From Caldicellulosiruptor obsidiansis OB47 (GTDB lineage: Bacteria > Bacillota > Thermoanaerobacteria > Caldicellulosiruptorales > Caldicellulosiruptoraceae): 64,000 nucleotides of DNA. The stretch is taken from positions 2,116,001 through 2,180,000 of the forward strand of contig NC_014392.1 in NCBI RefSeq assembly GCF_000145215.1, written 5' to 3'. Position numbers and translations under genes: made by a program. The notes beneath the pieces are model-generated. The model did no database searches. It was not told the DNA's origin and saw only the letters and a program-made list of their open reading frames with translations. Positions 1 through 64,000 of the stretch are shown piece by piece; position 1 is the stretch's first letter, and the number at the start of each line of letters is the position of its first letter.

Positions 1-699
1 CTTGGTTGAAGCTTCAATCACAACCAAACACGGTGAAAACATTGCAACAATCCTGTTTCTCTGTGGAAAATTCATTTTCTCAGGCAAAGTGCCTGGCAAA
101 AACTCAGACACAACGCACCCACTTTCTATAATCTGACGGTAGAGTTTTAAGTTCTCTTTTGGATACACAATATCAACTCCACAGCCCAAAACAGCTATTG
201 TCTTCCCGGTTTCAAGTGCACCTGCATGACAAAAACTGTCAATCCCCCTTGCCATTCCGCTAACAACCACAATTCCCAAGGAAGCCAGCAGACTTGCCAG
301 CTCTTTTGCAACTCTTTTGCCATAGTAAGTAGGTTCTCGTGTACCAACCATTGATATTTTACGCGGAAATTTAAGAAGTTTTGCATCTCCTTTTACAAAC
401 AGCATAACTGGTGCATGGTCAAAAACTTTGAACTCATCAGGATACAACCTATCGTCTTCAAGTATTATATTTATACTATTTCTCTCACAAAATTCAAGAA
501 TTTTTTCAGCCTTTGCAGTATCAGAGTTTTTTATCTCATCTTTAAGGTGACCAAAAATACCTTCTGCTTCCAGTTCTTTTCTATTAAGATAAGCATCTTT
601 TAGACTTTTGTACCTATTCTTTATCTGCCTAAACTTCTTAGGTCCTATCCCTTTTATGCTGTAAAGCCACAAAGAATAAATTAGGTCTTCCCTGTTCAT
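1..699 (-). CDS. dprA: DNA processing protein DprA (C-terminus beyond window)
   Basis: DprA binds single-stranded DNA and loads RecA during natural transformation. The visible 233 residues begin with a helix-hairpin-helix-like start (IKGIGPKKFRQIK, about 13-25). A Rossmann-like domain follows with the family motifs MVGTREPTYYG, VVSGMARGIDS, AVLGCGVDIVYP and FPQRNRIVA. The frame is open to the window edge, so roughly the last third is missing. The ATG at 699 is preceded by GGGAG. comM, another competence-linked gene, lies further along on the same strand. The family call is secure; whether the organism is competent is not shown. Confidence 0.93.
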   Translation of the reverse strand, partial: MNREDLIYSLWLYSIKGIGPKKFRQIKNRYKSLKDAYLNRKELEAEGIFGHLKDEIKNSDTAKAEKILEFCERNSINIILEDDRLYPDEFKVFDHAPVMLFVKGDAKLLKFPRKISMVGTREPTYYGKRVAKELASLLASLGIVVVSGMARGIDSFCHAGALETGKTIAVLGCGVDIVYPKENLKLYRQIIESGCVVSEFLPGTLPEKMNFPQRNRIVAMFSPCLVVIEASTK

Positions 700-731
700 T
701 TTCTCCCTCATCTCAAACCAAATTTGTAATA

Positions 732-2091
732 TTAATCCTTCCCCTTAATAACCCCAAGCGGCTCCATTTTAGCAACAGGAGTAGCAAGCCGTGATGTAAT
801 AACCGAATTTATTACAACTTCGATATCTTTATAACTCTGTGGACTTTCGTCCAAAAAGTCTTTGAGGTTTTTGGTGTTTATAAGAATCTCTCCATCCTGA
901 CCCTGTTTTAATGCTTTTGAAAATTCTTCGATGGAAATTGTCTTTTTTGCCTTTGTGCGCGATAAAACCCTACCTGCACCATGGTTTACCGTGTGATAGC
1001 TTATTATATTGTCCTGTATCCCCCTCATCAGATATGAACTTGAACCCATGCTGCCCGGCAAGATTACAGGATGTCCTGTATCAGCAAATTTAGGATTTGG
1101 AATCAAATAGTGGTTTGGTGGTAGTGCTCTTGTTGCCCCTTTTCTTATAACAAGCTTTTCTCTGTTTGCAAATCTCTCCATGTACGCAATGTTATGAGCA
1201 ACGTCATACAAAACCCAAGCGTCAATTGAGTGTTTTTCTAAGACTGATATTATGAAATTGCTCATATAATGTCTGTTTATCTTTGCATATATAGCTGCTG
1301 ACTGCATAGCTTTAATATAATCTTTTGCAACCTTGTTGTCAATTGGCAAAAAGGTAAGCTGCGGATCGGGTGTTGTGATACCCTTGGATTTCATGACGTC
1401 CTTGAATTTCTTCTGATAATAATCGCCAATGACCGCTCCAAACCTTCGCGAACCAGAATGTATCATCACAACAAACTGCCCATCGAAAAGGCCCCATTTC
1501 TGCGCTACTTCTTTGTCCAGCACATGAAGTTTTTGAAACTCTATAAAGTGATTTCCTCCACCAAGGGTTGCAAACTGTTCTTTACCAACCAATCTCATAA
1601 GCCTCATCCGGTATTGTATCAAGGTCAAAATCATAAATAGGAACCATCCTGTCCGAAATGTCTTTATCAATCTCTGTATTTTGAAGATACTCCTCATACT
1701 TTGCCTTGGAAAGTGCTATTTTTTTGTTTTTCTTTCCAACACCAGTCGGAATCAAATCTTCTACTTCATCCATTATCTTCTTCAAAAGAGCTTTATCTAT
1801 ATCATCTGCAAACTTGTCTGTCAGTATTAATCTCATACCACAGCCTATGTCAACACCAACAATCGTTGGTGAAATCCATGCCTTTGACATGTCCCAAACA
1901 ATTATTGTGCCAATTGAGGTCCCTTTGCCTATATGTGCATCTGGTGTGTAGCCTAAAAACTCTACATTTGGAATCTGGGATGCGTTTTTGGCCTGCTGGA
2001 GCACCCCTTCGTCAAGGTCTTTTAAAATCTCTTCTGTCATGAAGAATATCGCATAGTCATTTGTATAAACACCATCTCTTATCTTTTTCAT
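732..2091 (-). pseudogene. rtcB: RtcB RNA ligase, frameshifted by a 4-bp tandem duplication
   Basis: RtcB joins RNA 2',3'-cyclic phosphate and 5'-OH ends using GTP and Mn, in RNA repair. The first frame (2091 to 1582, 169 codons) carries GVDIGCGM with metal-binding Cys84 and stops just after DEAYEIGW. The rest (TLGGGNHFIEF, then NHGAGR, which contains the guanylylated His region) continues in another frame to 732. At 1584-1592 the sequence ACCAACCAA is a 4-bp repeat. Removing one copy fuses the frames as EIGKEQFATLGGGNHF and gives exactly 451 codons plus stop, a normal RtcB length. The start is supported by GGTGAAGG. It is either a real inactivating mutation or an assembly error. No slippery heptamer suggests programmed frameshifting. 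Confidence 0.9.
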
Positions 2092-2322
2092 AAAAAACCT
2101 TCACCACCGGTTTTGTTTTTTAATCTTCATAAATAGCTCATAATGCATTAAAATATTATTAAATACCATATTAGTGAAACCAATTTTTGGAAAACGAAAG
2201 AAAGAAGGAAGCATCCTTTTTTGTATATTATCACAAAGAAGTTCTTCAATAAAGATATTACCCATTTTTATGACAAAAACCCAGGTGCCACAAATGCATT
2301 CAGAATATCAAGCAATAAAAAA

Positions 2323-2360
2323 AAAGCAAGCTATCCCTTTTTCGGGAAATAGCTTGCTTT
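2323..2360 (-). terminator. Rho-independent terminator of the radical SAM gene
   Basis: A perfect stem of about 12 bp (AAAGCAAGCTAT paired with ATAGCTTGCTTT, extended by CCC/GGG) is followed on the minus strand by a run of T. It lies 24 bases past the stop of the radical SAM gene. The remaining 2092-2322 gap up to the rtcB start shows no gene, only AT-rich sequence that must hold the rtcB promoter. Confidence 0.85.
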
Positions 2361-2383
2361 AAGTTACAACTCTTTCACCAGTT

Positions 2384-3781
2384 TTAACCCTTGACCTCTT
2401 GAATCACAGACAAGTCAACCTTGTTCTGAGGAACACCCTGTTTTCTCTGCTCCCAGAGCTTATCTGCAACCCTGCCCCAAGCCTCTGAATATTCGATAAG
2501 TTTGTTTGCAAGTTCTTCAGCTGTCTCTGTCTCACCGCCAATCTGAGTTGGACGCGCACCAGATTCTTCAACAATCTTTTTGAGCTTGAGTGGATTGTCT
2601 ATCATAGGACATGGTCGCAGATGGTTCTCATTAAATGGAATATTCCTCCTGTATGCCATAAACAGTGGAGATTTTAAAGCATCCAAAAGCGAACATTCTT
2701 TTATATTGACATTTGAAAAATGTATAAATGCGCAAGGTTCAACATCACCGTTTGCGTTGATATGAAGATATCTTCTTCCGCCTGCAATGCACCCACCAGC
2801 AGGTTCTCCATCGTTCCAGAAATCAAGCACAAATATCGGTTTTGACCATCTTATCTCTTCTATTCTCTTGTACATGTAAGCTCTTTGCTCTGGTGTTGCC
2901 ATGTAAGAGATGTCTGCATCTTTTCCAACAGGAACATAAGTAAAGTACCATCCAAACTTTGCTCCTTTTTCTATCAAGAAGTCTACATATTCATCAGAAG
3001 ATACCTCTTCAACGTTGTATCTGTGATATGTGGTTGAAAATCCAAACACGACACCTGCTTCTTTGAGCTTTTCCATTGCAGTTACAACCTTCTTGAAAAC
3101 ACCTTGGCCACGTCTTTCATCTGTTGACTTTTCAAATCCATCTATGCTAATTGCAAATGCCAAGTTGCCCACTTTTGCAACCTTGTCGATGAAATCATCG
3201 TCAATCAAAGTAGCATTTGTAAATGACAGGAATACTGTATCCTCATATTTTTCACAGAGTTTTAAAATATCGTCTTTCCTTAAAAGTGGCTCTCCACCTG
3301 AGAAGATTATAAAGTAAATTCCAAGCTCCTGAGCTTCTTTTACAACCCTGTCAAGTACTTCATAGTCAAGTTTTGCAGCCTTGTGGTATTCTCCTGCCCA
3401 ACATCCTTTGCAGTGCAGGTTACAAGCAGCTGTCGGGTCAATCAAAATTGCATATGGAATATTTATGTCATATTTCTTGATAAGTTCAAGTTGTTTTGGA
3501 ACACCAATAAAACCAGCATTCAGGAAGAAATTAATGAGAATTCTTTCTCTCACTCTTGGATTTGTCTCCTTAATAATCCTCATTGCATAGTGATGCCATG
3601 AACTGTTAGGGTCGAGCAGATACTTTTTGGCATTTTGGATATACCATTTGTCTCTATCACGTCTTACTATCTTTTCTGTCAGGTCTAAAATCTTACCTAT
3701 GTTCTCCTCCGGATTGTTTGCAAGATATCTTATTACCTGCTTTAGAACTGTTTCACCTATTATCTTCTTTGGAAGTTCCAT
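2384..3781 (-). CDS. Radical SAM enzyme with C-terminal SPASM-like cysteine region
   Basis: The 465-residue protein has an N-terminal helical region (1-105). A radical SAM core follows with the cluster motif CNLHCKGC (Cys120, Cys124, Cys127), the SAM-contact motif FSGGEP and the strand SISIDG-like AISIDG. A C-terminal cysteine-rich part (CIAGGRRYLHINANGDVEPC and later CPM) resembles SPASM/auxiliary cluster domains. Such enzymes do radical chemistry, often peptide or cofactor modification; the substrate cannot be told here. No precursor peptide is visible next to it. It is a single-gene unit with GGGGTGA ahead of ATG 3781 and its own terminator, divergent from the ArsR gene. Confidence 0.85.
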   Translation of the reverse strand: MELPKKIIGETVLKQVIRYLANNPEENIGKILDLTEKIVRRDRDKWYIQNAKKYLLDPNSSWHHYAMRIIKETNPRVRERILINFFLNAGFIGVPKQLELIKKYDINIPYAILIDPTAACNLHCKGCWAGEYHKAAKLDYEVLDRVVKEAQELGIYFIIFSGGEPLLRKDDILKLCEKYEDTVFLSFTNATLIDDDFIDKVAKVGNLAFAISIDGFEKSTDERRGQGVFKKVVTAMEKLKEAGVVFGFSTTYHRYNVEEVSSDEYVDFLIEKGAKFGWYFTYVPVGKDADISYMATPEQRAYMYKRIEEIRWSKPIFVLDFWNDGEPAGGCIAGGRRYLHINANGDVEPCAFIHFSNVNIKECSLLDALKSPLFMAYRRNIPFNENHLRPCPMIDNPLKLKKIVEESGARPTQIGGETETAEELANKLIEYSEAWGRVADKLWEQRKQGVPQNKVDLSVIQEVKG

Positions 3782-3900
3782 AACTTTTTCACCCCTTCTT
3801 TCTTGCTTGACTTTAATTATAACTCTTTATTTTTCAATATGTCAATAGTTATATATGCATATGTGTATAAAAGTATGTTTATTTTTTTTCAAAAACGTGA

Positions 3901-3906
3901 TATAAT
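3901..3906 (+). promoter_or_regulatory. -10 box TATAAT of the ArsR-family gene
   Basis: A perfect TATAAT lies 43 bases before the ATG of the ArsR-family gene, with only a weak T-rich -35. A short inverted repeat (ATGA-N6-TCAT) just downstream overlaps the likely start of transcription and could be an operator. Confidence 0.5.
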
Positions 3907-3948
3907 GATACTTGTCATAACTACTTCTTGAGCGAAGGGGAGCAAAAA

Positions 3949-4266
3949 ATGACAAGGCTAAATGAAATACTATATGCACTTTCTGACATAACAAGGCTCA
4001 GAATTTTAAATATATTAGCACACCGCGAACAAAATGTAAGTAGTCTTGTTCAGTTGATTCAGGAAAGCCAGCCAAAAGTGTCTCGCCACCTTGCTTATCT
4101 TAAAAATGTTGGGCTTATAGAAGCCAGAAACCATGCGCAAAAAAGAATTTATTCAATAAAAGAGGATGTGTTTGAAAAATATCCATTTTTGATGGCTCTT
4201 ATTCAAGACCTTGCGAAGGTAGATATATTTGCGAATGATTTGAGACTTTTGTCCTCTCTTAGTTAA
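3949..4266 (+). CDS. ArsR-family winged-helix transcriptional regulator
   Basis: A small DNA-binding repressor of 105 residues. The family motif ALSDITRLRILNIL is at residues 9-22. The recognition helix region is SQPKVSRHLAYLKNVGLIEA (about 43-62), followed by a wing with RIYSI. No CxC metal motif of ArsR/SmtB metal sensors is present, so the effector is unknown. A TTG at 3928 would extend the frame, but AAGGGGAG sits six bases before ATG 3949, which is chosen. It is a monocistronic unit between its own promoter and a terminator, so its targets are probably elsewhere or autogenous. Confidence 0.85.
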   Translation: MTRLNEILYALSDITRLRILNILAHREQNVSSLVQLIQESQPKVSRHLAYLKNVGLIEARNHAQKRIYSIKEDVFEKYPFLMALIQDLAKVDIFANDLRLLSSLS

Positions 4267-4292
4267 AGCTTGTGTTTTAATTAAAAACAAAG

Positions 4293-4335
4293 AGACCTCC
4301 TTGCCTAAACAAATAAGCCAAGGTGGTCTTTTTTA
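4293..4335 (+). terminator. Terminator of the ArsR-family gene
   Basis: The stem AGACC-T-CCTTG pairs with CAAGG-T-GGTCT (one T/T mismatch) and is followed by six T residues on the plus strand. It separates the ArsR gene from the metal-uptake operon. Confidence 0.8.
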
Positions 4336-4348
4336 TTTTTTGCAGGTC

Positions 4349-4377
4349 TTGACTTTTTTATTAACAGGAATTATAAT
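4349..4377 (+). promoter_or_regulatory. Sigma-A promoter of the Fur/Zur-znu operon
   Basis: TTGACT (4349-4354) and TATAAT (4372-4377) are separated by 17 bases. Transcription would start near 4384, directly ahead of the palindrome at 4393-4409. Confidence 0.8.
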
Positions 4378-4392
4378 GGGGGATACATGTTG

Positions 4393-4409
4393 TTGCAAAT
4401 TATTTGCAA
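4393..4409 (+). promoter_or_regulatory. Perfect inverted repeat in the Fur/Zur leader (candidate operator)
   Basis: TTGCAAATTATTTGCAA is an 8-bp perfect inverted repeat around one central base. It lies just downstream of the predicted transcription start and ends four bases before the ribosome-binding site. Fur-family operators are usually inverted repeats of this kind in the autoregulated gene, so this is a plausible binding site of the protein encoded next. It could also form a small RNA hairpin at the 5' end. Confidence 0.55.
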
Positions 4410-4422
4410 GTAGGTGGAAAGG

Positions 4423-4848
4423 ATGAAGTGTCAAGATATAAAGTTAATTCTAAACTCACACAATATAAAAGCTACCCGGCAAAGGGTTGAAATATATAAG
4501 GTTTTGCAAAAGACACAGCAGTGTTTATCTGCTGATGAGATACTGCAAGCTCTTGAAGCACAAAACCTGAAAATTGACCTTGCAACGGTTTACAGAAACC
4601 TTGAACTTTTTGTTCAAAATGGTATAGCAATAAAATCTACTATCAATAGAAAGCATTTTTTCGAGATAAAGAAAAGTAGCCATTATCACTATTTTGTATG
4701 CATAAAGTGCAATGAAAAAGCCGAAATTGTAGACTGTAAGATAAATCTAATTGAAGAGGAACTAAACAAAATGAACTTTAAAATTCTGGATCACAATTTG
4801 GAAGTGTATGGAATATGCGATAAATGTTGTGGGAGGGAGGAACAATGA
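4423..4848 (+). CDS. Fur-family metalloregulator, probably zinc-responsive (Zur-like)
   Basis: A 141-residue Fur-family repressor. The winged helix contains ATRQRVEIYKVL and the recognition part DLATVYRNLELF. The metal-binding part has HYHYFVCIKC and a second pair ICDKC, forming the structural Cys4 zinc site typical of Fur/Zur/PerR. ATG 4423 has AGGTGG at a good distance and is preferred over GTG 4414. Its stop overlaps the next gene by four bases (ATGA), so it is translationally coupled to a metal ABC importer. This makes zinc or manganese homeostasis the likely role; Zur is favoured by the ZnuA-like partner. Confidence 0.85.
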   Translation: MKCQDIKLILNSHNIKATRQRVEIYKVLQKTQQCLSADEILQALEAQNLKIDLATVYRNLELFVQNGIAIKSTINRKHFFEIKKSSHYHYFVCIKCNEKAEIVDCKINLIEEELNKMNFKILDHNLEVYGICDKCCGREEQ

Positions 4849-5708
4849 AGAGGATAAAGTTACTATTTATAGTTCTACTTGTTAGTATTATAGTTTTCTT
4901 GAGTGGATGCAAAAATGAAGCTGTAACTACCACCAAAGGCACAGTCTACACTACTATCTATCCTTTGTATTCTATTACAAAACTTATAGCAGGACAAAAA
5001 CTGACAGTTGAAAAGCTTGTAAAGGACGGTGCGGAGATTCACTCATTTGAACCATCTTCACGTGACATTGCCAAGCTTACATCAGCAAAAGCGGTGATAT
5101 ATCTCGGGCTTGTTGATGAATGGGTTAAAAAACCTCTTGAGGGAACAAGCGTCAAAATTTTTAGAGCATCTGAAGGTATAGAGTTTATAGATAGTGACCC
5201 TCATATATGGACATCACCAAGGCTTTTAAAGAAAATGGCAAGAAACATTGAGTATGCCCTGACAAGCTTAGATCCAAAAAACAAAAGTTATTACCAAGAA
5301 AATGTTTCAAAGCTAATTGCAAGTCTTGATAGACTTGATAAGGAATTTTCTTCTGTTGTGAAAAACTCAAAAAGAAAAGAATTTCTAATTGCCCATCCCT
5401 CTTTTGGATACTTAGCAAGAGACTACAGCCTCAAGCAGTATTCAATTACAGGTGTGAATGAAGAAGAAGAGCCCTCCGCTCAAAAAATGAAAGAGATTGT
5501 TCAGCTTATAAAGGAAAAGAACATAAAGTACATTCTTGTTGACCCAAATGAAAATTTGCCTGCTGTAAAGACCATCGCAAGAGACACTGGTATCAAAATT
5601 GTAAACATCTACGGAATGGGAATTGTAAATTCTTCTCAAGCAAAAAATGAGACAATACTCAGCCTTATGGAAAAGAACTTAAAAGCATTTGAGATGGTCC
5701 TAAAATAA
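4845..5708 (+). CDS. znuA: Zinc/manganese ABC transporter, substrate-binding lipoprotein
   Basis: The solute-binding protein captures Zn2+ or Mn2+ outside the cell for the importer encoded next. Residues 1-20 are a lipoprotein signal with lipobox LSGC. Metal ligands of cluster A-I (ZnuA/TroA) proteins are visible: His in HSFEPSSRD, His in DPHIW, His in IAHPSFGYLARDY, and an acidic residue in ILVDPNENL. There is no long His-rich loop as in many ZnuA proteins. The start is ATG 4845 with GGGAGG, overlapping the regulator stop. It was not possible to decide between zinc and manganese from sequence alone. Confidence 0.88.
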   Translation: MKRIKLLFIVLLVSIIVFLSGCKNEAVTTTKGTVYTTIYPLYSITKLIAGQKLTVEKLVKDGAEIHSFEPSSRDIAKLTSAKAVIYLGLVDEWVKKPLEGTSVKIFRASEGIEFIDSDPHIWTSPRLLKKMARNIEYALTSLDPKNKSYYQENVSKLIASLDRLDKEFSSVVKNSKRKEFLIAHPSFGYLARDYSLKQYSITGVNEEEEPSAQKMKEIVQLIKEKNIKYILVDPNENLPAVKTIARDTGIKIVNIYGMGIVNSSQAKNETILSLMEKNLKAFEMVLK

Positions 5709-5731
5709 ATGTTGCGGGAGAGAAAACCAGA

Positions 5732-6499
5732 ATGATTGAACTTATAGATGTAAACTTTTATATTGACCAGAAAAGAATTCTAAAAGACATAAACCTCAAA
5801 GTTCAAAAAGGTGAGTTTGCTGCCATAGTCGGACCAAACGGTTCTGGTAAGACCACACTCTTGAATATAATCTCAGGGATTTACACCCCTACAAGTGGAA
5901 AAAGACTAATATTTGGCAAACAGCATCTTACCCCGCAGGATAGGCAGAAAATATCTTTTGTTCCTCAAAAGGTCACAAATTTTAACCAGAGCTTCCCTTT
6001 GAGCGTTTTTGAAACTGTACTTTTAGGACTGGTGCCAAAAAAGGGATTGTTTCAGAGATTTTCAAAACAGGACTTAGAAAAAGCCGAAAGCATTTTAGAA
6101 AAGCTTCAAATAAAGCAGCTCAAAAACAGTCTCATAGGCCAGCTTTCTGGCGGACAGCAGCAAAGAGTGTTTTTAGCACGCGCGCTCATATCCGACCCAC
6201 AAATACTTCTTTTAGATGAGCCAACTGTTGGAATAGACAGTCTCTCTGAGCAGCTTCTTTTTGAAATTCTTGGAGAGAAAAAGAAAGAAGGAACCACAAT
6301 ATTGATGGTAACACACGATGTGTATGCTGTAACTCAGCATGCTGATACCATAATCTGTATGGGGGATGGTATGATTTACACTGCTTGCAGCGCAAAAGAC
6401 TTTTCCCCTTCAAAGTTTGAAAGTGTGTACAAATACAAGATCAAGAAAATTGAGCACAGACACTCTTATACTAAAAAAGAACAAAATAACAGGATGTGA
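5732..6499 (+). CDS. znuC: Zinc/manganese ABC transporter, ATP-binding protein
   Basis: The ATPase powers metal import. It shows Walker A GPNGSGKTT (about 34-42), the Q-loop region VPQKV, the ABC signature LSGGQQQR, Walker B ILLLDEPT and the switch histidine in VTHD, all intact in 255 residues. It sits 23 bases after the binding-protein gene, and the permease gene follows five bases after its stop. GGGAGAG precedes ATG 5732. Confidence 0.92.
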   Translation: MIELIDVNFYIDQKRILKDINLKVQKGEFAAIVGPNGSGKTTLLNIISGIYTPTSGKRLIFGKQHLTPQDRQKISFVPQKVTNFNQSFPLSVFETVLLGLVPKKGLFQRFSKQDLEKAESILEKLQIKQLKNSLIGQLSGGQQQRVFLARALISDPQILLLDEPTVGIDSLSEQLLFEILGEKKKEGTTILMVTHDVYAVTQHADTIICMGDGMIYTACSAKDFSPSKFESVYKYKIKKIEHRHSYTKKEQNNRM

Positions 6500-6503
6500 T
6501 ATT

Positions 6504-7319
6504 ATGCTTCAATATGAATTTATGCAAAGGGCTCTTTTAGCAGGTGTGCTGGTTAGCATTATGACCTCGCTTGCAGGAAACTTTCTTGTACTCAAGAGGT
6601 TTTCACAGATGGGAGACTCTCTTTCACACACAGCAATTGTTGGCGTTGCAGCGGCACTGCTATTTAATTTCAGTCCAACCATCGGCGCAATTATCTCAAC
6701 AGTTGGATTTGCTATAGTTCTTGAGTATTTCAAATCAAGATTTAAAAGGTTTGAAGAAGTATCTCTTGCCCTTGTGTCAATCACTGCTCTGGGCCTTGCA
6801 TCAGTTTTGTTTGGAATTTTAAAAAGCAGTAGCAACTTAATGAGCTTCCTTTTCGGAAGCATAGTCACAATTGGAAATGAAGATGTGTGGATCATCCTTG
6901 CAGTATGCCTTGTAACAGTTACTTTTATAGCCATGTTCAGAAAAAAACTTATTTTTGCTACATTTGATGAAGTTAGCGCAAAGGTCTCGGGAATAAATAC
7001 AAAACTACTTGATTTTTCTTTAAACATAATTTCAGCAACAATAATAGCAGTCTCTCTAAAAATTGTAGGTGGGCTTCTTATTTCAAGCTTGCTTGTCTTT
7101 CCTACAGCAATAGCAATGAGATTTGCAAAAAATTTTAAATATCTTCAAATAGGGTCACTTCTGATATCTTTATTTGCAATATTAGCAGGACTTTCTGCCT
7201 CATATTATATTGATATACCTCCAGGTGGAGCAACAGTTTTGACGTTTGTAATTATCTTTTTCATAATTGAACTTATCAATATCACAAGAAAAAGAACTGT
7301 CGCTAAAACTTTTAAATAA
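6504..7319 (+). CDS. znuB: Zinc/manganese ABC transporter, permease
   Basis: A membrane permease of the ABC-3 family, 271 residues with about eight hydrophobic helices. The conserved stretch LVLKRFSQMGDSLSHTAI near the N-terminus and SLKIVGGLLISSLLVFPTA in the middle are typical. An upstream in-frame start at 6417 would overlap the ATPase gene, so ATG 6504 with AGGATGTG ahead is taken. Its stop overlaps tail-to-tail by eight bases with the stop of comM. Confidence 0.9.
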   Translation: MLQYEFMQRALLAGVLVSIMTSLAGNFLVLKRFSQMGDSLSHTAIVGVAAALLFNFSPTIGAIISTVGFAIVLEYFKSRFKRFEEVSLALVSITALGLASVLFGILKSSSNLMSFLFGSIVTIGNEDVWIILAVCLVTVTFIAMFRKKLIFATFDEVSAKVSGINTKLLDFSLNIISATIIAVSLKIVGGLLISSLLVFPTAIAMRFAKNFKYLQIGSLLISLFAILAGLSASYYIDIPPGGATVLTFVIIFFIIELINITRKRTVAKTFK

Positions 7320-8844
7320 GCCTTCTTTCCAAAAGCCTGTAAGAGATTGCCTCTTGCAGGTGTTCTGCTTTTATCTCGCTACTGCCTTCCAAATCAGCAA
7401 TTGTTCTTGCAACCTTCAAAATTTTGGTATATCCTCTAAGCGACAGTCCCAAGGTATTAAATGCCTTTTCAAGAAGCTGCTTTTCTTTCTTTGAAAGTCT
7501 GCAAAATTTGTTTACAAGAGATCCTTTCATTTGAGAATTATAAAATATGCCAAGCCCTTTGAACCTTTCAAGCTGAATTTGTCTTGCTCTTTCTACCTCT
7601 CTTCTCATAGCTGCTGAATCTTTGCAAATTGAGGAATCAAAGTTTTCAAGCTTTACAGACTTTACCTCAACCTGAACATCAATTCTGTCCAAAATTGGAC
7701 CAGAAATCCTTCCAAGATACTGCTTTATTTGAGCAGGGGTGCACGTACATTCCCTTTCATCAGACAAAAAATAACCACATTTACAAGGATTCATGCTACA
7801 TACAAGCATAAACCTTGCAGGATATTCAACAGATGCGTTGACCCTTGAAATTGTCACATATCCATCTTCAAGGGGCTGGCGAAGAACCTCTATTGTCTTT
7901 TTATCAAATTCGGGAAACTCATCCAAAAACAAAATTCCATTGTGTGCAAGTGAAACCTCTCCTGGTTTTGGAACCTTACCCCCACCAATTATAGCAATTG
8001 AAGAAGATGTGTGGTGAGGACTTCTAAAAGGTCTTGTAGTGACAAGCGCCTGACCGTCTTTTAAAAGCCCTGCACAGCTGTAAATTTTTGTTACTTCCAA
8101 GCTCTCTTCAAAGGTCATTTGGGGCAAAATTGTTGGTATGCGCTGAGCGATCATGGTTTTGCCGCTTCCTGGTGGACCTATCAAAAGAAGGTTGTGCATT
8201 CCCGCCACTGCTATCTCAACTGCTCTTTTGACATATTCTTGACCTTTGACCTCTGAAAAATCAACGTCATATGTAAAAGTATCAAGAAGATTCATTTCAT
8301 CTATTTCAACCTTATGAGGAATAGCACTCTGAGGATCATCCAAAATCTCAACAGCTTCTTTTAAAGTTTTCACAGGAAAAACATCAATTCCTCTCACAAC
8401 GCTACATTCTGCCCTGTTCTCATAGGGAACAATAATCTTTTTGATACCATTTTCCAAAGCTGCGATTGTCATAAGCAAAGCTCCATTTACTTTCTTGACA
8501 CTTCCATCAAGAGAAAGCTCTCCAATTATTGCAATCTCATGCGGGTTGATTTTAGGATTTATCTGCTCAGACGACTTTAGCACAGAAATAGCTACAGGCA
8601 GGTCAAAAGATGAGCCTTCCTTCCTGGTGCTTGCAGGTGCAAGATTTACAATTATTTTTCTGGTTGGAAAATCAAAGCCGCTGTTCTTTATTGCCACCCT
8701 GATTCTTTCTTTTGCTTCTTTAATAGTCACATCAGGAAGGCCAACTATATCAAAACTCGGAAGGCCATTTGACATGTCTGTTTCAACTGTAACAATATAG
8801 CCTTTTATGCCAAGGTAAGAAGATGTCAAAACTTTTGCAAGCAT
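7312..8844 (-). CDS. comM: ComM/YifB family AAA+ ATPase (Mg-chelatase-like)
   Basis: A 510-residue member of the ComM family. In Vibrio ComM is a hexameric helicase that promotes branch migration during natural transformation. The N-terminal fold (residues 1-170) includes GLPSFDIVGLPDVTIKEAKE. The AAA+ core has Walker A LLIGPPGSGKTM and Walker B ILFLDEFPEF, and the C-terminal Mg-chelatase subdomain has SMNPCKCGYF with cysteines that may hold zinc. It is complete in length and is a single gene on the minus strand. Confidence 0.93.
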   Translation of the reverse strand: MLAKVLTSSYLGIKGYIVTVETDMSNGLPSFDIVGLPDVTIKEAKERIRVAIKNSGFDFPTRKIIVNLAPASTRKEGSSFDLPVAISVLKSSEQINPKINPHEIAIIGELSLDGSVKKVNGALLMTIAALENGIKKIIVPYENRAECSVVRGIDVFPVKTLKEAVEILDDPQSAIPHKVEIDEMNLLDTFTYDVDFSEVKGQEYVKRAVEIAVAGMHNLLLIGPPGSGKTMIAQRIPTILPQMTFEESLEVTKIYSCAGLLKDGQALVTTRPFRSPHHTSSSIAIIGGGKVPKPGEVSLAHNGILFLDEFPEFDKKTIEVLRQPLEDGYVTISRVNASVEYPARFMLVCSMNPCKCGYFLSDERECTCTPAQIKQYLGRISGPILDRIDVQVEVKSVKLENFDSSICKDSAAMRREVERARQIQLERFKGLGIFYNSQMKGSLVNKFCRLSKKEKQLLEKAFNTLGLSLRGYTKILKVARTIADLEGSSEIKAEHLQEAISYRLLERRLI

Positions 8845-8919
8845 TTTTTATATAGCTTTTCCTTTCCTTTTTTATTAAAACTTTATCATAGCAAACTTCA
8901 TTTTTCAATATAAACAAAA

Positions 8920-8940
8920 AAGCCCTTTTTTCAAGGGCTT
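8920..8940 (-). terminator. Terminator downstream of tRNA-Lys
   Basis: AAGCCCTT pairs perfectly with AAGGGCTT around a short loop. The minus strand continues with six T, so it ends the tRNA-Lys transcript, which is read from the minus strand. Confidence 0.8.
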
Positions 8941-8953
8941 ATGTTCTTGAAGA

Positions 8954-9029
8954 TGGTGAGCCATCCGCGACTCGAACGCGGGACACCCAGCTTAAAAGGC
9001 TGGTGCTCTGCCTACTGAGCTAATGGCCC
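8954..9029 (-). tRNA. tRNA-Lys (anticodon TTT)
   Basis: A 76-nt cloverleaf with acceptor arm GGGCCAT/ATGGCTC, D-arm TAGCTCAGTAGGCAGAGC, anticodon stem CCAGC/GCTGG with loop CTTTTAA (anticodon TTT), T-loop GTTCGAGTC and an encoded CCA end. It reads lysine AAA/AAG codons. Confidence 0.96.
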
Positions 9030-9214
9030 ATATATAAGATGCATTGTTATTATAGCTGATGTTTGCTGACTCTACAATACCAAACATTTGTTTGTAATAA
9101 TTAGATAGACACTACAATTTTCCAACATATGAAAGTATCAATTGAAATAATATTGGTATCTAAATCCATCTTTTACCTTAATAACATTAATCATGACAAT
9201 TAATTGTAAAAATA

Positions 9215-9646
9215 TCAATTATTTTGGATATACTTTTTTATGCAACAAATATATTCCTCAAAATCTTTTGTATTTTCTTTCAAAAACTTATAAACCAAGT
9301 TATCATCAATTTCCCAATAAAGATGTACCAGTTTATTTCTGAATCTTGCCATCTGAAAAAGCCTTCTGCTAAATTCATCATTAATAATGCCTAATTGAGC
9401 TAATGTTAAAAATATATCTGCATACGTTTCAGGTGTTCTTATATTTTTGCTTTTTGTTTGTTCTATTGAAATTATTCTATTACCAATGTTAATACATGTT
9501 TCAATTGCAACTTGCAAATACCTCTGCGCTGCACCTTTTAAGATTTCATTTGTTATATATTCTTCAAAATCAACTTTTGATATGTCTTTTAACAACTCTG
9601 TACATTTTTTCAAGAGGTTTAAATGAAATAATATTTTTTCGTCCAT
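9215..9646 (-). CDS. hepT: HepT-like HEPN toxin (DUF86)
   Basis: A 143-residue all-helical HEPN-domain protein. The RX4HXY motif of HepT toxins is intact at Arg103, His108 and Tyr110 within RFRNKLVHLYW. HepT acts as a ribonuclease and is silenced when its partner MntA attaches AMP to the motif tyrosine; this is established for the family, not for this copy. The gene follows the MntA gene by 31 bases in the same direction, the usual antitoxin-first order. AAAGGAG lies rather far (about 14 bases) from ATG 9646. Confidence 0.88.
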   Translation of the reverse strand: MDEKILFHLNLLKKCTELLKDISKVDFEEYITNEILKGAAQRYLQVAIETCINIGNRIISIEQTKSKNIRTPETYADIFLTLAQLGIINDEFSRRLFQMARFRNKLVHLYWEIDDNLVYKFLKENTKDFEEYICCIKKYIQNN

Positions 9647-9677
9647 ATCTTAAAAACAAACTCCTTTCGATAAATCT

Positions 9678-10115
9678 TTACAAAGATTTTAAAAATTCCC
9701 TATAAAATTCTTCCCTGTAAGGCTTTATATCAAGATACTTTGAAATGACCTCTGTTTGAAAGTCAACTATTTTTTCTATATTACTACAGTAAACTATCTT
9801 CCCAGTTTTTAATACTCCATATCTAACAGACAAAGGTGCATTATTGAGAATAACAAGATCAATTTCATCAGTTTTAAATATTTTCATAAGCCCATCAAGA
9901 ATTTCATTCTCAAGTTCTTCCACTGTTCCTTTAGAAAGTTCCATATCAAATAAAATTGCTATGTCTATATCAGAAAGCGGAGTATACGTGCCCATTGCAA
10001 ATGAACCAAAAAGATAAGCAACAACAACCTTGTTACCAAACCTGCTGAAAAATGCACCTAAATCTTTAATAACCTCTTTAGCATGATTAATATCAATTTT
10101 ATTTCTTCTTATCAT
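9678..10115 (-). CDS. mntA: MntA-like minimal nucleotidyltransferase antitoxin
   Basis: A 145-residue minimal nucleotidyltransferase. The GSX10DXD signature is complete: Gly37-Ser38 and Asp49/Asp51 in LFGSFAMGTYTPLSDID. A later Asp in TDEIDLVIL is a likely third carboxylate. It is expected to AMPylate the HEPN partner encoded directly downstream. ATG 10115 has GAAGGTG at eight bases and is preferred over TTG 10121. The pair sits between tRNA genes in an accessory block. Confidence 0.88.
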   Translation of the reverse strand: MIRRNKIDINHAKEVIKDLGAFFSRFGNKVVVAYLFGSFAMGTYTPLSDIDIAILFDMELSKGTVEELENEILDGLMKIFKTDEIDLVILNNAPLSVRYGVLKTGKIVYCSNIEKIVDFQTEVISKYLDIKPYREEFYREFLKSL

Positions 10116-10159
10116 TCTCAAAGCACCTTCTATTATCTTTTTATTCTAATTAACTTTTT

Positions 10160-10372
10160 TCACCTTCGTCTTATCCCCAAGTTTAGTTTAGAAAAATTGT
10201 AATACAAAAACTTACCAACTAATCTTCGAAAGAAAATATACTTTTGCAGATATAATGTGCAACCAACAAAGATAACAAAAATTTTATTTGCAGGACTATT
10301 AGAATACTGAAATACAAACACAACTATAAACATAAAAGAAAAAATTATCAACTCTCTTATATAGTGATTCAA
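10160..10372 (-). CDS. Doubtful small two-helix membrane protein
   Basis: A 70-codon frame starting at TTG 10372 with no clear ribosome-binding site. It has two hydrophobic stretches (about residues 8-24 and 31-49) and a basic C-terminus (LGIRRR). It fills most of the 375-base gap between mntA and the next gene. It could be a real small membrane protein, a remnant or chance; nothing in it was recognised. Confidence 0.25.
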   Translation of the reverse strand: MNHYIRELIIFSFMFIVVFVFQYSNSPANKIFVIFVGCTLYLQKYIFFRRLVGKFLYYNFSKLNLGIRRR

Positions 10373-10420
10373 AGCATTTCTAGAATTATTTTATCAAAAA
10401 TTCCTGAGTTGCGCAATAAA

Positions 10421-10455
10421 AGAGGATGCCCTTTGTTTAAGAACATCCTCTTTTT
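10421..10455. terminator. Bidirectional terminator after the exported paralogue gene
   Basis: AGAGGATG (10421-10428) pairs with CATCCTCT (10444-10451). T residues follow on the plus strand and a shorter T run on the minus strand. The minus-strand exported-protein gene ends 41 bases earlier in its reading direction. Confidence 0.75.
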
Positions 10456-10496
10456 GCTATATTTACTCCTGTTAATACCAAATCAATTGTTAACTT

Positions 10497-11471
10497 TTAA
10501 AGTTGATTACACAACTGCTTAAACTTATTTTTCTTAGCTAATAATATACTAAGAACAAGAACCCCTGTTCCAATGAGTAAAAATATAGCTATTAAAACAT
10601 TTTTTCTTCTTTCTTCCTCATTTTTAATAACCTCGTACAAAGGCGGATATGGAGGTCCTCCATATTCAATTTTTTCAGGCGCTTCCTTCAATAGTTTGCC
10701 ATAATTTTCAACCTCATCTAATATCTCTTTTGGTCTTTTATTTAATGCGTCTTTTATCACATTAAAATCACGTATCTTATCCTCAAATCCTTTTACCCCT
10801 GCCGCCCACCAATTACCGTCATCTGATACCACATATAAAGACTCTCCTCGCCAAAAACCTGGATAAAAAATTTTTACCCTGGGGTTTAAACCTTTATCAG
10901 TTAGAAATTTTTTCATATTTTCAACCGCTTCGCCCAATTCAGGAGATACAGGACTAAACTCAAAAATTTTATAATCCCCTGTATCTTCATAAAATTTAAT
11001 CAACATATAACCAACAGGTTTGCTATCATAAAAAATTATTCGTGCCCAACCTTTTTCAACAAACTCAGTATTCAGCGTATCGTTCCAGGAGTTAAATTTC
11101 AAATTTTTTACTTTTTCTTTTAATTCGTTGCTAATATAAATATAATCTGCCTTATTTTTTCTATTTTTATTTATAACAGGAAAGTTAAATGGTTCAATAT
11201 ATAGATACTCCTCACTTACCTTAAATTTTTCAATATCACAAGGACCTTGAAAACCAATTACAGAAGCAATATCTTTTTTATAGCTTTCATCTTTTTCCAT
11301 CGGACCTGTTAAAAAGGCTCTGAGCATTCCTTCAGCCGCAAACTGTCTTCTGAGTTTATTTACTTCATCATTATGATCAATAACAAAACTCGCACTAACA
11401 GCTGTCGGTATAAGCCATATTGTGAATATCAAAGGTGTTATAATTCCAATAATTAATTTCCAATATCTCAT
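10497..11471 (-). CDS. Exported protein with C-terminal membrane anchor, paralogue B
   Basis: A 324-residue protein with an N-terminal signal sequence (about 1-27, ending ...AVSAS) and one C-terminal helix (about 291-313) followed by lysines. The body should therefore lie outside, anchored at its end. It is clearly paralogous to the next gene upstream in the operon. Shared blocks are LNTEFVEKGWARIIFYD, KPVGYML, SLYVVSDDGNWW and NKRPKEIL. No known domain was recognised. AAGGA precedes ATG 11471. It is the last gene of a peptidase-paralogue-paralogue unit and ends at a terminator. Confidence 0.8.
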   Translation of the reverse strand: MRYWKLIIGIITPLIFTIWLIPTAVSASFVIDHNDEVNKLRRQFAAEGMLRAFLTGPMEKDESYKKDIASVIGFQGPCDIEKFKVSEEYLYIEPFNFPVINKNRKNKADYIYISNELKEKVKNLKFNSWNDTLNTEFVEKGWARIIFYDSKPVGYMLIKFYEDTGDYKIFEFSPVSPELGEAVENMKKFLTDKGLNPRVKIFYPGFWRGESLYVVSDDGNWWAAGVKGFEDKIRDFNVIKDALNKRPKEILDEVENYGKLLKEAPEKIEYGGPPYPPLYEVIKNEEERRKNVLIAIFLLIGTGVLVLSILLAKKNKFKQLCNQL

Positions 11472-11641
11472 GAATCATTCCTTCTCATTTTATTACAATA
11501 TTTCGCCAGGTGCAAGTATTCTCAATACCTCTTGGACATTTTTGTTTATATTCTGATTCTTACCAAGAAGGAGGTCATTGTACCTTACCACAAAAATATT
11601 TAAAGTCTTGACAAAGACCATAATTTTAAAATACAAATGGT

Positions 11642-12613
11642 TCACTGTATAGATACTTCTTTTCTGTGTTTAGAAAATAAATTCACACCTGCAACAAAAA
11701 TTGCTGTTATAGATAGCAACAATGTCGCAACTAAAACATTTTTTATCTTTTCCTTTTTTTCACTTGCAGTTTCATACAAAGGTTTATATGGACTTCCGCC
11801 AATTTTTATATTGTCTGGATCTTTTTGCATCTCATCAAGAAAATTCAATATCTCTTTTGGTCTGTTATTTAAACCGTCTATTATTTCATCAAAACTCCAT
11901 ATTTTCTTTCTATACATTTGCGGATTTGAAGAATCTGTAGCATCAGCACACCACCAGTTGCCATCTTCAGAAACAACATATAATGACCTTTCAAGAGCGT
12001 CAACAATTTTAACATTCGGATGTTGTCCTTTGCTTCTTAAAAATTCCTTCATAAATATAATTGCTTCTCCTAACCCACTGTATCCCATTGTTGATTCTGA
12101 AATAATATAATCATTATAATTTTTATCCCAATCAATTAACATGTATCCAACAGGTTTTCCGTCGTAAAAAATTATTCTTGCCCACCTCTTTTCAACAAAT
12201 TCTGTATTGAGTGCATCTTTAAATGTTCTGAATTTTAAATTTTTTATTTCATTTTTGAAACCTTCTTTTACATATAAAATTCTGGTGTGCCCGTTAGATG
12301 CTAATTTCGACTCTAAAGGAAATACAAACAATCTGTAAACTTCATACTCCTCACTCAATTTAAACTTTTTGAGATCATAAGAACCTTTATTGCCAGTAAG
12401 ATTATCCAATTGCACTTTAAAAGAACTATCTCTATTTAAAAGTTCAAACAGAGCATTCAAATGAGATTCAGCCAGAAACTGTCTTTTAAGTTTCATAATT
12501 TCATCGTCATGGTTTATAGTAGAATCTGAATTAGCAAATACTAATATTGGCATGCCAAGTAAACACGCTATTATTAACACTAATATCATTAAAAAGAGGT
12601 TACATCTTCTCAT
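11642..12613 (-). CDS. Exported protein with C-terminal membrane anchor, paralogue A
   Basis: The frame reads 323 residues from ATG 12613, which has AGGAGAG at a good distance; an ATG at 12634 lies too close to the preceding stop. It has a signal sequence ending near VFANS and a C-terminal hydrophobic helix (KNVLVATLLLSITAIFVAG) with a basic tail. It shares with paralogue B the blocks LNTEFVEKRWARIIFYDG, KPVGYMLI, SLYVVSEDGNWW and NNRPKEIL. The function is unknown. It is followed by a 170-base gap (11472-11641) in which no gene was seen, then paralogue B. An exported peptidase precedes it by 28 bases. Confidence 0.8.
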   Translation of the reverse strand: MRRCNLFLMILVLIIACLLGMPILVFANSDSTINHDDEIMKLKRQFLAESHLNALFELLNRDSSFKVQLDNLTGNKGSYDLKKFKLSEEYEVYRLFVFPLESKLASNGHTRILYVKEGFKNEIKNLKFRTFKDALNTEFVEKRWARIIFYDGKPVGYMLIDWDKNYNDYIISESTMGYSGLGEAIIFMKEFLRSKGQHPNVKIVDALERSLYVVSEDGNWWCADATDSSNPQMYRKKIWSFDEIIDGLNNRPKEILNFLDEMQKDPDNIKIGGSPYKPLYETASEKKEKIKNVLVATLLLSITAIFVAGVNLFSKHRKEVSIQ

Positions 12614-12641
12614 AGTCTCTTCTCTCCTTTCCATCTTTTTA

Positions 12642-13268
12642 TCAAGGCTTATAAACTTTTATGGCATCTATTAATTCCCAATCAAAATCATTATCTCTCA
12701 ATTCTGAATCAGGTATAGTTCTTATATAACCAACTGCTGAATCCATTACCAATACAAAATTTTTTAAACTACCATTATCAAAATATTGCCATACACCGCT
12801 CAATACTGCAAAATGCCCAGGAACATTTATTCCTATCGGGCTTCTTAAATTGATTATCTGCTCACATATTTGACCGTTGGTTATTGTATTACCGTATACA
12901 GAGTACATGCGCGAAGAACCAACACCATAATAGCTGAGCACTCTTTGTATATCAGAAAGCGCTCTTTGTATATCAGAAAGCGTTGCGCCTTGATTTACGT
13001 AACTTCCATAGATATATTTCACTATATCCCACTGTGTTGCCTCTCTCCCAAAACCTAAATAGTTTTTGCAATAGTAAAGTATTGACTCACACCCTGCTGC
13101 CCAGCACCAATTTGAATATGCCTGCCTTACCTTTTTAACTGGAAGTTCAACATACGTAACTGTATTTTCTGCAAATGCATCACTAAGGTTCAGTAAGAGT
13201 AATGTAAAAAACACAATAGCACTAATCACAATTCTTTTGTGCCTTCCCTTTTTTAGTTTTTTGACCAT
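12642..13268 (-). CDS. Exported papain-like (C39/C70-type) cysteine peptidase
   Basis: A 208-residue protein with a signal sequence (residues 1-33, cleavage after AFA). A papain-like fold follows: SNWCWAAGCESIL holds the probable catalytic Cys, PGHFAVLSGV the His and LVMDSAVG the Asp. This pattern matches papain-like_cys_pep/C39-like families, which cut peptides outside the cell. An in-frame 21-bp tandem duplication (12941-12982) repeats the segment SDIQRAL/SDIQRVL. GGGGATG precedes ATG 13268. It is the first gene of the unit with the two membrane-anchored paralogues, which may be substrates or partners; that link is inference. Confidence 0.8.
   Translation of the reverse strand: MVKKLKKGRHKRIVISAIVFFTLLLLNLSDAFAENTVTYVELPVKKVRQAYSNWCWAAGCESILYYCKNYLGFGREATQWDIVKYIYGSYVNQGATLSDIQRALSDIQRVLSYYGVGSSRMYSVYGNTITNGQICEQIINLRSPIGINVPGHFAVLSGVWQYFDNGSLKNFVLVMDSAVGYIRTIPDSELRDNDFDWELIDAIKVYKP
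12941..12982 (-). repeat. 21-bp tandem duplication inside the peptidase gene
   Basis: Two nearly identical 21-bp units follow each other (CTTTGTATATCAGAAAGCGC type). They encode a repeated seven-residue block, SDIQRAL then SDIQRVL. The reading frame is kept. It looks like a recent slippage duplication. Confidence 0.85.
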
Positions 13269-13798
13269 ATCTTCTCATCCCCTTGACATTATACTGTTTG
13301 TCTCTCTCAATATACCTCGTTTTTTAATTTTATTTTCAGTTTAGAACTTCCAGTTATAGTTTATAATTATGGTTTTTAATTTCAATAAACTATATTGTTT
13401 TCTTTTTGCAATATTTTGTACCCAAATTTGTATTATTTTGTCTTGTCAAAGGAAAATTTTTACCTTCGATTGTTTACTGTTGTTAAATAAAATATATATT
13501 TTATTTCTTGCATTCTAATTACACACTGATAAAACAAATATAAATCCAAATGGGAAAAATTATCTGAAATGATTCTGATGAACTGATCCAAAGAAAATTT
13601 TCAGAACAATCTGACTTTTATGATTTAAACTCTGCGATTGGTGGTGTTGATTTCTTCAAGAGAATGTATCTATTATTCTTCTTAAAATCCTGCATCCTAT
13701 TTTGCCTTTAAAATTGGCTGCAGGACTTGTTACTTTTTAATTTTTATTGCCAACTTTTGCTAATCATCTAATCCTTGATATTGCTACAAAAATAAAAA
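13269..13798. other. 530-base AT-rich gap, possible gene remnant
   Basis: No convincing gene. The 13269-13560 part is very AT-rich and should hold the peptidase operon promoter on the minus strand. At 13568-13711 on the plus strand there is an open 47-codon stretch without a start or ribosome-binding site (it contains KFSEQSDFYDLNSAIGG), which looks like a piece of a lost gene. An inverted repeat TCCTGCA...TGCAGGA lies at about 13689-13733. Confidence 0.35.
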
Positions 13799-13874
13799 TG
13801 GCTGGGGTGGGTGGATTCGAACCACCGGAATGCAGGAGTCAAAGTCCTGTGCCTTACCGCTTGGCGACACCCCA
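13799..13874 (-). tRNA. tRNA-Gln (anticodon TTG)
   Basis: A 76-nt cloverleaf beginning TGGGGTG, with anticodon stem CAGGA/TCCTG and loop CTTTGAC (anticodon TTG), T-loop GTTCGAATC, acceptor partner CACCCCA, discriminator G and encoded CCA. The unusual first base U (pairing with A) is normal for glutamine tRNAs. Confidence 0.95.
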
Positions 13875-13887
13875 ACATAATTTAAAA

Positions 13888-13965
13888 TGGGGTGGATAAT
13901 GGGACTCGAACCCATGACCTCCAGGGCCACAACCTGGCGCTCTAACCAACTGAGCTATATCCACC
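13888..13965 (-). tRNA. tRNA-His (anticodon GTG)
   Basis: A cloverleaf with acceptor GTGGATA/TATCCAC, anticodon loop TTGTGGC (anticodon GTG), T-loop GTTCGAGTC and encoded CCA. The extra G at position -1 (base 13965), paired with discriminator C, is the histidine identity element. It is transcribed just ahead of tRNA-Gln. Confidence 0.95.
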
Positions 13966-14022
13966 ACTTCTTCAACAAGCATATCATATTATAAAGGCTA
14001 AGCCTTTGTTAGTCAATAGCGA

Positions 14023-15192
14023 TTATGTGTTTGTAATCGTTAAACTTTTTATAAGCATCGTAGCAAAAGAACCGGCAGGAAGATAGAATTTTATCCTAAG
14101 CTTATAATACCCATTATAAAAATCATCTTCTTCAAAATCAGAAATTTCAAGATTTTCTGGAAAGACTATAGCAGGTCTTAAAAATGATTTAAAATACCAA
14201 CTTTTAATTTTCTTTGTATCAAAGTCAGAAGGCTTTACTCCTCTTTCATTTAAAATCTCTAAAATAGCGTTATTTACAATATCATTTACATATGGTATTT
14301 TTGATGAAACAGTTGGAATCTGAAGGTTTTTTAAGCTATTTAAAGACTTTGTTGAAAGTGTAGTGTAAATCAAGTAGTCTATAATTTTTCCTTTTACAGG
14401 TTTTAACAAATCAGCATAATAGGGCAAAACTGCAATCAATGTCCTGTTCCAAATATAGCTCTGGTAAGCAGAAAGAAAAATAGACATCTCTTCTTTGGGA
14501 ATAAGATTGAGTGCTTCGATTAAATAGTGTTTGCTCTTGCCTTTTAGAAGAGTCTTTATAATATCTCTTTCTACCTTTGTTTTACAAAGAGGTAGTATCT
14601 TTTCAAAATCTCCCCAGAGTTCAGCTATTTTCTTTTTTCTCTCTTTTTCTTCTTTTTTATCTTCAGGATGAATGGTAGTAAAGTAAAGTTTGAGAGCACC
14701 GTTGTAATGTTTTTTAATAATCTTTTCTCCTATGAACTCATCTTCACTTTGGGTGCTTCCAAACCGCTGGTCGTCAAAGTAGTTGGGAAAACCAAACTGC
14801 TGTACTTCATTCAGTCTTCGTAAAATTTTTTCATCCTTATTTTTTAATTTTCTTATTGTTATTTCAAAAAAATTCCCTTCGAGAATCAAAGGGGATACAA
14901 AATCATCTGAATACCCTATGAACTGAACCTTTACATTTTCTCTGTCAAAATTTATGGTATATTCTCTTGGTACAGAAATATACTGAAAAGTAAATGCGTG
15001 TCTGTCTTTTCTGCCTGCACATCCAATCTTTTCTATAGGAATCCTGTTCTCCTTTGAAATGAATCTGAGAGCATCAACAGTGTTCCAGTGTCTTTTTGTT
15101 AAAAGATAAATTTTGTATCTGCCCGACGGTTTTATCTCAAGATTGATTTTTTCTCTCACAACAAAATCCTCTGGTACAACCTTAATCTTCAA
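14023..15192 (-). CDS. truD: tRNA pseudouridine synthase TruD
   Basis: TruD makes pseudouridine 13 in tRNA. The 389-residue protein has the family motif around the catalytic Asp in CAGRKDRHAFTFQY (Asp near 63). It also has PNYFDDQRFG (about 135-144) and the conserved SAYQSYIWNRTL region, with the TRUD insertion domain between. The start is TTG 15192 with GGGTGA seven bases ahead. It is divergent from the polyamine synthase gene. Confidence 0.93.
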   Translation of the reverse strand: MKIKVVPEDFVVREKINLEIKPSGRYKIYLLTKRHWNTVDALRFISKENRIPIEKIGCAGRKDRHAFTFQYISVPREYTINFDRENVKVQFIGYSDDFVSPLILEGNFFEITIRKLKNKDEKILRRLNEVQQFGFPNYFDDQRFGSTQSEDEFIGEKIIKKHYNGALKLYFTTIHPEDKKEEKERKKKIAELWGDFEKILPLCKTKVERDIIKTLLKGKSKHYLIEALNLIPKEEMSIFLSAYQSYIWNRTLIAVLPYYADLLKPVKGKIIDYLIYTTLSTKSLNSLKNLQIPTVSSKIPYVNDIVNNAILEILNERGVKPSDFDTKKIKSWYFKSFLRPAIVFPENLEISDFEEDDFYNGYYKLRIKFYLPAGSFATMLIKSLTITNT

Positions 15193-15234
15193 GCTATTAT
15201 CACCCTTTTAAATCCACAATTTTTCAAAAGTCTT

Positions 15235-15262
15235 ATTGACACCTTATTTTATTATGATATCA
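15235..15262 (+). promoter_or_regulatory. Promoter of the polyamine synthase gene
   Basis: TTGACA followed after 16 bases by TATCAT. It is positioned about 80 bases ahead of the chosen GTG start and is consistent with a sigma-A promoter. Confidence 0.6.
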
Positions 15263-15339
15263 TTATATATTGTTGTCAACAAACTATTTTGCTGGAAGAA
15301 AAATTGGGTAACAATAAATCTTATGAGGAGGTGGTAGGA

Positions 15340-16407
15340 GTGGATGTATTAAAGGGTGCTGTTGATTTTGTACAGGACAAGACAAAGGTTGAAGTAAACC
15401 AAAGAGATATAGAAAAGATACTGTCAGCGCTGAACTCCACAAACCATTTTTGGGAAGTTATTTTCCTTTCACAAAAACCATTTGCTGTGGTAAGAGAAAC
15501 AATCAACTATCTAATTTCAATAGATTTTGTTAAGACAGACGAATCGGGAAATTTGATATTAACAGAAAAAGGAAAAGAATTCATAAGCGCTAACAACATT
15601 CCTGTTGTAAAAAATTACACCTGTTCCTGTTGTGAAGGAAGAGGAATAGTTTTCTCTGAAATCAAAGATGCTTATGAAAAGTATAAAGAAATTGTTAAGA
15701 CAAGACCTGATGCAATAGTTGAGTATGACCAGGGGTATGTCACAGAAGAAACAGCATACTCACGAATTGCGCTGATGATTAAAAAAGGAGACCTGGTTGG
15801 AAAAAGGCTAATAGTTTTTGGAGACGATGACCTTGTGTCAATAGCAGCAGCACTGACAAAACTTCCAAAAGAGGTCATAGTTTTAGAGATTGACAAACGT
15901 CTTGTTGACTTCATAAATCAGGCTGCAAAAGAACACAATTTAAACCTCAAAGCTATTGAATATGACTTTAGAAACAAACTTCCTGATGATTTTGTAAAAA
16001 GCTTTGACACATTTACAATAGATCCACCAGAGACAATTGAGGCTTTAGACCTTTGCTTTACAAGAACAATTTCAAGCTTAAAAGGTGCAGGCTGTGCAGG
16101 CTACTTTGGTCTTACAAATATCGAAGCTTCACTTACAAAATGGTATGAATTTCAAAAACTTCTTTTGAACAAGTTCAGCGCAGTTATAACAGACATTATT
16201 GAGAACTTCAACCATTATGTAAACTGGAACTATCTGTTGCCGTCGCTGGAAAGTAGCCTTGCTTTTGTAAATGTTCAGCCAAAGCTCAACTGGTACACAT
16301 CAAGCATGTACAGGATTGAGCTTGTAAAGGACATAGATATCAAAAATGAGTATATCAACTGTGAGCTTTATATAGACAAAGAAGCAATCCTTTATAAAGA
16401 AAATTAA
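15340..16407 (+). CDS. bpsA: N4-bis(aminopropyl)spermidine synthase
   Basis: BpsA adds aminopropyl groups from decarboxylated SAM to spermidine, giving branched polyamines that protect nucleic acids in thermophiles. From GTG 15340 the protein has 355 residues, close to the size known for the family. An N-terminal winged-helix-like part precedes a cysteine pair (CSCCEGRG). A Rossmann methyltransferase-like core follows with FGDDDLVS and the active-site motif IDPPET. AGGAGG eight bases before GTG 15340 decides the start; a TTG at 15289 has no site. It suggests a thermophilic host. Confidence 0.88.
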   Translation: MDVLKGAVDFVQDKTKVEVNQRDIEKILSALNSTNHFWEVIFLSQKPFAVVRETINYLISIDFVKTDESGNLILTEKGKEFISANNIPVVKNYTCSCCEGRGIVFSEIKDAYEKYKEIVKTRPDAIVEYDQGYVTEETAYSRIALMIKKGDLVGKRLIVFGDDDLVSIAAALTKLPKEVIVLEIDKRLVDFINQAAKEHNLNLKAIEYDFRNKLPDDFVKSFDTFTIDPPETIEALDLCFTRTISSLKGAGCAGYFGLTNIEASLTKWYEFQKLLLNKFSAVITDIIENFNHYVNWNYLLPSLESSLAFVNVQPKLNWYTSSMYRIELVKDIDIKNEYINCELYIDKEAILYKEN

Positions 16408-16490
16408 TCCTTGCTCTTTTTCTCTTTTTTATGTTAAAATATTGTGTGGCTTTTTTAAGCTTCTGTTGAGAAAAGGGAGGGAAATCATAG

Positions 16491-16679
16491 ATGGCAATGT
16501 GCGAAGTTTGCGGTAAAAAAGTTGCTTTTGGAAATAAGGTCAGCCACTCAAACAAGAAATCAAGAAGAACATGGAAGCCAAATGTAAAGAAAATAAAAGT
16601 TCTCCTGCAGAATGGTCAGAGAAAGAGAATATATGTCTGCACAAGCTGTATAAAGGCTGGCAAGGTTGTCCGTGCTTAA
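16491..16679 (+). CDS. rpmB: 50S ribosomal protein L28 (zinc-binding form)
   Basis: The 62-residue protein of the large ribosomal subunit carries two CxxC pairs (CEVC near the start and CTSC near the end), marking the zinc-ribbon type. Conserved parts are GNKVSHSNKKSRRTWKPN and the KIKVLLQNG region. GGGAGGGAAATCATAG precedes the ATG. It is monocistronic with a strong terminator. Confidence 0.97.
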   Translation: MAMCEVCGKKVAFGNKVSHSNKKSRRTWKPNVKKIKVLLQNGQRKRIYVCTSCIKAGKVVRA

Positions 16680-16687
16680 AAATAGAA

Positions 16688-16728
16688 AAGTTCAAGATAA
16701 GCAATCAAAGTTTATCTTGAACTTTTTT
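16688..16728 (+). terminator. Terminator of rpmB
   Basis: A perfect 13-bp stem, AAGTTCAAGATAA with TTATCTTGAACTT, around a 10-11 base loop. It is followed by T residues and starts eight bases after the rpmB stop. Confidence 0.9.
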
Positions 16729-16812
16729 CTTTATTTATCATCACTTATTTTAAACAGCTTTTTTATTAACTTGCTCAAAAACCTTGGCATTTTAAACACC
16801 ATGATTCTCATT

Positions 16813-16989
16813 TTACTTCCATCTCCCATCTTTCAAAAATAGATATATTCCTGCACCTATTAATAAGACTGCGATTATAAACGCCAAAAGCCATGGAGGC
16901 ATCAGTAGCGATATCAGAATCCCTATACCAATGAGAAGTAGTGCAAGACCCAACCATTTTTTGTTTTTGTGCGAAAAATGCTTGCTCAT
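16813..16989 (-). CDS. Small two-helix membrane protein of unknown function
   Basis: About 58 residues from ATG 16989 (TTG 17010 is an alternative). It has a basic start (HKNKKW), two glycine-rich hydrophobic helices (LGLALLLIGIGILISLL and LLAFIIAVLLIGAGIYLFL) separated by MPPW, and a KDGRWK end. The helices are typical of real small membrane proteins, but no ribosome-binding site is clear and the protein is not recognised. It is followed by rpmB's terminator on the other side. Confidence 0.5.
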   Translation of the reverse strand: MSKHFSHKNKKWLGLALLLIGIGILISLLMPPWLLAFIIAVLLIGAGIYLFLKDGRWK

Positions 16990-17060
16990 ACCATAAATAT
17001 ATTCTTTCAACAGCTGGTTTTATTCTATTATATTCATTTGAAAGTAGATGGGTGACAAAA

Positions 17061-17096
17061 AAAAGGGTGGAAACTTTTTTTTGTGTCCACCCTTTT
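17061..17096 (-). terminator. Terminator of the LacI-esterase operon
   Basis: AAAAGGGTGGA pairs with TCCACCCTTTT. The minus strand then runs into eight T. It starts 11 bases after the esterase stop. Confidence 0.85.
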
Positions 17097-17106
17097 GTAT
17101 TTTTTC

Positions 17107-17865
17107 TCAATCCTTCAAAAACTCAACCGTTTTATCAAGTACTAGTCTTTCCCATTCATACTTGTTAAATGTATGGTCAGCACCTTCAATTTCAATAAAC
17201 TCAGCCCTATCCCCTAAAATCTGTTTATATTTTCTTCCAACCTCGATGAGTACAGCTTGATCATTTGTACCGTGCAAAATCAAAACCTTACCAGGATATC
17301 TCTTTATTTCTTCAAAGAAATCATACTTTTGCAAATCGTGATAAAAATCCTGAGAAAGTAAAAGTCCTCCCAAGTCTATATATCCCTTTTCTTTGATGGT
17401 TGGATTTGTCTCAACAACATTTTTTGCAATCTCTTTCATATTACCTGCAGGCGCCCACAGAACCACCTTGTAAAGTTTTTCTTTATACTCACCAGCAAGA
17501 TAAGAAGATATTGCACCGCCAAGCGAAAGTCCAACTATTGAAATCTTCTGCTTGTCAACAAAATCAAGAGAAAATAGATACTCTAAAATACAGCGTGCAT
17601 CGTCAATCTCACGCGTAACAGTCATATCATAAAACTCTCCGTCTGACTCACCAGAACCCGCAAAGTCAAACCTCACGCTTGCAATCCCATGTTGTTCTAA
17701 AAGCCGCGAGAGTTTTACAAAGATAAAATGTGGTTCCATTTTGTTCCCTGTAAATCCGTGAAATATAGCAACAGCAGGAATTTTCCCCTCGTATTCATCA
17801 GGCATGTGCAAGTAACCTCTTAACACCTGACCTATTTTGTTTTTAATCTCAACATGTTTTTGCAT
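17107..17865 (-). CDS. Alpha/beta-hydrolase, cinnamoyl/feruloyl esterase-like
   Basis: A 252-residue serine hydrolase. The oxyanion region is HGFTGNK, the nucleophile elbow GLSLGG (Ser in IVGLSLGGAISS), the acid is in LHGTNDQAV and the His in GADHTFNK. The order and length fit the cinnamoyl esterase family, which frees ferulate from plant arabinoxylan. No signal sequence is seen, so it would act inside the cell on imported oligosaccharide esters. The gene lies 18 bases after a LacI-type regulator in the same direction, suggesting substrate-controlled expression. The substrate is not proven. Confidence 0.82.
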   Translation of the reverse strand: MQKHVEIKNKIGQVLRGYLHMPDEYEGKIPAVAIFHGFTGNKMEPHFIFVKLSRLLEQHGIASVRFDFAGSGESDGEFYDMTVTREIDDARCILEYLFSLDFVDKQKISIVGLSLGGAISSYLAGEYKEKLYKVVLWAPAGNMKEIAKNVVETNPTIKEKGYIDLGGLLLSQDFYHDLQKYDFFEEIKRYPGKVLILHGTNDQAVLIEVGRKYKQILGDRAEFIEIEGADHTFNKYEWERLVLDKTVEFLKD

Positions 17866-17883
17866 TCAAAATCCCCCTTGTCT

Positions 17884-18897
17884 TTATATTGCTCTGCAGG
17901 TTTCTCCCTCAATAATTGAGTGCTGAACAATCAATCTTTTGTATGTCTTGTACGGCTCTTCAAGCTCTTTTATTAGCATTTCAGCAGCATAATATCCTAA
18001 ATAAAATACATTGGTATTGACAGTGGTCAGCCTTGGTGAGGATAACTTCGAAAAAATGGATTCATTGAAGCCTATGACAGACACATCATACCCTACTTTT
18101 AAATCAAGTTCCCTGCATGCTCTAATTAGTGCATATGCAACAACCTCATCAATACAAACAATAGCTGTTGGCCTGTTAGGAAGCATCAACATCTGCTTTG
18201 CCTTTTCATACGAGCTTTGCTCATCAAACTCAGTAAACATAATATATTGGTTCTCAACTGGAATTTTGTATTTGGCAAGAGCACTTTTGTAACCCGAAAG
18301 CCTATCTTGAGTCAAAACAAGATTTTCCATTCCACCCAGAAAACCTATTCGAGTATGTCCAAGCCGAATTAGATACTCTGTTGCATCAAACGCAGCCTTT
18401 TTATTGTCGTTGTCAACCCAGTTTACATAGTCTTTGTCCTTGTCAGGCGACCCTATCAGCACAAAAGGAAATTTTAGATTTCGCAAGTATTTTATTGCAT
18501 AGTCGTTTATACGTGACGTCAAAAGTATAAACCCATCAACTTTCTTGCTTTTTATCAGCCTCTCTAAACTCTCCTTTTCCTTTTCTGGAGGTACAATCGA
18601 AAGTACTATTTCATATTCAGTGTTGTTTATATAACTGCAGATACCAGAAACAACCTGGTCAAAAAATGTAGATGTTAACGCTTGCTCAAGCTTTCTTGGC
18701 ATAAAAATGCCCACCGAATAAGCCTTCTTCATAACAAGACTTTTCGCACTTGCATTCGGAATATATCCAAGTTTTTCTATAGCTTCCATCACCCTCTTGG
18801 TGGTCTCAGGAGAAATCTTTGCTTTACCAGACAACACTCTTGATACCGTGGAAGGTGAAACACCTGCTTCTCTCGCTATGTCTTTAATTGTTACCAT
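17884..18897 (-). CDS. LacI-family transcriptional regulator
   Basis: A 337-residue repressor. The HTH is at residues 1-24 (TIKDIAREAGVSPSTVSRVL) with hinge helix IPNASAKSL. A periplasmic-binding-protein-like sensor domain follows, with IGFLGG and the late motif DVSVIGFNES. It is cotranscribed with the esterase gene. The effector is likely a sugar, unknown. GGATGAGAG precedes ATG 18897. Confidence 0.92.
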   Translation of the reverse strand: MVTIKDIAREAGVSPSTVSRVLSGKAKISPETTKRVMEAIEKLGYIPNASAKSLVMKKAYSVGIFMPRKLEQALTSTFFDQVVSGICSYINNTEYEIVLSIVPPEKEKESLERLIKSKKVDGFILLTSRINDYAIKYLRNLKFPFVLIGSPDKDKDYVNWVDNDNKKAAFDATEYLIRLGHTRIGFLGGMENLVLTQDRLSGYKSALAKYKIPVENQYIMFTEFDEQSSYEKAKQMLMLPNRPTAIVCIDEVVAYALIRACRELDLKVGYDVSVIGFNESIFSKLSSPRLTTVNTNVFYLGYYAAEMLIKELEEPYKTYKRLIVQHSIIEGETCRAI

Positions 18898-19003
18898 CTT
18901 ACTCTCATCCCAACTTTTTTTGCATTTCTTTTCTTAAAGATTAATTTTAATAATACCAGATATTTGGAAAAATTGCAAATTATCCTGAAAAGTTTGATTA
19001 GTT

Positions 19004-19918
19004 TCAACTATCAGAAGATTTTATCTTAGGCAAAGTCATCTCAAGCACAAAATGATTATCCCCGGTTGAATATGTCAGCAGATATGTACCCTCAGGATAA
19101 TATAGCACAAATTTATTTTTGAGAATATTCATCACTTCTTCAATCTTCTCATAGTTCTTTATGACATCATTGTAATATATTCTTATATTCAGCATCCCTG
19201 ATAATTCAAATATCGAAATCTGTATCACACTTTTAATTGGAAGCTGCCGCTGTGAACAACCAGTAAAGAGTTTTGCAATAAAACCCAGTGTCCCGTGAAG
19301 TACAAATATTTCCTTCAAACTATCGTCGTGAAAATTTACAACTATTTCAAAATTATTATTCAGTGAATAAACACAGCCAGAAAGAATTGTTTGAAACAAC
19401 GTCACCTCATACCAAAGCGGAACAAATATACGATTTGAATACCCGCTTGCCTCTAAGGTATCTAAAAGTGATTTTGCAAGTCCCTCAATCTCCTTTTGCT
19501 CTTTTTCAGTTGCTATTGAATATATTAGCTGGATGTTTCTTATAAGTATCTCCTTATAGTCAGAAATAAATTGATTTTCAATTTTCTCTTGGTTTTTTAA
19601 CAAATAAATTTTATTCTGTATTGAATGTATAGCATTCTCAAATTTTGTATTATTTTCGACGCTAATTTCAAAGTTATCTTCTAATACTCTTAAAATATCT
19701 TCTATTTTTTTAACCCGGGCACTAAATTCATTTATAATAGGTGAAATTCCAAAAATATATCCTGAAACTATAATCAAACTCAAACTTGTACAGATTAAAA
19801 TCCATGAAATTGTATTATATGTATGAGTTTGAAACTGAATATACAAAGCCAGACCAAAAAATAGCAACAGTTCAGTAAATGTGACTATCCAATATACCTT
19901 GCTAAACTTTTCTCTCAT
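19004..19918 (-). CDS. Unknown membrane protein with coiled coil and kinase-like C-terminus
   Basis: About 304 residues from ATG 19918. Two membrane helices lie near the start (TELLLFFGLALYIQF and ILICTSLSLIIVSGYIF), then a charged coiled-coil (about 70-140). A mixed alpha/beta region of about 150 residues follows whose layout recalls the end of a sensor histidine kinase. No H-box His or GxG ATP-binding motifs are visible, so enzyme activity is not claimed. The TTG at 20014 lacks a ribosome site. It stands alone between a LacI unit and a dehydrogenase gene. Confidence 0.65.
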   Translation of the reverse strand: MREKFSKVYWIVTFTELLLFFGLALYIQFQTHTYNTISWILICTSLSLIIVSGYIFGISPIINEFSARVKKIEDILRVLEDNFEISVENNTKFENAIHSIQNKIYLLKNQEKIENQFISDYKEILIRNIQLIYSIATEKEQKEIEGLAKSLLDTLEASGYSNRIFVPLWYEVTLFQTILSGCVYSLNNNFEIVVNFHDDSLKEIFVLHGTLGFIAKLFTGCSQRQLPIKSVIQISIFELSGMLNIRIYYNDVIKNYEKIEEVMNILKNKFVLYYPEGTYLLTYSTGDNHFVLEMTLPKIKSSDS

Positions 19919-20086
19919 AACCTTTTCACCAACTGCCAATTCCTTTCTTGTATTCTTTAAAATATATATCCATATTTTTGATGTATATGCGCAAAAAGTT
20001 AACTTTCTTAACAAAACTACCTGTATGTTAATTCAATTTTAATATTATTAAAGCCATATTAGCAACTACTTTTTAATTGTAAAATT

Positions 20087-21304
20087 TCACAAAAATTTAA
20101 ACACAACTTTTATACTCTTTTCACTCCCCTTTGATGAGGCAACTTCAATGGCTTTTTGATAATCTTCAAGTTTAAAATAATGAGTAATTAATTTTTCATA
20201 TGGAATTTTGTGCTGTTGAATAAGGCTCAGTGCAAGCTGATACGTAGACATCCTGTATTCATTTATATTTTCTGTACTGTAACAGTAAGCACCCTTGACA
20301 TTCAGTTCTTTGAACCAAATTGGGGTCAGATCAACCTTTTCTATAACCGATGCAAGCCCTACAAGAATATAGCTTCCTCGCTGTTTTGTAAGCCACATAC
20401 CATCTCTAATTGTCTTTTTTGACCCTACACAATCAAATACTTTGTCAAACCCACCAAGCAACACCTTATCACCAATCATTGGTCGAAAAACTTTGGCTTG
20501 GACTACCTTAGCAAGGTCATCTAAATACCCTTCCCTTGGCTTTACAACTCTGTTTGCACCAAACTCTAATGCCAGATCTGCTTGAAAATCATATTTTGCA
20601 ATCACAGTAATATCTGCGTTGCTTCCAAGTTTTCTCAGGCTCCAGACAACCAAAAGACCAATTATACCAGCTCCATAAACCAAAATCTTTTCGCTATTCT
20701 TCGGAAAATTTCTTACAACAGGATGAAGTGCTGATGCTAATGGGTCGACAAGTATTGCCTCTTGGTCCTTAACAGTATCAGGGACCTTTATAACCTGCGA
20801 CCTGTGCGCAACAAAATATTCTCCCCACGACCCTCCTGTTGTACTGCACGCTCCCATAATTGTACCAGGTGAAAGCTTTCCTTCTGTTATGTTAAGGCAG
20901 GTAGAAAACTCCTCTTCCTGACAGGACGGACATCTTGGAAGTTCGCGCGCATCACAATCAAGCACAGGGTCAACAATGACTCTGTCACCTATTTCAAACT
21001 CGGAAACAGCTTTGCCTTTTTCAACTATCACTCCAATATTCTCGTGCCCTATGACAAAAGGAAATGAAGCAAAAGGTGAGGTAGAAGGTGAATCATGTAA
21101 AAATATAAGATTCAAATCAGAACCGCAAATTCCTGCATATGTAGTTTTTATCTTTACATAGTTTTCTGAAGGAAGTTCAGGTTCAGGAATGTCCTTCAAT
21201 TGAATACATGAAAATCTATTGTAAAAAAACTTCTTGGAGATTTTACCAAGCAAAAGAGTTCTTATGTACTTTGCAACATTTGCATCAAACACAACTGCTT
21301 TCAT
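20087..21304 (-). CDS. Zinc-dependent MDR-family alcohol dehydrogenase
   Basis: A 405-residue medium-chain dehydrogenase/reductase. The catalytic-zinc Cys is in YAGICGSDL and the His-Glu in VIGHENIGV. A variant structural-zinc loop has CPSC and a later Cys. The NAD(P)-binding GAGIIGLLVVW is at about 210-220. It is longer than typical 340-350 residue members, mainly through an N-terminal insert and the cysteine loop. The substrate is unknown. It lies downstream of kbl, but a terminator separates them, so a threonine dehydrogenase role is only a possibility. AAAGGAG precedes ATG 21304. Confidence 0.8.
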   Translation of the reverse strand: MKAVVFDANVAKYIRTLLLGKISKKFFYNRFSCIQLKDIPEPELPSENYVKIKTTYAGICGSDLNLIFLHDSPSTSPFASFPFVIGHENIGVIVEKGKAVSEFEIGDRVIVDPVLDCDARELPRCPSCQEEEFSTCLNITEGKLSPGTIMGACSTTGGSWGEYFVAHRSQVIKVPDTVKDQEAILVDPLASALHPVVRNFPKNSEKILVYGAGIIGLLVVWSLRKLGSNADITVIAKYDFQADLALEFGANRVVKPREGYLDDLAKVVQAKVFRPMIGDKVLLGGFDKVFDCVGSKKTIRDGMWLTKQRGSYILVGLASVIEKVDLTPIWFKELNVKGAYCYSTENINEYRMSTYQLALSLIQQHKIPYEKLITHYFKLEDYQKAIEVASSKGSEKSIKVVFKFL

Positions 21305-21324
21305 TCTTCAAATCTCCTTTCATT

Positions 21325-21346
21325 TTATTAAGAATTTATTAAGAAT
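21325..21346. repeat. 11-bp perfect tandem duplication
   Basis: TTATTAAGAAT occurs twice in direct succession, in the gap upstream of the dehydrogenase gene. Confidence 0.85.
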
Positions 21347-21361
21347 TTGTCTAAAAACTTT

Positions 21362-21396
21362 AAGAGGCTGCACTCTTTTTGTAGCAGCCCCTTCTT
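21362..21396 (-). terminator. Terminator of the thioesterase-fhs-kbl operon
   Basis: GGCTGC pairs with GCAGCC around a 12-base loop, with extra A/T pairs outside. The minus strand then reads TTAAAGTTTTT. Confidence 0.65.
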
Positions 21397-21400
21397 TAGA

Positions 21401-21424
21401 TGAATCTACTAATGAATCTACTAA
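21401..21424. repeat. 12-bp perfect tandem duplication
   Basis: TGAATCTACTAA occurs twice head to tail, directly after the kbl stop codon. Confidence 0.85.
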
Positions 21425-21427
21425 TAT

Positions 21428-22678
21428 TTAAATTATACCGTATTTTTTGCCCAAGTGTTCAAGAACATCTAATGTTCTGTCAAGATGCTCTTTTGTATGC
21501 CCAGCTGTAAGTGAAATTCTAATCCTTGAAAGCCTTCGCGGTACTGCAGGATAAAATACTGGATTTACATATATTCCTGCTTCATGAAGCTCTCTGCACA
21601 TCTCTTTTACCTTATAATCATCTCCTATAATTATTGGGAAGATAGCTGTTTGCTGATTGCCAAGGTTAAAGCCGAGCTTTAAAAGGTTTTCCCTAAAATA
21701 CCTGATGTTGTCCCAAAGTCTTTGACGAAGCTCTGGTTCTTCCTCAATAACATTTAACGCTTCAATTAAAGAAGCTGTTGCCTGGGGTGTTGGTGCTGTT
21801 GAGAACATATATGCTCTTGAATAAAAGTGCAGGTAGTTTACAAGCTCTTTATTGGTGGCGATAAATCCACCGACAGCGCCAAGTGCCTTGGATAAAGTCC
21901 CTGCAACTATATCAACCTTGCCTTCCACGTTGCAATGTTCAGGTGTTCCTCTTCCATTTTTGCCAATCACACCTGTAGCATGAGCCTCATCAACCATGAC
22001 AAACGCGCCATAGGCATGTGCAATTTCAACAATCTGGTCAAGCGGAGCAATGTCACCATCCATTGAATACACACCATCAACTATTACAAGTTTTGTGTTG
22101 TACTTGTCTTTAACCTTCTTCAGAACTTTTTCAAGAGAATCCATGTTATTGTGTCTGAAAAACTCTATATTGGTGTTTCTACACCCATCAATTATGCTTG
22201 CGTGCACATACATGTCAAGTATAGCAACGTCCTTTTCATGCAAAATTGCTGAAATTGTCCCCAAATTTGAACCATAACCACTTGTGTAAATGAGAGCATC
22301 TTCGCACCCTTTAAACTTTGCAAGCTTTTTTTCAAGTTCCACATGAATGTCAAGTGTTCCACCAAGAAGTGGCACAGACCCTGCACCAGTTCCGTACTTT
22401 TTGACAGCTTCAATCCCTGCTTTAATTGTTCTTGGATGTTTTGTAAGGTTGAGATAATCGTTTGATGCAAGGTTTATCATCTCTTTAACCTGTCCTGTAT
22501 AGTGGTCAATAATCTTCATAGTCGGACCTGACCCTGTGAGTGAAACTCTTCTGTATTGATAATGTCTTCTTCTGACATAGTCTTCTTTATATTCCCAGAA
22601 CTCCTTTGCAAGCTCCATGATATTTTTATCTTCACTCTTCATAAAATCTGCAAGCGAAAATTTTGTTGTATCAATCAT
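21428..22678 (-). CDS. kbl: Glycine C-acetyltransferase / 8-amino-7-oxononanoate synthase family
   Basis: A PLP-dependent alpha-oxoamine synthase, 416 residues. The PLP Lys is in GTLSKALGAVGGF, the cofactor Asp/His region is MVDEAHATG, and GYGSNLGTISAIL and YMFSTAPTPQA are conserved. The best fit is 2-amino-3-ketobutyrate CoA ligase (Kbl), which makes glycine and acetyl-CoA, but biotin-type KAPA synthases share these motifs. The fhs gene just upstream favours glycine/one-carbon metabolism. GGGAGG eight bases ahead sets the start at ATG 22678 rather than 22714. Confidence 0.82.
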   Translation of the reverse strand: MIDTTKFSLADFMKSEDKNIMELAKEFWEYKEDYVRRRHYQYRRVSLTGSGPTMKIIDHYTGQVKEMINLASNDYLNLTKHPRTIKAGIEAVKKYGTGAGSVPLLGGTLDIHVELEKKLAKFKGCEDALIYTSGYGSNLGTISAILHEKDVAILDMYVHASIIDGCRNTNIEFFRHNNMDSLEKVLKKVKDKYNTKLVIVDGVYSMDGDIAPLDQIVEIAHAYGAFVMVDEAHATGVIGKNGRGTPEHCNVEGKVDIVAGTLSKALGAVGGFIATNKELVNYLHFYSRAYMFSTAPTPQATASLIEALNVIEEEPELRQRLWDNIRYFRENLLKLGFNLGNQQTAIFPIIIGDDYKVKEMCRELHEAGIYVNPVFYPAVPRRLSRIRISLTAGHTKEHLDRTLDVLEHLGKKYGII

Positions 22679-22736
22679 ACTTTTCAACCTCCCTTTGAAC
22701 ACATTTTTGTGCACATGTATAGTCTAAAAAAAGAAC

Positions 22737-24398
22737 TTACTTAAAAATGGGATTTCCGCTACTGTCAATGTCAAGATGAAGAGCAGCAAAGTCTTTACCA
22801 AGTCCTGGCATTGCTATAATATCACCACACATTACAACTATAAAACCAGCTCCATTTTTTATCTCTATATCTGTAACATTTAGAACAAAATCCTTTGGTC
22901 TTCCAAGCGCTTTCGGATCATCAGAAAGCGAATACTGAGTTTTTGACATACAAATTGGAAAATGTTCAATCTTGAGATTCTTTATAAGCTCAAGTTTTGA
23001 CAAAGCTACTTTTGAGAACTGTACATCTTTTGCACCATATATGATTGTTGCAACTTTTTTAATTTTCTCTTCAATAGAATCACTATCCTGGTAAACAAAG
23101 TTTACCTTTTTCCTTTTATTACTCACCTCTATAACCTTTTCAGCAAGATCAAGCACACCTTCTGAACCGTCAGCATACGCAGTAGATACTGAAAATTCCA
23201 CACCTTTTTGCTCGCAAAAAGACTTTATAGCTTCAATCTCTTCTTCTGTATCATCCGGAAATTTATTTAAAGTTACCACTGTCTCAAGCCCCATGATTTT
23301 AAGATTTTCAATGTGCTTTTCTAAATTCTCAAGCCCTTTTTGAATAAAGCTTGCACAGCTTTGCAAATTGTTATTTTCTTCAATCTTTGCATGATGTTTC
23401 AGCGCTTTTACTGTCACCACCAACACAGCAGCTTGCGGGTATATCCCAGATTTTCTTGCAACAATATTAATAAATTTTTCTGCTCCCAAATCAGAACCAA
23501 AACCTGCCTCAACAACAACATAATCAGAAAGTTTTTGAGCAATTCTTGTTGCAACAATGCTGTTTGTTCCATGCGCAATATTTGCAAAAGGACCACCATG
23601 AACTATCGCTGCAGTATTTTCAGACGTTTGAACAAGATTTGGCTTTAATGCATCTTTCAGCAAAAGTGCCATACTACCTTGGACATTTAAATCCTTTGCA
23701 TATACAGGCTTTTTATCATAGGTAAAACCTACCAAGATATTCCCAAGTTTCTCTTTTAACTCTTCATAATTCATTGAAAGGCACAGAATTGCCATCACTT
23801 CAGAAGCAACAGAGATCACAAAACCATCTTCTCTTATAGCACCCTTCTGGTCATTCGAAAGCCCAACTATGATGTGCCGAAGACTTCTATCATTCATATC
23901 TATTGCTCTTTTTATGGTTATAGATTTTGGATTTATTCCAAGACTATTTCCATGATAAATGTGGTTGTCAATAGCAGCGCAAAGAAGATTGTTTGCAGAG
24001 GTCACAGCATGAATATCTCCTGTAAAGTGAAGATTTATATCAATTGAGGGCAAAATCTCACAAGCACCGCCACCTGTTGCCCCACCTTTCAAACCTAAAA
24101 ACGGTCCTAAGGAAGGTTCTCTTAAAGTAACAATAGACTTAAACCCCAGCCTGTTTATTGCCATAGAAAGACCAATCGCAGTTGTTGTCTTCCCCTCCCC
24201 AAAAGGTGTTGGGTTAATAGATGTCACCAGAATAACTTTTCCATCTTCTTTGTCTGCTCTTTTGTTGAGCACATCTAAACTGATTTTTGCCTTGTACTTT
24301 CCATAAAGCTCAATGTCATCATCGTCAAGTCCTATTTTCTCTGCAATTTTGGATATAGGCTCAAGGGTGGTCTGCTGCACTCTTGATATGCTTTTCAT
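22737..24398 (-). CDS. fhs: Formate-tetrahydrofolate ligase
   Basis: This enzyme activates formate with ATP and tetrahydrofolate to 10-formyl-THF, the entry to one-carbon metabolism. The complete 553-residue protein shows the P-loop TPFGEGKTTTAIG, EPSLGPFLGLKGGATGGG, the substrate region LHFTGDIHAVTSANNLL and the conserved VATVRALK-like VVTVKALKHH. The gene starts seven bases after the thioesterase stop and kbl starts 58 bases after its own stop, so the three form an operon. Confidence 0.96.
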   Translation of the reverse strand: MKSISRVQQTTLEPISKIAEKIGLDDDDIELYGKYKAKISLDVLNKRADKEDGKVILVTSINPTPFGEGKTTTAIGLSMAINRLGFKSIVTLREPSLGPFLGLKGGATGGGACEILPSIDINLHFTGDIHAVTSANNLLCAAIDNHIYHGNSLGINPKSITIKRAIDMNDRSLRHIIVGLSNDQKGAIREDGFVISVASEVMAILCLSMNYEELKEKLGNILVGFTYDKKPVYAKDLNVQGSMALLLKDALKPNLVQTSENTAAIVHGGPFANIAHGTNSIVATRIAQKLSDYVVVEAGFGSDLGAEKFINIVARKSGIYPQAAVLVVTVKALKHHAKIEENNNLQSCASFIQKGLENLEKHIENLKIMGLETVVTLNKFPDDTEEEIEAIKSFCEQKGVEFSVSTAYADGSEGVLDLAEKVIEVSNKRKKVNFVYQDSDSIEEKIKKVATIIYGAKDVQFSKVALSKLELIKNLKIEHFPICMSKTQYSLSDDPKALGRPKDFVLNVTDIEIKNGAGFIVVMCGDIIAMPGLGKDFAALHLDIDSSGNPIFK

Positions 24399-24405
24399 AG
24401 GTATT

Positions 24406-24804
24406 TCACCTTACCTTTTGATAGGTTTTGTTTAAAAATCTTTCACGGTCCACAATAAACCTTTCGTGAATACCTTCTCCAATCTTTTCAAAGCTGTCAT
24501 ATGCTTCAACCTTAAATGTCAGTTTTCTGTCTTCAATGGAAATCAACTGAGCAACTGCTTTTACTTTCATTCCCTTTGGGGTTGGTGCTAAGTGCAAAAC
24601 ATCTACTTTGCTTCCAACCGTGGTATAACCTTCTTCCAAGTAGCTCTCTACACAGAGAAGTGCCGCCTTTTCCATCAGCGCTATCATTGACGGAGTTGCA
24701 AAGACATCCAAAAGTCCGCTTTGAAAATGAGAAGCAAGCATGCTATCACTTACCACTTCCTCAATCTCAAATCTGAGTCCAACTTGAAGTTCAGGTTTTT
24801 TCAA
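24406..24804 (-). CDS. Hotdog-fold thioesterase, FlK-like
   Basis: A 133-residue hotdog thioesterase. VFATPSMIALMEKAA and GYTTVGSKVDVLHLAPTP contain the Thr, Glu and His positions used by fluoroacetyl-CoA thioesterase-type enzymes. KVKAVAQLISIEDRKLTF is the conserved core strand. TTG 24804 is chosen because AGGAGGTG sits seven bases ahead; the longer TTG start at 24864 has none. It is first in an operon with fhs and kbl. The natural thioester is unknown, perhaps an acetyl-CoA-like compound. Confidence 0.8.
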   Translation of the reverse strand: MKKPELQVGLRFEIEEVVSDSMLASHFQSGLLDVFATPSMIALMEKAALLCVESYLEEGYTTVGSKVDVLHLAPTPKGMKVKAVAQLISIEDRKLTFKVEAYDSFEKIGEGIHERFIVDRERFLNKTYQKVR

Positions 24805-24893
24805 ATTGATTGCACCTCCTGTGCTTTTGTGATGCCATTTAAAACATGCTGCTTTGGTGCACAATTTTGTTCACAATATACGCTTTAATAAAT

Positions 24894-24922
24894 ATATTAC
24901 TTCTATTTTGTGGAATTGTCAA
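24894..24922 (-). promoter_or_regulatory. Promoter of the thioesterase-fhs-kbl operon
   Basis: On the minus strand TTGACA (24922-24917) and TAATAT (24899-24894) are 17 bases apart, about 90 bases ahead of the TTG start. It is back to back with the tRNA-Ser promoter. Confidence 0.75.
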
Positions 24923-24944
24923 TTATAATATGAAAAAGTTTGAC

Positions 24945-24973
24945 TTGAAAATGCTGATAAGATGAATTATAAT
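24945..24973 (+). promoter_or_regulatory. Promoter of tRNA-Ser
   Basis: TTGAAA and TATAAT with a 17-base spacer, ending 23 bases before the tRNA. Confidence 0.78.
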
Positions 24974-24995
24974 TGATTGTGCAAAATAAAAAGGT

Positions 24996-25088
24996 GGAGA
25001 GATGGCCGAGTGGTCGAAGGCACACGACTCGAAATCGTGCGCACCCCCAAAAAGGGTGCCGTGGGTTCGAATCCCACTCTCTCCGCCA
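24996..25088 (+). tRNA. tRNA-Ser (anticodon CGA)
   Basis: A 93-nt class II tRNA with acceptor GGAGAGA/TCTCTCC, anticodon stem CACGA/TCGTG, loop CTCGAAA (anticodon CGA), a long variable arm GCACCC...GGGTGC, T-loop GTTCGAATC, discriminator G and encoded CCA. It reads UCG serine codons. Confidence 0.96.
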
Positions 25089-25114
25089 TTTTTATTTTTA
25101 AGGAGCTGAACATA

Positions 25115-25945
25115 ATGATTGTCCAAATTTTGGCTGTGTCGATTATTGCAGGTTTTATTGGTTCTCTTCTGGGAATTGGTGGTGGGCTTATTATAATCCC
25201 ATTTTTATCAATTGTTTTTAAGTTTAATATGCATCAGGCTGCAGCAGCTGGGCTTGTATCAGTCATTGCAACATCGTCTGGAGCTGCGTCGGCATTTGTC
25301 AAAGATAGACTTACTCATCTTAGAATAGGAATGTTCTTGCAGCTTGCAACAGTTATCGGCGGTGTACTTGGGGCAATCTTGAGTGGTATTTTGCCTACGA
25401 AAATTTTATCGCTCATATTTGGAATTCTTCTTCTATACAATTCATTTTTAATGATAAAAAATAGAAAATCAGATGAAAAGATACAACCTGCCACCTTGCA
25501 AATATCCAAATGGTCAAGGAAATTAAAACTTTATGGAAGTTATTTGGACAAGATTCAAAATAAACAGATAGAATATAGCGCACAAAATATTACAGGCGGC
25601 TTTCTGATGATGACATTGGCAGGGATTTTATCAGGTCTTTTGGGTATTGGCAGTGGTATATTTAAAGTTCTGGCACTTGACACAATAATGAAGCTTCCTT
25701 TTAAAGTTTCAACAGCAACAAGTAATTTTATGATGGGTGTGACTGCACTTGCAAGCATAAGCATATATATTGCAAGAGGAGATATTGTGTTTAACTTATG
25801 TGGCGCCGTTGCAGTAGGTGTTCTTATTGGCTCTACAATTGGTGCACGTGTTATGCCTTACATAAAATCAAGATATCTTAAAATTGCATTTGCTTTGATT
25901 TTAATTTATACAGCTGTTGAAATGATTAGAAAGGGGCTGTTTTAA
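25115..25945 (+). CDS. TauE/SafE-family sulfite/anion exporter-like membrane protein
   Basis: A 276-residue membrane protein with about seven to eight helices in two similar halves. Each half carries the family glycine motif: GFIGSLLGIGGGLIIIP near the start and GILSGLLGIGSGIFKVL near 175. The family moves sulfite, sulfoacetate, taurine-derived or other small anions. AAGGAG ahead of ATG 25115 sets the start; the same frame runs back through tRNA-Ser but that is not coding. A DUF1634 protein follows directly, a common pairing. Confidence 0.88.
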   Translation: MIVQILAVSIIAGFIGSLLGIGGGLIIIPFLSIVFKFNMHQAAAAGLVSVIATSSGAASAFVKDRLTHLRIGMFLQLATVIGGVLGAILSGILPTKILSLIFGILLLYNSFLMIKNRKSDEKIQPATLQISKWSRKLKLYGSYLDKIQNKQIEYSAQNITGGFLMMTLAGILSGLLGIGSGIFKVLALDTIMKLPFKVSTATSNFMMGVTALASISIYIARGDIVFNLCGAVAVGVLIGSTIGARVMPYIKSRYLKIAFALILIYTAVEMIRKGLF

Positions 25946-25946
25946 A

Positions 25947-26246
25947 TTGGATAATAAGAAAACAATGATTTTAGAAGATATTATAAGTTTAGTTTTAAGA
26001 GCTGGAGTATTTCTGAGCATATTTGTTATATGCATAGGGCTTTTTTTGCATATCTTTTTTAATCTTGCTGTAGGGAGTTTGATTATAAAGATAGGACTGT
26101 ATATACTTTTTTTAACTCCTTTTGCACGACTTGTTGTTTCTTTATTTATGTTTTTAATTGAGAAAGACTTGATATACTTTTTTATAACGCTTGCTATAAT
26201 TGTAATTATAATTATAAGCAACTTTATTGCACAGACAAAAATTTGA
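25947..26246 (+). CDS. DUF1634 small membrane protein
   Basis: A 99-residue protein with three hydrophobic helices and the characteristic TPFARLVVSLFMFLIEKDLIY segment of DUF1634. Members are often encoded next to TauE/SafE transporters, as here, and probably assist them; the role is unproven. The TTG start lies one base after the TauE stop and AAGGGG of the preceding gene serves as ribosome site. Confidence 0.82.
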   Translation: MDNKKTMILEDIISLVLRAGVFLSIFVICIGLFLHIFFNLAVGSLIIKIGLYILFLTPFARLVVSLFMFLIEKDLIYFFITLAIIVIIIISNFIAQTKI

Positions 26247-26264
26247 ACTATTTATTAAAACTAT

Positions 26265-26302
26265 AAAACCACGGGACTTTTTATTTTTCCCGTGGTTTTA
26301 CT
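26265..26302 (+). terminator. Terminator of the TauE-DUF1634 unit (possibly bidirectional)
   Basis: AAAACCACGGGA pairs with TCCCGTGGTTTT around an 11-base T-rich loop. A TDT transporter gene converges from the other side. Confidence 0.82.
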
Positions 26303-26353
26303 TATTTTGGAATAAAATAAATTCAGTAGTTGCAAACAAGAAGTATAGCTATT

Positions 26354-27391
26354 TTATCTTATTAAAAGTTTTTTGTTAAACACATTTTTAAGTGTCATAA
26401 ATAAATTATATATCCACACAATACATAAAACCCAGACAATAGACTTTGCAAGAAAGTTTAAAAACCAAAAATTATAAGTTAAGTTTACTTTAAAAGTTGC
26501 AAGTGCAAATATCCCAACAGGAAATACATATGCCCAGTATGCAAGACTAAATGGAGTTTTCAAATTTTTCAACAGTAAGATAAAAAGTGTTATTAATATC
26601 CAAAATCCAAATCCCCAGAACGCTGTTACCACCATGTTTATTAAACCAAGTAAAACTGAATCATTCATTATCCCTGTGAGTTTGAGGCTCTGAACAAAAC
26701 CTTTCAAAACGACAATCGTAGCACCTACAGGTGCAAGAAAGATAAACATGGTTGGAAAATGTCCTTTTTCAACAGGTTCATGCAAAATAAATCTGCCTTT
26801 GATTATTGGCAGATAACTCAAAAACAACATAAATCCTATTCCAAACATAGCTAAGTTAATAAAAGCTATTACACTTTTCTGATTTCCATCTATCAAATTT
26901 CTGCTTATAATCTCATTTCCAAGTATTGGTGCAATCAAATTTCCAACAGGCGGCATAAAATATGCAAAGTTTAAAACTGAGTTTGGTATTTCTTTTTTAG
27001 AAAGATGCACTAAAAATGTTATTACAGAAAATATTATCATTAGAAAACTTCCTAAGTAATAAGAAAACTTTACGAAAGAAGCCGAAAAATTGTTTCCAAA
27101 ATACTGTTGATTAATCAAAATGTTCAGCCCTACAATCAAAAGAGAAATAGGCATTGTAGCAAAATAATTTGACAAAAGAGGATTGGTTAAATCTTTTTTT
27201 ACATCTTCAAAACTTACAAACCATCTTACAAACCAGATCAAAAATATCATTACAAAAAATATAATGTTAATCAAGGTAAAGACATAAGACAGAAAGTTCT
27301 GCCCTTCAGCTTTAAAAAGATTTACCATTATTCCAGTACCCATACAAACAACAAACCATGATGGATAAAAACTTTTGATGATATTTTTCAT
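26354..27391 (-). CDS. TDT/SLAC1-family transporter
   Basis: A membrane protein of 345 residues with about ten helices, of the tellurite-resistance/dicarboxylate transporter family (TehA/SLAC1-like anion channels, malate permease Mae1, sulfite pump SSU1). The family start FYPSWFVVCMGTGIMVNLF and the later HFPTMFIFLAPVGATIV are recognisable. Transported ion unknown. The neighbouring TauE family may handle similar anions, but the units are convergent. AAGGTGG sets the start at ATG 27391. Confidence 0.8.
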   Translation of the reverse strand: MKNIIKSFYPSWFVVCMGTGIMVNLFKAEGQNFLSYVFTLINIIFFVMIFLIWFVRWFVSFEDVKKDLTNPLLSNYFATMPISLLIVGLNILINQQYFGNNFSASFVKFSYYLGSFLMIIFSVITFLVHLSKKEIPNSVLNFAYFMPPVGNLIAPILGNEIISRNLIDGNQKSVIAFINLAMFGIGFMLFLSYLPIIKGRFILHEPVEKGHFPTMFIFLAPVGATIVVLKGFVQSLKLTGIMNDSVLLGLINMVVTAFWGFGFWILITLFILLLKNLKTPFSLAYWAYVFPVGIFALATFKVNLTYNFWFLNFLAKSIVWVLCIVWIYNLFMTLKNVFNKKLLIR

Positions 27392-27465
27392 TGTTTTTCC
27401 ACCTTTCATAATTGTATAAGAATATAATTATATTATAATACATGAGTCAATAAATTTCAAATTAA

Positions 27466-27494
27466 AATTTTCAAACAGTAAAAAGAGTATTATA
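27466..27494 (+). promoter_or_regulatory. Promoter of the esterase gene
   Basis: TTTTCA and TATAAT with a 17-base spacer, about 65 bases ahead of the esterase ATG. Confidence 0.5.
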
Positions 27495-27559
27495 ATTTTT
27501 TTGGGACAATAAACAAACCTCCCGTTTAAAACATCTTTTATATGAAGGGATGATCAATA

Positions 27560-28363
27560 ATGATACCTCTTTGGGAAAAACAAAATGATATTCCTTTTTT
27601 TGACTCTGAAAACCCTTTTGAACCCCATCTTGTGCCTTACATACTTGAAAGTGGCAAAAAGCTACCTTGTATAATTGTATTTCCCGGTGGCGGGTACACA
27701 CACAGAGCACAGCATGAAGCAGAACCCGTTTGTCTTTGGCTAAACTCAATCGGAATTTCAGCATTTGCATTAAACTACAGAGTACATCCTTACAAACACC
27801 CTGCTCCTCTTTTAGATGCCAAAAGAGCAATTAGACTTGTAAGATACTTTTCTAAAAAATGGAATATTGATCCAAATAGAATTGGTGTTTTGGGTTTTTC
27901 TGCGGGTGGACACTTAGCGTCTTTGGTTGGTACACATTTTGACGGCGGTGACAAGAAAAACAATGACCCTGTTGAAAGAATTTCCTGTAGACCCGACTGT
28001 ATGGTATTATGCTACCCTGTGATAAGCCTTGCTGAATTTGCCCATGAAGGCAGCAAAAAAGCTCTGCTTGGTGAAAACCCCGACCCAGCGTTGGTGTGGG
28101 CACTTTCATCACACAACATGGTTTCAAGCAAAACACCACCAACATTCTTGTGGCATACAAGCGATGATAGTAGCGTCCCTGTCGAAAACTCTCTCTTGTT
28201 TTCAATGGCTCTAAAAAAACATGGGGTACCATTTGAACTTCACATCTTTCCTCATGGAAGACACGGGCTTGGTCTTGCCACTGATACCCTATATGTCAAA
28301 GAGTGGACAAAGCTTTGCGAAAAATGGTTTGAAAGTATAGGGTTTATAAGATATAATGTTTGA
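27560..28363 (+). CDS. Alpha/beta-hydrolase esterase (BD-FAE/acetyl-esterase-like)
   Basis: A 267-residue intracellular hydrolase. FPGGGYTHRAQHEAEP is the oxyanion region, GFSAGGHLAS the nucleophile elbow, HTSDDSSVPVENS the acid and HGRHGLGL the catalytic His. This arrangement matches the BD-FAE/acetyl-xylan esterase-type group that removes acetyl or feruloyl groups from plant sugars. GAAGGGATGATCAATA precedes the ATG. A TetR gene follows immediately but its start lies beyond the stop. Confidence 0.85.
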   Translation: MIPLWEKQNDIPFFDSENPFEPHLVPYILESGKKLPCIIVFPGGGYTHRAQHEAEPVCLWLNSIGISAFALNYRVHPYKHPAPLLDAKRAIRLVRYFSKKWNIDPNRIGVLGFSAGGHLASLVGTHFDGGDKKNNDPVERISCRPDCMVLCYPVISLAEFAHEGSKKALLGENPDPALVWALSSHNMVSSKTPPTFLWHTSDDSSVPVENSLLFSMALKKHGVPFELHIFPHGRHGLGLATDTLYVKEWTKLCEKWFESIGFIRYNV

Positions 28364-28404
28364 TAGTAAAATGCATTTTCAACTTTAAAAGAAAGGGATT
28401 GCAA

Positions 28405-29010
28405 ATGCTTCTTAGAAAAGAAGGAAGAAAAAGAGAACAGAAGAAGATAATAAAAGAAAACAAACTTTTAGAGGCTGCATACAATCTTTTTATTGAAAAG
28501 GGAATAACAGCTACTGCAATAGATGAAATAGTAAAGAAAGCTGGCGTTGCAAAAGGAACTTTTTATCTTTATTTCAAGGACAAAGAGGATATCTTGGAAA
28601 AGTTAATTCTCAAAAAAAGCAGCGAGATTGTCAAAAAAGCATTGCAGGAAGTCTCAAGCAAAGAATTTCCTTCGCCTGTTGACAAATTCTTGTTTTTTCT
28701 TGAGTATATTATAGATTATCTTAGCAAAAACAGAATGTTATTTAGATTCTTAAAAAAGGATTTTTCATGGGTGTTTTATAAAAAGATTACCGAAAATGAC
28801 CAGCTTGTTGAAATCAAAAAAGCAAAAGAGATGTTTTTGAAAAACCTCAATACAAACTATTCTCAAGAAGAACTTGAAATGGTAATATTCATGATACTTG
28901 AGCTTGTAAGCTCACTCACTTACTCGAGCATTGTCAACAGTGAACCTGCTCCAATCGAAAAGGTAAAACCCCTTCTTCTGTTCACAATTCGAAAAATTCT
29001 TGAAAATTGA
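28405..29010 (+). CDS. TetR-family transcriptional regulator
   Basis: A 201-residue repressor. The N-terminal HTH is clear (LLEAAYNLFIEKGITATAI then AGVAKGTFYLYFKDKEDIL). The C-terminal ligand domain is helical and specific to its own subgroup. AAAGGGA sets the start at ATG 28405. It lies between an esterase and the apbE operon; with 110 bases of repeats between it and apbE, it may or may not control that operon. Confidence 0.9.
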   Translation: MLLRKEGRKREQKKIIKENKLLEAAYNLFIEKGITATAIDEIVKKAGVAKGTFYLYFKDKEDILEKLILKKSSEIVKKALQEVSSKEFPSPVDKFLFFLEYIIDYLSKNRMLFRFLKKDFSWVFYKKITENDQLVEIKKAKEMFLKNLNTNYSQEELEMVIFMILELVSSLTYSSIVNSEPAPIEKVKPLLLFTIRKILEN

Positions 29011-29063
29011 ATTTCACAATTTTTTAATTTCATTTCACAATCTTTTCACAATTTGTTCACACA
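28980..29063 (+). promoter_or_regulatory. Helically phased TTCACA direct repeats upstream of apbE
   Basis: TTCACA occurs at 28981, 29013, 29034, 29045 and 29056. Three copies match over nine bases, TTTCACAAT. Spacings are 32, 21, 11 and 11 bases, that is multiples of one helical turn, so all face one side of the DNA. Direct hexamers every 11 bases resemble binding sites of OmpR-type response regulators such as the Gram-positive Pho box TT(A/C/T)ACA. The apbE -10 box is downstream at 29092-29097 with no good -35, as expected for an activated promoter. Confidence 0.6.
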
Positions 29064-29091
29064 CCATCTCTTTTTTTGCCTTATAATAGAT

Positions 29092-29097
29092 ATTACA
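29092..29097 (+). promoter_or_regulatory. -10 box TATAAT of the apbE operon
   Basis: A perfect TATAAT lies 24 bases before the apbE TTG start. No recognisable -35 element is at the proper distance. Confidence 0.6.
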
Positions 29098-29120
29098 AAA
29101 ACTGCACAGAAGGAGCTTGA

Positions 29121-30122
29121 TTGACAGTAATGGACACAGCCTTGATTTCAAATGAGATAAAGACTATAAAATCAATGTTTGCACTTGGCACAGACATTCA
29201 TTTTGTTTTTTATCAGCCAAACTTTGAATGTGCATTTGACAGAGCTCATAATTTTATTTTAGATATGGAAAATAAGTTGTCAGTTTTCAGACCAAAAAGC
29301 TTGGTATCAAAATTAAATAGATATGGAAGTTATATCCCCATAAAGGTTTGTCCTGAGGTTTATAATCTCATAAAAAAATCGCTTGAATACAGCAAATTTT
29401 CAGAAGGCTATTTTGACATAACAATAAAAAGACTTATGGACCTGTGGAAAGAAGCAAAACAAAAAAACCAAATGCCGTCAAAAGAAGAAGTAGAACTTGC
29501 TCTTACTTTTTCAGGCTCAGAAAATGTACAGCTTTTACAAAACTACAAAGTAAAGCTCAAAAACAAAGTCAAGCTTGACTTTGGAGCTATTGCCAAAGGC
29601 TTTCTTGCAGACAAAATACGTGAGATTTTTGAACAGGAAGGTATAAATTCAGCAATTGTCGACCTTGGCGGGCACATACTGACAGTTGGGAAAAAACACG
29701 ATGAGAGCCTTTGGAAGGTGGGAATTCGGCATCCTTTTAAAACAAGAGAAGATGTGCTGGGTTTTTTAGAGCTTGGTAGTACTTCAGTTGTAACCTCAGC
29801 AAGTTATGAAAGGTATTTTACAATTGATGGCAAAAAACTTTCACATATAATCAATCCAAAAACAGGATTTCCTGCAAAAGATGACATCGCAAGTATAACC
29901 GTTGTTGACACAAACTCGACATTTGCAGATGCGATGTCAACTGCCCTTTTTGCTATGGGATTTAAAAAGGCCATAAGCTTCATACAGGACAGCAAAACTA
30001 TTGAAGCAGTGGTTGCTACTTCTTTTCGAGAAATATATATAACACCAGGGCTTGCACAAAAGTTTACCCTGTGCGACAGCTCATTTAGAGTTATCAAGAC
30101 AAATGAGGTGATTGTTCTGTGA
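29121..30122 (+). CDS. apbE: FAD:protein FMN transferase ApbE
   Basis: ApbE attaches FMN covalently to a Thr in a target protein's SGAT-type motif. The 333-residue protein shows the N-terminal MGTDI-like ALGTDIHF, DFGAIAKGFLADKI, the FAD-site ILTVG region and the metal-binding DAMSTALFAMG near 275. No lipobox or signal sequence is seen. The likely start is TTG 29121 with AAGGAG five bases ahead; ATG 29130 is the alternative. Its stop overlaps the GTG start of the next gene (GTGA), whose product carries a target motif, so the two are translationally coupled. Confidence 0.9.
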   Translation: MTVMDTALISNEIKTIKSMFALGTDIHFVFYQPNFECAFDRAHNFILDMENKLSVFRPKSLVSKLNRYGSYIPIKVCPEVYNLIKKSLEYSKFSEGYFDITIKRLMDLWKEAKQKNQMPSKEEVELALTFSGSENVQLLQNYKVKLKNKVKLDFGAIAKGFLADKIREIFEQEGINSAIVDLGGHILTVGKKHDESLWKVGIRHPFKTREDVLGFLELGSTSVVTSASYERYFTIDGKKLSHIINPKTGFPAKDDIASITVVDTNSTFADAMSTALFAMGFKKAISFIQDSKTIEAVVATSFREIYITPGLAQKFTLCDSSFRVIKTNEVIVL

Positions 30123-31405
30123 CAAAAAAAGTAATGCCAACACAAATACTAAGGTTTTTCATCCAGCTTATTTCACTTATTTTCTTTCCTCTTTCTTTTG
30201 CAATGCTTATATCTCAAATAAAAAGCCTTTATTTAGCCTTTTTGGGCAAGGAAAACTTTCAATTTAATCAGAACTTTATAATGCTTATTGTAACCCTGAT
30301 TATCACAATCTTTTTGGGAAGGTTTTTTTGCGGCTGGGTATGTGCATTCGGGAGCATTTTGGAATGGATACATTTTTTGGCCAAGAAAATCTTTAAAAAG
30401 ACATTTGAAATGCCTAAAAAATTAGATAGCTTTCTTAAAATGATAAAATACCTTGTGCTTGTGTATCTCATTGTGATTGTGTGGACGTTTGGAAAAACTT
30501 TTTATGCTGACCCCTGGGATGCCTTTGACAACCTGCTATCTTTGAATTTTGATATAAAGACATACTTGCCAAGCTTTGTATTTTTTGTGTTTGTATTAAT
30601 CTTGAGCCTTTTTGTAAACAGAGCCCATTGCAGATACTTCTGCCCACTTGGTGCAATCTTCAATATAATCTCCAGAGCAAAACTTTTATTTGTCAAAAAG
30701 GCAGACAAAAACTGTGGAAAGTGCAGCATATGTAGTAGCACGTGCCCAATGGGAATAGATATGAATAATGTTGAAAATTACAAAGGTGAGTGCATAGCGT
30801 GTGTAAAATGCGTTGAAAGCTGTCCAAGGTTAAATATTGAGCTGAACATCGCAAAGACCAAAATAGACCCACGGTATACCTCTGCCGCAGCCATTGCAGG
30901 CATGTTTTCAGTTGCAAGCTTTTTTGCTACTGCTTTTTCTATTGAACCATTGAACCAAAAATTTTCATCTTCAAAACCTTCAACAACTTTTTCACAAAGT
31001 ATCCAATCTGAAAATAACTCGGGCTTGCAAGAAAATCAAACTGAATCAGAAAATACAAGCCTTGTTACACAAAATTCTCAGGAAACTACCACACAAAAAT
31101 CTGCCTCTAAAATTTACAAAGATGGAACATATACAGGCGAAGGTTTTGGATACAGACCAGGGCTTGTTGTTCAGGTTACAATCAAAAACGATAAAATTAC
31201 AGATATTCAAATAATCTCTCATCACGAAACACCAAGCTTTGCACAGCTGCCATTTGAGATTATTCCTAAAGAGATAATAGAGTCTCAGTCAACAAATGTT
31301 GATATTATCTCTGGTGCAACAAGGACCTCTTATGGTATTATCATGGCAGTAGAAGATGCGCTCAGTAAGGCAAAGATTGAAAATACTGAATCGGCACAAA
31401 ATTAA
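30119..31405 (+). CDS. Membrane 4Fe-4S ferredoxin with extracytoplasmic FMN-binding domain
   Basis: A 428-residue electron-transfer fusion. A NapH/NosR-like membrane part has CGWVCAFG and CRYFCPLG. Two cytoplasmic 4Fe-4S motifs follow (CGKCSICSSTCP and CIACVKCVESCP, about 200-240). A further helix near 260 and a Ser/Thr/Gln-rich linker (about 285-335) lead to a C-terminal FMN-binding domain. DIISGATRTSYG has Thr401 as the likely flavinylation site. With ApbE encoded directly upstream, this protein probably passes electrons from inside the cell to a flavin outside. The final acceptor is unknown. Confidence 0.87.
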   Translation: MTKKVMPTQILRFFIQLISLIFFPLSFAMLISQIKSLYLAFLGKENFQFNQNFIMLIVTLIITIFLGRFFCGWVCAFGSILEWIHFLAKKIFKKTFEMPKKLDSFLKMIKYLVLVYLIVIVWTFGKTFYADPWDAFDNLLSLNFDIKTYLPSFVFFVFVLILSLFVNRAHCRYFCPLGAIFNIISRAKLLFVKKADKNCGKCSICSSTCPMGIDMNNVENYKGECIACVKCVESCPRLNIELNIAKTKIDPRYTSAAAIAGMFSVASFFATAFSIEPLNQKFSSSKPSTTFSQSIQSENNSGLQENQTESENTSLVTQNSQETTTQKSASKIYKDGTYTGEGFGYRPGLVVQVTIKNDKITDIQIISHHETPSFAQLPFEIIPKEIIESQSTNVDIISGATRTSYGIIMAVEDALSKAKIENTESAQN

Positions 31406-31414
31406 AAAGCACAC

Positions 31415-31452
31415 GGGCTGCTCAAAATTAAGAGGGTTTAGCAGCCCATTTT
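31415..31452. terminator. Terminator between the flavin operon and pabC
   Basis: GGGCTGCT pairs with AGCAGCCC around a long loop and is followed by six T on the plus strand. It lies between convergent genes and may also serve pabC. Confidence 0.75.
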
Positions 31453-31469
31453 TTGTTGTTTTTTATCTT

Positions 31470-32222
31470 TTAACACACCCACGGCCGTTCAAATTTTTCC
31501 ATGCTCAGTAAATACTCTGCAAAACTTCGCTGTTTAAACTCAATGTTATCAATCCGCAAAACAGGGAAAATGCCTGCTATACTGCTTGTAATAAAACATT
31601 CATCCATATTCTTAATATCTTCTATTTTCAAATAAGCCTTTTTTACCATGTACCCTAACTCCTCTGATACCCGTATCACATGTTTTCTGACAATGCCAGG
31701 AAGCAGACCGCACAAAATGTGAGGGGTATAAATCACTTTATCTTTTCTAAAAAAAATGTTAGCAAACGCTGCCTCGCATATAAAACCATCTTGATTGAGA
31801 AAAAGACAGCTGTCAAATCCTTTTCTCTTGGCACTTTTTTCTTCAATTAAATTGACACCTATATTGGTAGTTTTTATATAGTTGAGTATATTAGCTTTAT
31901 CCTTTCTTGTCCGTGCGATTTTTAGCTCAAAACCTTTTTGGAAAAGAGCTTTGCTATACCTTACTTCCTTTAGTTCTAAAATCAAATTGCCATCAAGACA
32001 TAAAATTCTTACCCCACCATAATCTTTCCCATAGCAGGCTATATACCTCTCTAAGGTTTCCTTGAACTTTTCAAATCCTAAATCAAATCCAAGCCCAAGT
32101 ATCCAAAAAGCCCTTTTAAATCTCATGAAATGGTCATACAAAAAATGTGCACCCTTTTTATCAAAATAGATTGTCTCAAAAGGAAACAAACCAAAGCCAT
32201 ATGAATGGAAAAACTTTTCCAA
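31470..32222 (-). CDS. pabC: Aminodeoxychorismate lyase / class IV aminotransferase
   Basis: PabC releases pyruvate from aminodeoxychorismate to give 4-aminobenzoate for folate. The protein is about 250 residues from TTG 32222, which has AAGGAGG eight bases ahead. It has the fold-type IV PLP Lys in NYIKTTNIG and the cofactor Glu in ICEAAFANIFF, then CGLLPGIVR. The neighbouring pabB and pabA support this over branched-chain aminotransferase. Confidence 0.87.
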   Translation of the reverse strand: MEKFFHSYGFGLFPFETIYFDKKGAHFLYDHFMRFKRAFWILGLGFDLGFEKFKETLERYIACYGKDYGGVRILCLDGNLILELKEVRYSKALFQKGFELKIARTRKDKANILNYIKTTNIGVNLIEEKSAKRKGFDSCLFLNQDGFICEAAFANIFFRKDKVIYTPHILCGLLPGIVRKHVIRVSEELGYMVKKAYLKIEDIKNMDECFITSSIAGIFPVLRIDNIEFKQRSFAEYLLSMEKFERPWVC

Positions 32223-32238
32223 ATTTTGAACCTCCTTT

Positions 32239-33558
32239 TCAAGCACCTGCAAAATGGTTTATCCCCAAAATTTCAAAAAACGGTCTCCCTTTGTAGATTG
32301 TCTCCCACCACTCATCCTCTTCTTGAGAGTCCCATACAATACCGCCGCCAACACTAAAGTATGCCGTGTCACCTTCTACAACAAGCGTTCTGATTGCAAT
32401 GTTAAAATCCATGTTGAAATTGTTTGAGATATAACCAATAGAGCCGCAGTATATTCCTCGCGGACACTTCTCAAGCTCCTCTATAATCTTTATAGCATTT
32501 AGCTTTGGTGCACCTGTTATTGAACCGCCAGGAAAGGTTGCTTCAATTATCCTTTTCAAATCTACACCGTTTAAAAGATTTCCCTTTATTGTTGAGACAA
32601 GATGAAAAACTGTTGAATATTCCTCAACATCAAAGAGTTTTTCAACTTCAATTGACTCTGGAATACATATCTTGGCAAAATCATTTCTCTCAAGGTCAAC
32701 AATCATCAAAAGCTCTGACCTGCACTTTATATTGTTATATAATTCATCTTTCAAAGCTCTGTCTTCTTCTGGTGTTTTCCCGCGCTTAGATGTACCTTTT
32801 ATGGGTTTGGTTATTATAGTATCCCCTCTTTTTCTCAAAAAAAGTTCAGGCGACGTTGATATTATTGATGCTTGTGGAAACTTTATATACGCATGGTAAC
32901 AGCCATAGTTTCTTTTTCTGAGGTCAAAATACAAAAAGTCAGGATCAAATACGCCTTTTACAAAAAAGCGCTGTGAAAGGTTTACCTGGTAAACATCACC
33001 TTCGTAAATATAGTCCTTTATTCTTTTCACTGCCTGCATGTATTCTGACTTTTCAAAGTTGCACCAAGCTCTTTCAACCTCAGACTTTTTAAAGCTTGGC
33101 AGAGCAAGGTTTTCACTTTTTAGTATTATTTCAAATTCCCTTGCCAAGGCTTTGGATGTAAAAGAAGCATATGTCCTTTTTTCAAAGTGGTCAATGACTA
33201 TAAAATCTTCAAAATATCCAAAATATGCTTTGGGTACATAAGAGGTATCTTTTTTCCTTTCAACTTCAAAAAGGTCAACACCAAAGTTATAAGAAAAGTA
33301 TCCTGCAAAGCCACCATTGAAGACAAAGCCAGAAGGGTTAAATTTTTCTGTTACTTTATTTGAAAGTTGGTTTAAATATTCAAAAACATTATCGTCTTCA
33401 CTCAATATATAAACTTCCTTGGGCTTTAAAAACAAAAAAGAATATCTCCCATACTTTCTACTCAGCATACTGCTCTCAAGCAAAACTGAAAAATCGGTTT
33501 TCAAATGACAAAAAATCAAAAATGGGTCAGGTACTATGTTATAAACTAAAATCTGCAC
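32239..33558 (-). CDS. pabB: Aminodeoxychorismate synthase component I
   Basis: A 439-residue chorismate-using enzyme that, with PabA, makes aminodeoxychorismate. The catalytic Lys motif of PabB, PIKGT, is present in ITKPIKGTSKRG, which separates it from anthranilate synthase. Also conserved are YQVNLSQRF, ISTSPELFLR, SELLMIVDLERND and FPGGSITGAPK. The GTG start at 33558 lies nine bases after the pabA stop. Confidence 0.93.
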   Translation of the reverse strand: MQILVYNIVPDPFLIFCHLKTDFSVLLESSMLSRKYGRYSFLFLKPKEVYILSEDDNVFEYLNQLSNKVTEKFNPSGFVFNGGFAGYFSYNFGVDLFEVERKKDTSYVPKAYFGYFEDFIVIDHFEKRTYASFTSKALAREFEIILKSENLALPSFKKSEVERAWCNFEKSEYMQAVKRIKDYIYEGDVYQVNLSQRFFVKGVFDPDFLYFDLRKRNYGCYHAYIKFPQASIISTSPELFLRKRGDTIITKPIKGTSKRGKTPEEDRALKDELYNNIKCRSELLMIVDLERNDFAKICIPESIEVEKLFDVEEYSTVFHLVSTIKGNLLNGVDLKRIIEATFPGGSITGAPKLNAIKIIEELEKCPRGIYCGSIGYISNNFNMDFNIAIRTLVVEGDTAYFSVGGGIVWDSQEEDEWWETIYKGRPFFEILGINHFAGA

Positions 33559-33567
33559 TCTTAATTC

Positions 33568-34131
33568 TCACCCTTTTAAAAAATTTTTAAGCATCAAAAG
33601 TCCATGCTGAGTTGCAATTGATTCAGGATGAAACTGAACACCCTCTATTTTAAACCTTTTGTGTCTTATACCCATAACCTCTCCCTCTTGCGATGTTGCT
33701 GTGACGGTAAGTTGTAGAGTGTCAATATCATCTATTACAAGAGAGTGGTATCGCACAACGCGCAGAGGATTTTTGAGGTTTTCAAATATTCCTTTTTGGT
33801 CATGAAATATTGTATCTACAATCCCGTGCATAGGTCTTTTTGCTTTTTTTAGTTTTGCTCCAAAGAACATGCCAATTGCTTGATGTCCAAGACATACACC
33901 AAGAATATTTTTTGACTCTTTAAACCTATCTATGATTTCAAACAAAATCCTATCATCAAAAGGTCTTCCCGGTCCAGGAGAAAGAACAATGTGACTCGGG
34001 TTTAACTTGTAAATATCTTCTATAGTAAGCTTGTCACGGTTTATCACAGTAGTATCCGTCTTCAGTCTCAAAAAATAGTTGTAGAGATTATACGTAAACG
34101 AATCAAAATTGTCAACAATCAAGACCTTCAT
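33568..34131 (-). CDS. pabA: Aminodeoxychorismate synthase, glutamine amidotransferase component
   Basis: PabA supplies ammonia from glutamine to PabB. It is 187 residues from ATG 34131 (GGAAGGTG ahead). The class I amidotransferase motifs are VDNFDSFTYNL, LSPGPGRP, GVCLGHQAIG with nucleophile Cys80, and FHPESIATQHG with the His-Glu pair. It is first in the pabA-pabB-pabC operon. In many Firmicutes such a subunit also serves anthranilate synthase. Confidence 0.93.
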   Translation of the reverse strand: MKVLIVDNFDSFTYNLYNYFLRLKTDTTVINRDKLTIEDIYKLNPSHIVLSPGPGRPFDDRILFEIIDRFKESKNILGVCLGHQAIGMFFGAKLKKAKRPMHGIVDTIFHDQKGIFENLKNPLRVVRYHSLVIDDIDTLQLTVTATSQEGEVMGIRHKRFKIEGVQFHPESIATQHGLLMLKNFLKG

Positions 34132-34367
34132 TGTAAAAAACACCTTCCTTAGTTTGCTAGAGACTATTTTTGATAGTATCTCTTGTGATACTTTATATCA
34201 AAAAAGTGCATTCTTGTATTCTTGAGCTTTTCATTATTATACTATAACTTGCAAAGACACATATCAACATTTTACAACATTCTGTTAAAATTGAGCTATT
34301 CACAAATATCAAAAAAGGATTATAATTTTACTTACCTGAAAATTTTGAAAGGAGTTGAAAAGGTAAA

Positions 34368-35489
34368 ATGGCAAAATCAAAGGTGTATTTTACAGATTTT
34401 AAAACTAAACCCGGGTATAATATGCTTGATAAGCTCGAAAACCTTGTAAAAAAAGCAGGGATTGAAACAATCGATTTTAAAAACAAGTTTGTTGCTATCA
34501 AAGTCCATTTTGGTGAACCTGGAAATCTTGCTTATATAAGACCAAACTATGTTGCAAGGATTGTAAAACTCATTAAAAATCTTGGTGGTAAACCTTTTGT
34601 CACAGATGCTAACACTCTCTACACTGGAAGAAGAAGCAACGCTTTGGACCACTTAGAAGCAGCTTACGAAAATGGGTTTAACCCGCTTGTGCTTGGCTGC
34701 CATGTAATCATTGCAGATGGTCTGAAAGGGACAGAGTACAGAGAGATTGAGGTAAACCTCAAACACACACAAAAAGCAAAGATTGGTTCTGCCATTGCGG
34801 ATGCTGACATTATAATCTCAATGAACCACTTCAAAGGTCATGAAATGACTGGTTTTGGCGGTGCTATAAAAAACATTGGTATGGGTTCTGGTTCGCGCGG
34901 TGGAAAACTTTTTATGCACTCATCTTCAAAGCCGGTTATAAAGGTTTCAAAATGTGTCGGGTGTGGAATGTGTGTAAAAAGCTGCGCACAGCTTGCTATT
35001 ACGCTCAATGAGAAAAAGAAGGCTGCTATTGATTATGAAAAGTGTGTTGGGTGTGGTCAGTGCGTTGCTGTGTGCCAGTTTGGCGCAGCGACTGTCAAGT
35101 GGGATGAGGCAGCATCAATTGCAAGTGAGAAGATTGCTGAGTATACTTATGCAGTGCTCAAAGACAAGCCTAATTTTCATATAAATTTTATAATGAACAT
35201 CTCTCCTGACTGCGACTGCTGGTCACACAACGATATTCCTGTTGCACCTGACATTGGCATTGCAGCATCGTTTGACCCTGTTGCGCTTGACAAGGCATGT
35301 GTTGACCTTGTAAATAGCTCTGCATTCACACCAGCTGGGTCTGTGTTTGAAAAGGCAAAGCACATTGAGGTTGATGGCAAGATTGACAGGTTCAAAAGTG
35401 TACATCCTGACACAGACTGGAGAGTAGCATTAAAACATGCTCAAGAGATTGGACTTGGAAGTTTGGAATATGAACTGATCAAAGTTTAA
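34368..35489 (+). CDS. DUF362 iron-sulfur protein
   Basis: A 373-residue protein with an N-terminal DUF362 domain (VAIKVHFGEPGN, FVTDANTLYTGRR, SMNHFKGHEMTGFGGAIKNIGMG). Two ferredoxin-type 4Fe-4S motifs follow (CVGCGMCVKSCA and CVGCGQCVAVC, about 195-240), then a C-terminal part with CDCW. Such proteins are frequent in anaerobes and are presumed electron carriers or redox enzymes, but their reaction is not established. It is monocistronic, with GGAGTTGAAAAGGTAAA ahead of the ATG. Confidence 0.88.
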   Translation: MAKSKVYFTDFKTKPGYNMLDKLENLVKKAGIETIDFKNKFVAIKVHFGEPGNLAYIRPNYVARIVKLIKNLGGKPFVTDANTLYTGRRSNALDHLEAAYENGFNPLVLGCHVIIADGLKGTEYREIEVNLKHTQKAKIGSAIADADIIISMNHFKGHEMTGFGGAIKNIGMGSGSRGGKLFMHSSSKPVIKVSKCVGCGMCVKSCAQLAITLNEKKKAAIDYEKCVGCGQCVAVCQFGAATVKWDEAASIASEKIAEYTYAVLKDKPNFHINFIMNISPDCDCWSHNDIPVAPDIGIAASFDPVALDKACVDLVNSSAFTPAGSVFEKAKHIEVDGKIDRFKSVHPDTDWRVALKHAQEIGLGSLEYELIKV

Positions 35490-35505
35490 ATTGCACAATA
35501 AATTT

Positions 35506-35541
35506 AGGGGCTGTCCAAAAAATAGGTGGAGAGCCCCTTTC
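35506..35541 (+). terminator. Terminator of the DUF362 gene
   Basis: AGGGGCT pairs with AGCCCCT and is followed by TTT. It starts 16 bases after the stop. Confidence 0.65.
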
Positions 35542-35556
35542 ATATAATATTTTCTA

Positions 35557-36120
35557 TTATCTCAAATTTGCTATACATTTATTTTTCAGTAATAGAGAAT
35601 ATATATCAATACTATTCAATGGACTATCCTTACCTGTTTCAAAACAAACAAGATGAATATAATATTCTTTACCAGCTTGCCAAATACTTACGGCTACGTT
35701 TTCAGGAATTTGACCTGGCAAAAACTCTATACGCTTTATGGCATTATTGCCATAATAAATTTTGTGATATTCAGCTTCAAAAAGAGGATCCTCATCAGCC
35801 TTAAATCGTCTCACAGCACTCTATCTCATCCATCCAATAACTGCTAATTTATTAGAAGAAGATGGTGTAAAATATCCAACCTTCCAAAATCCAAATTTGT
35901 TTTTAACTAAATAAACAAGCACAATATCATTCTTTTTCGAATTTGTTTTTATGATTTTAATTTCATTACCATTATCATCAAAACTCCTCGCTAATGTTTG
36001 TATGTTAGCAAAATTGAACCCTGCTCTCCAAAGCGTAATTGAAAAACTTCCCTTTACGATAGCAATAAACACAAACACCAAAATCAATATCGCTAATATA
36101 GCTATATAAAATTTTTTCAT
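35557..36120 (-). pseudogene. Small exported/membrane protein gene split by an in-frame amber codon
   Basis: One reading frame of about 187 codons is interrupted by TAG at 35823-35821. The first part begins MKKFYIAILAILILVFVF, an N-terminal membrane helix, then a beta-rich domain (GFWKVGYFTPSSSNKLAVIGWMR). After the stop the same frame continues with SAVRRFKADEDPLFEAEYHK and GNNAIKRIEFLPGQIPENV. Both halves read as one domain, and no frameshift is needed. AAGGTGG precedes ATG 36120. The function is unknown; the family appears to be a Firmicute exported protein. It could be a recent nonsense mutation or a sequence error. Confidence 0.7.
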
Positions 36121-36272
36121 TTCATTTTTTCCCACCTTTTTAATGAACAAGTATTTTGTTATTTTTGTACCTTTATATTGTAATAGTAACATTTAAAATA
36201 AAAGAAATCAAGAGTTGTTTCTCTTCTTTCTGAATATTAATTCTAAATCTCTTGTTTATTATCTTTTTCTTT

Positions 36273-36294
36273 GGTATCATAATGGTATCATAAT
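36273..36294. repeat. 11-bp perfect tandem duplication at the riboswitch promoter
   Basis: GGTATCATAAT occurs twice in succession. Each copy contains a TATCAT that could act as a -10 box; TTGTTT at 36252 is 17 bases before the first. It lies 10 to 30 bases ahead of the riboswitch. Confidence 0.8.
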
Positions 36295-36303
36295 ACTTAT
36301 AAC

Positions 36304-36443
36304 AAAGCTGAATTCCTGTGGTAATATCCACAGGATAGGGGGGACCCACTTTTTTGGGGTGAATCAAGGCATCTTGCCTTGTAGGGCAAATATCCCTTTC
36401 TGCCCGAACCCGTCAGCTAACCCCCGAAGCTTTGAAAGGGAGG
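36304..36443 (+). promoter_or_regulatory. c-di-AMP (ydaO/yuaA-type) riboswitch
   Basis: The leader matches the conserved order of the ydaO RNA: GGGGGGACCCAC, TTGGGGTGAATC, a variable hairpin AAGGCATCTTGCCTT, GTAGGGC...GCCC, CGAACCCGTCAGCTAACC and a closing stem. AAAGCT (36304-36309) pairs with AGCTTT (36428-36433) as P1. The loop CCCTTTC (36394-36400) can pair with GAAAGGG (36434-36440), the known long-range pseudoknot. The ribosome-binding site AGGGAGG (36437-36443) overlaps that strand. These RNAs bind c-di-AMP and turn genes off. The next gene starts at 36454. Confidence 0.9.
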
Positions 36444-36453
36444 TTATTGTTTT

Positions 36454-37812
36454 ATGAATGTTAAGTTCAATCAAAAAACTCACATTCTCGAGATTGAGTA
36501 TCAGTTCAGAGATGTTGAAGAACCAAATCTTTTCAGGAACATCTACCCTTACAATGAGGTACCAAGGCTTGTTTTCAACCACAGAATTGTGCCAATGAAT
36601 GTTCCTGAGCGGCTTTACATCACAGACACAACCTTCAGAGACGGTCAGCAGTCGCGCTCGCCTTACACTATTGAACAAATCTGTAGAATTTATGACTACT
36701 TGCATGAGCTTGACAATGGAAGCGGTGTTATTCTTCACACAGAGTTTTTTGTCTACTCAAAGCAGGACAAGGAAGCAGTTTTAAAGTGTTTAGAAAAAGG
36801 ATATGATTTTCCAAAGGTGACTGCCTGGATTCGCGCAAAAAAGGAGGACTTTGAAATTGTAAAAAGCCTTGGTATCAAGGAAACAGGAATACTTGTCTCA
36901 TGTTCTGACTATCACATTTTCAAGAAACTAAGGATGACACGCAGTCAGGCATTGAAACAGTACTTAGAAATTGTATCGGCAGCTTTAGAGGCAGGAATAA
37001 TTCCAAGATGCCATTTTGAAGACATTACAAGAGCTGATTTTTACGGTTTTGTCCTTCCATTTATAAATGAGCTCATGAAACTTTCAAAAGAGGCAAATAT
37101 GCCTGTTAAAATCAGAGCTTGCGACACCTTAGGGCTTGGCTCACCCATCCCCGGTGTTGCTCTGCCAAGAAGTGTTCCGCAGATAATCTATGGAATCGTA
37201 AACTATGGTGAAGTGCCTTCTGAGTGGCTTGAGTGGCATGGTCACAACGATTTTTATAAGGCTGTGATAAACTCTACAATGGCATGGCTTTATGGTGCTT
37301 CAATGGTAAACACATCGCTTTTAGGAATAGGTGAGCGGACAGGCAACACTCCATTAGAAGCAATGGTAATGGAATACATTCAGATAAGAGGGTCAGCAGA
37401 TGGCATGAATGTTGCTGTCATCTCTGAGATTGCAGATTATTTCAAAAAAGAGATTGGATATGAGATCCCACCAATGACACCGTTTGTTGGTGACAACTTT
37501 AACGCAACACGAGCTGGAATTCATGCAGATGGACTTATGAAGGATGAGGAAATATATAACATCTTTGATACAGGAAAAATCTTAGGTAGACCTCCAAAGG
37601 TCATAATTGATGCCTACTCAGGCATTGCTGGAATTGTTATTTGGATAAACAGGTACTTCAAAGATAGCGGCATTGACGTACAGGTTGATAAAAAAGACCC
37701 AAGAGTTCAGAAGGTCAAAGAGTGGGTAGACAATCAATATGAAAATGGAAGAAATACATCTATAAGTGATGATGAGTTAAAAGAGGTTGTAAAAGAGGTA
37801 TTTGGAATATAA
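36454..37812 (+). CDS. DRE-TIM metallolyase-family synthase, candidate Re-citrate synthase
   Basis: A 452-residue enzyme of the isopropylmalate/homocitrate synthase family. The divalent-metal and substrate motifs are ITDTTFRDGQQSR near 60, the catalytic His/Glu region HFEDITRADF, and WHGHNDFYKA with the metal His pair; GERTGNTPLEA is also conserved. There is no C-terminal leucine-regulatory domain as in LeuA. The protein fits the anaerobe Re-citrate synthase type (oxaloacetate plus acetyl-CoA to citrate); homocitrate synthase is the main alternative. It is directly controlled by a c-di-AMP riboswitch, with AGGGAGG 10 bases before the ATG. Confidence 0.75.
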   Translation: MNVKFNQKTHILEIEYQFRDVEEPNLFRNIYPYNEVPRLVFNHRIVPMNVPERLYITDTTFRDGQQSRSPYTIEQICRIYDYLHELDNGSGVILHTEFFVYSKQDKEAVLKCLEKGYDFPKVTAWIRAKKEDFEIVKSLGIKETGILVSCSDYHIFKKLRMTRSQALKQYLEIVSAALEAGIIPRCHFEDITRADFYGFVLPFINELMKLSKEANMPVKIRACDTLGLGSPIPGVALPRSVPQIIYGIVNYGEVPSEWLEWHGHNDFYKAVINSTMAWLYGASMVNTSLLGIGERTGNTPLEAMVMEYIQIRGSADGMNVAVISEIADYFKKEIGYEIPPMTPFVGDNFNATRAGIHADGLMKDEEIYNIFDTGKILGRPPKVIIDAYSGIAGIVIWINRYFKDSGIDVQVDKKDPRVQKVKEWVDNQYENGRNTSISDDELKEVVKEVFGI

Positions 37813-37822
37813 TTTTATAACA

Positions 37823-37878
37823 AAAAAGGGCTGAAGGGAAAAGCTCAAAAAAGTTTTTTATCCTTTCAGCCCTTTTAA
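37823..37878. terminator. Bidirectional terminator between the synthase and araD
   Basis: AAAAGGGCTGAAGGGA pairs with TCCTTTCAGCCCTTTT around a loop of about 20 bases, with A/T runs on both sides. It can end both the plus-strand synthase and the minus-strand araD transcripts. Confidence 0.82.
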
Positions 37879-37907
37879 TTTTGTCTTGTGCTGGGGGTAA
37901 GCATTGC

Positions 37908-38552
37908 TTACTTTTGTCCATACTTTGTCATATACCTTTCGTGCGCTCTTTTTACCTCTTCAGGTGGAATTTCTATAGGCTCTCCCATCATCTTTGCAAT
38001 AAATACAGTTTTTGCTACATCTTCAACCATCACAGCAGCCTTGACTGCCTCATCAACATTCCTTCCTATTGTAAATACTCCATGGTTTTGAAGAAGAATT
38101 GCAGGGCTTGAACCTATATACTCAACTATCACCTTGCCAATGTCTTCACCACCAATTTGAGCGTATGGTCCGCAAGGAATCTCACAGCCAAACTCATCAG
38201 CAATTGCTGTCAAATACACTTTTATTGGCTGGCCAAGCGCTGCAAATGCTGTTGCATAGTTAGAATGTGTATGGACAACAGCATTTATGTGTGGCATGTG
38301 TTTGTATACATAAAGATGTGTGAGAGTGTCTGTTGATGGCTTTAAACTTCCTTCAACAACGTTCCCGTCCATGTCAACCACAACCATCTTATCAGGTGTC
38401 AGTTCGTCGTACATAACACCGGATGGTTTTATGACCACAAGGTTTGTCTCAGGGTCACGCGCCGAGACATTCCCAGATGTCCATGTAACAAGGCCAAATT
38501 TTGGAAGATAAAGATTGTATTTGCAAACAAGCTCTTTTAAACTCTCAAGCAT
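37908..38552 (-). CDS. araD: L-ribulose-5-phosphate 4-epimerase
   Basis: AraD converts L-ribulose-5-P to D-xylulose-5-P in L-arabinose breakdown. The 214-residue class II aldolase-like protein shows TSGNVSARDP, KPSGVMYDEL, the zinc histidines in VVHTHSNYATAFA and QNHGVFTIG, and the AHERY end. AGGAGG sets ATG 38552, two bases after the stop of araR. The clustered araR and araB confirm the pathway. Confidence 0.94.
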   Translation of the reverse strand: MLESLKELVCKYNLYLPKFGLVTWTSGNVSARDPETNLVVIKPSGVMYDELTPDKMVVVDMDGNVVEGSLKPSTDTLTHLYVYKHMPHINAVVHTHSNYATAFAALGQPIKVYLTAIADEFGCEIPCGPYAQIGGEDIGKVIVEYIGSSPAILLQNHGVFTIGRNVDEAVKAAVMVEDVAKTVFIAKMMGEPIEIPPEEVKRAHERYMTKYGQK

Positions 38553-38554
38553 TT

Positions 38555-39610
38555 TCAAAATCCTCCTTTTGTTGAATTTCTGAAGATTATCTCACATTCG
38601 ATCTCTGCTTTGACACCACTTCTGCTCTTCTTTATCATGGCAACTGCTGTCTTTGCGGCCATCTCACCAAGTTTTTCTTTTGGGTGCTCAACTGTTGTAA
38701 GCTTTATATCTGTCAGTGTAGAAAGAAGTGAGTTGTCATATCCAGTAACTGATATATCCTGAGGAATTCTAAATCCCATTTCCTTTAGCTTTACACAAAG
38801 AGGAAGAGCAATTTTGTCGTTATAGCAAACGGCCGCATCAAATTTCTCTCTTGATATGACTTCAGCTGCTCTGTTATGTACAAAATTATACTCCTCACTT
38901 GTAAAAAAGATTGCATCAAACTCTGCCTGTGCCTCCCTGGATGCTTTCTCAAAACCATTGTATCTTTTTATCCCCTGCAAATCGTCGCCTTTGAAAATGC
39001 CAAGAAGCTTTTTGCAACCGCTTTTTATGAGGCTGCATGTAAGCCTGTAAACAGCTTCCTGGTCTTTGGTTATTATATAGTTTTGAGCAATGCCTTCTAA
39101 AATAGTGTTGATGAAAATTATAGGAATGTCTTTTTGTATGAGTTTTTTGTAAAGCTCTTGATTTTTGGAAGGCAAGGCGCTTTTTGTAGGTTCTATTATG
39201 ACAGCGTCTATGTTTGGGTTGTTTATTATGCTCTCCAAGTGATACCTCTCAAATTCATAGCTGTTGTCTGTCGAAAACAGCAAAAGTCCGTACCCTTCAT
39301 GTGCTATCACCTTTTCAATTCCTCTTATAATCAGGGGAAAGATGTAGTCTGATATAAATGTTGTCAGAACAGCAATACATTTAGAGCTGTCTGCAGTTTT
39401 CTTTGCAACAAACGTGCCTTTACCTTTTTGTGATACCAAAAGCCCTTCAAATTCAAGCTCCATTATAGCTCTTCTTACTGTGTGTCGCGAAACTTTGAAC
39501 TTTCGTGACAGCATATTCTCAGAGTAAATCTTTTCGCCTTCTTTGAACTTACCAGAACTAATTCCTTCAATAATGAAATCTTTTATAATCTCATATTTGC
39601 TTTTGCTCAT
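38555..39610 (-). CDS. araR: AraR-type arabinose repressor (GntR HTH fused to LacI-like sensor)
   Basis: A chimeric repressor. The N-terminal GntR winged helix is YEIIKDFIIEGISSGKF then LSRKFKVSRHTVRRAIMEL. The rest is a sugar-binding LacI/GalR-like domain (CIAVLTTFISDYIFP, DISVTGYDNSLLS). This architecture is that of B. subtilis AraR, which is released by arabinose. About 351 residues from ATG 39610; ATG 39649 is an alternative. A TTGT-N4-ACAA box overlaps the start region, suggesting autoregulation. It lies between araB and araD on the same strand. Confidence 0.9.
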   Translation of the reverse strand: MSKSKYEIIKDFIIEGISSGKFKEGEKIYSENMLSRKFKVSRHTVRRAIMELEFEGLLVSQKGKGTFVAKKTADSSKCIAVLTTFISDYIFPLIIRGIEKVIAHEGYGLLLFSTDNSYEFERYHLESIINNPNIDAVIIEPTKSALPSKNQELYKKLIQKDIPIIFINTILEGIAQNYIITKDQEAVYRLTCSLIKSGCKKLLGIFKGDDLQGIKRYNGFEKASREAQAEFDAIFFTSEEYNFVHNRAAEVISREKFDAAVCYNDKIALPLCVKLKEMGFRIPQDISVTGYDNSLLSTLTDIKLTTVEHPKEKLGEMAAKTAVAMIKKSRSGVKAEIECEIIFRNSTKGGF

Positions 39611-39622
39611 TTTATCATCATC

Positions 39623-39634
39623 TTGTCCATACAA
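39623..39634 (-). promoter_or_regulatory. AraR-like operator ahead of araR
   Basis: TTGTCCATACAA has the TTGT-N4-ACAA arms of the known AraR box of B. subtilis. It lies 13 to 24 bases upstream of the preferred araR ATG. Confidence 0.5.
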
Positions 39635-39697
39635 GTTTATTTTTATCATACCACTTAAAAATTTTTAAATCAATACCATTATTTAACTCGCAGGCCA

Positions 39698-39751
39698 CCC
39701 TTCAAAAGCTCTGAACGCTTTTTAAAAGGGCAGCCTATTTTTGAAGGGTTA
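39698..39751. other. Long hairpin between araB and araR
   Basis: ACCCTTCAAAA pairs with TTTTTGAAGGGT about 30 bases away, with a smaller GGGCAGCC-type inner element. It follows the araB stop. There is no clear T run after it on the minus strand, so it may be a weak terminator or an RNA processing or stability element that sets araR-araD levels. Confidence 0.4.
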
Positions 39752-39765
39752 AAAGGCTTAAAGCT

Positions 39766-41436
39766 CTATATCCTTGAAACTTCTTCTTTTATCTCTTTTA
39801 ACCTCTTCATCACATCATTTGCCCCTCTGCCAAAATAGTCATGCAGAATTTTATATTCTTTATAAAGCTTTTTGTAAACCTCATGGTTTTGCGGATTTGG
39901 TTTGTAAGAATAGTCTTTTAGTTTTGCCATCTTCTTTGCAGCCTCGAAAATGCTGTCATATCCTCCTCTTTCTTTTCCTGCAGCAACAGCACCAAACATT
40001 GCAGAGCCTAAAGCAGGTGTTTGAGGTGAAGCTGACACTTTTATCTCAAGCCCTGTCACATCAGCATAAATCTGCATCAAAAGCTCGTCTTTTTCAGCAA
40101 TTCCGCCGCACGCATAAAGCTCTCTTACCTCAACGCCATGTTCATTGAAGTTGTCAATTATTATCTTTGTACCGTACGCTGTTGCCTCAATCAGTGCCCT
40201 GTACATCTCCTCTGGCTTTGTTGTAAGCGTCATACCAAGCATCATTCCTGTCAGGTCTGCATCAACTAAGATAGACCTGTTGCCATTCCACCAGTCAAGC
40301 GCCAAAAGGCCACTCTGCCCAGGCTTTAAAGCCTTTGCTTTTTCTTTTAGTAGCTGATAGATATTTAACCCTTTTTGTTTTGCCTCATCATAGTATGTTG
40401 GTGGCACGCAGTTTTCAACAAACCACTCAAAATGATCTCCAACACAGCTCTGCCCTGCCTCATACCCATAAAAACCAGGCAAAATTCCATCTTCAACATA
40501 TCCGCAAATACCAGGTACCATCTTTTCCTCGTTCCACAAAAGCATGTGACATGTAGATGTTCCAATTATCATCAACATTTTGCCAATATCAGTAATTCCA
40601 ACAGCAGGAACTGATACATGAGCATCTACATTTGCAATTGCAACAGCAGTGCCTGGATTTAAACCCATAAGTTTTGCCATCTCTTCTGTGAGCTCTCCAG
40701 CTTTTTGACCTATGGGATATATATCACGTGAGAGTTTTTCATCAACAACATTTTCAAGTCTTGGATGAAGTGCTTTGAAAAACTCTTTTGAAGGATATCC
40801 TTCCCTCTTGCTCCAGATAGCTTTATATCCTGCTGTGCATGAGTTTCTCTTCTCAACTCCTGTCATCTTAAACACAACCCAGTCAGCAGCCTCTATAAAC
40901 TTATCTGCCTCTTCATAAATTTCAGGTGCTTCTTCTAAAATTTGCATAATTTTAGGAAAAAGCCATTCAGATGAAATCTTTCCACCGTATCTCTGTAAAA
41001 ACTTCTCTCCTCTCTCCTGTGCTATTTGATTTAACCTGTTTGCATACTTCTGAGCAGCGTGATGTTTCCAGAGTTTTACATAGGCATGTGGATGTGATTT
41101 GAACTTGTCAAGCATACAAAGAGGAGTACCATCTTTTTTAATTGGAAGCATAGTGCAGGCTGTAAAGTCAATTCCAATACCAATTACATCGTCTTTTGAA
41201 ATTCCTGCTTTTTTTAAAACATCTGGAACAGTTGTTGCAAGAACTTCTATATAATCCTGTGGATGTTGAAGCGCCCAGTCATGAGGAAGTTTTGTGCCGT
41301 CTGGAAGGCTCTCATCCATAACTCCGTGAGTGTATTCTTTCACACTTGTTGCAACCTCTTCACCTGTCTCGACATTAACAAGTACTGCCCTTCCTGACTG
41401 TGTTCCAAAGTCAATTCCTATACTGAATTTTGCCAT
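39766..41436 (-). CDS. araB: Ribulokinase
   Basis: AraB phosphorylates L-ribulose with ATP. The 556-residue FGGY-family kinase begins [14 protein letters not shown] (phosphate-binding) and has [14 protein letters not shown], the ADP-site [12 protein letters not shown] and the late [20 protein letters not shown]. Length and motifs are complete. GGGGGATTTTT precedes ATG 41436. An AraR-like box lies just upstream. It is the first gene of the araB-araR-araD cluster. Confidence 0.95.
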
Positions 41437-41460
41437 AAAAATCCCCCTTTTCCCCTTTGC

Positions 41461-41472
41461 TTGTGCATACAT
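41461..41472 (-). promoter_or_regulatory. AraR-like operator ahead of araB
   Basis: TTGTGCATACAT differs by one base from the TTGT-N4-ACAA pattern found ahead of araR. It lies 25-36 bases before the araB ATG, downstream of a possible promoter (TTGTTC, 18 bases, TATATT on the minus strand). Confidence 0.5.
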
Positions 41473-41512
41473 GTTTCTTTAAAAATATAGTAGCATATAT
41501 GCAAAAAGAACA

Positions 41513-41565
41513 AAAGAGAAGGAGTGAAAAAAGTTGTACGTGAACAATTTCACATCCTTCTCTTT
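41513..41565 (-). terminator. Terminator of the chemosensory operon
   Basis: A long stem, AAAGAGAAGGA-TGTGAAA with TTTCACTCCTTCTCTTT, begins at the cheA stop codon. It is followed by TTGTTCTTTTT on the minus strand. Confidence 0.75.
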
Positions 41566-43346
41566 CAAAGCCTGAAATATTCAGGATTCAACACAAGTAT
41601 AACATTTCCTTCATAGTCTATAGTTGTTCCAAGAAGAAGTTTATTGTTTTCCAGCACTTTTGGAAGGGGTTTTAAAACAAATTCTTCATTTTGCATTAGT
41701 TTTTCAACACATAAAGCAATCTTTACACCTCTTATATTTAAAATTACAACTGACAACTCATCATCTTTTGAAAACTTTCTAACAATCTCTTCGTTGCACA
41801 AATCTTCCTGATAAAGCACATACGAAATAGGATAAAGAGGAATTGGCTCATCTCTGACAACTACAAGAAGTTTGTCAACATATCCATAAACATTCTTCAT
41901 ATTTATTTTTACTGTCTCTTCAACAAACTCAAATGGAATTATGAATTTCTGGGAATTGTATACAACTATAATACCCTGAGAAAGAGCAGCAGTTGTCGGA
42001 ATCTCAAGAATGAACTTGCTTCCTTTACCTGCTTCTGTTTTTATTTCAACCTTCCCTTTTAAAGACTCTACAACGTTTTTAACAACATCCATTCCAACAC
42101 CTCTGCCAGATATCTCATCTGCCACATCTTTGGTAGAAAATCCGGGTTCAAATATAAGCTTTACAGCTTCATCATCAGATAAATTCTTAGCTTGATGCTC
42201 TGATAAAATACCTTTTTCAATTGCCTTTCTGATAACTCTTTCAACATCAATTCCATTTCCATCATCAGAAATCTCTATAACAATATTCTGCCCTTTGTAG
42301 TAAGAAACAAGTTCTACTTTTCCATGCTCTGGTTTACCCAACCTTTTTCTTTCAGAAGCATCTTCGATACCATGGTCTATACAATTTCTTATAATGTGCA
42401 TGAGAGGTTCACTAAGTTTTTCCGCTATGCCTTTGTCTATCACAACATCTCCACAAACGTATGAAAATTTTACTTTTTTCCTTGTTTTTTTAGCAGTCTC
42501 TCTTACAAGTCTGTTAAACCTCTTTACCACCATCTCAAAAGGTATCATTCTTATTTTCATTATGTTATCCTGCAGAATTTCAGAGGTTCTCTGTATAGAA
42601 CGGAAAAGTTCCCGAAATCTTTTAGAAAGGTCCATATCATACTTTTCAAGTTCTTTTACAAGATAATAGAATGTGCTTTTAGTAGTTATAATCTCCCCAA
42701 CAAGTCCAAGCATCTCATCAATTTTATCATAGCTTATCTTAACCTCATTCAGTTCAGAAGACAAAGCTGATGTTGTTGATACAATAACCTGTTCAATAGT
42801 ATCTTTTTTATCAACAGCAGCAGATATATCATTTTGATTTTGTTCTTCTACCTCTAAACTTTCTTCTTCAAAATTTGACTCTACAAATTCTTCTTTCTCA
42901 TCCTGAGCCTTTAAAACCTCTTTTTCTACAAGCTCATTTTTCTCTTTTTCGAAAAGCTCTAAATCAAACTCTTCTTCTACCTCAAGAACACCTTTTTCAG
43001 TCTTTCGTTTTTCGCCAAGTTTAAGAACAATTCTTTTTATTACATCACTGCCTTTTAATAAAAAATCTACAATGTCACTGCTGACCTTTATTGTTTTGTT
43101 TCTTATTTTTGCCAGAACATCTTCAATAATCTGACAAAGCAATGTAAACTCACTCATTCCTTCAAAAAATCCTGATAATCCTTTCATCGAATGGTACTTT
43201 CTGAAAAGACTGTTTACAAGTTCTTCATCTTCTTTTCTCTCTTCTAATGCTAAAATTTCTGATTCAATATTGTTCAAATACTCATTTGACTCTGATAAAA
43301 AATCCTCCAATATCTCAAGCTCATCTTCCTTTACTAAAACCTTCAT
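41565..43346 (-). CDS. cheA: Chemotaxis histidine kinase CheA
   Basis: About 593 residues. The P1 phosphotransfer domain has the phospho-His in YHSMKGLSGFF (His52). A long acidic linker (about 130-205, many Glu) lies where a CheY-binding P2 would be and shows no fold signature. P3 dimerisation and the P4 kinase follow with HIIRNCIDHGIE (N box), ISDDGNGID (G1), GFSTKDVADE (F box) and GRGVGMDVV (G2). A CheW-like P5 ends the protein. ATG 43346 has GGTGA ahead, four bases after the cheR stop. It is the last gene of the operon. Confidence 0.94.
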   Translation of the reverse strand: MKVLVKEDELEILEDFLSESNEYLNNIESEILALEERKEDEELVNSLFRKYHSMKGLSGFFEGMSEFTLLCQIIEDVLAKIRNKTIKVSSDIVDFLLKGSDVIKRIVLKLGEKRKTEKGVLEVEEEFDLELFEKEKNELVEKEVLKAQDEKEEFVESNFEEESLEVEEQNQNDISAAVDKKDTIEQVIVSTTSALSSELNEVKISYDKIDEMLGLVGEIITTKSTFYYLVKELEKYDMDLSKRFRELFRSIQRTSEILQDNIMKIRMIPFEMVVKRFNRLVRETAKKTRKKVKFSYVCGDVVIDKGIAEKLSEPLMHIIRNCIDHGIEDASERKRLGKPEHGKVELVSYYKGQNIVIEISDDGNGIDVERVIRKAIEKGILSEHQAKNLSDDEAVKLIFEPGFSTKDVADEISGRGVGMDVVKNVVESLKGKVEIKTEAGKGSKFILEIPTTAALSQGIIVVYNSQKFIIPFEFVEETVKINMKNVYGYVDKLLVVVRDEPIPLYPISYVLYQEDLCNEEIVRKFSKDDELSVVILNIRGVKIALCVEKLMQNEEFVLKPLPKVLENNKLLLGTTIDYEGNVILVLNPEYFRL

Positions 43347-43350
43347 AAAA

Positions 43351-44190
43351 TCACCGTCCACAATCACATTCTTTGTAGTAGAAAAAGTAATCATTTATTC
43401 TTCTGACACAAAATTTATCAGAAAGCCTGCCAACAGACTCTGAATGCCCTAAAAAAAGATATCCTCCACAGTTTAAAATCTCGTACATCTTATCAATAAC
43501 TTTTCTTCTCTGTTCATCTCCAAAATAGATAAGAACATTCCGGCAAAATACAAAATCAGATTTTGAAAAAATAAAATATTTCGAAAAATCTACTAAATTG
43601 TGATATATGAATTTGACATTCTTTTTTATCTCATCTTTTATTTTGAACTTTCCATCCTTTGTAATATCAAAATAAACATTTAAGTAATGATGATGAACAA
43701 ACCTTACATTTCTCAATTCATAAATACCTGATTCTGCTATTTTCAACGCTTCTGTATCTATATCAGATGCGAAAATCTCAAACTTAATATCATCTTCCAA
43801 AAACTCATTTAGGATTATTGAGATGGTATATGCTTCATCACCTGTGGCACATCCTGCAACCCAGATTTTTATTCTATTTTCGCCTCTTTTTTTCTTAAAT
43901 TCTACAACCTCAGGTAGTATCACCTCTGCAAAAGCCTTTAGCTGTTCAAATTCTCTGAAAAAATATGTTTCATTAACTGTTAAAAAATTAATAAATTCTT
44001 GAAAGATTTTTTCATTAGTTGTGAGATTATAATAAAAATGATTTAAATCCTTTATGACTCCTTCATTTATCTGTTTGTTTAACTTCTGCAAAATCATGCT
44101 GACCTTTTGGTCATTGAGCAATATTCCAGTCTTATCTAATACAAACTTCTTTATCCTTTCAATCAAAGCAGCATCAATATCTTGTTTCAT
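43351..44190 (-). CDS. cheR: Chemoreceptor methyltransferase CheR
   Basis: CheR methylates receptor glutamates using SAM. The 279-residue protein has the N-terminal helical domain, NETYFFRE, the SAM-binding WVAGCATGDEAYTISI, FASDIDTEAL, FCRNVLIYF and LGHSES. All are conserved. The gene is three bases after the second cheX stop. Confidence 0.95.
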   Translation of the reverse strand: MKQDIDAALIERIKKFVLDKTGILLNDQKVSMILQKLNKQINEGVIKDLNHFYYNLTTNEKIFQEFINFLTVNETYFFREFEQLKAFAEVILPEVVEFKKKRGENRIKIWVAGCATGDEAYTISIILNEFLEDDIKFEIFASDIDTEALKIAESGIYELRNVRFVHHHYLNVYFDITKDGKFKIKDEIKKNVKFIYHNLVDFSKYFIFSKSDFVFCRNVLIYFGDEQRRKVIDKMYEILNCGGYLFLGHSESVGRLSDKFCVRRINDYFFYYKECDCGR

Positions 44191-44193
44191 ACA

Positions 44194-44667
44194 CTAATCT
44201 TTCCTCCATAAACTAATGTTGATGCCAATTGAACCTTTTTCCGTTGCAAACTTTATATCCACAGACTCATACCGTGTCATCATGATATACACACCACTGC
44301 CCATAACAAGCGTAGGCGGAGTTATCGCTACCTTTTCACCACCAAGTTCAGCAGACATATTGTTTGCAATATATGCTGACAGCATATTACCAAGTTCCAG
44401 AATGGTGCTTCTTGCCATAGGATCATCCAGTGTATTCAAAAAACCTCCTGTCATGACGCTAACAAGTTCCTCTGCTACAACTTCATTTAATCCAACTATC
44501 ACATATCCATTTACCTTCCCCAGAAATCCTATAGTAACATTCACAGGATAATCACTTTCGTTATTTTCCCTCTGTTGATAAAAAGAAAGCCTTATATCAC
44601 TTATACCAAATTGTTGAAGAATTGAAATTGTTGCACTTTTTACAGCTTCAATTATATTCTCATTCAC
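44194..44667 (-). CDS. cheX: CheX-type CheY-P phosphatase, second copy
   Basis: A 157-residue CheX/CheC-family protein. The ExxN catalytic motif is in STILELGNMLSAYIANNMS (Glu and Asn), followed by the conserved proline region ITPPTLVMGSG. One such motif is present, as in CheX rather than two as in CheC. It would dephosphorylate CheY-P. It is adjacent to another CheX-like gene with only distant similarity. Confidence 0.85.
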   Translation of the reverse strand: MNENIIEAVKSATISILQQFGISDIRLSFYQQRENNESDYPVNVTIGFLGKVNGYVIVGLNEVVAEELVSVMTGGFLNTLDDPMARSTILELGNMLSAYIANNMSAELGGEKVAITPPTLVMGSGVYIMMTRYESVDIKFATEKGSIGINISLWRKD

Positions 44668-44670
44668 TTT

Positions 44671-45138
44671 TTACATTCCCCTTTCAAAACCAACCTCTAT
44701 AAATATCTTTCCACAATCAAGCACATATTCTATTTTCTTTCTCTGAATTCTGGGTGATACAACAAGCATATTTTCACCAAGAAAAATTGAAGGCGGAGTT
44801 GGACGCAATGCAGTACCGAATGTATTTTTATACTCTACCAACGTATTTCCCACAATCATGTTGAATATCTCATACGATACATCAAGCATATCATTATTTG
44901 TTGCAACATCCTGATCATAAATTGTTTTAACAAGGCGTCCACAAACATCAAAATCTACCCCAATTATTACTCTTCCTTTTAAATCTCCAATTGTGCCCAG
45001 AACACCAACAACACCTGAATACAAGAACTCATCCATCTCAGGAACACTCTCTTGAGTACTTTTCACTTCAAACCCAAAATTTTCACACAATATACTTCTT
45101 GCAACGCTATCAGCAATCTTCAATATCTCATCTATCAC
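44671..45138 (-). CDS. cheX: CheX-type CheY-P phosphatase, first copy (start affected by IS607)
   Basis: About 155 residues of CheX type. The ExxN motif is in VSYEIFNMIVGNTL and the proline region is RPTPPSIFLGEN. The natural start is uncertain because an IS607-family element ends just upstream. GTG 45138 (VIDEILKIADSV) is plausible with a weak AGGT site, and the frame runs back to TTG 45177 near the element. Some N-terminal residues or the promoter may have been lost on insertion. It lies three bases from the second cheX. Confidence 0.75.
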   Translation of the reverse strand: MIDEILKIADSVARSILCENFGFEVKSTQESVPEMDEFLYSGVVGVLGTIGDLKGRVIIGVDFDVCGRLVKTIYDQDVATNNDMLDVSYEIFNMIVGNTLVEYKNTFGTALRPTPPSIFLGENMLVVSPRIQRKKIEYVLDCGKIFIEVGFERGM

Positions 45139-45177
45139 TTTTACTGACCTGGTCAACCAAACTGTGCACACTAGCAC

Positions 45178-45330
45178 GAGTTTGGCGGCTGGGGTATTTA
45201 TAGTCCGCCTTTCAGGCTTTCCCAGCCCCAGCAGGCGGTATTTGGGAAAGCCATAGCCCCTGTCCCAAGAAACAGGAACTTACGCCTTTATAGGTCTTCC
45301 CCACTTGCCCTGAAACTAAAAGTGATTTCA
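45178..45330 (-). ncRNA. Candidate omega-RNA at the tnpB 3' end
   Basis: TnpB proteins work with an RNA that overlaps the 3' end of tnpB and ends at the element border, where the guide begins. Here the 3' region shows nested pairing (GGCTGGG with CCCAGCC, GCCT with AGGC) ending near the junction with cheX. Location is by analogy; the boundaries are uncertain. Confidence 0.35.
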
Positions 45331-46750
45331 GGACAGACATGTCACGCAGGACTCTGTCAGGGGAGAGTGGAGTCACCACCGCTACCCTGAGAACTCGCCA
45401 GAGATTGTGGTTTTTGCCACGACTACCTGTACTTGTTCCATCCAGTGGTACAGATAGCCTCTCTGCCTCACTCTCAAGGCTTTGTAAAAACTTTATCACT
45501 CTACCTATCTCTCTGAGTTGCTTTTTCCTAGCGTATGTGTTCTTAACTACCTTCTTTACGTATTCCTTTAGTTCTTCCAGTTCGTTTACATCAAGTCTAC
45601 TGAGAAACATCATATAGTTGTGCGGTATCCTTTCTCTCAAACCAAGCCCTCTTCGGGCTATCACATATGCAGCTGCCACGTCCTTGCTCACCATAAACTG
45701 CGGTGCATACTTCAGCATCCCTATCACAGAAGTATATGCAGGGTTTACTTCTATAACCTCTATCCCTTCTCGCTTTGCTAAAAGTTTTACCTTCTCCAAA
45801 AGTGACCTGTATCCAAAATAGTGCCTTATCCGTCTTGATTTTCTACCTGAAAAGTCTCCTCTTCTTCCCCTGTCTTTTATGCTAAGACTCTCAATCACTA
45901 TGACTTTTTGCTTCTCTTTCGCCATCTGTACTATCATGTGGGCATACTGCCACCTGTAATACTCCCTCTTGCTTGAGTTTCCACTTTCAAGCTCTGGCAT
46001 TGGTATTCTGCCATATTCCAGAAGCTGTCCACTGCTGTCTGTTTCTGCCCATGCTATATGCTTTGGATATGCGTTCGTATCTATCCCTATAACGCCGTTT
46101 GATTTTGTTATCTCAGACTTTGGAAAAATCTCTTCAACGGTAAAGTAGGCATATACTACACTGTTTTTGAGTTTCAGCTCAACAGAATAGGGTTCTCCCA
46201 AAGTGCTTATCGCCTGCAGCAGTTGATTTCTGTCTGTGTACGTTCCACCCTTTACTTTCCATCCAGGCTGTATCGTCGCATATACATACTCCCTTTCTCC
46301 CACGTTGATTCTGAGTTTTGTTAAGGAACCATCTATCTCAATCCTTGTGTTGAGATTCCCCTTCTTGCTCCTGTCTCCCCTTGAGTACAGATTCCCTTTC
46401 TTCTTCTCCTGCCACTTAAGTTGAAGTTCCCTGTACGCTTTACCATTTATATGCCTCTTTTGGAGTTTTTCAAAAAGTTCTCTACCACCAAAAATAACCT
46501 TTTTAGGACTTTCTCCTCTTTCTTTGCATGAGTTTAAAACACTGTTTGCTTTCATTATCGCATCATCAACGTATCGAGAATTCAGATTGAAAATCCCCTG
46601 CAGTTTCCTTTTGAGTTCATTCCTTTTATGCCCTTCCAGTAGCCTCTTGTATGCATACCTCATACAAGAGGACCATCTTCTCATAAGGTCTAATACTCTT
46701 TGCTTATCTTCACTGCCCTCAAAGATTAGCTTAGCCTGAACTGTTACCAT
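45212..46750 (-). CDS. tnpB: TnpB-type RNA-guided nuclease of an IS607-family element
   Basis: A 512-residue TnpB (OrfB) protein. RuvC motifs are visible: Asp in VIGIDTNAYPKHIAW, Glu in VIVIESLSIKDRG and Asp in SKDVAAAYVIARRG. Normally a CxxC zinc ribbon lies between the second and third; here the stretch after EVNPAYTSV has no cysteines, so the zinc finger is absent. The protein is intact and starts by overlapping the end of the decayed tnpA frame. TnpB family members cut DNA guided by omega-RNA; activity of this ribbon-less branch is not established. Confidence 0.82.
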   Translation of the reverse strand: MVTVQAKLIFEGSEDKQRVLDLMRRWSSCMRYAYKRLLEGHKRNELKRKLQGIFNLNSRYVDDAIMKANSVLNSCKERGESPKKVIFGGRELFEKLQKRHINGKAYRELQLKWQEKKKGNLYSRGDRSKKGNLNTRIEIDGSLTKLRINVGEREYVYATIQPGWKVKGGTYTDRNQLLQAISTLGEPYSVELKLKNSVVYAYFTVEEIFPKSEITKSNGVIGIDTNAYPKHIAWAETDSSGQLLEYGRIPMPELESGNSSKREYYRWQYAHMIVQMAKEKQKVIVIESLSIKDRGRRGDFSGRKSRRIRHYFGYRSLLEKVKLLAKREGIEVIEVNPAYTSVIGMLKYAPQFMVSKDVAAAYVIARRGLGLRERIPHNYMMFLSRLDVNELEELKEYVKKVVKNTYARKKQLREIGRVIKFLQSLESEAERLSVPLDGTSTGSRGKNHNLWRVLRVAVVTPLSPDRVLRDMSVLKSLLVSGQVGKTYKGVSSCFLGQGLWLSQIPPAGAGKA

Positions 46751-47328
46751 GTCATTAGCACCTCTTTGAGCATAAATCCTTGCTGCAAAAGATGTATACT
46801 GCCGCTATTAAATCCTCTGCCAGTTCTTCTTTTATATCTTCTTCATTTTCTCTGCCATTTAACACTCTACAAGTTCTACCCCAAAATTCTCCATGAAAAA
46901 CTTAAGATATTCAAATCCAAACCTTGCAAGTCTGTCAGGATACTCTATTACAACTTTTACAACTTCTCCTCTTTTGATTTTGTTCAAAAGTTTTAATAGT
47001 CCTCTCCTGTTTTTATTCTACTGTGCTGGCTATTTCAGATATAACCTCAATACTGCCAGCCTTAAGACTCTGCGTATTCCTCAAGTCTTCTGAGCTGGTT
47101 TTTAAGGTACTCTTCTTGCTTTTTAGTGGAGAGTTTTGCATACAAAACAACGGTTGGTTTTGGTTTTTCTTCTATCATGCCAAGTAGTTTTTTACGTCTT
47201 CTTTTTTGTACCTTCTCCTTCCCTTAGGTAGCTTGAGAGGTATTATTAACCCTTCCTTTTCCCAGTTTAGGAAATAGCCTTCGGCTAATGCTATATATCT
47301 CTTTAAGTTTTTGCATACTCAGCAACAT
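46751..47328 (-). pseudogene. Decayed IS607 serine recombinase (tnpA)
   Basis: Translated pieces in several frames match IS607 TnpA. A start from ATG 47328 (MLLSMQKLK) precedes a damaged MerR-like HTH with GRRRYKKEDV. The resolvase core begins VVLYAKLSTKKQEEYLKNQL, where the catalytic-serine motif is KLSTKKQ. Later pieces are EVISEIAS, KIKRGEVVKVVIEY, PDRLARFGFEYL and RIYAQRGAND. At least four frameshifts or stops separate these, and part of the HTH is missing. It cannot make a functional enzyme. Confidence 0.82.
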
Positions 47329-47372
47329 TCAATACCACCTAATCAAAATTATACCTTTTTGTCTTGTTATTT

Positions 47373-47744
47373 TCAACTGTTGTGCCCTCCAAATGCCATA
47401 TTTATAGCATTTTGTATGTCTTCGCCTTTGAAAGGTTTTTTAATAATTGTCACAACATTTGATGTATCATTTACATTCAAAAGCTCTTTATCCCCTATCG
47501 CAGTCAAAAATACAACTTTGCATGACTTATCTTTTTCACAAATCTTGTTATATGCTGCATCACCTTCTAATACTGGCATTGTAACATCCATGAAAATAAG
47601 GTCTGGTTTTAGCTCAAAATACTTTTCTACAGCTTCCTGACCATTTGTTGCACAGTAACAAACCTCATGCCCCAGCTTTTCTATTTCTTTTTTTAAAAGT
47701 TTATGAATCATTGGAGAATCGTCTACTATCATGATTTTTTTCAT
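47373..47744 (-). CDS. cheY: Single-domain response regulator CheY
   Basis: A 123-residue receiver. Phospho-acceptor Asp53 is in LIFMDVTMP, the acidic pair Asp8-Asp9 in MIVDDSP, Thr in VVFLTAIGD and Lys in IIKKPF. It is separated from the rest of the operon (cheX to cheA) by the IS607 element, and lies 21 bases after cheB. Confidence 0.94.
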   Translation of the reverse strand: MKKIMIVDDSPMIHKLLKKEIEKLGHEVCYCATNGQEAVEKYFELKPDLIFMDVTMPVLEGDAAYNKICEKDKSCKVVFLTAIGDKELLNVNDTSNVVTIIKKPFKGEDIQNAINMAFGGHNS

Positions 47745-47765
47745 AAATCTATCAGCCTCCTTACT

Positions 47766-48833
47766 TTATTCTTGCTCCTCAACAAGCTCAACCAGTTTTT
47801 CTGGAATTTTATAAGATGGAAGAACATAATCAGCTCCTCCACGCAAAATTGCTTCCTTCGGCATTCCAAAAACTATCGCAGTCTCTTCTGATTCTGCAAT
47901 TGTAATACCGCCTCTCTGTCTGATTTTTACCATTGCATCGGCTCCGTCATCACCCATACCTGTCATCAGAACTCCAATGGTGTTTTCACCAAACTTTTCT
48001 AACACAGACATCATACACACATCAACAGAGGGCATAAACCTGTGCTCAGGTTTTTGTGTAAGTCTCACTCTCAAATCCTCAATACTATTCCCGTACAGGA
48101 CAAGATGATAACCACCTTTTCCAACATAACATTTTGATTTTTCTATTTTCATTCCTGCCGAAGCCTCAACAACTTCAATCTGGCAGTTCTCGTTTAGTCT
48201 TTTTGCATACTGAGCGGTAAAAGTAGGTGGCATATGTTGAATTAAAAACACACAAGCGTTCAAATCTGCAGGAAGATAAGGCAAAACATCCATGATTGTT
48301 TTCGGTCCACCTGTAGATATACCTATAACAATGGCTTTAAAAGGTTTCTGTCCGTTTTGTTTAGCTAAATCCGGCTGCTTTTTGCTTATACCATGAGCAA
48401 GGTTTTGAGAAGTATCTTTTTTTATAACAAATTTACGTGAAGATGTTGCTGCAACTTTGACTTTTTCTATAATATCCTCTTTTACCCTGTCTATATTAAG
48501 AGAGATAGTTCCACCCGGTTTTGGAACAAAATCGAATGCTCCCATCTCAAGAGCTTTTAAGGTAATCTCTGCACCTTCTTGGGTGAGAGAGGACACCATC
48601 ACAACAGGTGCAATCTTTTTCTGCATTAAAATTTTCAGAGCAGTAAGCCCATCCATCCTCGGCATGTTAACATCAAGAGTGATTACATCAGGCATATACT
48701 CTTCGGCTTTCCTGATGGCATCCTCTCCATCTCTTGCAGTTGCAACAACTTTAATATTCGGGTCACTTTCCAAAATCTCTGTGAGTTTTTTGCGCATAAA
48801 TGCTGAATCATCAACAACAAGTACCTTTATCAT
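47766..48833 (-). CDS. cheB: Chemoreceptor methylesterase/deamidase CheB
   Basis: A 355-residue protein with an N-terminal receiver (Asp54 in ITLDVNMPRMDG) and a C-terminal methylesterase. The triad is Ser in GISTGGP, His in LIQHMPP and Asp in MTGMGDDGADA. It removes receptor methyl groups when phosphorylated by CheA. It is complete. Confidence 0.96.
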   Translation of the reverse strand: MIKVLVVDDSAFMRKKLTEILESDPNIKVVATARDGEDAIRKAEEYMPDVITLDVNMPRMDGLTALKILMQKKIAPVVMVSSLTQEGAEITLKALEMGAFDFVPKPGGTISLNIDRVKEDIIEKVKVAATSSRKFVIKKDTSQNLAHGISKKQPDLAKQNGQKPFKAIVIGISTGGPKTIMDVLPYLPADLNACVFLIQHMPPTFTAQYAKRLNENCQIEVVEASAGMKIEKSKCYVGKGGYHLVLYGNSIEDLRVRLTQKPEHRFMPSVDVCMMSVLEKFGENTIGVLMTGMGDDGADAMVKIRQRGGITIAESEETAIVFGMPKEAILRGGADYVLPSYKIPEKLVELVEEQE

Positions 48834-48865
48834 GAAAACTCTTTCTCCTCACTCTGTCAAAATAT

Positions 48866-50302
48866 TTATTCTTCTAAAATTATATCAGGGTCAATTTGAA
48901 TAATTAAATCATCGTTTTGTTTTATTACAGCCTTTATATACTTTATGTCAAGGTTACTTAGTTTTTCCTGTACCTGCTCATCTTCAAGAGTCTGCTGAAC
49001 CTCAACAACATTCTCAGCAGATATTTTTGACACGCTCAAAACCTTTTTAGCCAAAATTCCAAACCTTTCTCTTCTCTGCTCAACAATTATAACTCTTGAA
49101 GAGTCATTGAGCTGTGTCTCTTCACCATACAAAAGTGAACAAAGGTCAACTATAGCTATAACATCTCCGCGTAGATTTGCAATTCCTCTCAAATACCTTT
49201 TCTCATTTGGCACTTTGATAATATTGGGAATTCGATTTATCTCTTTCACTTTTTGAATATCTATTGCAAACTTTTGATTGTTTAACTCAAACAACACAAC
49301 CTGCTTTTCATCACCAGTCTTAACCATTTCCAAAGCCTCTTCTCCCTGATTTTTCATTTCTTCATAAATAGCATTGCTGACCTTTTCAAAAAGCTTTTCG
49401 ATATTCAATATAATATACATTTTATCATCTGACTTTATTGTACCAGAAAAAATATTTTCAAAGTTTGCAACAGTTGGCAGTGGTTTTATTTCTTCTTCAT
49501 TTGCAGAAATTACAGATAAAATCCTGTCTACAACAAATCCAAATTTAACTCCTGAGTTGTTGGCAATTACAATTTTCGTTTCATCATCAATTTTTTTGTT
49601 ATCTGCTTTTAAAAGCTTTTGAATATTTATAATAGGAATAATTTCATTTCTCAAATTTATAATACCCAGTATATCATCGTTCTCAGAAGGAACTGTCGAA
49701 TAATCAGAAAATCTTATAATCTCTTGAATATTAGCAATATTGAGGGCATAGTTCTGATCATCTATTTGAACTAAGATATATCTTTCTTGCTTAGATAATT
49801 TTTGTTCGCTCTCATCCACCTTTGAAGTGGTTGATTCTATATTAATCTTTTGAAAAACAGAAAGTGCAAGGCTCTCTTCAACAATTTTGTCACTGTCTAT
49901 AAATGTAATTAGCTTATCCCCTTCTTTCTGCTTTATAACAGCTTTTACTTCTTCAAGGGTTGTAATTTTGCACTCATTCATCTGTGCCTGCTCTATACTG
50001 CTAATATTTAAAACCTTGTCAACCAGAACACCAAGCTTAAACCCATTTTTTTCTATAATAATTATCCTTGCATCTTCACTTTTGAGGTAACTTTCTATTT
50101 TATACTTCTCCCTTAAATTTAAAACAGGAATAACCTCACCTCTTAAATTTATAAGCCCTGCTACATGACTTTTGGCAAGTGGAACCGGAGTGATAGATGG
50201 AACTTTTATGATTTCTTTTACATTGTCAAGGCTAAATGCAAAATTCTGCTTACCTATTTGAAAGATTATAACATTCAAATCAAGCGTTCCTATCTTGCTC
50301 AT
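48866..50302 (-). CDS. cheW: Triple-domain CheW scaffold protein
   Basis: A 478-residue protein made of three CheW domains in tandem, about residues 8-150, 170-320 and 335-478. Each has the CheW hallmark (GLINLRGEVIPVLNLRE, GIINLRNEIIPIINIQK and GIANLRGDVIAIVDLCS). Ordinary CheW is about 150 residues and has one such domain. The protein probably cross-links receptor and CheA within the signalling array. It lies 17 bases after the receptor-like gene and 32 before cheB. Confidence 0.92.
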   Translation of the reverse strand: MSKIGTLDLNVIIFQIGKQNFAFSLDNVKEIIKVPSITPVPLAKSHVAGLINLRGEVIPVLNLREKYKIESYLKSEDARIIIIEKNGFKLGVLVDKVLNISSIEQAQMNECKITTLEEVKAVIKQKEGDKLITFIDSDKIVEESLALSVFQKINIESTTSKVDESEQKLSKQERYILVQIDDQNYALNIANIQEIIRFSDYSTVPSENDDILGIINLRNEIIPIINIQKLLKADNKKIDDETKIVIANNSGVKFGFVVDRILSVISANEEEIKPLPTVANFENIFSGTIKSDDKMYIILNIEKLFEKVSNAIYEEMKNQGEEALEMVKTGDEKQVVLFELNNQKFAIDIQKVKEINRIPNIIKVPNEKRYLRGIANLRGDVIAIVDLCSLLYGEETQLNDSSRVIIVEQRRERFGILAKKVLSVSKISAENVVEVQQTLEDEQVQEKLSNLDIKYIKAVIKQNDDLIIQIDPDIILEE

Positions 50303-50319
50303 CTTTTATCATCCTTTCA

Positions 50320-52215
50320 CTACATGGCTAAGATTTCTTCAGCCAAGCTTGCAACATCTTGTATAGCCGAAAGTAGCTCATCTGCTCCAAGTCTTTGTTC
50401 ATTCACAGCTCTTGTTGCTTCTTCAAGCGATGCAAGGTTCTCTTGAGCTGCAGCTGATATATTTTCTATTCCCTTTGTAAGCTGCTCTAAAGCAGATTGA
50501 ATCTGTAATATCTCCATGTTTATAGCGTTTGTTGCCTGTTTCATGTCTCTTATCATATCCTTTGTTTGGTTTAAAACCTCTATGTCTCGCTTTGACCTGT
50601 CTACCATGTTTGAGGTCGAAAGGGTCAAATTCTCTATATCGCCTGTAAATCTCAAAACTTTTCTCTGCGTGCTCTTTACGATATCTTTCATCTTCTGAGC
50701 ATTTTCAGAAGATTCATATGCTAAGTTTCTAACATCGTTGGCAACAACAGAAAATCCTCTTCCATACTCACCAGCTCTTGCCGCTTCAATTGAACCGTTT
50801 ACTGAAAGCATATTGGTCTGAACAGTCACAAGAGATATCTGTTCTATGAGTTTTTCTAAATCAGCAATATAACCATCCAAACTCTCAACAAACTGCAATA
50901 CCTTACTATTTGACTCTAAGACCTTAGCTAAGTCAGATATGAGACTAACAGTTTTTTCAATTACATCACTCATCTGGTCATTAAATGTATTGATAATGTC
51001 ATTTAGCTCATTTGAAAGATCCTTATTTTTCCTTGATTCTGCTACTATTTCGTTTATGCTGTTCCTGGCAAGATTAGAATTTTCAACCTGAATTTTTGAA
51101 CCTGTCTCAACCTGAGAAAATGCCTCTGCTATCTGGGTTAAAGACTGAGAAATCTCCTCAACTGCAGATGAAAGTTCATCAGAAGATGCTGAAATTTTTG
51201 TTGCATCTTTTTCTACAGCAGTTGAAACTCTCATCTCTTCTGCCAGCTGGTTCAAATCTTCTGTCTTCTCACTTGCAATCTTGTAGGCTTTAACCTGTTC
51301 GTTTACTGTCTGGCTAATTTCTTCTATTGCCGCTCCTATTTGCTCTGATGCAGACGCAATGTTTGTCATAAGTTTTAAAAACTCGTCCATAGAATTCGAA
51401 GTCCTCTGTGAAGATTTTTGTATTTCATTTGCACTTGCTAAAACTTTTTCAAAAATCTTTGTTGTCTGCGAAAGTTTAGAAAGAATTCCCTCACCAACTG
51501 CCGCTTTTGCATTTTCATACTCTACAGACTCTTTTATCTCTTTGTCAATGTTCTGAATCTCCTCATTTATCTTGGCAACATTTTTTCTAACACCGTCTGT
51601 CAGCTTTTCAACCACTTCAGCCAGGTTTCTTATCTCATCGGCAACAACTGCAAAGCCTCGTCCATACTCACCAGCTCTTGCAGCTTCGATCGCAGCATTT
51701 AAAGCCAAAAGATTTATCTGGTCAGCAATCTTGCCAACTGAAATTACAATATTATTTATATCTCTCGCAGATTCATTTAGCTGTTTCATGAACTCACTTG
51801 CCTGAAGTTTTTTGTAGGCAGAAAGTTTTACCTCTTCAATTATCTCTTGAATTTTTCTTGTTGTATCCATAACAGAGATATTTAGTGTCTTTGCTTTGTC
51901 AACAAGGTCAATTGCGTTTTGAAATACTGTATTTGCTGATTTTTTAATCTCATCTGTTGCAGTTTTTGCCTCTTCAACAGAAGCTGCTGTCTCCTCTGCC
52001 GCTGCAGCAAGTTGTTCAACATTTTTATTGAGCTCTTCAACCGCTGCAGTTGACTGTTCAATCCCCGCCATAAGCTCAGATGCTGCCGCTGCAAGTCTTT
52101 CTGAAAGCTGCTGCTGACGAAGAAGTACCTTTGTTTTTGCCTTTTCCTCAGCTTGCTTTTTGCTTTCAACTTTCTTTGTTGCAGTAAGATCATTCTTTAA
52201 AAGCTTCTTTTCCAT
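50320..52215 (-). CDS. Soluble methyl-accepting-type protein with two signalling domains
   Basis: A 631-residue, almost wholly helical protein with no membrane helix and no visible sensor domain. It contains two receptor hairpin tips: [20 protein letters not shown] at about 168-187 and [20 protein letters not shown] at about 468-487, exactly 300 residues apart. Each has flanking coiled coils rich in Ala/Glu. Canonical receptors have one. The N-terminus is charged and rich in Lys/Gln. ATG 52215 has GGGGAGG seven bases ahead. It heads the che operon, followed by the triple CheW. Confidence 0.88.
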
Positions 52216-52347
52216 ATACAATCCTCCCCACCTACAAAAATTTTTGTTGACATTTTATTTAAAATTATTTCTCATCTTTATATATACCCTTTTTCTGAGC
52301 TTCTGTAAACTTTTTTTTTTTGTATAAATGTAATAATATGGTTTTGA

Positions 52348-52542
52348 TTATTCCAGTTCTACATATCTATTCAATCTCAAATCACTTGCAACATGTGGAG
52401 TTACATCTTCAAATGTACCAGCTATTTTAAAAGGTTCATCTTTTTCATATAGGATAGTACAACAAATAAAAATCTATCTGTCATCTTTGAGTTTTACCCT
52501 TAATGAAAAACCATTTTGCCTGCTCTGTATACTTGAAGTCAT
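52348..52542 (-). pseudogene. Remnant of a PAS domain upstream of the receptor gene
   Basis: A frame of 65 codons from ATG 52542 reads MTSSIQSRQNGFSLRVKLKD, then DDR, a TAG stop, then IFICCTILYEKDEPFKIAGT and FEDVTPHVASDLRLN. This is the end of a PAS domain, where a Trp normally follows DxR; one base changes TGG to TAG. The start of the domain is lost. It lies directly ahead of the che operon on the same strand and was probably part of a former sensor or receptor. The rest of 52222-52647 shows no gene. Confidence 0.6.
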
Positions 52543-52647
52543 ATAGCAAAATTTTTGTAGGTGTCCATTTAACAGGGCTTTTTAACCCTCTGTGGCTGTT
52601 ATACTAACCTTGAACTATTAGATTGTTTTGAAATGGGGGTTTGATAT

Positions 52648-53160
52648 ATGCATGAAATTAATGAAAAAGAAATAATACTTGTGGAAAAGTTCAAAAAACT
52701 TTTGCAAGAGGCACCAGGAATGCTTGAGTGCCAGAAAGATTTGGATAAGTTTGCTGAAGAGGTGAGCAAAACTCTCTACAACCTTCTTATTGAAATTCTT
52801 GTATATTCAATTGAAAAGCTTGACGACAAAATTAAGGAATCTGAAGAAGTAAAAGAAAACTGGAGAAATATCAAAAGAGACTATAGAACAATTCTAATGC
52901 CACATGCTGTTGTTGTTTACAAAAGGCGTTATTATCAACACAAACAAACAGGAGAGTATTCATACCTTGTGGATAAATTTTTAGGAATTGATAGTTATCA
53001 GCGTCTCAGTCAGCACTACGAAGAAAAGATTAGAAGCCTTTTTAAAGTTCATAAATCTTTTGCAGGTGTTTTAAAAGAACTTGCCAGGGCATCAAATCCA
53101 CTGAAATAAGTGCCCAGACAGTTAGAAATAAAATTTCAAAGAAAAAAAAAAGATGAGAAA
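52648..53160 (+). pseudogene. Truncated ISLre2-family transposase remnant
   Basis: A 153-codon frame from ATG 52648 matches the N-terminal part of ISLre2 (UPF0236) transposases. HAVVVYKRRYYQHKQTGEY and DKFLGIDSYQRLS are the recognisable core. After that it jumps to a short Lys-rich end, and the next frame (up to about 53160) contains ISAQTVRNKIS, another ISLre2 piece, so internal sequence is deleted. The full protein would be about 450 residues. It is not functional. Confidence 0.7.
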
Positions 53161-53195
53161 AAACAAAACTGATAGTCATTTTTTTTGAAGAGTGA

Positions 53196-53201
53196 TATAA
53201 T
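53196..53201 (+). promoter_or_regulatory. -10 box TATAAT of the exported protein gene
   Basis: TATAAT lies 45 bases before ATG 53246; the -35 is weak (TAGTCA at 17 bases). It immediately follows the ISLre2 remnant. Confidence 0.45.
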
Positions 53202-53245
53202 ATATATAGGATTTCATCCATTCAAAATCCCTGGAGGTGCAAAAA

Positions 53246-54298
53246 ATGAAAAGTTTGGTGAGGGTAATTTCGGCTATTGTTACAATTTGTTTTATAACTT
53301 TTTTGCTATCATCTTCAATTTTTGCTGTATCAAGCCAGCAAACCCAAGCATCTTTGTTAGAAAAAACTTTCAAAGCAGAACTTTCAAAAATTCTAAATCC
53401 TGACTCTCCTCTTTCGTGTGACATAATCACCACTTCAACCGGACAAAAGTCAGTCGGATATGGTTTAAATCTTATTGTTAATCGGACAAATATCTATAAA
53501 GTTGCTTTTGACAGGAAAAACAAAAAGTTTTTTGTTCAGACTAAAAAAGACAATGCAAATCAAACAGTCTTTTTAAATGGGCAAAATACTTATACTTTAG
53601 ATCCAAAGGATAATAAATACATTCTTGGCACTATACCAGCTTCTCTCTGGATGAGTATTAATATGCTTGACATCACAATTTCCCAACCTATGAGCAAATT
53701 TTACCAAACCATATTGAACTACCTAAATTCTCAATCATCCTCGATTGTAAAAAGCGCATACAGAACAACAACATCTGTCGGTTCTAATAAGATAAACTGC
53801 TGGCAACTTAGTGCAAACCTTCCAGGTAAGGTTTTGGAACCTGCATTAAAAGAATTTTTATCTTCTGCTTCAAAATCTGTAATTTCTCAGCTTAAGGGTA
53901 TGCTTGATATCTATTTAAAATCGTTAACAGACGATGAAAAGAAGGCTTTGAGTTCTTTAAACATCGATGTAAATAATCTATCATCAAGTGAAATTTCAAA
54001 ACAGATTGAAAGCAATCTTTCCAAGTTTATTAGCTCAATAAAATTGGATGATTATAAAATAAGCTTTTATGTTGACGAAAAGACAGGAAAAGTTATAAAG
54101 ATAATAATTAAAAATTCATCTGCAGCAGGTAGCGGAATTTCATCAAGAATTGAAATAACAAACATTTTGACAGGAAATGAGGTCAAGTTCCCACAAATAT
54201 CTCAAAATATGATAAAACAACAGTCCAGTCAGGTAGACATAGTCGGTCTTTTAAAGTTAATTGAAAACTTTGTTGTTAAAATGCAGCAGATTAAATAA
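53246..54298 (+). CDS. Exported protein of unknown function
   Basis: A 350-residue secreted protein. A signal sequence covers residues 1-27 (ends SSSIFAVSS, no lipobox Cys). The mature part is rich in Ser, Lys and Asn and alternates beta-like and helical stretches (FLNGQNTYTLDPKDNKYIL, DYKISFYVDEKTGKVIKI). This layout resembles outer-surface proteins of the LolA/LppX-like sort, but that is only an impression; no domain was recognised. GGAGG sets ATG 53246. It is monocistronic and intact, between two decayed genes. Confidence 0.75.
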   Translation: MKSLVRVISAIVTICFITFLLSSSIFAVSSQQTQASLLEKTFKAELSKILNPDSPLSCDIITTSTGQKSVGYGLNLIVNRTNIYKVAFDRKNKKFFVQTKKDNANQTVFLNGQNTYTLDPKDNKYILGTIPASLWMSINMLDITISQPMSKFYQTILNYLNSQSSSIVKSAYRTTTSVGSNKINCWQLSANLPGKVLEPALKEFLSSASKSVISQLKGMLDIYLKSLTDDEKKALSSLNIDVNNLSSSEISKQIESNLSKFISSIKLDDYKISFYVDEKTGKVIKIIIKNSSAAGSGISSRIEITNILTGNEVKFPQISQNMIKQQSSQVDIVGLLKLIENFVVKMQQIK

Positions 54299-54324
54299 AT
54301 GGAATATACAAATAAAGAAGCAAG

Positions 54325-54368
54325 ACTGCCACATGATTGATATCATAGAAAGATGTGGCAGTTTTTTC
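54325..54368 (+). terminator. Terminator of the exported protein gene
   Basis: ACTGCCACAT pairs with ATGTGGCAGT around an 18-base loop and is followed by six T, 27 bases after the stop. The truncated GH127 frame runs through it in the opposite direction, confirming that its end is not natural. Confidence 0.85.
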
Positions 54369-54409
54369 TTTTTTGTCCAATTTACAAAACATATTGTCTT
54401 ACCTAACTT

Positions 54410-54952
54410 TTGTAATATTCTTTTGAACAAATCTGCAAGCTTTTTTACAATCTCCAAAAGGCTTGTTTTGCCAGTTGCCAAAAAATGTGCAACACCGGCT
54501 TCTATCATGTGTCCCGCAGTGTAAAGCTCATGACACTCTTCCAAATTGGTCCACCTTTTACCCTTTTCTTTGATGGTAAAATATGTATTGAGGTATCCAT
54601 CTTCCCACTGAGCCTTGCCAATCAGCTCTATAACCTTGTCAACCTTCTTTTCCAAATCAGGGTTTGGATACTTTTCAAGGACGTATGAAGCTGCTTCAAG
54701 CCATTTTGCAACATCGCTATCTTGAAAAACAAATCCTTCAAATTCCCCATTTTCAAGACCCGCTGCTATTTTGAAATTCTTCATTGCATGGCTCTTGATA
54801 GGAATATCAACTAAGTCGTTTAAAATTTCCCACTGATATGGCACAACTACATAGCGAACGAGATCTACATACCTTCCCCAGAACGGGTCTTTGATAGTGA
54901 CATCTTTTATTTCTGGGGATTTCAAAGAAGTTGTGAAAGGATTTTCAGTCAT
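54410..54952 (-). pseudogene. Truncated GH127 beta-L-arabinofuranosidase
   Basis: GH127 enzymes cut beta-L-arabinofuranosyl residues from plant polymers and glycoproteins. The first about 180 residues are well conserved: VTIKDPFWGRYVDLVR, IPIKSHAMKNFKIAAGLE, VFQDSDVAKWLEAASYVLE, QWEDGYLNTYFTIKEKGKRW and ECHELYTAGHMIEAGVAHF. Similarity ends near VKKLADLFK. The rest of the frame (to 54257) is unrelated and runs into a terminator. Normal members have about 600-650 residues, and the catalytic Cys/Glu region is missing, so the gene is inactive. A functional copy may exist elsewhere. Confidence 0.82.
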
Positions 54953-55062
54953 ATTTTCCCACCACCTATGTATTTAATTTTATTCTTTATCTTTATTTTC
55001 TGACATTACTCTTACTTTTTCAAGTTGAAAAAAAACAATAATCTTGGTGGAAAAAATCTGAT

Positions 55063-55185
55063 TTAACCTTTCACCTGATTCGTAATTATGATTATGTATA
55101 GGTCTTTTACTTCCAATATCATTCTTTTGCGAAAAGTCATCCATTCACTCAATATTTTGTACATAACACTTTTGCTCTTTTTCAA
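55063..55185 (-). CDS. Doubtful 40-residue ORF with strong ribosome-binding site
   Basis: TTG 55185 is preceded by a very strong AAAGGAGGGGAG. The frame encodes a basic N-terminus (KKSKSVMYKILSEWMTFRKR) and then a hydrophobic stretch. Such starts are common in membrane-bound AraC-type regulators or sensor kinases, so it may be the remaining head of a lost gene, in line with the truncated GH127 gene downstream. The remainder of 54953-55552 shows no other coding signal. Confidence 0.3.
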   Translation of the reverse strand: MKKSKSVMYKILSEWMTFRKRMILEVKDLYIIIITNQVKG

Positions 55186-55394
55186 GGAATTCTCCCCTCC
55201 TTTGAAATATGATTTATTTCTCAATTTTATCAAATAAGAATATCCTTGTTAAGTTTTTGAAAAATTTATTTTTGCACTTCAATATGTATATTTTCTATAA
55301 TTTATTGTTCTTAATTTTGTACATATTTTTATTACCTTTTTTTGGGCTTAAATTATAAAAGTCTCAGAAAAATAAAGCTTCTTAAGCTATTTTC

Positions 55395-55423
55395 TTGACA
55401 ACCTAATTTTTAGTGCATAATCT
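55395..55423 (+). promoter_or_regulatory. Promoter of the potassium importer gene
   Basis: TTGACA and TAATCT with a 17-base spacer, about 130 bases ahead of the TTG start. The leader between was inspected and shows no ydaO-type riboswitch elements. Confidence 0.55.
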
Positions 55424-55552
55424 CTACAACTTGTATATTTTAGCACCTATAAAACATCAAAATAGCATATTGAATTAAAACTTTTAGGGGAATATAATTT
55501 TGTAATCATGTGAAAATAACTTAAATCAACTAATCAGAGGGGGAGTTTTGAC

Positions 55553-57442
55553 TTGTTTGAAAAGCTAAAAAGAATCCTTATTGGAAAACCTTTGCCAAAT
55601 GAAGCAGAGAAAACAGAAAAATATGGTGTTTTATGGGGATTGCCAATTTTGTCAAGTGATGCTATATCATCTGTTGCATACGCAGGGCAAGAGATACTTT
55701 TTGTTCTGCTTCCCGCAATTGGCTTTCTTGCTTTTAAAGAAATACAGATTGTAACATCAGCCATAATCATCCTGCTTTTTATTTTAATGCTCTCTTACAG
55801 GCAAACTATTGACAATTATCCAAATGGCGGCGGTGCTTTCATTGTTGCAAAGGACAATCTTGGCGTTTTAGCAGGTATTGTGGCAGGCGCAGCTTTGTCT
55901 GTTGATTACATCTTGACTGTAGCAGTTTCTATATCTTCGGGTGTTGATCAGATTGTAACTGCACTTGAATTTTTAAAGCCCTATAAGATAGCACTGTGTT
56001 TATTTTTAGTTTTATTTCTAATGATTGGAAATTTAAGGGGAATAAGAGAGTCATCCAGAATATTTGGAATACCTGCTTATGCTTTTATGTTTTCAATTTT
56101 AGCACTAATCATAGCCGGGTATGTAAAGCTAAAGATGGGGTATGTTCCGCCAGAGCCAAAGATAAATTATCCAACACATCCTGTAACACTGATTTTACTT
56201 TTAAAGGCTTTTGGGAGTGGATGTACTGCTCTCACCGGTGTTGAAGCTGTGTCAAATGCTGTGCCTAACTTTAAAGAGCCAGCAACAAAACATGCAAAGA
56301 CTGTTTTGTTACTACTATCTCTTATAATATTCGTGCTTTTTGGCGGGACTACGCTTTTAGCAACACATTACCATGTTGTCCCCACAGAAGGTGCAATGCT
56401 TGTTTTAATGGCTGGGCAAGTGTTTGGAAAAACCTTTATGTATTATGTTGTTGCTGCTACAACATTTATAATCCTCGTGTTTGCAGCAAATACAGCTTTT
56501 TCTGGCTTTCCAATGTTGGTTGCAGTTATGGCAAAAGAGGAGTTTGTGCCAAGGCAGTTGAGCATGAAAGGGGATAAGTTATCATACTCGAATGGAATAA
56601 TCATCCTTGCTGCAGTTTCAGCAATTTTAATTTTGGTTTTCAACGGTAATGTAACAGCCCTGATTGGTCTCTATGCCATTGGTGTTTTTATATCATTTAC
56701 ACTATCTCAATTAGGAATGTTCGTAAGATGGCTTAAGAACAAAGGTAGTTATTGGCATATAAAAGCTTTTATAAACGGTTTTGGAGCCCTCACAACTTTT
56801 GTTGTTGTCATAATAATTGCAATAACCAAGTTCAGAGAAGGTGCGTGGATTGTTGTTCTTTTAATTCCTCTACTTGTCTTTGCAATGATAAAGGTAAAGC
56901 TTCATTATATTGCCGTTGCCGACCAGTTAAGAGTAACGCCTGAAGACAAAGAGCTTTTGGATGTTGAACACAATATATATAGAAACAGGGTTATTGTTCC
57001 TATCGAAAGTTTAAACAAGGCAAGCATTCGTGCTTTGAGGTTTGCAAAAACAATTTCAGACAATGTCATAGCTTTTAATGTATCAATAAATGAAGAACAG
57101 GCTAAAAAACTTCGGGAAAGATATAAAATGCTCAACTGCTCCATCCCTCTTGTAATAAGATATTCTCCTTATAGAAAAATATTAGAACCGCTTTTAGAGT
57201 ATATAAAGTCAGAAGAGTACAACTATCAAAAGGGCGACATGATAACAGTCATCATACCCAAATTTACTGTACAGCGCTGGTGGCAAAAGATTTTGCACAA
57301 CCATACATGGCTGTTTATAGAAAAAGAGCTATTAAAACACAAACACATAGTTGTCTCTGTCATGCCCCTGCAGTTAAAAGATGATTATGTGGTTTTGAAG
57401 AAAAAGAATAAGCCTTTGTGGAAGGTGTTGGAGGAGGATTAA
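55553..57442 (+). CDS. kimA: KimA-like APC-superfamily potassium importer
   Basis: A 629-residue membrane protein with about 12 helices in the first 450 residues and a C-terminal cytosolic domain of about 170 residues. The start WGLPILSSDAISSVAYAGQE and GSGCTALTGVEAVSNAVPNF are typical of the KimA/YdaO group of K+/H+ symporters. In B. subtilis this protein is the c-di-AMP-regulated K+ importer and its own gene carries the ydaO riboswitch; here the leader lacks one. Length fits KimA (about 607). TTG 55553 has GGGGGAG nine bases ahead. Other amino acid transporters of the superfamily remain possible. Confidence 0.82.
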   Translation: MFEKLKRILIGKPLPNEAEKTEKYGVLWGLPILSSDAISSVAYAGQEILFVLLPAIGFLAFKEIQIVTSAIIILLFILMLSYRQTIDNYPNGGGAFIVAKDNLGVLAGIVAGAALSVDYILTVAVSISSGVDQIVTALEFLKPYKIALCLFLVLFLMIGNLRGIRESSRIFGIPAYAFMFSILALIIAGYVKLKMGYVPPEPKINYPTHPVTLILLLKAFGSGCTALTGVEAVSNAVPNFKEPATKHAKTVLLLLSLIIFVLFGGTTLLATHYHVVPTEGAMLVLMAGQVFGKTFMYYVVAATTFIILVFAANTAFSGFPMLVAVMAKEEFVPRQLSMKGDKLSYSNGIIILAAVSAILILVFNGNVTALIGLYAIGVFISFTLSQLGMFVRWLKNKGSYWHIKAFINGFGALTTFVVVIIIAITKFREGAWIVVLLIPLLVFAMIKVKLHYIAVADQLRVTPEDKELLDVEHNIYRNRVIVPIESLNKASIRALRFAKTISDNVIAFNVSINEEQAKKLRERYKMLNCSIPLVIRYSPYRKILEPLLEYIKSEEYNYQKGDMITVIIPKFTVQRWWQKILHNHTWLFIEKELLKHKHIVVSVMPLQLKDDYVVLKKKNKPLWKVLEED

Positions 57443-57452
57443 AAAGAAATCA

Positions 57453-57507
57453 AAATGGGCTATTCTTAGGTCTTTTTAAAGTTACCTAAAAATAGCCCAT
57501 TTTTATT
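57453..57507. terminator. Terminator between kimA and the Fe-ADH gene
   Basis: AAATGGGCTATTCTTAGGT pairs with ACCTAAAAATAGCCCATTT with small bulges and is followed by T residues on the plus strand. It lies between convergent genes. Confidence 0.78.
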
Positions 57508-57521
57508 TTGTTTTCTAGCGT

Positions 57522-58709
57522 TTACTTATATGCATTTTTCATTATCTGTACAGTTTCCTCAAAGCTCAGCTTATATGGGTCAACCTCGAAAAGCCCACCC
57601 ATTGTTTTTATAGCGTTGTCAGCAAACTTTTCAATCTCATCCTCTTTAATTCCATAGTCAGACATCTTTAAATTCCCAACACCACACTCTCCCTGAAGCT
57701 TTTTCATTGCTTTGACAAATGCAAATGGTCTTTCATCCTCTGGCAAAGAATCTACATCAACACCCATTGCTTTTGCAAGCTGGACATACTTTTGAGGCAC
57801 TTTTGATGCAAAGAATGTATGGTATGCTTCAGATAGCATTATAAGCCCTGCACCGTGTGGTAAATCAGGGTAAAATGCAGAGAGTGCATGTTCCATTGAA
57901 TGCTCTGAGGTACAGCTGGAAGTGGATTCTACAAATCCTGCTAAAGTGTTTGCAAGAGCTACATATGTCCTTGCTTCAAGATTGTTTCCATCTTTTACAC
58001 AGACCGGCAAATACTTTGCAATAAGCTCAACACTCTTTAGTGCAAACATATCACTTATTGGCGTTGCAATCTTTGCAATGAAACCTTCAACTGCATGGAA
58101 GAAAGTATCAAACCCTTGGTATGCTGTCAGGTGCGGTGGCACACTCAACATAAGTTCCGGGTCAACAACTGAAAGTGTTGGAAATGTATACTGATTTCCA
58201 TAACCAATCTTTTCATTTGTCTCTTCATTTGTGATAACAGTCCATGGGTCAGCTTCTGTTCCAGTTCCAGCTGTTGTTGTTATTGCAACAATTGGAAGTG
58301 CTCCACCTGATGGGAATTTCCCTTTACCGCTTCCACCGACAATATAATCCCAGTAATCACCATCATTTTTGGCCATAAGAGCTATGCTTTTTGCAGAGTC
58401 GATACTGCTTCCACCACCAAGTCCAATTACAAAATCGCAACCTTCTTGCCTTGCTAACCCTGCACCTTCCATAACATGCTTCTTTATTGGATTTGGCAAA
58501 ATCTTGTCAAAGACAACATAATCAATCCCTTTTTCTTTTAATATCGCTGTGAGTCTGTCCAAATATCCATACTTTTTCATAGAAGCTCCGGCAGAGATTA
58601 CAATTAAAGCTTTCTTACCTGGCAAGTTTTCATCTTTGAGTCTATCCAAACTTCCTGGACCAAACAAAATTTTAGTGGGCATAAAGTAATTGAATACTAA
58701 ATTTTCCAT
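57522..58709 (-). CDS. Iron-containing alcohol dehydrogenase
   Basis: A 395-residue group III alcohol dehydrogenase (butanol dehydrogenase-like). The NAD(P)-binding motif is GLGGGSSIDSAKS. The iron ligands lie in GFDTFFHAVEGF and in SEHSMEHALSAFYPDLPHGAG with its histidines. It would reduce aldehydes to alcohols during fermentation. It is monocistronic and divergent from an HxlR regulator that may control it. Confidence 0.93.
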   Translation of the reverse strand: MENLVFNYFMPTKILFGPGSLDRLKDENLPGKKALIVISAGASMKKYGYLDRLTAILKEKGIDYVVFDKILPNPIKKHVMEGAGLARQEGCDFVIGLGGGSSIDSAKSIALMAKNDGDYWDYIVGGSGKGKFPSGGALPIVAITTTAGTGTEADPWTVITNEETNEKIGYGNQYTFPTLSVVDPELMLSVPPHLTAYQGFDTFFHAVEGFIAKIATPISDMFALKSVELIAKYLPVCVKDGNNLEARTYVALANTLAGFVESTSSCTSEHSMEHALSAFYPDLPHGAGLIMLSEAYHTFFASKVPQKYVQLAKAMGVDVDSLPEDERPFAFVKAMKKLQGECGVGNLKMSDYGIKEDEIEKFADNAIKTMGGLFEVDPYKLSFEETVQIMKNAYK

Positions 58710-58766
58710 GTTTTTTACCTCCAGAATACAATTTAAAACTTTATAAAGTAAAATTTCTTTAAGTTT

Positions 58767-58794
58767 AGTATAATATTTTTGTCATCGGTTACAA
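58767..58794 (-). promoter_or_regulatory. Promoter of the Fe-ADH gene
   Basis: On the minus strand TTGTAA (58794-58789) and TATACT (58772-58767) are 16 bases apart, about 60 bases ahead of the Fe-ADH start. Confidence 0.55.
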
Positions 58795-58815
58795 GAGTGC
58801 ACTTTTTGGATATAA

Positions 58816-58833
58816 AGTATCATAGATGATACT
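58816..58833 (+). promoter_or_regulatory. Inverted repeat, candidate HxlR operator
   Basis: AGTATCATAGATGATACT is an 8-bp perfect inverted repeat with a 2-base centre. It lies between the divergent Fe-ADH and HxlR genes, directly ahead of the HxlR ribosome site. HxlR-family proteins bind such palindromes, so it is the likely operator for self-control and perhaps for the Fe-ADH gene. Confidence 0.6.
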
Positions 58834-58853
58834 AAAGGAAGGTGTTTTGCGTT

Positions 58854-59252
58854 ATGGCTCAAAGACAAAAGGTCAAAGAAGCAACATGCGAAATAGAAGT
58901 AGCATTCGAGGTAATAGGTGGAAAATGGAAACCTCTTATCCTTTGGTATTTGGGCGAATATGGTACTCTCAGATTTGCTCAGCTGCAACACTTAATTCCA
59001 GATATCACTCACAGAATTTTAACAAAACAGCTTCGCGAACTCGAAGAGCATGGTCTTGTCCAGCGAAAAGTATATCCTGAAGTTCCTGTGAAAGTAGAGT
59101 ACAGCCTAACTGAAAAAGGAAAAGAAGTCTTGCCAATTTTGGATATGATGTGCGACTGGGCTGATAAGCATGATTATTTTGGATATAAACTAAAATATTG
59201 CCTTTGCAATGATGAAGTTTGTGATATCAGTGAAGATGGACAACCAAAGTAA
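58854..59252 (+). CDS. HxlR-family transcriptional regulator
   Basis: A 132-residue winged-helix regulator with the family pattern CEIEVAFEVIGGKWKPLIL and FAQLQHLIPDITHRILTKQL, RKVYPEVPVKVEYSLTEKG. A conserved Cys near residue 11 lies at the position used for redox or aldehyde sensing in YodB/HypR-type members. C-terminal cysteines (CLCNDEVC) are extra. AAGGAAGGTG precedes ATG 58854. The divergent aldehyde/alcohol dehydrogenase suggests an electrophile or redox signal. Confidence 0.9.
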   Translation: MAQRQKVKEATCEIEVAFEVIGGKWKPLILWYLGEYGTLRFAQLQHLIPDITHRILTKQLRELEEHGLVQRKVYPEVPVKVEYSLTEKGKEVLPILDMMCDWADKHDYFGYKLKYCLCNDEVCDISEDGQPK

Positions 59253-59295
59253 AAGAAAAAATTTACTTTTTAAATGTGCTGTGAGGTGACAAATT

Positions 59296-59652
59296 ATGTA
59301 TCTTTTTGTTTATGGCAGCCTTCTTTCTCATAACAGTCACAATCATCTTTTAAATGGCTGCAAACTTGTTGGAAAAGCAGTTTTAGAAGGCTATGGACTT
59401 TACAAAGTTAGCTGGTATCCGGCAATTGTACCAAAAAAAGATGCAAAAGTGGCAGGAGAAGTATATGAGGTTGATGAAAAAACAATAAAGGAAATAGACA
59501 ACTTTGAAGATGAAGGTAAGCTTTACAAGCGGCAAGTGGTTGAAGTCATTTTAAATGGAGTTGAAGTTCTCAGAGCGTGGACATATGTATATTTACTTAA
59601 CGTTGATGAAAAAAACTATATTCCTTTTGAAAAACAGCCATGGAGAGAATAG
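59296..59652 (+). CDS. Gamma-glutamylcyclotransferase-fold protein
   Basis: A 118-residue GGCT-like (AIG2-like) protein. The nucleotide-like-binding YGSLLSHNSHNH is at the N-terminus, VAGEVYEVDEKTIKEIDNFED includes the likely catalytic Glu, and YKRQVVEV follows. Members cleave gamma-glutamyl or related amine bonds. It follows the HxlR gene by 43 bases and may be cotranscribed. The substrate is unknown. Confidence 0.85.
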   Translation: MYLFVYGSLLSHNSHNHLLNGCKLVGKAVLEGYGLYKVSWYPAIVPKKDAKVAGEVYEVDEKTIKEIDNFEDEGKLYKRQVVEVILNGVEVLRAWTYVYLLNVDEKNYIPFEKQPWRE

Positions 59653-59662
59653 GTAAAATATC

Positions 59663-60175
59663 TTATTCTCTCCTTTTTATTCTCACTGGTATTTTCTTTT
59701 TAACATACTCACTTTCAGCTCTTTCAGAGATAATGCTGATATTGCCATCCATCTCAAAAACAGCAAGCTCAACATCGTCAAGTGAAGCAACACCGTGCTC
59801 TCTCACTGTCTCAAGCAGCTCATCTTTTGTAATCTTTGCTTTAGCTAAATTTTTTTCATTGATTTTTCCTTTATACACCAATAATAGAGGCTCTCCCTCA
59901 ATCAAACGTTCTATCTTTGGAAACCTGTACACAATGAGCTTTATAATATAGTTTACAACAAACAATGAGGTTGCAGCAACAAGCCCGCCTGCCAGACTCG
60001 AATCTGCTCCCACCATGGCATTTTGCACAGAATTGCTAAGAAGCAGGACAAAAACTAAATCGCTAATTGAGAGTTGCGAAACATCTTTTTTGCCAAACAG
60101 CCTGATGGCAAAGATGATAAACAGGTATATTGAAATTGAACTAAAAGCTATATAGAGATATCTTAACATTTTCAT
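59663..60175 (-). CDS. DUF421/YetF-family membrane protein
   Basis: A 170-residue protein with three N-terminal membrane helices (to about 85) and a small C-terminal cytosolic domain. DVSQLSISDLVFVLLLSNSVQNAM and the GEPLLLVYKGKINEKNLAKAKIT segment are family signatures. The function of the family is not settled. GAGGAG lies near ATG 60175; ATG 60169 is equally possible. It converges with the GGCT gene with only ten bases between the stops. Confidence 0.88.
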   Translation of the reverse strand: MKMLRYLYIAFSSISIYLFIIFAIRLFGKKDVSQLSISDLVFVLLLSNSVQNAMVGADSSLAGGLVAATSLFVVNYIIKLIVYRFPKIERLIEGEPLLLVYKGKINEKNLAKAKITKDELLETVREHGVASLDDVELAVFEMDGNISIISERAESEYVKKKIPVRIKRRE

Positions 60176-60305
60176 TTGACTCCTCTTACCTAAGTTTTAA
60201 ATGGTGATCTTCGAATCTTGTCTGACTTTGAAATATTCTTTTTCTTCTAATTTTATCAAACTGCCCTTCAAGCTACAATACTTTCAAAAAGTTTCTACAA
60301 AAAGC

Positions 60306-60334
60306 TTTACACATTTCAAAAAATCATTTATAAT
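60306..60334 (+). promoter_or_regulatory. Promoter of the GntR-ABC operon
   Basis: TTTACA and TATAAT with a 17-base spacer; transcription should start around 60341, inside the operator-like repeat. Confidence 0.7.
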
Positions 60335-60338
60335 ATAA

Positions 60339-60370
60339 CTGTATTAATACTGATAGTACAGTTAATACAG
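60339..60370 (+). promoter_or_regulatory. Inverted repeat, candidate GntR operator
   Basis: CTGTATTAA and TTAATACAG are perfect 9-base inverted arms separated by 14 bases; a nested ACTG-N6-CAGT lies between them. It spans the predicted transcription start of the GntR gene, so binding would block transcription. Confidence 0.6.
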
Positions 60371-60386
60371 AAAAGTGGTGAAGTAA

Positions 60387-60773
60387 ATGTTTGAAATTGA
60401 CTGGAAGAGCAGAGTACCCATCTACAAACAGCTTGTGGAAAGGATAAAAGAACTAATCTTAAAGGAGGTTTTGAAAGAAAATGAACAACTTCCATCGGTG
60501 AGGTCTCTTTCGAAAGAACTCACAATCAATCCAAATACAATCCAAAAAGCATATCAAGAGCTCGAAAGAGAAGGTTATATTTACTCAATTCCTGGCAAAG
60601 GAAACTTTGTCGCACCTGTAAAATCAAAGATAAAAGCTGAAAAAGAAGAAAAGATAAAATCTCAGTTCAAAAAAATTGTTTTTGAGGCACTTTTTATTGG
60701 TATCTCAAAGAACGAACTTATCAAAATTATTGAAGAAATTGAAAAGAAGCTATCAGGAGGCGATAAATCTTGA
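60387..60773 (+). CDS. GntR-family regulator, YtrA subfamily
   Basis: A 128-residue repressor with a GntR winged helix (VPIYKQLVERIKELIL, then LPSVRSLSKELTINPNTIQK and AYQELEREGYIYSIPGKG). Its short C-terminal helical tail is typical of the YtrA subfamily, which controls ABC transporters in its own operon. Its stop overlaps the start of the ABC ATPase gene by four bases (TTGA). Confidence 0.92.
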   Translation: MFEIDWKSRVPIYKQLVERIKELILKEVLKENEQLPSVRSLSKELTINPNTIQKAYQELEREGYIYSIPGKGNFVAPVKSKIKAEKEEKIKSQFKKIVFEALFIGISKNELIKIIEEIEKKLSGGDKS

Positions 60774-61669
60774 TAAAGGTAGAAAATGTTTGTAAAAGGT
60801 TTGACGAGACTGAGGCATTAAAGGGAGTAACTATAAAAATTCAAAGAGGTTCTATTTTTGGTATTGTTGGAAGAAATGGTGCTGGTAAAACTACCTTGTT
60901 AAAAATTCTGACAGGGGTATACAAAGCAGATAGCGGTTCTGTTTTTTGTAATGGTGAACCTGTTTTTGAAAATCCGCAAGTAAAGTCAAAAATATTTTTT
61001 GTACCAGACAATCCCTACTTTTTTAGAAACTTTTCAATTTACAATATGGCAAATTTCTATAAAGGAATTTATAATACCTGGGACAGCCGCCACTTTGAAA
61101 ATCTTCTGAAGATTTTTAATCTTCCACTGAAAAAAAGAATCTCAAAATTCTCAAAAGGTATGCAAAAACAATGTGCAATCCTTTTTGCTCTCTCTTCACG
61201 TCCAGAATTGCTTGTACTGGATGAACCTTTTGATGGTCTTGATCCTGTTATAAGGCAGAGTGTAAAAAAGCTTTTAATAGAAGATGTTGCAGATAGAAGT
61301 GCATCAGTAATTATATCATCTCACAATTTAAGAGAACTTGAAGATTTCTGCGATACTATTGCAATTCTTCATGAAGGGAAAATTTTGCTTTGCAGCAATA
61401 TAGAAGAGTTAAAATTAGATACTTGCAAAATTCAAGCTGTGTTCAAAAAGAATTTTCTACCTGAAAGTTTGAATAGATTCAAGGTAATCTCTTACTCTAA
61501 AAAAAGTAATATTGAGGTAATCATTGTGAAAGGCAACAGAGAAGAAATTTTAGATACATTAAAAGATTTTGAGCCGGTGTTACTTGATATTTTACCCCTT
61601 TCGCTCGAGGAAATATTTATTTACGAAATGGGAGGGTTGAAAGATGAGCTTACCCAAATCATGGATTAA
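60770..61669 (+). CDS. ABC transporter ATP-binding protein
   Basis: A 299-residue ATPase with Walker A GRNGAGKTTLLK, ABC signature FSKGMQKQC, Walker B LLVLDEPFDGLD and the switch His in ISSHNLRELE. An about 75-residue C-terminal extension is usual in ABC-2 exporters. TTG 60770 has GGAGG ahead. It pairs with the permease that follows, whose start overlaps it by 26 bases. Confidence 0.92.
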   Translation: MIKVENVCKRFDETEALKGVTIKIQRGSIFGIVGRNGAGKTTLLKILTGVYKADSGSVFCNGEPVFENPQVKSKIFFVPDNPYFFRNFSIYNMANFYKGIYNTWDSRHFENLLKIFNLPLKKRISKFSKGMQKQCAILFALSSRPELLVLDEPFDGLDPVIRQSVKKLLIEDVADRSASVIISSHNLRELEDFCDTIAILHEGKILLCSNIEELKLDTCKIQAVFKKNFLPESLNRFKVISYSKKSNIEVIIVKGNREEILDTLKDFEPVLLDILPLSLEEIFIYEMGGLKDELTQIMD

Positions 61670-63653
61670 TAAAAAATTACTTTTTGTTACTCTTAAAAGA
61701 TTTTGGTTTGTAGGAGTTATATACTTTTTAGCTTTATCAGTAATTCCATTTTCTATTATTCTATTCGATTTGCCTTTAATTTCAAAATACCCCGACAGTT
61801 ATATAGTTTCTAAGTACACTGTAACAAGAAATCAGGGATACTGTATTTTTGTGAGTTTACTTATTTGTTTTGCTCTTAGTGCATTTGTATTTAATTATCT
61901 TCATTCAAAAGATGCCGCAGATCAGCTTCATAGTCTTCCTCCAAAGCGAATAACACTTTACATCTCCAACATCTTAGCTTCTTTTTTATTACTTTTGCTA
62001 CCTATTATACTTAATACAGTAATTTTATTAATATTAAAGTTAAATCTGTTAGACAAATTTGAAATACAGTTAAAAGAGATATTCTTCTGGGGCTTAAATA
62101 CAACTGCCGTCGCAAGTTTGTTTTTTTCAATTGCAACTTGCTGTGCAATTATCACAGGCACACCCTTTGTCCAAATTTTCTTGAGCTTTGTTGTACTTAT
62201 GCTGCCATCATTTTTATATTATACCTCCATTTTAAATCTCAAAAACTGGTTATTTGGCTATTATCCCTCACCAAATAGCGCTGTCGTTGAAAAAATAAAT
62301 CCTCTTTTAATAATGTTTACACCTGTATCACCTTCTTCTCCACTAAAGCCTGTTGAATATACCGGCTTCTTTAGTATTGCCATTTTTTTGATTGTCCTCG
62401 GTAGCATATTATACAATTTTCGTAAAATTGAAAATGCCGGGCAATCCATAGTATTTGAGTTTTTCAAACACATCTTCAGATATGGAGCTGCTCTGTGCGG
62501 CGCACTTTTAGTAGGACTTTATTTGCCTTACATTGGACAAGGAAAATCTTTCTGGTTGGCAATATCAGGATATTTGATCATTTCTTTTGTATGCTTTTTA
62601 ATTGCTGAAATGATTCTGAACAAAAAAGTCAATGTTTTCAATAAATCTCTTTTGAGATATAGCTATTTTGTAATATTTTTGTTCTTAGCAATAGGGATGA
62701 TAAAACTGGACCTGTTCGGATTTGAAAAGTACGTTCCGCAGGAAAAGGAAATAAAAAGTGTGGTTTTTAAAGAATACTTTTTTATAGGAAATCACTCTGA
62801 AGATATAAGTACTTTTGAAGACCCCAAAATAGTAAAAATGGTTATAAACATTCATAAGCAGATTATTAAACAAAAACAGGAAATTGTAAAGGAAAAAGAT
62901 TCAAATTCTCCATACAAAACTACTCTTTATATAAGCTATAACTTGAAAAACGGGAAAAAGATACAAAGAGAATATTCTGTTGATATTCAAAAATTTTCTC
63001 ATTATTTAAAACCTCTTTATGAAAATCATACTTTTAAATATAACCTTTACGAAATTTTTAAGGTATCGCCTATAAATGTTCAATCAGTATTATTGAGTAA
63101 ATACAGTAACTATTCTTCAATACAAGATAATTCTTTAAAAACTCTTGTTAAATCCTCTGATATACCTGAACTATTAGAGGTTTTAAAAGAAGAGATATAC
63201 AATAAGAAATTTGAGGATATGATAAACAATACAAAAGACCAGTGGGGTGACATCGAAATTGACTTGAAAACACCCATTTACCATGGCAAAATTCCATTTT
63301 CAAAAATTGTGATACCATTTGAAAAAAGCTTTACAAAGTTAGAAAAATGGCTGGCTAAAAAAGGATATATTAGATTTGCTCGTATTATGCCAGATGAGAT
63401 AAGTTATGCTCTCATAGGAAAGTCAAACAATCCAGATAAACTGAGAAATACCTTGGTGGGTAACCCAAATTTAGCGAAAATAAAAACTGGAAAAAAGATA
63501 ACAGATAAAGTCTTGATAGACAAATATTTGCGTATGTGTGAAAGTCCATGTAATTTTTTTAGTTACATCACTTCAAAAAAGGAGATATATTATATTATCT
63601 TTTTTGGAAAATCATCTAAAATAATATACACAGGAATTTTGAAAGATTTATAA
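61644..63653 (+). CDS. ABC-2-type membrane protein with extracytoplasmic domain
   Basis: A 669-residue permease-like protein. The first half has about eight membrane helices, including a conserved SKDAADQLHSLPPKRITLYI loop that is typical of YtrC/D-type ABC-2 permeases under a GntR regulator. A last helix near 335-355 leads to a hydrophilic C-terminal domain of about 300 residues with no known motif. Membrane topology suggests this part is outside. The operon likely responds to a cell-envelope stress or antibiotic; the substrate is unknown. Confidence 0.8.
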   Translation: MSLPKSWINKKLLFVTLKRFWFVGVIYFLALSVIPFSIILFDLPLISKYPDSYIVSKYTVTRNQGYCIFVSLLICFALSAFVFNYLHSKDAADQLHSLPPKRITLYISNILASFLLLLLPIILNTVILLILKLNLLDKFEIQLKEIFFWGLNTTAVASLFFSIATCCAIITGTPFVQIFLSFVVLMLPSFLYYTSILNLKNWLFGYYPSPNSAVVEKINPLLIMFTPVSPSSPLKPVEYTGFFSIAIFLIVLGSILYNFRKIENAGQSIVFEFFKHIFRYGAALCGALLVGLYLPYIGQGKSFWLAISGYLIISFVCFLIAEMILNKKVNVFNKSLLRYSYFVIFLFLAIGMIKLDLFGFEKYVPQEKEIKSVVFKEYFFIGNHSEDISTFEDPKIVKMVINIHKQIIKQKQEIVKEKDSNSPYKTTLYISYNLKNGKKIQREYSVDIQKFSHYLKPLYENHTFKYNLYEIFKVSPINVQSVLLSKYSNYSSIQDNSLKTLVKSSDIPELLEVLKEEIYNKKFEDMINNTKDQWGDIEIDLKTPIYHGKIPFSKIVIPFEKSFTKLEKWLAKKGYIRFARIMPDEISYALIGKSNNPDKLRNTLVGNPNLAKIKTGKKITDKVLIDKYLRMCESPCNFFSYITSKKEIYYIIFFGKSSKIIYTGILKDL

Positions 63654-63654
63654 A

Positions 63655-63685
63655 AAAACCGGGCTTTTGCCCGGTTTTATTTTAT
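63655..63685. terminator. Terminator shared by the ABC operon and cysS
   Basis: AAAACCGGGC pairs with GCCCGGTTTT around a TTTT loop, followed by ATTTTATT on the plus strand and a T run on the minus strand. It lies between convergent stops. Confidence 0.9.
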
Positions 63686-64000
63686 TCTCTCAATCTTTGT
63701 CCCCTGAGGGGTGTCAAGAACAATATATCCCAAGCTCTTGAGCTCATCTCTTATTCTGTCGGCTTCGGCAAAGTTCTTTAACTTTCGTGCCTGATTTCTT
63801 TTCTCAACCATATCTAAAATCTCCTGTGGCACATACTCTTCTTTTGAGCTATATTGCTCTAAAATTCCCAGTATACTGCAAAGTTCTTTTAATACATCTT
63901 TAGCAAAAGTCAAAGTTTCTTTTGAACAAAAGTTAGCATGTGTATTGATTTCCCTTACCATTTCGAACAAATACCCTGTTGCCTCGGCAGTATTCAAATC
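63677..64000 (-). CDS. cysS: Cysteinyl-tRNA synthetase, C-terminal part
   Basis: CysS charges tRNA-Cys. Only the last 107 residues are in the window; the frame is open at the right edge. The [19 protein letters not shown] segment is the conserved start of the anticodon-binding/DALR-like domain. [26 protein letters not shown] is the typical end of CysS. The stop overlaps the terminator. Confidence 0.94.

Follow-up and report, generated by a model that had tools for sequence, protein, structure and literature searches.

A c-di-AMP riboswitch precedes a candidate second Re-citrate synthase in Caldicellulosiruptor and may serve a beta-glutamate osmolyte regulon

Introduction

Wall hydrolases are classic targets of c-di-AMP riboswitches. 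An osmolyte gene, ablA of Dehalobacter, was also turned off by a c-di-AMP riboswitch when its response was measured in vitro (PMC9337991). High c-di-AMP reports a cell free of osmotic distress, and eam, an aminomutase gene, is named for beta-glutamate (PMC9337991), a known compatible solute (PMC1224877).

The DNA analysed here, referred to as the window, is a 64,000-nt stretch of the genome of Caldicellulosiruptor obsidiansis OB47, which is a single contig of 2.53 Mb and encodes a diadenylate cyclase domain. Caldicellulosiruptor species are heat-loving, plant-digesting bacteria. Their osmolarity sensitivity has been called an industrial bottleneck, and in C. owensensis and C. saccharolyticus no compatible-solute pathway was found beyond glutamate and proline (PMC8557575, PMC3003633); a beta-glutamate route would therefore be an overlooked pathway. 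At the locus described here a c-di-AMP riboswitch adjoins a gene for a candidate citrate-forming enzyme. We consider it likely that a second, dedicated Re-citrate synthase (Re-CS) is controlled at translation by this riboswitch, within a beta-glutamate osmolyte circuit.

Results

An RF00379 aptamer adjoins a synthase gene

The initial annotation had claimed a ydaO/yuaA-class c-di-AMP riboswitch upstream of the synthase gene and had proposed a covariance search, which bore the claim out. Rfam cmscan of the whole window yielded a significant match to RF00379 that covered all model positions from 1 to 134 and scored 96.2 bits against a gathering score of 38 (Table 1). The position first given, 36304-36456, denotes the same element but is shifted by about 8 nt. 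The 452-residue reading frame opens with an ATG that is 6 nt from where the model ends and 10 nt downstream of GGGAGG. A 3' pseudoknot with covariation, a mark of RF00379 membership, was found in the window aptamer. The element belongs to the Rfam c-di-AMP aptamer family as an ordinary member of a known riboswitch class, and it presumably binds c-di-AMP.

Table 1. Coordinates of the features discussed; numbers without a prefix are window positions.
Feature	Position	Strand	Remarks
c-di-AMP riboswitch aptamer (ydaO/yuaA class)	36296..36447	+	RF00379, 96.2 bits, full length; E 1.7e-21, calculated for the whole 64,000-nt window
Aptamer loop UCCCUUUC, pseudoknot 5' strand	36393..36400	+	covarying pairing with 36434-36441
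GAAAGGGAGG, pseudoknot 3' strand and Shine-Dalgarno site of the gene	36434..36443	+	10 nt before ATG
Candidate second Re-citrate synthase of the genome (452-aa DRE-TIM protein)	36454..37812	+	Pfam HMGL-like; 72% paralog; no PF00285 in genus
TnpB-type element	L064:2081-3559		G008:C1, between aptamer 504187-504341 and gene 501100-502455
Shortened NifV-like relatives	L030-L033; G007:C1:2309832, G006:C1:2200887, G001:C1:2200141, G005:C1:2006760, G008:C1:457086		
Third RF00379 site of sister genus	G012:C3:97171-97306 (L214)		upstream of peptidoglycan-binding-domain-like protein L214:1336-2166 (-)

The pseudoknot overlaps the Shine-Dalgarno site

The aptamer loop UCCCUUUC pairs with GAAAGGGA, which is the Shine-Dalgarno region of the synthase gene. 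When 20 aptamers were aligned, 94.7% of the cells of this 8-pair pseudoknot were paired, compared with 80.2% in shuffled alignments and 43-70% in slid controls. Double changes numbered 21 versus 5.1 in the shuffles and were present at six of the eight pairs. The segment GAAAGGGAGG is identical in all genus leaders that still adjoin the synthase gene. We found no terminator between the aptamer and the synthase start codon, and a transcription terminator was rejected as the synthase expression platform because none fits in this gap. Translation is therefore the most likely level of control, with the bound aptamer masking the Shine-Dalgarno site.

The direction of switching was considered by computed folding of the leader. 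Computed for 37 C, the free leader sequesters the Shine-Dalgarno site within an alternative hairpin, AACCCCC:GGGAGGUU. This prediction would suit an ON switch in which c-di-AMP raises synthase translation. However, the computed stability of the hairpin falls from -7.6 to -0.5 kcal/mol at 75 C. At 60-75 C the minimum-energy fold was aptamer-like with the Shine-Dalgarno site unpaired, yet roughly half of the ensemble continued to pair that site at 70-75 C, so that leader folding alone leaves the direction unsettled. An ON switch is also at odds with the covarying pseudoknot, through which the aptamer fold would mask the Shine-Dalgarno site, with the terminators of the eam switches in both genera (see below) and with the off behaviour of this riboswitch class in the tested osmolyte case, ablA. 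We regard an ON switch as very improbable and infer instead that c-di-AMP lowers synthase expression.

The pairing of switch and synthase is a family trait

The survey of related genomes that the initial annotation had called for showed that the pairing is kept across the genus. A synthase orthologue and a leader aptamer were present in all 12 Caldicellulosiruptor genomes and directly adjoined each other in 11, where at most about 7 nt separate the model end of the aptamer from the start codon. In the twelfth genome (G008) the start codon has been separated from GGGAGGTT, the Shine-Dalgarno site, by an inserted IS200/IS605-like TnpB element; this insertion is a natural decoupling of switch and synthase. 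The arrangement recurs in 11 of 12 genomes, with an insertion in between in the other, and is not due to chance. Outside the family the aptamer was found at none of 103 related loci, which were searched with a regular expression that had a sensitivity of 32/32, and with Rfam in addition at 20 of the 103. The pairing is genus-wide but absent from these outside loci, indicating a family trait, and a riboswitch on Re-CS as a wide pattern was rejected.

A phylogenetic tree placed the switched synthases in one clade (13 genomes, 99% support) and those linked to aconitase in another (13 genomes), and the two clades were not sisters. A recent duplication of the synthase within the genus is not supported by this tree and was rejected. 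Since the switched copy is no recent duplicate of the housekeeping copy, a shift of substrate is possible. The nearest branches outside the switched clade are two genes from Actinomycetota MAGs (L127 and L128), neither of them near an aconitase gene, and the switched synthase may have originated by transfer. An attempt to group the aptamers of Re-CS, eam and NlpC by sequence was rejected as well; identities of 72-87% across targets are too close for descent to be read from them.

The synthase is a candidate Re-citrate synthase

The initial annotation had also described the gene product as a DRE-TIM synthase of candidate Re-CS type, and family matches, genome context and paralogy support that description. 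The only Pfam match of the window synthase was PF00682 (HMGL-like/DRE-TIM, 117 bits). None of the NCBIfam models for LeuA, NifV, CimA and related families matched it at or above cutoff; it scored 159 bits for the NifV equivalog (cutoff 463) and 110 bits for the LeuA equivalog (cutoff 598.7). The HxHND and GxGERxG motifs of DRE-TIM metallolyases, here HGHND (262-266) and GIGERTG (291-297), were invariant in the alignment, and the active-site motifs are identical in the window synthase and its aconitase-linked paralog. Si-citrate synthase (PF00285) was absent from all 12 Caldicellulosiruptor genomes but was detected in 13 of 14 controls.

The paralog, at G000:C1:552163, is 72% identical to the window synthase and has no RF00379 switch. 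It is followed by genes for aconitase (acn) and isocitrate dehydrogenase (icd), which were named from their sequences and from the matches of relatives rather than by a family scan. Among the 103 relatives an aconitase match lay within 4 kb in 40 and an isocitrate dehydrogenase match in 39; one or the other was nearby for 54 of the 103 as well as for the paralog, and the window synthase itself stands alone. This arrangement suggests that the unswitched paralog is the housekeeping copy and the switched gene a second copy.

Other members of the superfamily are accounted for separately. The true LeuA gene lies at G000:C1:541321-542799 (772 bits) and is adjoined by a CimA-like gene; as separate genes are present, isopropylmalate and citramalate synthase were rejected as identities of the window enzyme. 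A third DRE-TIM gene, 43-48% identical, occurs in exactly the nine genomes of the genus that bear nitrogenase, near nitrogenase genes, and is therefore the NifV candidate. Neither nitrogenase nor this third gene was found in the window genome, and a homocitrate synthase for nitrogenase was rejected on these grounds. The NifV-like relative is shortened (~320-350 aa) in exactly the nine nitrogenase-bearing genomes (Table 1). Two genomes, G002 and G007, carry an additional separate C-terminal fragment of the NifV-like gene, 64% identical, perhaps the remains of another copy.

The nearest solved chains to the window synthase are homocitrate, isopropylmalate and citramalate synthases. Residue R185 aligns with an arginine of the solved homocitrate synthase 6ktq to which we ascribe binding of the oxo acid's distal carboxylate, and the next two chains, an isopropylmalate and a citramalate synthase, have other residues at this position. 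R185 thus supports a dicarboxylic oxo acid as the probable substrate and does not separate oxaloacetate from 2-oxoglutarate. Another DRE-TIM synthase, whether for homocitrate, citramalate, isopropylmalate or a product of a new 2-oxo acid substrate, would agree with these nearest chains, with sequence models that place the window enzyme only in the broad superfamily and with the age and separateness of the switched clade in the tree. Such an identity is nevertheless improbable, given the separate LeuA and CimA-like genes, a NifV candidate that is found only with nitrogenase and is absent here, a paralog that adjoins acn and icd, and an R185 that fits a dicarboxylic oxo acid if the role assumed for the 6ktq arginine is correct. 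From genome context and paralogy, the window enzyme is very probably a Re-CS, for which citrate formation with Re stereochemistry is predicted.

Glutamate 2,3-aminomutase and a wall hydrolase share the riboswitch class

Each of the 12 genus genomes contains exactly three RF00379 sites. The targets in the window genome are the Re-CS candidate, glutamate 2,3-aminomutase (eam) and an SH3-NlpC/P60 hydrolase. The aminomutase is a KamA-family protein that scored 674.9 bits for TIGR04368 (curated cutoff 650) and 484 for lysine aminomutase, below the cutoff of 525. RF00379 lies directly upstream of eam in all 12 genomes. In the window genome eam is 38 kb from the synthase gene, just outside the window, and in most genus genomes examined the two genes are 38-70 kb apart with a separate switch each. 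In the sister genus (G012) a single aptamer and a strong intrinsic terminator are followed by an operon of eam and Re-CS, whose genes are 37 nt apart. The two functions are thus under a common switch in the sister genus and under separate switches in Caldicellulosiruptor. The third RF00379 target of the sister genus again looks wall-related (Table 1).

Terminators follow the eam aptamers of both genera. In the eam leader of the window genome a 17-pair terminator-like hairpin lies between aptamer and gene (L001:1403-1442, minus strand). The expression platforms of the two osmolyte genes thus seem to differ, with termination for eam and translation for the synthase. Of the 30 best-scoring eam loci in the phylum sample, 22 had RF00379 just upstream. 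Beyond the genus, at least 36 genomes from many genera of the phylum had it directly upstream of eam, as counted by matching coordinates by eye in a sample of 398 genomes.

Discussion

The regulon suggests how c-di-AMP could tie citrate synthesis to osmolyte supply. High c-di-AMP would signal the lack of osmotic stress and sufficient potassium; the bound aptamer would close the UCCCUUUC:GAAAGGGA pseudoknot and cover the Shine-Dalgarno site, which would prevent synthesis of the enzyme. A drop in c-di-AMP would free the site and allow the second synthase to form extra citrate from acetyl-CoA and oxaloacetate. Aconitase and isocitrate dehydrogenase of the housekeeping operon would carry this citrate to 2-oxoglutarate and on to glutamate. 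The second riboswitch, 38 kb away, would simultaneously release eam through its terminator, and from the extra glutamate the aminomutase would form beta-glutamate, a compatible solute. The wall hydrolase would be under the third switch. We think it more probable than not that the c-di-AMP regulon of the Caldicellulosiruptoraceae feeds a beta-glutamate osmolyte pathway from central carbon in this way, through a switched Re-CS and a switched eam. Members of the genus would then be expected to accumulate beta-glutamate. Their osmosensitivity speaks against this reading, as does a literature search that returned no report of beta-glutamate for this genus.

Switch and Re-CS could both be real and yet serve ordinary glutamate supply, eam being a parallel target and not part of the same pathway. 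L-glutamate might be required as a potassium counter-ion, or the 2-oxoglutarate branch might be tuned as with pyruvate carboxylase, which c-di-AMP limits in some bacteria (PMC8822347). That synthase and eam have separate switches and lie 38-70 kb apart in most of the genomes examined would fit such parallel control. The single switched eam/Re-CS operon of the sister genus speaks against it, as does the lack of a switch on the aconitase-linked synthase, and we consider ordinary glutamate supply unlikely. As control of the synthase is shared with eam, osmolyte supply is preferred over general control of the TCA branch. The initial annotation had proposed that c-di-AMP reaches citrate synthesis by RNA control, at the same point as through pyruvate carboxylase; the RNA link is supported by the computational evidence, and the likeness to pyruvate carboxylase is refined toward osmolyte supply by the eam partner, which that annotation had missed.

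If correct, the beta-glutamate circuit would for the first time connect c-di-AMP to citrate synthesis at the level of RNA, and would reveal a compatible solute that has been overlooked in the genus. The regulon offers a candidate beta-glutamate pathway complete with genes and a signal, and the targets of c-di-AMP riboswitches would gain an enzyme of central carbon metabolism. Glutamate aminomutase emerges as a frequent target of this riboswitch class across the phylum.

The window aptamer shares with other RF00379 riboswitches the full conserved core, the pseudoknot and the length, and the same genome has a wall-hydrolase target. It differs in its own target, a candidate citrate-forming enzyme; a citrate synthase was not found as a target of c-di-AMP riboswitches in the open-access literature searched, and the supplements of Nelson 2013 may list eam or the synthase. 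The tandem of Na+ and c-di-AMP aptamers on ablA of Dehalobacter sp. CF (PMC9337991) has in common with the present case the control of a beta-amino-acid osmolyte enzyme by c-di-AMP and the osmotic logic. In Dehalobacter, however, ablA encodes lysine 2,3-aminomutase, a Na+ aptamer stands in tandem and control is by termination, whereas in Caldicellulosiruptor the targets are eam and a carbon-supply enzyme, no Na+ aptamer was seen and control of the synthase is probably translational. Like the Re-citrate synthases of Clostridium kluyveri and Heliomicrobium modesticaldum (HM1_2993; PMC12016533), the window enzyme is a DRE-TIM protein from an organism with no Si-citrate synthase and with separate LeuA/NifV genes, a likeness of superfamily and gene content. 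Unlike them, it is one of two copies per genome, of which one is controlled by a riboswitch. Finally, the inhibition of pyruvate carboxylase by c-di-AMP, direct or via DarB in B. subtilis, likewise intervenes where carbon enters the synthesis of citrate and glutamate (PMC8822347). There an anaplerotic step is inhibited at the protein level, whereas here a candidate citrate synthase would be controlled by RNA.
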